From the IMG/VR virus record IMGVR_UViG_3300033149_006548, positions 1-22,228 of that record: a DNA stretch of 22,228 bases; one strand, given 5' to 3'. The notes under the pieces are model-generated. The model saw only the letters and a list, made by a program, of their open reading frames with translations. It had not been told where the DNA came from and ran no database searches. Each line of letters starts with the position of its first letter. The stretch's first letter is position 1. Positions 1 through 22,228 of the stretch are shown piece by piece. This DNA comes from a virus. A program made the translations under genes and the position numbers.

Positions 1-1092
1 TAACATTCCTTCCACTTGACTTTTATGATCTCTAACCCACCATGTTGTTCCTTCAATCAAGGTCTTTAAACGTTCTTGATATAAATCAAAAGCTCCTATG
101 GCAACACCCTCAATAGCTGATTTAAGTTCTGCAAATTTTCCTATTAGTGTACTTCTCATTATATCTGCTAAAGTTTTTGCTTCTCCTCCCGCATTTTTTA
201 ATTGCCATTCTAAAGCTTTCATTTGTGGAATCATATCTTTTAAAATGAGTATCGCCCTCCCCCCTCTTAGCCCAAAAGCCTTCAGCATTCTTTCGTTTGA
301 CCAGCCTTGGTCCTTCATAGCCACAAGAACATCAACAAGTTTTGAGCTATCAATCCCCAATTCCTTGGATACCTTTGTAGCTTTCTGCATGGCAAAGGCC
401 AACTGAGTACCAGCCATTGACCCCTGAATACCTGCATTTCCTAACATTCCAATCATAGCCGATAGCTCTTCTATTTCATAACCGAAAGCTTTACCAACAG
501 GAGCAGCATACTTAAAGGATTCAGCCATCATCTCCATATTTGTGTTTGTTCTTGTAATAGTAGCTACAAAAACATCATTAACTCTGGATAGTTCCGAAAC
601 AGGAAGTTGCATTGCAGTCAACGCATTGGAAGCAATATCTGCCGCCCTCGCTAATTCAATATTGCCCGCAGTAGCAAGATCGAGGACCCCAGGCAATGCC
701 TTAGTTGCTTCCATGGCTTTGAAACCTGCCATCCCTAAGAATTGCAAAGCATTGGCAGATTGAGAGGCGGTCCATTCAGTGGTCTCGCCCATCTTCTTAG
801 CCATATCGGTCATATCTCTAAATTCTTCTTCTGTTGCTCTGGTAACACCTTTAACCGTCAACATGGATTGTTCAAAGGCCATTGCCGTTTTTACAGAAGA
901 CCTAACAACCATAGCCATTCCAGCAGTACCAGCAAAACCAATCAAGGCCCCTTGCACGGAAAAAATAGACTTCTTTATTCTACCAAAACTGGAAACTGTC
1001 CTCTCAGTAAAGGCACGCATCTTGGCCCCAGCCTTTGTAAGAGGTGCTGTATCAACCCCTAAACGGGCTACCATAGTTCCAAGGTTTAGCAT
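1..1092 (-). CDS. Tail tape measure protein, N-terminal part (runs off left edge)
   Basis: The minus-strand frame opens at ATG 1092 and has no stop through base 1, giving 364 visible residues of a longer protein. Residues about 65-165 match the TP901 core of phage tail tape measure proteins (for example MAFEQSMLTVKGVTRATEEE and AMEATKALPGVLDLATAG), with alanine-rich helices on both sides. Tape measure proteins set tail length, occupy the tail lumen and are released on DNA ejection. The start overlaps the stop of the preceding chaperone ORF as TAATG, so translation is probably coupled. Position directly after the G/T chaperone pair is the standard siphophage order. The family assignment is firm; the C-terminal part lies outside the window. 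Confidence 0.93.
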   Translation of the reverse strand, partial: MLNLGTMVARLGVDTAPLTKAGAKMRAFTERTVSSFGRIKKSIFSVQGALIGFAGTAGMAMVVRSSVKTAMAFEQSMLTVKGVTRATEEEFRDMTDMAKKMGETTEWTASQSANALQFLGMAGFKAMEATKALPGVLDLATAGNIELARAADIASNALTAMQLPVSELSRVNDVFVATITRTNTNMEMMAESFKYAAPVGKAFGYEIEELSAMIGMLGNAGIQGSMAGTQLAFAMQKATKVSKELGIDSSKLVDVLVAMKDQGWSNERMLKAFGLRGGRAILILKDMIPQMKALEWQLKNAGGEAKTLADIMRSTLIGKFAELKSAIEGVAIGAFDLYQERLKTLIEGTTWWVRDHKSQVEGML

Positions 1093-1283
1093 TATTTTCT
1101 CCTTCTCCCCTTACTTGAGGTTCTCTGTTTCTTTTTTACCCCTGCCATAGCTGTTAAGATGGTTTTCAATTCCTCTGCACTTTGTTTCCTTCCTGTTATA
1201 CCCGCCTGTTCCAACTGATAGAATGAAAACCACTCAGACAACTCTCTGCTATCCAACTTAGACAACATCTCCCGAACTGTCAT
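1092..1283 (-). CDS. Tail assembly chaperone second ORF (lambda gpT / DUF4035-like)
   Basis: This 63-codon frame encodes a small basic protein (MTVREMLSKLDSRELSEWF, then FYQLEQ, ending GRRRK) that resembles the gpT/DUF4035 part of tail assembly chaperones. The ATG at 1283 has no ribosome binding site; the bases just upstream are instead open in the same frame back to a slippery heptamer in the preceding gene. It is therefore most likely made only as the C-terminal part of a G-T frameshift product, as in lambda, and not as a free protein. Its stop shares one base with the tape measure start. Confidence 0.8.
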   Translation of the reverse strand: MTVREMLSKLDSRELSEWFSFYQLEQAGITGRKQSAEELKTILTAMAGVKKKQRTSSKGRRRK

Positions 1284-1672
1284 ATGCAGACGCTCAGCTA
1301 ATCGGAAGTAGGCCCTTCGCTCAGGTCTGCTAAGAAGTTTTTTGTTATTTTCTCAACCTCAACCCCCCAACCGTTGAGCTTTTGTGCTACCTTAAAACAC
1401 CGGTCCAAAGCAGCAGCATTTTTTCTTCCAAGTTCGGCTGCATCCTTTTCAGAAAATAACCTTTTCCCTTCCGAATCAACAGCCGTCAGAACAACCAATT
1501 TTGCCCTAAGGTTTTTTATCCCTTCTGTCTCCGTCATAGAAGCCTCAAATTGGTCACGTTCCAATCCTGTAATGGTTCGAATATATATAGCTCCTCCCCA
1601 CTCTGGAATTTCTACCTTCTCTGATTTTAGATCTTTAGAATTTAGGATATCGTCTTTGGTTAAGACTTTCAT
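1092..1672 (-). CDS. Predicted G-T fusion tail assembly chaperone made by -1 frameshift
   Basis: Translation from ATG 1672 and a -1 slip at the heptamer 1343-1337 gives a product of about 193 residues: 112 from the first frame, then 81 from the T frame. The bridging peptide (LLSRPERRAYFRLAERLH) has no stop and itself looks like the N-terminal part of DUF4035-type chaperone proteins, which argues that this join is real. In lambda the G and GT proteins bind the tape measure and recruit tail tube subunits, and a low GT:G ratio is needed. The role here is inferred from family, gene order and the slippery site. Frame arithmetic is exact: first frame codon starts are 1 modulo 3, T frame 2 modulo 3, a -1 relation. 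Confidence 0.82.
1298..1672 (-). CDS. Tail assembly chaperone first ORF (lambda gpG-like)
   Basis: The protein has 124 residues with the chosen start. It resembles siphophage tail assembly chaperones: VEIPEWGGAIYIRTITGLER near the N-terminus, a central LRAKLVVLTAVDSEGKRLF block and a C-terminal AALDRCFKVAQKLNG. The start at ATG 1672 is preferred over ATG 1690 because AAGGAGG lies six bases before it and inside the longer version. It precedes the T frame and the tape measure gene. Most ribosomes should terminate at 1298; a minority are expected to shift at 1343-1337. Confidence 0.87.
   Translation of the reverse strand: MKVLTKDDILNSKDLKSEKVEIPEWGGAIYIRTITGLERDQFEASMTETEGIKNLRAKLVVLTAVDSEGKRLFSEKDAAELGRKNAAALDRCFKVAQKLNGWGVEVEKITKNFLADLSEGPTSD
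1337..1343 (-). promoter_or_regulatory. -1 programmed ribosomal frameshift slippery site A AAA AAC
   Basis: On the minus strand the zero-frame codons read ACA AAA AAC TTC, giving the canonical X XXY YYZ heptamer A AAA AAC in the right phase, 12 codons before the TAG at 1300-1298. After the slip the frame is open through the whole T ORF to 1092. I did not identify a convincing downstream stem or upstream Shine-Dalgarno-like stimulator by eye. Confidence 0.85.
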
Positions 1673-1691
1673 ATCAAACCTCCTTACCATG

Positions 1692-2114
1692 CTAAGAAGT
1701 TAATGTTACTTCCCCTGTAATTTTCAGGGTGACACTTGCAGTCACTTTGTCATCCATAGGAACTGCCATTCCAAGAGAAGTGACATACGCCGCAAAATCA
1801 AGAGTTGTATTCCCGGTATCTGGTAATACAATTTGATAATTGACAGAACTATCACTTGCAAAATCATCATCCAAGTCCATATAACCATCTCTTGTGAAGT
1901 TCATCTCCAGGGTGACTTCTCCTGCATCTCGGAAACTGGTAATGAATTCCCGATAACCACCTGTTGAATCCAAACTGGTGACATCAATGGTGTCTCTGGT
2001 TTTCTCTGGTCCACCAATAGAATTGATCTCTGCAATCTTAGTAAATTGCTCATTACTCGCTCCATCACCACGTTTAAATTCAGTTCCTACCCCACTAAAC
2101 GCATTACTTGACAT
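1692..2114 (-). CDS. Major tail (tube) protein
   Basis: This 140-residue protein has the pattern of lambda gpV-like tail tube proteins: an N-terminal loop (GTEFKRGD), then IGGPEKTRDTIDVTSLDS, a beta-rich core and a C-terminal VTASVTLKITGEVTLTS strand. It would polymerise as hexameric rings into the non-contractile tail tube. AAAGGAGGTAGAAGGTT precedes the ATG at 2114. It sits between the terminator-like protein and the chaperones, the usual place. No sheath gene is present, which supports a siphovirus. Confidence 0.88.
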   Translation of the reverse strand: MSSNAFSGVGTEFKRGDGASNEQFTKIAEINSIGGPEKTRDTIDVTSLDSTGGYREFITSFRDAGEVTLEMNFTRDGYMDLDDDFASDSSVNYQIVLPDTGNTTLDFAAYVTSLGMAVPMDDKVTASVTLKITGEVTLTS

Positions 2115-2159
2115 AACCTTCTACCTCCTTTCTTTTTAAATTTACCCCCCTTTTTTGTA

Positions 2160-2546
2160 TCATGTTCTATGCACCAAAAAATTTAGAACAAGCAAGGGTC
2201 TACCTTTTTCGTCATTCCCAATATCCGTTATATCCCCCTGTAACATAATTTGTATATACCTTGTTCCTCCAAACACTTCGTTATGCAAGGTATGTAAAGT
2301 GTCTCTCACCTCCTTTGCTTTATCCCATGCAGCCTGATATCCCATTTTGTCGCCTCGAACTCGAATCTGTACAGTCGGCTTATTATAGTCATTAACCTCC
2401 GGATCAAAGCCTCCCGTATCATGAACAGAAATACAGGCATCAGGGCTATCAGGCATTTGATGGATAAAAAGATCACCTGCAAAAGTACCTACCTCAATCC
2501 CACTTTGCTCTAATATAGCAATAATATCCTCAGAAGTCGGATTCAT
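2160..2546 (-). CDS. Probable tail terminator / minor capsid-type neck protein
   Basis: This 128-residue protein resembles the phage minor capsid/tail terminator group: an N-terminal helix (TSEDIIAILEQSGI), beta strands (ISVHDTGGFDPEV, PTVQIRVRG), a helix with AWDKAKEVRDTLHTL and closing strands with LLVLNFLVHRT. Terminators cap the tail tube and join it to the head. It starts in an ATGA overlap with the preceding HK97 gp10-like gene, so it is probably translationally coupled. The next gene is the tail tube, as expected. The family call rests on pattern and position. Confidence 0.75.
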   Translation of the reverse strand: MNPTSEDIIAILEQSGIEVGTFAGDLFIHQMPDSPDACISVHDTGGFDPEVNDYNKPTVQIRVRGDKMGYQAAWDKAKEVRDTLHTLHNEVFGGTRYIQIMLQGDITDIGNDEKGRPLLVLNFLVHRT

Positions 2547-2917
2547 TTCTTTATCCTCGCATAACCACCAATAACCTTTAAAATATCCTTCTCTGACTCT
2601 TGCAAAGCCTTCTCCAAAAATTTCCAGGAACTACCAGGCTTCTTATAGTTCTTTTCTATCTCATGGACATAAGGTGCATACGCCGCTGTATATCCAATTT
2701 CAACTCCTGGTTTAATCTCTGTTCCAGTGGAAGTTATATAGGCACTATTGATAAGATTACCAGTATCAACGGGAGTCCGTATCTGAGATCTTCGTTTTAC
2801 AATCAGGCCAGCAGCCATCAACCCGGCCTTTGTTCTTCCTCTGATTCCTCGAATCTCTTTGTTAAGTCTTCTGAGAACCTTATCTGTCCCTTGTAATGTG
2901 TTTGATTTTACAGCCAC
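2543..2917 (-). CDS. HK97 gp10-like tail completion / head-tail connector protein
   Basis: The 124-residue protein matches the HK97 gp10-like family: a basic N-terminal helix (LRRLNKEIRGIRGRTKAGL), a VKRRSQIRTPVDTGNLINSA segment, and GYTAAYAPYVHE followed by a C-terminal helix ending FLEKALQESEKDIL. The RTPVDTGxL and YAxYVHE motifs are the family signature. The start is GTG 2917 with a GGAAGG/GGAG stretch upstream. It overlaps the previous gene by 38 bases and the next by four. It probably acts at the head-tail joint or in tail completion. Confidence 0.85.
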   Translation of the reverse strand: MAVKSNTLQGTDKVLRRLNKEIRGIRGRTKAGLMAAGLIVKRRSQIRTPVDTGNLINSAYITSTGTEIKPGVEIGYTAAYAPYVHEIEKNYKKPGSSWKFLEKALQESEKDILKVIGGYARIKK

Positions 2918-3197
2918 ACCTTCCTATCTCCAACGCTCCATCCTGGTCTTCTGGATTGGTTTCAGCAGAGGTCCCAAGATACAGAAACCCTCCAAGATCT
3001 ACATCTTGATCAACATAAACAACAGCCTTGCTTCTTTCTTCCTTCCCTTCCACTGAAATAAACAATTGTTGTTTATCAACCCACCGAACATCAATGGCAA
3101 CAGGTGAATCAAAGGTTTGCCCTCCCCATCCATCCGGCGAAGGGTTTCCCCAATAGGTGGCAACTTGGTTCAAGTTTTTAATAAGATAATGAGTCAT
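2880..3197 (-). CDS. Probable head-closure / head-tail joining protein
   Basis: This 105-residue protein is beta-rich with a YWGNPSPDGWGGQTFDSPV segment, an IDVRWVDKQ strand and a VVYVDQDVDLGGFLYLG stretch. That is the general pattern of small head-closure proteins, which plug the connector after DNA packaging. Position directly before an HK97 gp10-like gene supports this. A CGCKIKHI patch lies near the C-terminus; whether it binds metal is unknown. AAAAGG precedes the ATG at 3197. The functional call is mainly positional. Confidence 0.62.
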   Translation of the reverse strand: MTHYLIKNLNQVATYWGNPSPDGWGGQTFDSPVAIDVRWVDKQQLFISVEGKEERSKAVVYVDQDVDLGGFLYLGTSAETNPEDQDGALEIGRCGCKIKHITRDR

Positions 3198-3212
3198 CTA
3201 TTAACTGCCTTT

Positions 3213-3551
3213 TCAATCAGTAATAACAGCTTGCTTAATTTGAATATCTATATCTCCCGACTTATCAATATTCTCCGCTGTCAATTTAATTTTAAGCTCC
3301 CCCTTATACATTCTGGAGGAAAGATCCAAATCAGTCTCTGACAGGGCAACGGTTACAACTCCATTAGCCGCATCAGTTAAATCAAAGTCAGCGGTTTCTT
3401 TTTCTATTACATAGCTGCTATCTGTCTTCTTTTCCTTTACCGCAAACTTCAAAACAGCAGAGGATAGATCCACAACTTCTCCACTATCCTTATCCGTCAC
3501 AGTAAATTTGATGGTCTTTGCTTCCTTTTGTTTTAGTGTCAACTCAGACAT
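3213..3551 (-). CDS. BppU N-terminal-like (Ig-like) tail/baseplate accessory protein
   Basis: The 112-residue protein has the layout of the BppU N-terminal domain: LKQKEAKTIKFTVTDKDSG, then DLSSAVLKFAVKEKK, then an acidic ANGVVTVALSETDLD and a closing YKGELKIKLTAEN. In lactococcal phages this domain anchors receptor-binding proteins to the baseplate. A free-standing copy next to fibre-like genes suggests an adaptor or fibre-anchoring role, which is inference. AGGAGGCAAAA precedes ATG 3551. It is the last gene of the fibre block before the head-closure gene. Confidence 0.65.
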   Translation of the reverse strand: MSELTLKQKEAKTIKFTVTDKDSGEVVDLSSAVLKFAVKEKKTDSSYVIEKETADFDLTDAANGVVTVALSETDLDLSSRMYKGELKIKLTAENIDKSGDIDIQIKQAVITD

Positions 3552-3565
3552 TTTTGCCTCCTATC

Positions 3566-3745
3566 TTAATCAACAACAATACCAATGGAAATTACCTCGG
3601 AAGTTTCTACTTCTACCTGTAAAGATGTTTCTTTTTCAATAGCAACATCTAAAATACCATCAGCTTCCATCTCAACATCAATCCCTTCCACAATTAGTTT
3701 CTCCCCCCCAACACCAAAATATTTTGGGCTAAAATAATTATACAT
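3566..3745 (-). CDS. Small acidic protein of unknown function
   Basis: I do not recognise this protein. From ATG 3745 it has 59 residues, starting MYNYFSPKYFGVGG and continuing as alternating acidic and hydrophobic strands (EMEADGILDVAIEKE, LQVEVETSEVISIGIVV), so it is probably all beta. I prefer ATG 3745 over ATG 3757 because it lies just after the upstream stop and has GAGAG five bases before it. The other start would overlap the upstream gene. Position between two fibre/adaptor genes suggests a minor tail component. Confidence 0.55.
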   Translation of the reverse strand: MYNYFSPKYFGVGGEKLIVEGIDVEMEADGILDVAIEKETSLQVEVETSEVISIGIVVD

Positions 3746-3746
3746 A

Positions 3747-5000
3747 TCAACTCTCATCCAAGACTATTGCCGTTCTGTTTCCATCCTCATCCAAAGTCGC
3801 AGTTATTCTGTTTTTTGTATCCTGAGTATCTCTAAAATGCTGCGTGGCTCCTCCCGCTCCATCAGACTTGCCTGCAAGTACGGCAAGCAAAAGCCTCTGT
3901 ACCTGCCGAAGTGTTAGTGTTCCTTCAATAATCTCATTCATAATATCTGTCGGCAAGGTGGAAATATCAGCTTGATACTGTGAAGGGTTGTCCAAGTCAG
4001 CCTGTACTGTATCAAGTTGATCAGAAAGATTTGCCAAGGTGTCGGAGCCACCTCTAATATTAGATTCTGAAACACTAATTGCATTTTCCACCTGTGATTC
4101 GTCAGCAGGATCTGACGGCAACCTTGAATCTATTGCAGAGGTATCACTAAGGATATCATCAAGATGCTCATCAATAGAGCCGGACCCAGGCGCCCCTGCC
4201 CCTGGAGCTAATTTCATTGCATCTCTTACCTGCTGCTGAGTAAGTCCAGAATCACCCACCCAAGATCCAGACCCGTGAGAAGCTGTGAGCTGATCGTCAA
4301 TATCACTTGTAGTTGGTAGCCCATCTATTTTAACTTCATTGGCATCTACTTCTGCTATAATCTCATTTTTATCAGAAGTAGCCTCTGCTCTTGTGGGAGG
4401 ATCATAGGTATTTAGAGCATCCGTAACGTGCCCCTCAATATTGGCCTCCAAAGCCAGAGAGGATACGTCGGCTTGATATTGAGAAGGATTGTCCAAGTCT
4501 GTCTGAACACCATCTAACTGATCACTAATGATCTTCAAAGTATCGTTATCTACTCCTCTAATATTGGTTTCAGATGCACTTATCGCTGATTCAACCAACG
4601 ACTGATCGGCCGGGTCTGAAGGAAGACTATCCGTCTTTGCTTTAATGCTCTCAACTTTGTCAGTTTCAGCTCTTATATTAACAAGGCTGTCAGAATCTTT
4701 CACAAATCCAGTTCCTTTGATGTCATTTATCTCTTCCATTATGTCACCATAGGAATAAGAAATGGCCGATTGATATCTTTCGCTATCAGACAAGACAGCT
4801 CCTCCATCCGTTCGGATAACATAATCCTTACTGGTATCATAACTGGCAAAATCATAATAATAAAATCCACCGGCTATTTCAGTCATGGCTGCACCATCAA
4901 CGGTATGAGTTCCATCCTTTTCCCATATATCAATAGTGGGGCTAAGCCCTGTTTTTGGAGAGCTATTTTCTCTGAAAAATGAAAAAATTACATTGCTCAT
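3747..5000 (-). CDS. Repeat-containing tail fibre/adaptor-like structural protein
   Basis: The protein has 417 residues. The N-terminal 80 (FSFFRENSSPKTGLSPTI, AAMTEIAGGFYYYDFASYD) resemble a beta-sandwich module of phage fibre or baseplate accessory proteins. The middle is helical with heptad-like spacing and two near-identical copies of a 56-57-residue unit (residues 126-182 and 294-349). A Gly/Pro linker (APGAGAPGSGS) lies before the second copy. The last 60 residues (LTLRQVQRLLLAVLAGKSDG, DTKNRITATLDEDGNRT) are a C-terminal module seen in many phage structural proteins. A trimeric fibre or fibre-attachment role is inferred. It starts in an ATGA overlap with the gene before it. Confidence 0.68.
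   Translation of the reverse strand: MSNVIFSFFRENSSPKTGLSPTIDIWEKDGTHTVDGAAMTEIAGGFYYYDFASYDTSKDYVIRTDGGAVLSDSERYQSAISYSYGDIMEEINDIKGTGFVKDSDSLVNIRAETDKVESIKAKTDSLPSDPADQSLVESAISASETNIRGVDNDTLKIISDQLDGVQTDLDNPSQYQADVSSLALEANIEGHVTDALNTYDPPTRAEATSDKNEIIAEVDANEVKIDGLPTTSDIDDQLTASHGSGSWVGDSGLTQQQVRDAMKLAPGAGAPGSGSIDEHLDDILSDTSAIDSRLPSDPADESQVENAISVSESNIRGGSDTLANLSDQLDTVQADLDNPSQYQADISTLPTDIMNEIIEGTLTLRQVQRLLLAVLAGKSDGAGGATQHFRDTQDTKNRITATLDEDGNRTAIVLDES
3954..4121 (-). repeat. Intragenic repeat, copy 2 of 2
   Basis: This encodes residues 294-349 of the 417-residue protein, from LPSDPADESQVENAISVSES to DLDNPSQYQADISTL. It pairs with the copy at 4455-4625. Third-position changes are frequent while the protein sequence is kept, so the duplication is old and under selection at the protein level. 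Confidence 0.85.
4455..4625 (-). repeat. Intragenic repeat, copy 1 of 2
   Basis: This encodes residues 126-182, from LPSDPADQSLVESAISASET to DLDNPSQYQADVSSL. One residue separates it in length from the second copy. The two units probably form equivalent coiled-coil segments of a fibre shaft. Confidence 0.85.
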
Positions 5001-5239
5001 CTTATCGGTACCGGTACAATTTGATGCCTAACCTCCAGGCGAAAGCCGTATTGTCTACTAAGAGCATCTACCTTCTGGAGATATTCCTCTTGCCTTTTTT
5101 GCATCTTTTCATTAAGTAATTGCAAGGCTTCTTGCTCTTTCCTGCGCTCTTCCTCTTCCTGGTTTTTCTTTTTCTCAACCGGATTCGGATGATTCTGCTT
5201 AACTGGTTTTCTATCCTTTGTGGTCTTTTTCTTTGCCAT
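4997..5239 (-). CDS. Small Lys/Glu-rich coiled-coil protein
   Basis: I do not recognise a named family. The 80-residue protein begins MAKKKTTKDRKPVKQ, has a strongly predicted coiled coil (EEEERRKEQEALQLLNEKM to LQKVDALSRQ) and ends in a short beta-like tail (FRLEVRHQIVPVPIR). The start at ATG 5239 has AAAGGAGG seven bases upstream; a longer frame to 5329 would place that site inside the gene. It overlaps the next gene by four bases (ATGA). Small coiled-coil proteins in fibre blocks may aid fibre folding or attachment; this is only a positional guess. Confidence 0.7.
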   Translation of the reverse strand: MAKKKTTKDRKPVKQNHPNPVEKKKNQEEEERRKEQEALQLLNEKMQKRQEEYLQKVDALSRQYGFRLEVRHQIVPVPIR

Positions 5240-5255
5240 CTGAACCTCCTTTCTT

Positions 5256-7370
5256 TTAAATTGACGTATATTTAAAACAAATTCCGTGGAGTTCTGCCGT
5301 ATCTGTAAGGTCATCATTGGCATTGGCACCCAATCTCTTTACCCTACAGTGCATACACGCATCTGTTGCGCCTGGTAAATCAATGCCTGTAATTTCAGCA
5401 ATGATCAAACCATTTGCTTGAGCAATAGCATTGGAATTGACAGTTAAGGTTTCCTGCGCTGCTGCGGTTGTATCTTCCCCTTCTGAAGTCCATAAATATT
5501 CTAATTGCCAGACTGCTGTTTCAGTTGTTACCGTTGTGCTTGTGCTCCATCCTATTAATAATGAAGGGGCAGTATTTATATCCATATCATAAGGGGTTTG
5601 AATGTTAAAAACTATTGTATCATCAGTTCCATCCGAAAACTCCCATACGCCGCTAATTCCCCAATCTTTAAATGTTGCTGCTTTTGTTCCTGGAGCTTTT
5701 AAAGCATTAAACGGTAACCATAAAGATCTCGACGTATCGCCGGTTAATTGGCTATCATTCCCTGCATCATCCGTAAACCAGAGTTCACAGGGTGTTGTGT
5801 TCTTAACCCAGAGCTGGCCATAGCCTGCTGTGTCTGCATTTGCATTAGCCTGTTCTTTTAAACTTATTGTTCCTTCTACGGTTAGTTTTTGATTAGGAAT
5901 TACTCCAATACCAACATAGCCTTCTGTTTGATATCCCAGAATAATTATATGTGGAGTATCATTTTCATACTTATCACGCCCAGCATAAAATTCTAAATCC
6001 ATGGAACCATAAGCACTATTTGCTCTTGCCTTTATCCCTGCATAATGCGGAGGTGTTCCTGAAGTATCTATATTTTTAAATGCTACTCCACCGACAAAGT
6101 CATTGTCTTCTATGCTTGCGTCTAACCTTTCAAGAATTAAATCCGCTCCAGTAGCAGAAGAAATTTGTGCGACTACTCCACCATCAACTGCCGTTGGACT
6201 CGCAGTCCCAATCCCTAACCTCGAATTTGCACTATTCCAATAAAGCCCGCTATTTGCCAGCCCGGCAGCATCAGAGGCATGATAAGGGAGATAGCCGTCT
6301 GTGAGATCGCTGAGCTTGGCTGTGGTGGCGGAAATAGTATTTACACCAGTCAAATCTTGCGAATTCCAGTTGAAAGCAGCTTCAGCATGGCCGCTTAGTG
6401 CAGCCAAAACATCAGCCGGCGAAACAGGTAATGGAGTATTATCAGCTGAGGCATAAAGAAAGGTATCTGCATTAAAGTCTGTTTCCAAGACTGATATGCC
6501 AGCAGCTTCCTTTCCATCAAGCTGAGTTTGAATGTCAGAGGTAACTCCATGCAAATAACCCATCTCGGCCTGGGTTACAGAATTCCTCCAAGTATCAATC
6601 TCGGTTTCAGTATAATACCTATCGTCATGGAGGTGTCCCGATGCTGCACCATCTATATCTGACAGTACCTCAGCAGGCGATCTACCCTCAAGTCCGTTGG
6701 CAGTGAATCTTGCATAGTCAGCGACAGCAACAGCTACATGATCTATTGTGACAATATGATTATCTGTTATTCCGTGATTGACAGCATGAACATGATCGCT
6801 TCTGGCAAAGGAGTGAGCACTGCCCTCAGAAGAGGCTACAACGCCGCTTATTTCTAAAGGAGCAGCACAATCAAGAGGATCTTCGCCATCCTGCGGGTCA
6901 TGACGGTTTTTGTGGGCAAGAAAAGAGGTCGAAAGGTCGGAAACATCCACACCGTCCACGGTTCCTGTTACTGCGATATTGCCGTTTACAGTAAGTCCGG
7001 AAAAGATGGGTGAATCGGCTTGAGCAAGGCCCTGATCTAACAAGCCTAAATATTCCCATTGAGCCGCACTTATAGTTGTTGTTCCTATATTCTCAAGCTG
7101 ATCGACCTCGCTTGATGTAAGATCTTTCAAACCAATAGAAGAATAATCGTCTAAATACTGAAATTCGATATTGCTAACCGAACCATCCGCAATCTTGGCG
7201 GCATCAATACCTGTAGGTAAATCACCGGCTTGAAGAGCCCCAAAAACAAATGATGTCGCTCCAGTAGCCCTAAGAACATGACCAGCTGTGAGTCCTGATG
7301 CCGTATGATACCCACCACTACTTGCTATCTCGTGAGAAAAGAATCCACATTCTTTTGTTTGAATATGCAC
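5256..7370 (-). CDS. Tail fibre / receptor-binding protein
   Basis: The protein has 704 residues. It shows fibre-like modules in order: a Gly/Ala/Asp-rich start (HTASGLTAGHVLRATGA), a FSGLTVNGNIAVTGTVDGV beta-helix-type stretch, an HVHAVNHGITDNH His-rich segment, GHLHDDRYYTETEIDT (a motif common in phage fibres), two LGIGT/VGIGV-type repeats with KLTVEGTISLKE, and a C-terminal beta-sandwich-like domain of about 160 residues rich in Thr, Trp and Asp. That last part is the likely receptor-binding head. Its start is GTG 7370 with AGAGG upstream. No intramolecular chaperone ending is visible. The location, within the neck genes rather than after the tape measure gene, is unusual. Confidence 0.82.
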   Translation of the reverse strand: MHIQTKECGFFSHEIASSGGYHTASGLTAGHVLRATGATSFVFGALQAGDLPTGIDAAKIADGSVSNIEFQYLDDYSSIGLKDLTSSEVDQLENIGTTTISAAQWEYLGLLDQGLAQADSPIFSGLTVNGNIAVTGTVDGVDVSDLSTSFLAHKNRHDPQDGEDPLDCAAPLEISGVVASSEGSAHSFARSDHVHAVNHGITDNHIVTIDHVAVAVADYARFTANGLEGRSPAEVLSDIDGAASGHLHDDRYYTETEIDTWRNSVTQAEMGYLHGVTSDIQTQLDGKEAAGISVLETDFNADTFLYASADNTPLPVSPADVLAALSGHAEAAFNWNSQDLTGVNTISATTAKLSDLTDGYLPYHASDAAGLANSGLYWNSANSRLGIGTASPTAVDGGVVAQISSATGADLILERLDASIEDNDFVGGVAFKNIDTSGTPPHYAGIKARANSAYGSMDLEFYAGRDKYENDTPHIIILGYQTEGYVGIGVIPNQKLTVEGTISLKEQANANADTAGYGQLWVKNTTPCELWFTDDAGNDSQLTGDTSRSLWLPFNALKAPGTKAATFKDWGISGVWEFSDGTDDTIVFNIQTPYDMDINTAPSLLIGWSTSTTVTTETAVWQLEYLWTSEGEDTTAAAQETLTVNSNAIAQANGLIIAEITGIDLPGATDACMHCRVKRLGANANDDLTDTAELHGICFKYTSI

Positions 7371-7426
7371 TAACCAACCTCTCTTATTTTAAACCCTGAA
7401 ATTAACTTGTCTTTATTATCGGTCAT
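7370..7426 (-). other. Possible 18-codon leader ORF before the fibre gene
   Basis: A short frame from ATG 7426 encodes MTDNKDKLISGFKIREVG and stops at a TAG that shares its G with the GTG start of the fibre (TAGTG). Its ribosome binding site is weak (AGGG about twelve bases upstream). It looks protein-like and could couple translation into the fibre gene, or be the lost 5' end of a longer fibre. The rest of the gap 7427-7528 is A-rich, and I see no clear promoter or terminator in it. Confidence 0.25.
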
Positions 7427-7528
7427 TATTTCGGTTATCCCTGATGTTCTTATTATTTTTTAGTATTTCTCAAAATTGATTTTCCAAAACTTTTTCCTCT
7501 CCCTACCTATGATATGGAAATCTTTTTA

Positions 7529-7936
7529 TCAATATATTTCCCTGATTTTCAGGTGAAAAATATCTTCATCCTGCATCATTCCCATGAATATGTGAAACGT
7601 CCTGCCGGAATTTAGAACTGCCCGGTCACCCAGGAGCTTGCCAAAATGCTGGCCCAGGATAATACAACCAGCAGTATCACCAACCCTGTTGCCTGCGTGG
7701 AAGAGGATGTTTGATCGCCCCGGCACGTTCATCACCTGGAAAGTTTCTCCAAAACGAGGAGAAATTATCTTATGACACCTGTACTGTTGCGCAGGGATTG
7801 AAGATACGTCCCTCCTGTTCAATCTGTCGGGCGGCTCCAGGGTCACGCAAAAGACCTCTTTGTTAATTTTCAACACGCCGAAAGTCCCATAGTGGTTACG
7901 TTCCTCAAGTCGTATGAGTTCAACGATTTTCATCAT
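7529..7936 (-). CDS. DUF5675 family protein, candidate lysis/peptidoglycan enzyme
   Basis: This 135-residue protein matches DUF5675: HYGTFGVLKI, then VTLEPPDRLN, SIPAQQYRCHKIISPRFG, VPGRSNILFHAGN and DTAGCIILG. The conserved His80 and Cys91 with the HAGN...GCI spacing recall the His/Cys pair of L,D-transpeptidase (YkuD) folds, so an activity on peptidoglycan is plausible but unproven. The preceding gene, overlapping it by four bases, encodes a membrane/coiled-coil protein, which fits a lysis pair. Two adjacent ATG codons (7936 and 7933) could serve as the start. Confidence 0.8.
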   Translation of the reverse strand: MMKIVELIRLEERNHYGTFGVLKINKEVFCVTLEPPDRLNRRDVSSIPAQQYRCHKIISPRFGETFQVMNVPGRSNILFHAGNRVGDTAGCIILGQHFGKLLGDRAVLNSGRTFHIFMGMMQDEDIFHLKIREIY

Positions 7937-8271
7937 ACCTCCGGGAAATCTATATTTTCCTTTTTCAATAAAAGCTGGACGCCAAGGAGCGTCTTGTACT
8001 GCTTCTTGTCCAGCTCAACAAGGGTGCTGTCGATCTCTTTAAAACGCCGTTCCCCGTTTTTAAGATCGGCTTTTATCTCCTCAAGGTTCCTTTCACAATC
8101 TTTCGACTTCACATAATCATCCGGATCAATATGGCAACCTCCGTTCGACTTCCTGCCGATATTTATATTTATAAGTCCCTTCTTTTTTATGAGCATAGCT
8201 ATTCCTCCACTGCCAAAAATAAGGGCCAGGGCGGCATCTAAAAATTCATTTCCAGTTATTGGTCCTGTCAT
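7933..8271 (-). CDS. Small membrane-anchored coiled-coil protein, holin-like candidate
   Basis: The protein has 112 residues. Residues about 9-28 (EFLDAALALIFGSGGIAMLI) form one hydrophobic segment, followed by a basic KKKG stop, a Cys/Asp-containing linker (CHIDPDDYVKSKDCE) and a charged helix likely to be a coiled coil (NLEEIKADLKNGERRFKEI onward). One membrane segment plus a coiled coil next to a possible peptidoglycan enzyme suggests a holin or holin-accessory protein. No family match is certain. GGGGAGAAT precedes ATG 8271. Confidence 0.55.
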   Translation of the reverse strand: MTGPITGNEFLDAALALIFGSGGIAMLIKKKGLININIGRKSNGGCHIDPDDYVKSKDCERNLEEIKADLKNGERRFKEIDSTLVELDKKQYKTLLGVQLLLKKENIDFPEV

Positions 8272-8288
8272 ATTCTCCCCGTTGCCAG

Positions 8289-8396
8289 TTAAAACCTTTT
8301 CATCTCTTCAGACATTATCACCTCAGCCTGCGGCTGTCTTCCGTCATTATTATATTCAGAAATCCCCTCTTGCCTTGAAAGCAGGAGCAATGGCAT
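8289..8396 (-). other. Possible 35-codon small ORF in the connector-lysis gap
   Basis: A frame from ATG 8396 to TAA 8289 encodes 35 residues and ends in QPQAEVIMSEEMKRF. GGAGGG lies eleven bases before the first ATG. A second in-frame ATG at 8315 has an excellent GAGGTGATA site but would give only eight residues. It may be a small gene or the tail end of a decayed one. The gap 8272-8422 otherwise holds only the remnant listed separately. Confidence 0.2.
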
Positions 8397-8430
8397 CAGT
8401 TGAAGTTCCCTCCACAGTTAGCTCATAAAT
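8356..8430 (-). pseudogene. Apparent N-terminal remnant of a small phage structural gene
   Basis: Right after the connector stop, the frame 8430-8356 reads ELTVEGTSTDAIAPAFKARG, then DF and TGA, with no usable start codon: an ATG one base out of phase lies where a start would be expected. This peptide resembles the first 20-odd residues of a phage protein family that often begins with a V-x-G-T-x-T...RGDF pattern. I read it as the stump of a gene cut off where the lysis/fibre block joins. The family comparison is from memory and the segment is short. Confidence 0.4.
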
Positions 8431-8782
8431 CTAAATCAATGGCTGTAAATTCAACCTTTTTCTTTCCAAGAAGAGCCAACGTACCACTGACATCCAAAAC
8501 CTTAACCTGTTGACCATAAGGAGTAGAATCCAAACCCAACCCATCCTTTCCAAAATAGGTAACTGAAGCATCATCCGTCTTCTCAGACTTAGCCTGTCTT
8601 TCTCTGATGGCAACAAGATGTGCCGAAAGCCATCTTTCTATCTCCTTCAGAAAATCATCTCCTAAATTCGCTGAAGCCAACTGATCTGTTACCACCAGGT
8701 TGGCAGCCTGAATAAATGGCCCAACATCTATTGATGTCTCTATTATTTGCTTCACCTCTGAATCAGTCACTCGTGCTGACAT
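8423..8782 (-). CDS. Head-tail connector (gp6-like neck) protein
   Basis: The 119-residue protein resembles phage head-completion connectors that follow the capsid gene: VTDSEVKQIIETSIDVGPFI, then NLVVTDQLASANL, FLKEIERWLSAHLVAIRE, DASVTYFGKDGLGLDSTPYG and a GTLALLGKKKVE ending. Helical N-terminal half plus the DASVTYxGKxGxGLDxTxYG motif are typical. It would bind the portal ring. AGAGG lies nine bases before the ATG, and the start overlaps the sulfotransferase by 20 bases, so it is read on the same transcript as the modification cassette. Confidence 0.82.
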   Translation of the reverse strand: MSARVTDSEVKQIIETSIDVGPFIQAANLVVTDQLASANLGDDFLKEIERWLSAHLVAIRERQAKSEKTDDASVTYFGKDGLGLDSTPYGQQVKVLDVSGTLALLGKKKVEFTAIDLDL

Positions 8783-9530
8783 TTTTATTGCCTCTATTCC
8801 AAAGTTTAGGTTCTACAAATGCTTTTACTTCTTCAAACTTCCATTCCAAACCAAGAGCATTGATAACTCCTTGTATCTGAGAAAAATCACCATTGATCAT
8901 ACGCTGGGGCCAGACCTCTCTTATATCTAACTTCTGTTCATACATTTCTTCAAATCTTTTCTCATGCACAGAAACCCAGTAAAGCCAACCGGATCGTTTT
9001 CTAAAGGCACGCATGAAGGAAGTACGGAGACATGACCTAACAATGTCTTCTGCATCTCTTCTAACAATAATCCACTTGGCTTTTGGAAACAATCCATGCC
9101 AGACAGGCCAAATCAAACACATCTTGGCTCCTTTATAGAACCAACTTCCTCCCTTATACCCTTGGCTTTTCAAAATATCCAACAGGCTCTTATACCACAA
9201 AGCAATTAGCCTATCGTTAACCGAAACAAACCTGTTTCCTTTTCCGAAACCAATTAAAATCGGGTCATTGCCCTGCAAGTTACGTCTTATTCTTGGCAAT
9301 GGCTTCTGTCCCATAGGGTCGCATCCAGCATCTCTAAGAAAGGGCTTAACCAAATCATTTCTTATTCGGGTATTTTCAAACATCCCTCTTCGGTTAAACC
9401 TTGTAGGACCAGACAATTCCCCTCCCCAGGCCCCACACATATTAATAATTCCCGCTACCATTGATGTGCCTGACCTTGCACAACCAGTGATCAATATAGG
9501 ATTGGCTATTTCCAGTTCTTCTTTACCCAT
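8763..9530 (-). CDS. Sulfotransferase family protein
   Basis: This 255-residue protein has both PAPS-binding elements of sulfotransferases: the 5'-phosphosulfate loop TGCARSGTSMVAG (residues 15-27) and the 3'-phosphate segment KWIIVRRDAEDIVRSCLRTS (152-171), with Arg158 and Ser166 in the expected places. It is expected to move sulfate from PAPS to a hydroxyl or amine of a glycan or protein; the acceptor is unknown. It is the last enzyme of a chain of overlapping glycan genes and overlaps both neighbours. Its presence inside the head-neck operon suggests sulfation during virion assembly, which is inference. GAGGTG lies upstream of ATG 9530. Confidence 0.85.
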   Translation of the reverse strand: MGKEELEIANPILITGCARSGTSMVAGIINMCGAWGGELSGPTRFNRRGMFENTRIRNDLVKPFLRDAGCDPMGQKPLPRIRRNLQGNDPILIGFGKGNRFVSVNDRLIALWYKSLLDILKSQGYKGGSWFYKGAKMCLIWPVWHGLFPKAKWIIVRRDAEDIVRSCLRTSFMRAFRKRSGWLYWVSVHEKRFEEMYEQKLDIREVWPQRMINGDFSQIQGVINALGLEWKFEEVKAFVEPKLWNRGNKNVSTSD

Positions 9531-10186
9531 CTCTCTTTCACCTCGTGAGGTCTCGGTTTTCCATGAAACGCAATAAACCTTGCTCCTTCTGGAAAAATAC
9601 CTTTGCCTCTACAATGCCTCTTATAACCTACCAATTGCCCTGGGTATAGATCCTGCCAGCGATCCTTACCTTGCACTAACTGCTTATAAACAAGCCTTTC
9701 TTTTCCTCCTTGTGTTCTCCCCGCCCAACCTTTTGGATCTTTATTAATGTTCTTCCAAAGATACTCCCCGTAACCTACTTCAAAGGAAAGAAAACCACCT
9801 CCAATATGCGTTCTTCCTTTCCGAAACGGTTTAATACCACAAAAAACTCCACCATAAGAAGCCATCTCATCCAACGAACCAACAATAACAGTATCCAAAT
9901 CCATAAACAGAATGCGTCCCTCCAAACCATTATCAGGACAGTACATATAAAACTTTGGGAGATTAAGTGGCCAAGACAGGATCTCCTGCGGAATGATCTT
10001 AACATCAAACAGCTTTTCACTATCTCCAATTTCCAGAGCATGTTCTTGATCTGTAAACAGAACAAACTGGAAGGGTAAAGACAGGTGTCGGTTTACCATA
10101 TTAAATAATTTGTAAACATATTCTACTCCACGACCAGCTCCCCACCCATTCCACAACATGGTTACCACTGTCAATGTTTTATGCAT
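9506..10186 (-). CDS. GT-A type glycosyltransferase
   Basis: The 226-residue protein begins with a Rossmann-like strand (TLTVVTMLWNGWGAGRG), has LPFQFVLFTDQ, and an ILFMDLDTVIVGSLDE segment in which DLD (residues 96-98) is a DxD metal/nucleotide-sugar motif. C-terminal FHGKPRPHE (207-215) is typical of a group of bacterial and phage transferases near GT8. Sugar donor and acceptor cannot be read from sequence. It overlaps the previous gene by 16 bases and the sulfotransferase by 25, so the enzymes are probably made together. Confidence 0.83.
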   Translation of the reverse strand: MHKTLTVVTMLWNGWGAGRGVEYVYKLFNMVNRHLSLPFQFVLFTDQEHALEIGDSEKLFDVKIIPQEILSWPLNLPKFYMYCPDNGLEGRILFMDLDTVIVGSLDEMASYGGVFCGIKPFRKGRTHIGGGFLSFEVGYGEYLWKNINKDPKGWAGRTQGGKERLVYKQLVQGKDRWQDLYPGQLVGYKRHCRGKGIFPEGARFIAFHGKPRPHEVKERWVKKNWK

Positions 10187-10887
10187 TTGCGGTACATCTC
10201 CCTATCATAATCAAGATTATTGCTCCCAGGATAATTCTCATCTTTATATCCAAATTCCAATGCTCTGGCTGCAAACCTATACTCCTCTTTATTGAAACTG
10301 TCGAACAAACCAAGCAGCTGCTGATGATATTTTTTAAACTGCCCAGAGCTGTTCTTTTTCCTCGCCTTTGCCCCCCTGACATAGAAACGCCTGAAAATTT
10401 GAAAGGTGCTCGGCTGATCAAAATGGGTACCAATAACAACACCATCCTTCCACAACCTAACATGCTGATATCCTTTTTTCTCTGCCCTAAGAGCGGCTTC
10501 AAAGTCATCCCCAAGCAAGTCCTTTCTTTCAAACTTTTTCACCACCTCAGTATTGACAACGGCGGCACAACAAATAATCTGATTGAGAAAAAGATCAAAC
10601 AGACCAAAGCCCCACTGATAGACGTCCAGGCTTCGTATTGGGGGGTAGGTATGCTCATAAATCAAAGAGTATGCTTCTGGATACAGAATCATATCTCCCG
10701 CAAGCAACAATGCTCTTGAATACTCCAACGCCCTAATTGCCTGATTCACAGCTTTGGAAATGGGAATAACATCTCTTATTTCTGAGACTTTATCAAACTC
10801 CAAAGCATATACAGAATCCTGACAATCTCTCAGCTGGGGGTCATCAGTAGCAATTATAAATACCTCAATCCCTGGTCTTGGCCTCAC
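10171..10887 (-). CDS. Probable glycosyltransferase (GT2-like)
   Basis: From GTG 10887 the protein has 238 residues. It starts IEVFIIATDDPQLRDC, a GT-A-type first strand, has LLLAGDMILYPEA (GDM at 64-66 in the DxD position) and GDDFEAALRAEKKGY (from 126), which resembles the acceptor-side acidic motif of GT2 enzymes. A C-terminal basic helix (RRFYVRGAKARKK) follows. I chose GTG 10887 over ATG 10941 because GGAGG lies seven bases upstream and the GTGA overlap with the acyltransferase stop is a coupling arrangement. The longer version would begin deep in the previous gene. Substrates are unknown. Confidence 0.72.
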   Translation of the reverse strand: MRPRPGIEVFIIATDDPQLRDCQDSVYALEFDKVSEIRDVIPISKAVNQAIRALEYSRALLLAGDMILYPEAYSLIYEHTYPPIRSLDVYQWGFGLFDLFLNQIICCAAVVNTEVVKKFERKDLLGDDFEAALRAEKKGYQHVRLWKDGVVIGTHFDQPSTFQIFRRFYVRGAKARKKNSSGQFKKYHQQLLGLFDSFNKEEYRFAARALEFGYKDENYPGSNNLDYDREMYRKCIKH

Positions 10888-11468
10888 AATCTTTCCTCCA
10901 CAGGAACAATTCCTTGTCTTTTTGCTTGCTTGCCAAACCAAACCTCATTCTCTCCAATTTCTTTCGTTATAATTGCTCCAGCTCCTACCATTGCATTCTT
11001 ACCAATAACTACTCCTGGCATAATCAGAGACCTTGCTCCTATACGACAACCGTCTCCAATGGTGGGTCCTAATAGCGTCTGCTTCAGAGGCCGTCCATGA
11101 GAACTTATCTTCCACTCATTTATTAAAGTGACACAAGGCCCAAAGTAACAGTTTCTACCAACAGTGGCATAAGCGGTTACGTGACACTGCGACTGAATTG
11201 TCGTCCCTTCCCCAATAGTGGTCTCTCTTTCCACCACTACAAGATGACCTATAACACAATTATCTCCAATCACAACACCACTACGTATTACAGAGGAATG
11301 GCCAATAAAAACATTTTTTCCAATGATGACATCCTCATCAATAATAACGTTTTTTCCTTTCTTAAAATAGTCCCCTACTTTGACAGAAGGATGAATAATA
11401 CCACCATCAAACGAAAGGTTCTTGGACTGACCGTCACGATATATCTGTATTGACGTTTTCTTTGACAT
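10884..11468 (-). CDS. Left-handed beta-helix (hexapeptide) acyltransferase
   Basis: The 194-residue protein is built of hexapeptide repeats from about residue 26 to 165 (VIIDEDVIIGKNVFIG, VVIGDNCVIG, TTIGEGTTI, LIMPGVVIGKNAMVGAGAII). An INEWKISSHGRPLKQT loop (116-131) interrupts the coil near the expected active site; His96 and His124 are candidate catalytic residues. This is the fold of sugar O- and N-acetyltransferases of the WbbJ/PglD/WlbB type, which act on nucleotide or lipid-linked sugars. AAAAGGAG lies upstream of ATG 11468. It supports a modified sugar as product of the cassette. Confidence 0.87.
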   Translation of the reverse strand: MSKKTSIQIYRDGQSKNLSFDGGIIHPSVKVGDYFKKGKNVIIDEDVIIGKNVFIGHSSVIRSGVVIGDNCVIGHLVVVERETTIGEGTTIQSQCHVTAYATVGRNCYFGPCVTLINEWKISSHGRPLKQTLLGPTIGDGCRIGARSLIMPGVVIGKNAMVGAGAIITKEIGENEVWFGKQAKRQGIVPVEERL

Positions 11469-11703
11469 GATAACTCCTTTTCTTCAGTTTATCTTCCATA
11501 CGTTTTGCCATATCAAATGCCATAGCCGTCAACTTCATTATCTTGGCAGCCAACCTTGGATCGATACCAACGAGCTGCGTCTCACAAAGCCTATAAATCC
11601 TACGATGCACCTCGCAAATAGTTGGAAGCAACTCACCTGAACCTTCTATCCCCTTGGCTAACTTGGGATTGCGATATTCTGGATCAATTTTATATTTCAT
11701 CAT
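11434..11703 (-). CDS. Small helical protein of unknown function
   Basis: I do not recognise a named family. The 89-residue protein is mostly helical and basic: ICEVHRRIYRLCETQLVG, then LAAKIMKLTAMAFDMAKRME. It begins three bases after the preceding stop (TGAATGATG), so reinitiation is likely, and either of two adjacent ATG codons may be used. It overlaps the acyltransferase start by 35 bases. Similar small proteins occur in phage structural regions, but its link with glycan modification is only positional. Confidence 0.6.
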   Translation of the reverse strand: MMKYKIDPEYRNPKLAKGIEGSGELLPTICEVHRRIYRLCETQLVGIDPRLAAKIMKLTAMAFDMAKRMEDKLKKRSYHVKENVNTDIS

Positions 11704-11916
11704 TCACCCAAGTTCTTTTATTGTTATCTTGCCATTTGGCCTAACTGCTATAACCTTGAACTGGACCTCCTGCCCAAATGTGTCTCTCATGGTTATACGT
11801 TGTCCAGACTTTAAATGAAAAACTCTGGCCTCTGCACCTCTCAGAAGCACTTCCACTCCTTTTTGATCAAAGGGAACTGCCTCCTCCTCCATACTATTAT
11901 ACGTCGTTGCTTGCAT
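11704..11916 (-). CDS. Small beta-rich protein of unknown function
   Basis: The 70-residue protein has an acidic N-terminus and then strands VEVLLRGAEARVFHLKSGQR, ITMRDTFGQEVQFKVIAV and KITIKELG. That suggests a small barrel, perhaps an SH3- or KOW-like fold, but no family is recognised. A very strong GGAGGAGG site precedes ATG 11916, inside the end of the upstream gene, which it overlaps by 20 bases. It sits between the DUF115-like gene and the acyltransferase and is expressed with them. Confidence 0.6.
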   Translation of the reverse strand: MQATTYNSMEEEAVPFDQKGVEVLLRGAEARVFHLKSGQRITMRDTFGQEVQFKVIAVRPNGKITIKELG

Positions 11917-12562
11917 TTATTACCTCCTCCAATGAGACAAAGGGAAAAACATCAATTGCCGACCCTGGAGTTGCATTGAGTATCTCAAGCCCCAACTTCT
12001 CAGCGTCCCTCGCAATTGTTGGATAACAAGCCAGAAACCTGTCATAGGGATCTTTCTGTGGATTAGGATGATCATCATGCCAGTTAGCCCTTCCTTCAAC
12101 CCTCCGCATATCAAATCCAAGAAGAACAACTCTCTTAGCTCCAAGGTGGTAAGCAAGGTTTATTGCGCTTGACCCACTGCACCTATTCCAGGAAACAACA
12201 TGAGGATTGGTTTCAATTCCCATCGGTTTACCACGGGACAGGCGTTTTAACCATCCAACCTTATCCAGACGATTAGCACAGTGGACTCTCAGACCAGCAA
12301 AGGATAATAACTTCTCACTGTGCCAATCAAACCAACGTGCATCTGTAAACCAACAGATATCAATCCAAGCACCCAATTGATAGGCATTATTAATCCCAAT
12401 CACCCTCTCATTTTTTATTAGGCTTAGATTTACCTTTTGTAGTCCTGGCCCCCCTCCTATGAGATATACGGTCCTTCCTGGCCAAATTTTCGGTACCTTC
12501 CACCTTGGAGGGGCTGGTCTCTTCCTGTTCTGGCTCCTGTTCGTCGTTCTCTCCTTCAACAT
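11897..12562 (-). CDS. DUF115/MAF-like Rossmann protein ('norphogenetic protein' type)
   Basis: After a basic N-terminal stretch of about 30 residues, the protein has VYLIGGGPGLQKVNLSLIK (32-50), VIGINNAYQLG, ICWFTDARWFDWH, CSGSSAINLAYHLGAKRVVL and a C-terminal NATPGSAIDVFPF. This matches phage proteins annotated as norphogenetic protein and resembles the MAF/DUF115 family that transfers sialic-acid-like sugars. A sugar-related role is inference. ATG 12562 has AAGGA eight bases upstream. The frame overlaps the previous gene by 155 bases, and since the conserved GGGPG block starts inside the overlap the overlap seems real. Confidence 0.68.
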   Translation of the reverse strand: MLKERTTNRSQNRKRPAPPRWKVPKIWPGRTVYLIGGGPGLQKVNLSLIKNERVIGINNAYQLGAWIDICWFTDARWFDWHSEKLLSFAGLRVHCANRLDKVGWLKRLSRGKPMGIETNPHVVSWNRCSGSSAINLAYHLGAKRVVLLGFDMRRVEGRANWHDDHPNPQKDPYDRFLACYPTIARDAEKLGLEILNATPGSAIDVFPFVSLEEVINASNDV

Positions 12563-12962
12563 CTACTTCTTCCTTATCTTCGTCTTGCTTGCTGAATTTG
12601 GAGAACAACTTACCAAGAACAGACTCTTCTTTTGGTTTGTTCCCTTGTTCTGCTTCAGCAAGGTCGGAAATGAGTGACTCGGCCTCCTTCCTTGTTAAAA
12701 GCTTATCGTTGATAAACTCTTTTGTTGCTTCATTGAAGACATTATACCTCCCGCCTCCCCTATGCTGCAACTTCAGGCCAAGTATTGGTTTCTGTTCTTC
12801 AGGCTCTGGGGGAGGAGGTCCCACAAGTTCAAACTTATCTCCAAAAGATAGGACCTCCTGAGAAGTTAATTCGACCTCATCCCCAGGCTTAAGTTTCTTA
12901 ACCACACCATTAATTTTCTTGCGGTGTGTACCATATCCTTCTTTTAATCTATACAAAGCCAT
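12408..12962 (-). CDS. Capsid-associated protein with disordered acidic/basic C-terminus
   Basis: I do not recognise a named family. The 184-residue protein has an ordered N-terminal part (YRLKEGYGTHRKKINGVVKK, then ELTSQEVLSFGDKFELVG), a short RYNVFNEATKEFINDKLLTR unit, then a low-complexity tail that is acidic (DEDKEEVDVEGENDEQEPEQ) and ends very basic (GARTTKGKSKPNKK). It directly follows the capsid gene with AAGGGAGG before the ATG. Such proteins after the capsid gene are often minor head components. The acidic tail codes in another frame for the start of the DUF115-like gene. Confidence 0.65.
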   Translation of the reverse strand: MALYRLKEGYGTHRKKINGVVKKLKPGDEVELTSQEVLSFGDKFELVGPPPPEPEEQKPILGLKLQHRGGGRYNVFNEATKEFINDKLLTRKEAESLISDLAEAEQGNKPKEESVLGKLFSKFSKQDEDKEEVDVEGENDEQEPEQEETSPSKVEGTENLARKDRISHRRGARTTKGKSKPNKK

Positions 12963-12998
12963 ATGGATAACCTCCCTTATGGTTAAAGGGTTTAACGT

Positions 12999-13970
12999 TT
13001 AACTATAGTGTACAATGCCTGACCTGTTATTCTGGTCGTTACGAATCTGAGGAACCATAATAGCCATAACCTTGAAATTGGCTTGCAATCCTCCTTCGCT
13101 GTCCCACTGGACCGTGGTGACATCAAGTCCATTAACAAGACGAACCACATCAGAAGTCATCTGTGCCAGGACCACATTGTCTGCTGACAGGAAATCGGCT
13201 ACCTTAATATCCGATAGCCCTGCAATCTCAAGCAACCTGGTTCTAACAGATTTATCCGAATTGGATTTGAAATCGTCATCAATGGCAGATTCAAAGTTAG
13301 AAGGGATATAAAGCACCCAAGGCCCATAATGACGAGCATCAATAGAAGCCTGTTTCATGGAAAGAACATCTGTAAGGATTGTCTCGCCAGTGGCTGCGCT
13401 ATCATCCCAATGAGCAGTCAGGTTACCTGTATTTCTCTGGGGCGCATCCGTATACCCATAAATCGTTCCTCCGCCAAAAGTATATGTATCTGAGCCCTGG
13501 AACAGAATGGTTTCAGCCTTCTCCGCCACCTTCCTTGCCGCAAGTTCTGCCGTTGTAGTATCCAACGGCATACTTCCTGCCCTGCTCTCCTTAATTTCCC
13601 TAACGGAAAAGGAGAAATCCTTATGAATAATGGGCAGTGGAATATAATTAATACCATACTTCGGACGGTCTCTCTGTCCCCTACTAAGTCCGTCCATACT
13701 CATATCGGCATCTTCGATATCAGATGCATCCTGCCAGGCCAGCACTGTCTTGGCAAGACCATTAGGAATATCATAGGTTAATCCTCGACTCTGGAGATCT
13801 GCAATACCAAGCAACCTCTGTTGCGCAGCCTTTAGAACAGCAGCATCAATGGTCTTCCATTCATCATAGAGCAAGACATCATTTGTTCGCAAAGCCTTGG
13901 CATCAAAGTTAGCTTGCAGAAGTCTCATTGCAACATCACCAACAGCTTTTCCTTTGTAAATAAAATCCAT
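12999..13970 (-). CDS. Major capsid protein (HK97-fold, DUF6260/encapsulin-like)
   Basis: The 323-residue protein matches the encapsulin-like/DUF6260 capsid group: TNDVLLYDEWKTIDAAVLKA near the N-terminus, GLTYDIPNGLAKTVLAWQDA, YINYIPLPIIHKDFSFSVRE-type E-loop/spine region (INYIPLPIIHKDFSFSVREI), AARKVAEKAETILFQGSDTY, and a C-terminal VVRLVNGLDVTTVQWDSEGG with FKVMAIMVPQIR. No N-terminal delta domain is evident, so scaffolding is probably separate. ATG 13970 is preferred over TTG 13976, since GGAGG is ten bases upstream, the same spacing as for the decoration gene. Confidence 0.88.
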   Translation of the reverse strand: MDFIYKGKAVGDVAMRLLQANFDAKALRTNDVLLYDEWKTIDAAVLKAAQQRLLGIADLQSRGLTYDIPNGLAKTVLAWQDASDIEDADMSMDGLSRGQRDRPKYGINYIPLPIIHKDFSFSVREIKESRAGSMPLDTTTAELAARKVAEKAETILFQGSDTYTFGGGTIYGYTDAPQRNTGNLTAHWDDSAATGETILTDVLSMKQASIDARHYGPWVLYIPSNFESAIDDDFKSNSDKSVRTRLLEIAGLSDIKVADFLSADNVVLAQMTSDVVRLVNGLDVTTVQWDSEGGLQANFKVMAIMVPQIRNDQNNRSGIVHYS

Positions 13971-14023
13971 AGCCAAATTACCTCCTTCACTTAAATTTTT
14001 ATTGTGTTAAAAAGTTACCTTTC

Positions 14024-14473
14024 CTACATAACCTCAATTTTGATTCTCGTTGCCGTATCGCCGGAAGTTGAGAGATCCAAGGTCTCAAGAGGTTTCCCAA
14101 CGATGCTGCTGGGGTATTCAACTGCCCCTGCCGAACTTGCCGAATACTTCTGCAAAGTTCCGTCTCCGGCTGACTCAAGATAATCCGAAGGATTAACCGA
14201 CTCGCCCTGTTTCAACCAAGCATAAACCTCGTCTCCAGGACGGCAACTGATGAATTGTCCACGATCCCCACTGGAATAATCATCTCCAATCTCATTCCCT
14301 TGAAGAGAATCCTCAATCGCAAACATCTTCTGTGCAGTTTGCCCCGCTGAAGCATGCTTTGCCGCCTTTCCATTGGAATCCAAACTGCAAAGCCACCCAG
14401 GAGTGATCGCTGCTGCACAAACATATTCCTTTCTCAAGGGGTCTCCCTTTAGTAAAATAGTTTTACTTGCCAT
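14024..14473 (-). CDS. Probable capsid decoration/stabilisation protein
   Basis: The 149-residue protein lies between the protease/scaffold and the capsid gene, the usual position of decoration proteins. It begins ILLKGDPLRKEYVCAAAITP and has a beta-rich Gly/Ser-rich body (DRGQFISCRPGDEVYAWLKQ, then SAGDGTLQKY) ending in an RIKIEVM strand, similar in layout to DUF2190-type and related head proteins. GGAGG lies ten bases before ATG 14473. It would bind the outside of the mature capsid; the exact family is uncertain. Confidence 0.72.
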   Translation of the reverse strand: MASKTILLKGDPLRKEYVCAAAITPGWLCSLDSNGKAAKHASAGQTAQKMFAIEDSLQGNEIGDDYSSGDRGQFISCRPGDEVYAWLKQGESVNPSDYLESAGDGTLQKYSASSAGAVEYPSSIVGKPLETLDLSTSGDTATRIKIEVM

Positions 14474-14507
14474 AGTCTAATTACCTCCTCATACTATTGA
14501 ATTGTTA

Positions 14508-15113
14508 TTATTCATTTCCTGCTTTGTTCCACTTCATCTTCGGGACATCAGGAACACCAGTACCATCCTCATGTCTTTCATTGTCCTTAATTTCATTCTG
14601 TACCGGCTCACCGCCTTGCCCTGAATAATCCACTGGCACATCCGCCAATTTTGTTAATGCTTCCAACTCGTCCATGGTCTTGGACTCGAGTTGTTCCTTT
14701 GTGAAAACATTCCTCTTATTGTCAAGCAAGCTCTTAACCAAGTTAGCCTTCAGCTCCTGGTCACGCTTATAGGAACGCTCCAGAGTCTCTCTGATGCCTT
14801 CCGGCGCATTAGCAATAAATTCCTCGGCAGTCTGAGGTTCGGCCATGGCCTTCTCCTCTTTTTCTCCACCTCCGGAATTCAATGCTTCCTCAAGACCTTT
14901 CTCTGCCGCTTGCTGGACTTTGAGTTCTTGCTCCTCTTTTTCCGTCGACTTTTCATTTGTCTCCGGCTCCTTCACCACCGGCTCTAATTTCTTCAGATGA
15001 TCCTCGTCAAGAGACTCCAACCACTCTCGATCATCCTCCGAAAGCTGAACCGCATCGTTTGCTATCAAGGAATTGATCAGTTCCTCGCAGCACTTTTCTT
15101 TTTCCTTTGACAT
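14508..15113 (-). CDS. Nested scaffold protein from internal ATG 15113
   Basis: An AAAAAGGAGG stretch lies eleven bases before in-frame ATG 15113, which would give a 201-residue protein: MSKEKEKCCEELINSLIAND, a coiled-coil Lys/Glu/Gln-rich middle, then TAEEFIANAPEGIRETLERS, FTKEQLESKTMDELEALTKL and a proline/glycine-rich end. The composition is that of a capsid scaffold: highly charged, helical and lacking beta structure. In lambda and relatives the scaffold is made from an internal start in the protease gene. It lies directly before the decoration and capsid genes. Confidence 0.58.
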   Translation of the reverse strand: MSKEKEKCCEELINSLIANDAVQLSEDDREWLESLDEDHLKKLEPVVKEPETNEKSTEKEEQELKVQQAAEKGLEEALNSGGGEKEEKAMAEPQTAEEFIANAPEGIRETLERSYKRDQELKANLVKSLLDNKRNVFTKEQLESKTMDELEALTKLADVPVDYSGQGGEPVQNEIKDNERHEDGTGVPDVPKMKWNKAGNE

Positions 15114-15509
15114 AGTTTCCATTACCTCCTTTTTCGCTTGAAGTTTAACATACCTAACTTCCCTCTTTACTGGCACAGGATCATCCACAAACTGAATCTC
15201 ATCATCAGCATTAATACGATAATCCTGTCTGAACAACTTAGAGGGTTCTCCTTCCGCGTGTTCCTCATAGATAAAATAATTATCAAAAACACTATTCACA
15301 TAGCGATAAGGTCCTTCACTCCCAACCTCCACAGGACCATCTCCGCCAATCATATCAGACAACCTACTGTAGATATCACTATGCGAAATCTCTGAAGTTT
15401 TAAAGCCAAGCTTGTGAGCAAGCGCGGTGAACATCCTTTTAAACCTACCGGGTGCCTCACCAGACTCCTTTCCCATCTCCTCCAACTTCTCAAACAGTTC
15501 CTCGTCCAA
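14508..15509 (-). CDS. Possible in-frame internal product from TTG 15509
   Basis: Immediately after the DUF2213 domain, AAAGGAGG lies eight bases before an in-frame TTG at 15509 (LDEELFEKLEEMGKESGEAP). This is one of the strongest ribosome binding sites in the window, and it lies inside a coding frame (encoding KKGGE). It could start a protease-free form of about 333 residues carrying the helical, VFDNYFIYEE and scaffold regions. This would resemble scaffold genes nested in protease genes of other phages. Chance is possible because Lys-Lys-Gly-Gly codons create such sites. Confidence 0.4.
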   Translation of the reverse strand: MDEELFEKLEEMGKESGEAPGRFKRMFTALAHKLGFKTSEISHSDIYSRLSDMIGGDGPVEVGSEGPYRYVNSVFDNYFIYEEHAEGEPSKLFRQDYRINADDEIQFVDDPVPVKREVRYVKLQAKKEVMETMSKEKEKCCEELINSLIANDAVQLSEDDREWLESLDEDHLKKLEPVVKEPETNEKSTEKEEQELKVQQAAEKGLEEALNSGGGEKEEKAMAEPQTAEEFIANAPEGIRETLERSYKRDQELKANLVKSLLDNKRNVFTKEQLESKTMDELEALTKLADVPVDYSGQGGEPVQNEIKDNERHEDGTGVPDVPKMKWNKAGNE

Positions 15510-16334
15510 GTTCTCACCTCCTTTCTTCTCGTTTACTCGAACGCCACATCCATCATCCCAACTACAAGCACCTTCGCCCCCGGGTAAAAGAGCAAGATGA
15601 TCTGGACGATGGCCCCTCATAATGGCACGATATTTTTCTCCATGCCATTCACCGCTTGTATCTTCATCCTCAGTCCACAACCCTGTCGATACCTCAAGCT
15701 GTCCGTCTCCCCGTATAATATCCAACACCGCCGGAGCAACTTCCTTTGCCTTCTTAACGTCAATCCAAATCTCACCTTTCAACTTGGTATCTTCCACATA
15801 AGCATTCCAAAATCTACCAACAGCCTTTTCCTCAATAACTTTCGGATTATTCGCTGAAATAGCATACCCATTTGCATCGCTTGGATGTCCAACCAACAGA
15901 GGAACACCATTCCAAGCCTCTTCAAATTTTCCTATCTCCTCTATTGGGTAGAACAATTCGTTATGCACCCCTTCCACAATTGCAACCACAGGAGCGACAA
16001 GATGTTCTCTGCCTTCAAACTCTTCTGTCCTCAGTGGCATGTTGACGGCAAATGACTGAAGATGTTGTAACTTGGTTAGACCTAATGCCTTCCTATGTTT
16101 ATTTAGGTGCGAGATAACATCTGTACTGGCTTTCTTACCAGTTCTGGCTCCCTGGGCAGCAGCCCATGCAGCATTAAGCCCCCCTTTATGTAAATACATA
16201 TCCCCATCAGTGTAAATTCCGGTGTCCTTATCCACCTTGCCAAGTGCTTTTCTTCTTCGGCTCTCCCTGATCTGCAAAAGCATTTCTTGGCAGTTTAGAT
16301 TTATCCACATCGCCCCACTTTGGTTCATTATCAA
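14508..16334 (-). CDS. DUF2213 prohead protease with fused scaffold region (5' end frame-disrupted)
   Basis: Residues 44-86 hold a TDGDMYLHKGGLNAAWAAAQ module; 92-266 are DUF2213 (FAVNMPLRTEEFEGREHLVA, LLVGHPSDANG, LEVSTGLW, RGHRPDHLALLPGGEGACSW). H150, S216 and D245/H246 are candidate protease residues, by analogy with prohead proteases. A YRYVNSVFDNYFIYEE domain follows, then a Lys/Glu-rich scaffold-like tail. The frame is open from ATG 16334, but up to about 16240 it is an out-of-frame copy of the preceding ORF, and no ribosome binding site serves it. Real coding in this frame begins near 16235. The natural product is probably a fusion with 16228-16479 or starts inside the frame. Confidence 0.8.
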   Translation of the reverse strand: MIMNQSGAMWINLNCQEMLLQIRESRRRKALGKVDKDTGIYTDGDMYLHKGGLNAAWAAAQGARTGKKASTDVISHLNKHRKALGLTKLQHLQSFAVNMPLRTEEFEGREHLVAPVVAIVEGVHNELFYPIEEIGKFEEAWNGVPLLVGHPSDANGYAISANNPKVIEEKAVGRFWNAYVEDTKLKGEIWIDVKKAKEVAPAVLDIIRGDGQLEVSTGLWTEDEDTSGEWHGEKYRAIMRGHRPDHLALLPGGEGACSWDDGCGVRVNEKKGGENLDEELFEKLEEMGKESGEAPGRFKRMFTALAHKLGFKTSEISHSDIYSRLSDMIGGDGPVEVGSEGPYRYVNSVFDNYFIYEEHAEGEPSKLFRQDYRINADDEIQFVDDPVPVKREVRYVKLQAKKEVMETMSKEKEKCCEELINSLIANDAVQLSEDDREWLESLDEDHLKKLEPVVKEPETNEKSTEKEEQELKVQQAAEKGLEEALNSGGGEKEEKAMAEPQTAEEFIANAPEGIRETLERSYKRDQELKANLVKSLLDNKRNVFTKEQLESKTMDELEALTKLADVPVDYSGQGGEPVQNEIKDNERHEDGTGVPDVPKMKWNKAGNE

Positions 16335-16479
16335 CAGTCTTGTTATTATGTGACAATGCCAAAGTTGTGAGTACTCTCTTCTCCTTTACCCTATTAACAA
16401 TCCATTTAGCTGAGTGCATTGCAAACCCCCCTTCTCTAACTTTCCAATTGTCTATCTGCACAGGGAACCTTGTTGCCAT
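16228..16479 (-). CDS. 5' fragment of the DUF2213-protein gene (frame-shifted from the main ORF)
   Basis: From ATG 16479 (GAGGAGG nine bases upstream) the 83-residue frame ends in WGDVDKSKLPRNAFADQGEP, then KKKSTWQGG and TAA. The DKxxLPxxAFA...KKSTW block is normally joined in one protein to the YLHxGGLNAAWAAAQGA block, which here begins in the other frame about 15 codons on. The join needs a +1 change near GGT GGA TAA G, and the PHHW-type residues usual after STW seem absent, so a small deletion is the simplest cause. A programmed +1 shift or sequence error remains possible. Confidence 0.55.
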   Translation of the reverse strand: MATRFPVQIDNWKVREGGFAMHSAKWIVNRVKEKRVLTTLALSHNNKTVDNEPKWGDVDKSKLPRNAFADQGEPKKKSTWQGG

Positions 16480-16924
16480 CCGCCATAGCCTCCTCATCGC
16501 TCCAGTAAACAACTTGATCCTCTTCTAACCCTGTTATGCAATGAAAGTATTTACCGCCCTCCCCTTCCAAGTGTTCTACCTTATATAAGTTTCCAAGATG
16601 GTCCATTACTGGGCAGTGATAAATTTCTTCTGACCCCGTATCACTTATATATATACGATGGAGTAGATATTCCCAATCTTCTATCTCTGGGTTTTCCTCC
16701 TCAAGTAGTTTAATCAAACGGTTTATTCTTTTTTCCAGCTCTTCAAGGTCAACATTGATGTTGGCCATTATTGCCCTATGCATTGCCTCTGCCTCCTTCT
16801 TCGTAGGAAAGCATTTGATAACAGTTCCTTTGGGCTTATCTGTCTTGCTTCCGGGTTTCTTTGGATGCCCGTGAACCACACACCATTCATTTCCAATTTT
16901 CTCAACTGTATTTTCTATCAGCAT
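16436..16924 (-). CDS. Phage head-region protein of unknown function
   Basis: The 162-residue protein starts with a small domain (NEWCVVHGHPKKPG, GTVIKCFPTKKEAEAMHRAI) often seen at the front of phage prohead-protease-region proteins, in which a cysteine-containing beta strand precedes an EAEAxxRAIxANI helix. A Leu/Glu-rich helix follows (LEELEKRINRLIKLLEEENP), then an acidic domain with IYHCPVMDHLGNLYKVEHLE that I do not recognise. Its ATG follows the preceding stop directly (TAAATG). It overlaps the next gene start by 44 bases. Confidence 0.65.
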   Translation of the reverse strand: MLIENTVEKIGNEWCVVHGHPKKPGSKTDKPKGTVIKCFPTKKEAEAMHRAIMANINVDLEELEKRINRLIKLLEEENPEIEDWEYLLHRIYISDTGSEEIYHCPVMDHLGNLYKVEHLEGEGGKYFHCITGLEEDQVVYWSDEEAMADGNKVPCADRQLES

Positions 16925-17191
16925 TTACCAATCCACCCAAACCCCTGTTTCACCATACAGGGTACACATGGCAAGTTCAAAGTGCGTCTTGCTTTCCAAT
17001 GGAGAGGCAAACTCCTCCCTAAAATCATCAATCTCTTGGCTCTCTGGTATCTTGAAGACCCTGTTGGTAGACAGATATTCTTCTATATCCAATACCAGAG
17101 AATCGTTAGGAAAATCCACAGAAATTTCCTTCTTCTTCTCATCATACTTAACGAACCCTTTTTGTTTACCTTGTGATATTTTAACCTTCAT
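16925..17191 (-). CDS. Small conserved phage head-region protein
   Basis: The 88-residue protein has VKYDEKKKEISVDFPNDSLV, a VLDIEEYLSTNRVFKIPESQ segment, and a C-terminal HFELAMCTLYGETGVWVDW. The IPESxxIDDxR and FELAxCTLYxxTGVWVDW motifs recur in small proteins next to MuF-type head genes; no function is known to me. It starts in an ATGA overlap with the end of the MuF gene, so it is made from the same message. Confidence 0.72.
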   Translation of the reverse strand: MKVKISQGKQKGFVKYDEKKKEISVDFPNDSLVLDIEEYLSTNRVFKIPESQEIDDFREEFASPLESKTHFELAMCTLYGETGVWVDW

Positions 17192-20100
17192 TTAGATCTC
17201 CGTGCAAATTTATTTCCAAACATATCATCAATAAAGTCTGTCAACTCAGGATACCTTTCTTTAGCTTTTGCCCAACCAGAAACTCTGGCTGCCCAGACAT
17301 CTCTTCCTTCTTCAGCTAATTTATCTGCTTTTGCCCTCATTGATTTAGCATAAGGATCAGTAATTCCTCTTCTCTTTTCAACACGGGAGGCTTCTCCCAA
17401 GAATTGTTCCAACTGTTCATCGTATTTTATCAAACTTTGTCGATATTTCGTATACCGTTGACAGTTCATTGCCCACCACTCAGAACCAACCCCTGATTTA
17501 CCAGTATAAATTCGCCCTTCATAATCATCAATCCAATTATCCTTCCAATAGTAACCATCCCCGTTGGTATACTTTCCTTTTACTCCGGAATGCTTTTTAG
17601 TGAAAAGACTCCGGAATCTTTTTCCTTCCTCCTTGGTCACAAACAAATTATCTTCCCATTGAAAACCTGTACCTGCCTTATACCATCCCCCTTCGAGAGT
17701 CCGATTAAACACAAGATCGTCAATGGCATGAGACATTTCATGACCTATGATATCAAAGGTATCTCGCCCATCCAAAACAATTGTAGGTGAATATGGATCG
17801 GTCTTATATGACGCCCGGATCCGCTGTTTCTTAATCGTAACCCGTAGGTTCCTCTCCTTCAGCGTATCTAATATATCAAAAGGAACCCAATCAGTCCCCT
17901 TCTCAATCTTCTTCATCGTAGACGTCGGGACCTTGGTCTTCCCTTCAATCTCAAACAACTTCCGGAGAATAGACTGTCTTTCAAGTCGATATTCATCCTT
18001 CGACATGGTCATCACATATTCATAATAAGCCTTTCTCTCCTCCAGATGCAGGGCACTCCTTTTCGAGAAGTCAGTTTCTGCTTTATACTTATTCTTTGCT
18101 GTTTCCCATTTCTTTTTCGCTCCGGCTTTATCAACAGAAGGTTTCTTAGGTACTGTCACAACTTTGCCCGGCTTCCCTTCTGCAGGAATACCCTTTGCTT
18201 TAGGAGGAGCTTTCAATGGAAATTCCTTTTCCCCAGGAAGCTTAACCAAGGGAAGAGCCACGCATCTGCAATTATGAATCACAAAACCATTTGCTATATA
18301 ACTTTCATCGTCTTCGACAGACAAATTGTATAACGTCAGGGCCTTTCTCACGACCCATTTCTCTAAGGATACTATCTTTAATTTCAAGAATTCATAATCT
18401 CCAATATGATTGGAAAATACCCTTAACAGTTCTTCCTCAATTTCCTCTAAACATTGATTAATTTTTGTTCCTGTATAACGTAAAACAAACCATCCTTCTT
18501 TTTCAATTCTCTTCTGCCGAATAATATCTTGTCTCTTATCTCTGTGCCAATATTCTCCGTCACATTCAATAACAATTCTGAGAGCGGGAATGGCAAAATC
18601 GACATTATATCTCAATATAGGGTATTGAAACACATATTTTATCCCTAATTTATCAAGAAGAAAACTCATTCTCTCCTCAATCCAAGTCATCTTTCCACTT
18701 TTCCTATGCTTCGCCATTCTGGCATTTAATCTCTTCTCGGGATATAATTCATATAATTCATTCAAAGATTTTTTCATTCTCTCGACATTATTGGGATCAT
18801 GCATAGGATTATTCTTCCTCATTCTAACAGAAGAAGCCAACCTCATCTCAGGAGTATTCGTTAAATGTCTTCCTTTTTCTCTAATCTCTTCCTGTTGTAA
18901 AACCCATCTCCCTTTTTTCACAAGTTGTCTGCAAGCTTCATTTGCTTTTTTTGTTATTCTATATCTATCTCTCTTCCCTTGCACAGAGGCTTTATTGGAT
19001 ATATTTTTTCTATGTTCCGGATTTGCCCACTGCCTATTTGCCCCCCATCTATGTTCACAAGATCGAGAGCAAAATTTCTTATAATAAGGAATTAGACAAT
19101 CGCATTGTTTACACTTACCTGCCAAATAATGAATCTCATTTCCTACCACAATGTCCCTGGCAGAGACCCAATTACCATCAACAAGAATAGGATGATCAGC
19201 GGTAACAGACAATCCCATCTGTCCAGTCCTTCCAAATCTAAACCGAACAGCCTCAGGCCTCTGTTTTGGAGTCTTATGTAATTGTATAACTTTTTTAAAT
19301 CTTCCTTTGTGAGTGAGAACTAAATCTCCCACTTCGACATCTTTTATTTTCTTCCAACCTTTAGAAGTATATATTTTAACTTGGCCGTCAATAAGGCAAT
19401 TCGGATGCGCAGGTATCATGTTCTCAATCTTATCAACTGTAAATATCTCTCCCTCCAGAGAAGCACAAATTGGACAAACACCAACCCCAGCAGTGCTCCA
19501 CTCTGCCTTGACTTTGACCCCTTCCACCTGAGCATCCCTATATTCTTGTACCGTTGCGGAATGATGAGCTCTAATTACTTCTGTCCGTGCCATGGTTCTT
19601 GCCCTCTGAATGGAGGTCATCCGCCTTACAGTATCTCCAGGAAGTTTAACCTTTATAGACGGTAAGGAAATTTGTTGGTTTAATATCCGTGCAAGCTCTC
19701 GAGGATTTCTGCCTTCGGCCAACCCTTGAGCAAGAACTCTGCTGATGGCTTGGTCCATCTCCCTGTCAATGCCCTTCAACTCATTGAATGTCCGGGTAAA
19801 CAACAAACCGACTCTCTCTGCATGAAAGGGTTTATTGAACATAGCACTCATTGCTTCCTGTGAACTATATGCAGGTATGTCGACCCCAGCATTTCTCAAT
19901 TCATGGCGCCCACGTAATATCCCCTTCTGATACGCTGATTGGATATAGATATCAGACCAAGCCCCAGTACCTCGTGCTAACCCGGGACGCCGTACCATCT
20001 GAAGGATACTTCTTTCCTCCATCTCATTCAGCCAATCCATAAATCCATCTACCTTACCAGCAGAGGTTCGAAAGGCAAACTGTTTCGCTTGTATCGTCTT

Positions 20101-20442
20101 GAGTGCTTCTTCAAAGGCCAATAATTGTTGTTTTTTCATCTCGGCTATTTGCCACGTCCTAAGAGACTCAACCCCCCTGGGTATTTCAGCAAGGCCAATA
20201 ACGGATTCTTTCTTCAATCCAAACACGTCGAGGTCAACGATAGCAGCAGTTATCAATCTCATCAGCCACCGAAACCTACGATCAGAATCTTGGACAAACG
20301 CCTTTCTCAGCGTTGTGGTCCTGGACGGATCAAGGTTCAGAACTGTATTAATGGATATCACAGATCCGGTTATCGCCTCTGGTATTGACCGATATTTCAA
20401 TACTGATGCTATCATTTTTCCGTCCACTTGGTTTCCTCTCAT
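17188..20442 (-). CDS. MuF-type head morphogenesis protein with intein and metallopeptidase-like C-terminus
   Basis: The open frame has 1084 codons; removal of the intein (residues 349-724) leaves 708. The N-terminal extein is a Mu gpF/SPP1 gp7-type minor head protein: a helical region, MARTEVIRAHHSATVQEYRD, CPICASLEGEIF (C323, C326) and HPN/CRC (H346-N348 with C725-C727). The C-terminal extein adds a Lys/Ala-rich linker, a helical segment (SALHLEERKAYYEYV) and a domain with IIGHEMSHAIDDL (H901, E902, H905) and GSEWWAMN (E988), which fit a zinc metallopeptidase-like site. It follows the portal by 74 bases; GTG 20427 with AGAGGA is an alternative start. Such proteins are packaged in small numbers near the portal. 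Confidence 0.88.
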   Translation of the reverse strand: MRGNQVDGKMIASVLKYRSIPEAITGSVISINTVLNLDPSRTTTLRKAFVQDSDRRFRWLMRLITAAIVDLDVFGLKKESVIGLAEIPRGVESLRTWQIAEMKKQQLLAFEEALKTIQAKQFAFRTSAGKVDGFMDWLNEMEERSILQMVRRPGLARGTGAWSDIYIQSAYQKGILRGRHELRNAGVDIPAYSSQEAMSAMFNKPFHAERVGLLFTRTFNELKGIDREMDQAISRVLAQGLAEGRNPRELARILNQQISLPSIKVKLPGDTVRRMTSIQRARTMARTEVIRAHHSATVQEYRDAQVEGVKVKAEWSTAGVGVCPICASLEGEIFTVDKIENMIPAHPNCLIDGQVKIYTSKGWKKIKDVEVGDLVLTHKGRFKKVIQLHKTPKQRPEAVRFRFGRTGQMGLSVTADHPILVDGNWVSARDIVVGNEIHYLAGKCKQCDCLIPYYKKFCSRSCEHRWGANRQWANPEHRKNISNKASVQGKRDRYRITKKANEACRQLVKKGRWVLQQEEIREKGRHLTNTPEMRLASSVRMRKNNPMHDPNNVERMKKSLNELYELYPEKRLNARMAKHRKSGKMTWIEERMSFLLDKLGIKYVFQYPILRYNVDFAIPALRIVIECDGEYWHRDKRQDIIRQKRIEKEGWFVLRYTGTKINQCLEEIEEELLRVFSNHIGDYEFLKLKIVSLEKWVVRKALTLYNLSVEDDESYIANGFVIHNCRCVALPLVKLPGEKEFPLKAPPKAKGIPAEGKPGKVVTVPKKPSVDKAGAKKKWETAKNKYKAETDFSKRSALHLEERKAYYEYVMTMSKDEYRLERQSILRKLFEIEGKTKVPTSTMKKIEKGTDWVPFDILDTLKERNLRVTIKKQRIRASYKTDPYSPTIVLDGRDTFDIIGHEMSHAIDDLVFNRTLEGGWYKAGTGFQWEDNLFVTKEEGKRFRSLFTKKHSGVKGKYTNGDGYYWKDNWIDDYEGRIYTGKSGVGSEWWAMNCQRYTKYRQSLIKYDEQLEQFLGEASRVEKRRGITDPYAKSMRAKADKLAEEGRDVWAARVSGWAKAKERYPELTDFIDDMFGNKFARRSK
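18271..19398 (-). mobile_element. Intein with Vsr/DUF559-like homing endonuclease
   Basis: The intein has 376 residues, from Cys349 to Asn724 of the host frame. Block A is CLIDGQVKIYTSKGWKKIKD; block B is LSVTADHPILVDG with T414 and H417; blocks F and G are NLSVEDDESYIANGFVIHN, followed by Cys725. All catalytic splice residues are present, so splicing should work. Between them lie a zinc-type cluster (C444, C447, C458, C462), NUMOD3-like segments (QWANPEHRKN, NNPMHDPNNVERMKKSLNE) and a nuclease with WIEERMSFLLDKLGIKY, VDFAIPALRIVIECDGEYWH and D639. The nuclease resembles Vsr/DUF559 PD-(D/E)XK enzymes; there is no LAGLIDADG or HNH motif. Confidence 0.92.
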
Positions 20443-20516
20443 GGGCCTTCGTTATTGCCCAACATATCCTCAAAAGCAGGGTTATTTTTGGACACTATCC
20501 GAAAACATCCCGCCAT

Positions 20517-21926
20517 CTATTCTTCTCCTTCCTCTTGTATACCACTTGCCATCTCGCTTGCTGCACCAAACTCGGCTTCCATAGCAGTTTCGATTTCAGA
20601 TATATCTTCATCATCATAACCCAAATGCTTCTTCAGAAAAAACCTTTCTGGAATGAGCATCTCCGCCCCGGGCGCAGAAAGATATTTGCTTAGAACTTCC
20701 ATCCTGGCTTTTTCTACCTCTGCTTCCTCCTTCTCTGATAGAGCTAAAAGAGGGGGCCATTCAACCGAGTAACCATCTTTCGGTTCCGGAAGCACACCTA
20801 CTGAAATCAATCTGTCAATGAAAGGTCTTAGAATAACAGGTTCGCAAAATTCCTCTCTTCGTTCCGAAACTCGACTGTTCCACGCCTTTTCATCCTGACT
20901 ACTTGCAAGCTCTCCCCTTTCCGATCCCAACAAAATACGTTGAGGAATACCTGTTGTGCCTGAAATGAGCTTAATCAACATCTCAAAATGTTTGCTTGGA
21001 TCGGATACCTGGGGGGATAACTCTTGGATATCAATCCCTCGTAATCTCATATATCTCTGAAGATTATGCATGTAGTTTTGAATTTCAGTCTCGAGATCTT
21101 CCAATTCCTGGGTACCAAAATCTGCATCGGCATCAGCCTTCAACCCAAATCCCGGAAATGCTCCTCGCCAGAACATCTCGGCAGAACCGCCAGCAATCAG
21201 ATCAAGATCCTGCAGTCTATTCAGGATAGCTTTCAATCTGGGGGTGCCGTACACATCATCTCCTGTTAGTTCCTCAGCAACATGAATGACCCTTGAATGG
21301 TGTACTGCACGGGTAAAAGAACCGGCCTCTCTCCTTACCATATTAAGATTGTAAAGCTCTGGCAGATTATAACGCCGACTGCCTGTTTCATTATCCCAAC
21401 TTCGAATGGATGCATTCTCTTCATTATATGGAAAAAGATACAGGAGCTCTGAGGCCTTCTCCACAGGTTCTTTGAAATTTTTTCCGTCATTAAAACCCAA
21501 AAACAAGACGCCATACCTCCCAATACCACTAATCTTATCTGCCCGCTGAAGATAATGCCAGATATGAAGCCTCTTCACCAAATCCCTCCAGGCAACTTCA
21601 AACTCGGTCTCCTCCCCAATACTTTCAGTTATAATGGGTTTTTTTCTCCAACAGGCACTTGGATAAGCATTAACAATACGCTTCGCAATATCTCCTCTAT
21701 CATACCTTGCCGCATAGTCATTAAATGACGGGGTCTTAGTATATCCAAGCACTGTATATAGATCTCGATCAGTACCAAAAGACTTTCCTAACCTATCAGC
21801 GTATCCGGCCCGTTCAACCATCATGGATGCCAAGGTCATAAACATGCGTCTCTGCAATGCCTTCACATCTTCCTCTTCCTTCTTTTCCTTTTCGTCTCTT
21901 AGCGCTGTAACCTTTCTCTTTGCCAT
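20517..21926 (-). CDS. Portal protein (DUF1073 family)
   Basis: The protein has 469 residues with the start at ATG 21926, chosen because AAGGAG lies eight bases upstream; a longer frame to 21965 would absorb that site. DUF1073-type portal features appear in order: YTKTPSFNDYAARYDRGDIA, IVNAYPSACWRKKP, RADKISGIGRYGVLFLGFND, RVIHVAEELTGDDVYGTPRL, GGSAEMFWRGAFPGF, and GTTGIPQRILLGSERGELA in the crown/stem region. The portal forms the dodecameric ring through which DNA is packaged. It lies between TerL and the MuF gene. The gap 20443-20516 holds no convincing gene. Confidence 0.92.
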   Translation of the reverse strand: MAKRKVTALRDEKEKKEEEDVKALQRRMFMTLASMMVERAGYADRLGKSFGTDRDLYTVLGYTKTPSFNDYAARYDRGDIAKRIVNAYPSACWRKKPIITESIGEETEFEVAWRDLVKRLHIWHYLQRADKISGIGRYGVLFLGFNDGKNFKEPVEKASELLYLFPYNEENASIRSWDNETGSRRYNLPELYNLNMVRREAGSFTRAVHHSRVIHVAEELTGDDVYGTPRLKAILNRLQDLDLIAGGSAEMFWRGAFPGFGLKADADADFGTQELEDLETEIQNYMHNLQRYMRLRGIDIQELSPQVSDPSKHFEMLIKLISGTTGIPQRILLGSERGELASSQDEKAWNSRVSERREEFCEPVILRPFIDRLISVGVLPEPKDGYSVEWPPLLALSEKEEAEVEKARMEVLSKYLSAPGAEMLIPERFFLKKHLGYDDEDISEIETAMEAEFGAASEMASGIQEEGEE

Positions 21927-21956
21927 CTGAGATCTCCTTACCTTTGAAATCCTAAT

Positions 21957-22018
21957 GAGAATCAATGTTTTCGATTTTTTAATACTTTGTACATGACACT
22001 ATATAAAGATTGATTCTC
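21957..22018. repeat. 10-bp perfect inverted repeat between terminase and portal
   Basis: GAGAATCAAT at 21957-21966 and ATTGATTCTC at 22009-22018 are exact inverted copies flanking a 42-base A+T-rich spacer. The pair sits in the only sizeable non-coding gap near the head genes (21927-22078), between the TerL stop and the portal ribosome binding site. It could be a paired protein-binding site or a weak hairpin. It lacks the G+C-rich stem and T-run of an intrinsic terminator. Confidence 0.6.
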
Positions 22019-22078
22019 GCCTGTGTTTCATAAGGATTTCATAGGAATTCGTCCTTATTTCCACCCAAAAATTCAGCT

Positions 22079-22228
22079 CTACCATACCCCTGCCTTCTTC
22101 TGAACAACCAATTTATTAAATGCCCCTGCAGCAGCATCAACCTGATCAACGAATTTGCCTCTTGGAAAATATTCATGCTCTTCAATAAACTCCCTGGTCC
22201 AATCAGCAATCAACACCTTCACATTGCC
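22079..22228 (-). CDS. terL: Terminase large subunit, C-terminal end (runs off right edge)
   Basis: The minus-strand frame enters from the right edge and ends at TAG 22081-22079, giving 49 residues. These include VKVLIADWTREFIEEHEYFP, then RGKFVDQVDAAAGAFNKLVV. The FPxGKxxDQVDAxxGAFN block is the conserved end of the nuclease domain of TerL, with a catalytic-type aspartate in DQVDA. TerL is the packaging ATPase/nuclease that docks on the portal, which is the next gene. The ATPase domain lies outside the window. Confidence 0.88.
   Translation of the reverse strand, partial: GNVKVLIADWTREFIEEHEYFPRGKFVDQVDAAAGAFNKLVVQKKAGVW

Follow-up and report, generated by a model that had tools for sequence, protein, structure and literature searches.

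A class 1 intein with a putative EDxHD homing endonuclease interrupts the conserved motif of a viral MuF-type head protein

The window analyzed here, a stretch of 22,228 nucleotides of viral DNA (IMG/VR record IMGVR_UViG_3300033149_006548), carries on its minus strand a gene for a MuF-type minor head protein, which is interrupted by an insert of 376 amino acids. Sequence profiles, alignments, and a structure model together confirm this insert as a class 1 contiguous intein with a putative homing endonuclease of the EDxHD type. The best explanation, in which we place high confidence from comparison of the sequences, is that of a mobile element that would be spliced out of the MuF precursor and copied into intein-free alleles of the gene. 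The features concerned are the following (all on the minus strand).

17188..20442, minus strand: interrupted MuF-type minor head protein gene (1084 codons plus stop; PF04233, phrog_758)
19399..20442, minus strand: N-extein, residues 1-348, ending in ...IPAHPN (in L059 and L060 the aligned part runs up to HPN, with CRC next)
19465..19476, minus strand: CPIC (C323, C326) of the MuF Cys/His cluster, both Cys being invariant in the extein alignment
18271..19398, minus strand: contiguous intein, 376 aa, ORF residues 349-724 (profiles, alignment, AlphaFold model)
19114..19398, minus strand: N-terminal half of the HINT domain, intein residues 1-95, with Cys1 and T66xxH69 (HINT folds, Z up to 19)
19057..19113, minus strand: four-Cys cluster C96xxC99...C110xxxC114, invariant in 19 inteins
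18694..19056, minus strand: helical linker, intein residues 115-235 (AlphaFold helices, partly of low confidence)
18400..18693, minus strand: EDxHD/Vsr/DUF559-like nuclease domain, intein residues 236-333 (E241, D267, E278, D280, H285, D291)
18271..18399, minus strand: C-terminal half of the HINT domain, intein residues 334-376, ending in VIHN (TIGR01443, alignment, model)
17188..18270, minus strand: C-extein, starting with CRCVALP, its C-terminal domain common with the intein-free L059 (alignment)

The Interrupted Head Protein Gene

The host gene belongs to the MuF/SPP1 gp7 group. Residues 232-349 of the ORF match the Pfam domain Phage_Mu_F (PF04233, 2.8e-11; 44.6 bits against a cut-off of 29.6), the domain contains the CxxC...HPxCRC motif, and the portal gene (20517-21965, minus strand) adjoins the MuF gene, which it precedes within the phage head module. 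The whole ORF also matches PHROG head-morphogenesis families (phrog_758, head morphogenesis, 3.6e-29), and C323, C326, and H346 are invariant in the alignment of MuF N-exteins. When the two exteins were searched against solved structures, the N-extein gave no match and the C-extein marginal ones only (E of 0.013 or worse).

Several observations concern the surroundings of this gene. The portal protein has its best likeness in the haloarchaeal phage Hardycor1 (42%), and the major capsid protein (12999-13976, minus strand) in the Brevundimonas phages StAshley and MaInes (41%). The C-extein domain, which has no significant Pfam match, contains an HExxH motif, HEMSH (residues 901-905; window 17728-17742, minus strand), with the counterparts HEFAH in the intein-free L059 and HEFGH in the C-terminal part of the Hardycor1 MuF; judging from this motif, the C-terminal part of MuF would be a metallopeptidase-like tail. 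Between the head and tail genes (8763-12562, minus strand) lie sulfotransferase, hexapeptide acyltransferase, and sugar-transferase-like ORFs, the last recognized by eye, a block suggesting that genes for the modification of surface sugars lie within the structural module.

Splicing Anatomy of the Insert

The insert interrupts the CPxC...HPNCRC motif of MuF between HPN and CRC. The initial annotation had placed an intein at 18271-19398, i.e., residues 349-724 of the 1084-residue ORF, and these coordinates turned out to be exact. All the residues that it named are in place, those of the Cys/His cluster and of splicing (C323, C326, H346, C349 as Cys1, T414xxH417, H723-N724, C725, and C727) as well as those of the nuclease (E589/E590, D615, H633, and D639). 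The marks of a class 1 intein are therefore present, i.e., Cys1, the TxxH of block B, the His-Asn end, and Cys+1. Indeed, the 1084-aa protein matches Intein_splicing (PF14890) at 7.1e-7 and the intein C-terminus model TIGR01443 at 1.4e-7, above its cut-off. Such matches, together with those to DUF559 and Phage_Mu_F, lie far outside chance. Cys1, T66, H69, H375, and N376 do not vary among 19 aligned inteins, whose identity goes down to 31%, and the 29 invariant columns of this alignment include splicing and nuclease residues. Moreover, Cys+1 is found in 31 out of 31 aligned C-exteins of about 80 aa or more.

An AlphaFold model of the insert (pLDDT 83) builds a HINT domain from its two ends, with the predicted nuclease fold nested between them and the linker as the weakest part. 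The HINT part resembles the HINT domains of Hedgehog, RecA, gp41-1, and others, with Z up to 19. It is on the profile matches, the invariant splicing residues, Cys+1, and the HINT fold that the identity of the intein rests. The intein is AT-richer than its host gene (35.6% GC against 46.0% and 42.0% in the exteins), and its closest relative displays 62% identity.

We propose that the MuF gene would be transcribed and translated whole, after which the ends of the insert would fold into the HINT domain and excise themselves by means of Cys1, the TxxH block, His-Asn, and Cys+1. Ligation of HPN to CRC would then restore the Cys/His cluster (CPIC...HPNCRC) in a head protein of a predicted 708 aa. 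We infer splicing of the precursor from the established biology of inteins; head assembly may plausibly depend on it.

The Nested Nuclease

The second half of the initial annotation concerned a nuclease of the Vsr/DUF559/EDxHD type, and this assignment is borne out. DUF559 is matched at 1.8e-12 with the 1084-aa protein and at 5.4e-13 with intein residues 237-327, the Vsr matches in Pfam being weaker. With phmmer, the nuclease domain finds I-Bth0305I (3r3p, 1.4e-4), and also 3hrl and Vsr; Foldseek aligns its modeled fold with I-Bth0305I (E 2.7e-5; TM 0.82, normalized by target length), and 3hrl matches it too (Z 14.7). E241, D267, and H285 line up with the segments IEKR, DF, and WHH of Vsr (1cw0). 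Catalytic equivalence was checked against Vsr only, the solved I-Bth0305I chain having Ala where D267 and H285 align. In the 19 aligned inteins, E241, D267, E278, D280, and H285 are invariant, and position 291 is Asp in the window intein and, by eye, Asp or Glu in the other rows. The domain thus combines the Vsr/restriction-like fold with E, D, H, and D in the order of the EDxHD enzymes.

This domain is a relative of Vsr. We rejected the Vsr mismatch-repair enzyme itself because the full-length Vsr model is far under its cut-off (TIGR00632, 30.5 bits against 97.85), and PF03852 is also below cut-off.

The four-Cys cluster upstream of the nuclease is probably a zinc-binding module that contacts DNA; C96, C99, and C110 are also conserved at 90% or more in a second intein alignment. 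The helical linker that follows it is probably an extended DNA-binding region. The NUMOD3-like segments described initially were not confirmed by Pfam: the window protein has no significant match to NUMOD3 there, and one of the 61 aligned inteins matches it. Cys cluster, linker, and nuclease would together form the homing endonuclease nested in the HINT domain.

Intein-Free Alleles

A search with the N-extein alignment gave 80 MuF loci, of which 67 run uninterrupted through HPxCRC and 13, which represent about 8 distinct alleles, have an insertion exactly there. Apart from the named phages, all the relatives are metagenomic contigs or draft genomes. The nearest intein-free relatives of the window virus are 72-79% identical to it over the N-extein tail. 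In one of them, L059, both exteins are matched in a single uninterrupted ORF of 843 aa (IPAHPNCRCVALPV), with 74% identity to the window N-extein over residues 20-348 and 79% over the last 258 residues. L060 is likewise intein-free through HPNCRC, up to its short C-terminus. The placement of the insert at HPN|CRC of a MuF protein, as initially proposed, is thus confirmed by alleles that read through this motif, and homologues in which the 376 residues form an ordinary part of the protein were not found: the insert-bearing loci have intein blocks.

These alleles also bear on the possibility that the insert is an ordinary domain inserted in MuF, or else an autoprocessing domain of the Hint type (BIL- or pretoxin-like) that would cleave without ligation. 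The weak matches to PT-HINT and Hint_2 could be read in this way, but the invariance of Cys+1 in all the aligned C-exteins (about 80 aa or longer), the nested nuclease, the conserved C-extein, which is part of one protein in the intein-free alleles, and the cleanness of these alleles make such a reading hardly credible. A Hint- or BIL-only identity was rejected on account of Cys+1, the nuclease, and the intact intein-free alleles.

A presence/absence pair was found in viral contigs of a relative with a related intein, distinct from the window virus. L266, with the intein, and L275, without it, have the C-extein in common, and the 4187 bp upstream show 98.8% identity between them; they differ by a clean insertion of 1173 bp at the HPxCRC site, which can be a gain or a precise loss. 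The single codon before the site is also different (AAT versus TCC). A second region of difference is located 3' of MuF (about 900 versus 290 bp). In another pair, which involves a different intein type, L250 and L260 show full identity starting about 300 bp upstream and going outward, and mostly 78-90% identity in the last ~300 bp beside the insertion; this lowered identity looks like a co-conversion tract. Finally, L235 is a natural nuclease deletion (173 aa) in which the splicing blocks are intact.

Mobility of the Intein

Trees of the intein and of the N-extein were compared for 23 viruses; each rejects the other (AU p 8e-13 and 7e-77), and they agree in 2 out of 20 splits. This disagreement indicates that the inteins move between MuF genes. 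The DNA flanking the site is kept mainly where the CAY CCN / TGY MGN TGY codons demand it, as expected of a homing target in a motif that the host cannot change. When two viruses share one cell, the nuclease would cut the intein-free MuF allele at the DNA that codes for HPN|CRC, and repair of the cut allele would copy the intein across. The sequences themselves show the anatomy, the intein-free alleles, the clean presence/absence pair, the conserved catalytic residues, and the tree incongruence; cleavage and homing in the cell are deduced from what is established for inteins and homing endonucleases.

The same data could in part be explained by an intein that splices but whose endonuclease is inactive on DNA, with vertical descent and a presence/absence pattern created by losses. 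Members at the same site that are nuclease-deleted or mini-inteins (L235, L222) are in line with this explanation, as is the distance between the window intein and its best relative (62%). We nevertheless consider it unlikely: the active-site residues are invariant in the 19 aligned inteins, a detectable DUF559 domain is kept in 50 out of 61, the intein and host trees are strongly incongruent, and the presence/absence difference is clean in DNA that is 98.8% identical.

A different role would be that of a control of head assembly, in which the intein has been adopted by the virus and splicing times the competence of MuF. Because the intein lands in a Cys/His cluster, splicing might be redox- or zinc-sensitive; the cluster that it splits is invariant, and the excision rate has been proposed as a regulator of head morphogenesis for the Methylococcus MuF intein (PMC517821). 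On the other hand, most MuF relatives are devoid of any intein and near-identical viruses differ in its presence, so that the intein is dispensable, and an intein that needs Cys+1 is expected to insert at conserved Cys. We therefore give this role little credence, and retain the mobile intein with a homing endonuclease.

Insertion Points of the Intein Clan

Among the 61 aligned inteins, Intein_splicing is matched in 59, DUF559 in 50, and LAGLIDADG instead in 5; Phage_Mu_F is matched by 39 of 59 N-extein tails. The clan occupies five insertion points in MuF, which were classified by eye according to the residues that flank them.

Point 1: upstream FHxxR|C (L023, L172)
Point 2: first Cys of CxxC (L025, L027, L183, L204, L064)
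Point 3: second Cys of CxxC (L210)
Point 4: first Cys of CxC (most inteins, including that of the window)
Point 5: second Cys of CxC, which is two codons past the usual site (L171, L174, L189, L200, L206)

All four Cys of the cluster have thus served as Cys+1. One MuF gene (L170:3501-5174) even carries two inteins: a mini-intein of 129 aa occupies the first Cys of CxxC, and the first Cys of CxC holds another, with a nuclease. They are set apart by 29 extein residues, and the 558-aa match at this locus was for this reason rejected as a giant intein. Inteins of the same clan were also seen in uracil-DNA glycosylase-type genes (L062, L065, L203), at NTVK|CRPP, NAVS|CRPP, or NVVK|CWPS.

The inteins at the second Cys of CxC do not form a single group (rejected at p-AU 7e-5), which implies that the insertion point shifted repeatedly. 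Pairs of second-Cys and first-Cys inteins on starred branches (L034/L174, L165/L171, and L199/L200) require at least four changes between the two Cys of CxC, on a tree whose bootstrap is not fully settled. Each shift can be either a new insertion or a slide by two codons, and with TGY codons at its two ends the element could slip in this way. We tentatively suggest, as a possibility that we hold with more doubt than conviction, that inteins land preferentially in the MuF Cys/His cluster and that the clan slid there repeatedly, on four occasions or more, by exactly two codons from the first Cys of CxC to the second, through TGY microhomology at both ends. In any case, the insertion-site pattern of this clan is unusual.

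Significance and Comparison with Known Systems

These elements are contiguous inteins of one viral clan and bear a Vsr-type homing nuclease, whose target is the conserved heart of a head-assembly protein. The occurrence of alleles with and without the intein in nearly identical genomes offers a natural experiment on homing between viruses. The clan can help in learning how EDxHD enzymes entered split inteins, and it bears on whether intein insertion points slide between neighboring Cys; if true, the slide within CxC would mean that inteins can move by sliding. Moreover, the HINT parts may serve as splicing tools.

Both MuF inteins (2004) and Vsr-like homing nucleases (2009) were already known. 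In the Mu-like prophage of Methylococcus capsulatus Bath, an intein was described in Mu gpF, i.e., MuF (Ward et al. 2004, PMC517821). Like the window intein, it is located inside the head-assembly protein, and a link with head morphogenesis was already proposed, but it is without a recognizable endonuclease and resembles archaeal IF-2 inteins (PMC517821). Gordonia phages Barsten, Lennon, Sitar, and others carry MuF inteins at the same point as that of the window (IN|C...HN|CRC in Barsten), under product names that make no mention of an intein. The Barsten intein (gp15; L002, 3001-3825) has HINT ends related to those of the window intein (36-37% over 102 aa), but it is a different intein of 275 aa, in which no DUF559 or known endonuclease domain was detected. 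The main text of Kelley 2016 makes no mention of an intein in MuF or in a capsid protein, and one paper that deals with both inteins and DUF559 describes a DUF559 gene beside inteins. A contiguous intein with an EDxHD nuclease, the focus of such inteins on the MuF Cys/His cluster, and the use of multiple neighboring points were not found in the limited literature searched.

The intein nucleases described are mainly LAGLIDADG and occasionally HNH. The window intein has in common with the canonical LAGLIDADG inteins (PI-SceI, TliVMA, PhoVMA) a HINT domain with a nested homing endonuclease, but the nuclease superfamily and the DNA-binding parts are different. Dassa et al. reportedly found in 2009 a family of Vsr-like nucleases between the halves of split inteins ("fractured genes"), and Taylor et al. 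are said to have characterized I-Bth0305I as an EDxHD homing endonuclease in 2011. With both, the window intein shares the nuclease fold, the E...D...H...D order, the phage setting, and the extended DNA-binding linker. The known members of this type lie in group I introns, are free-standing, or reportedly stand between split-intein halves, whereas here the nuclease is nested in a contiguous intein. As a family, the EDxHD/Vsr homing nucleases are well established (PMC3943268; PMC12350094).
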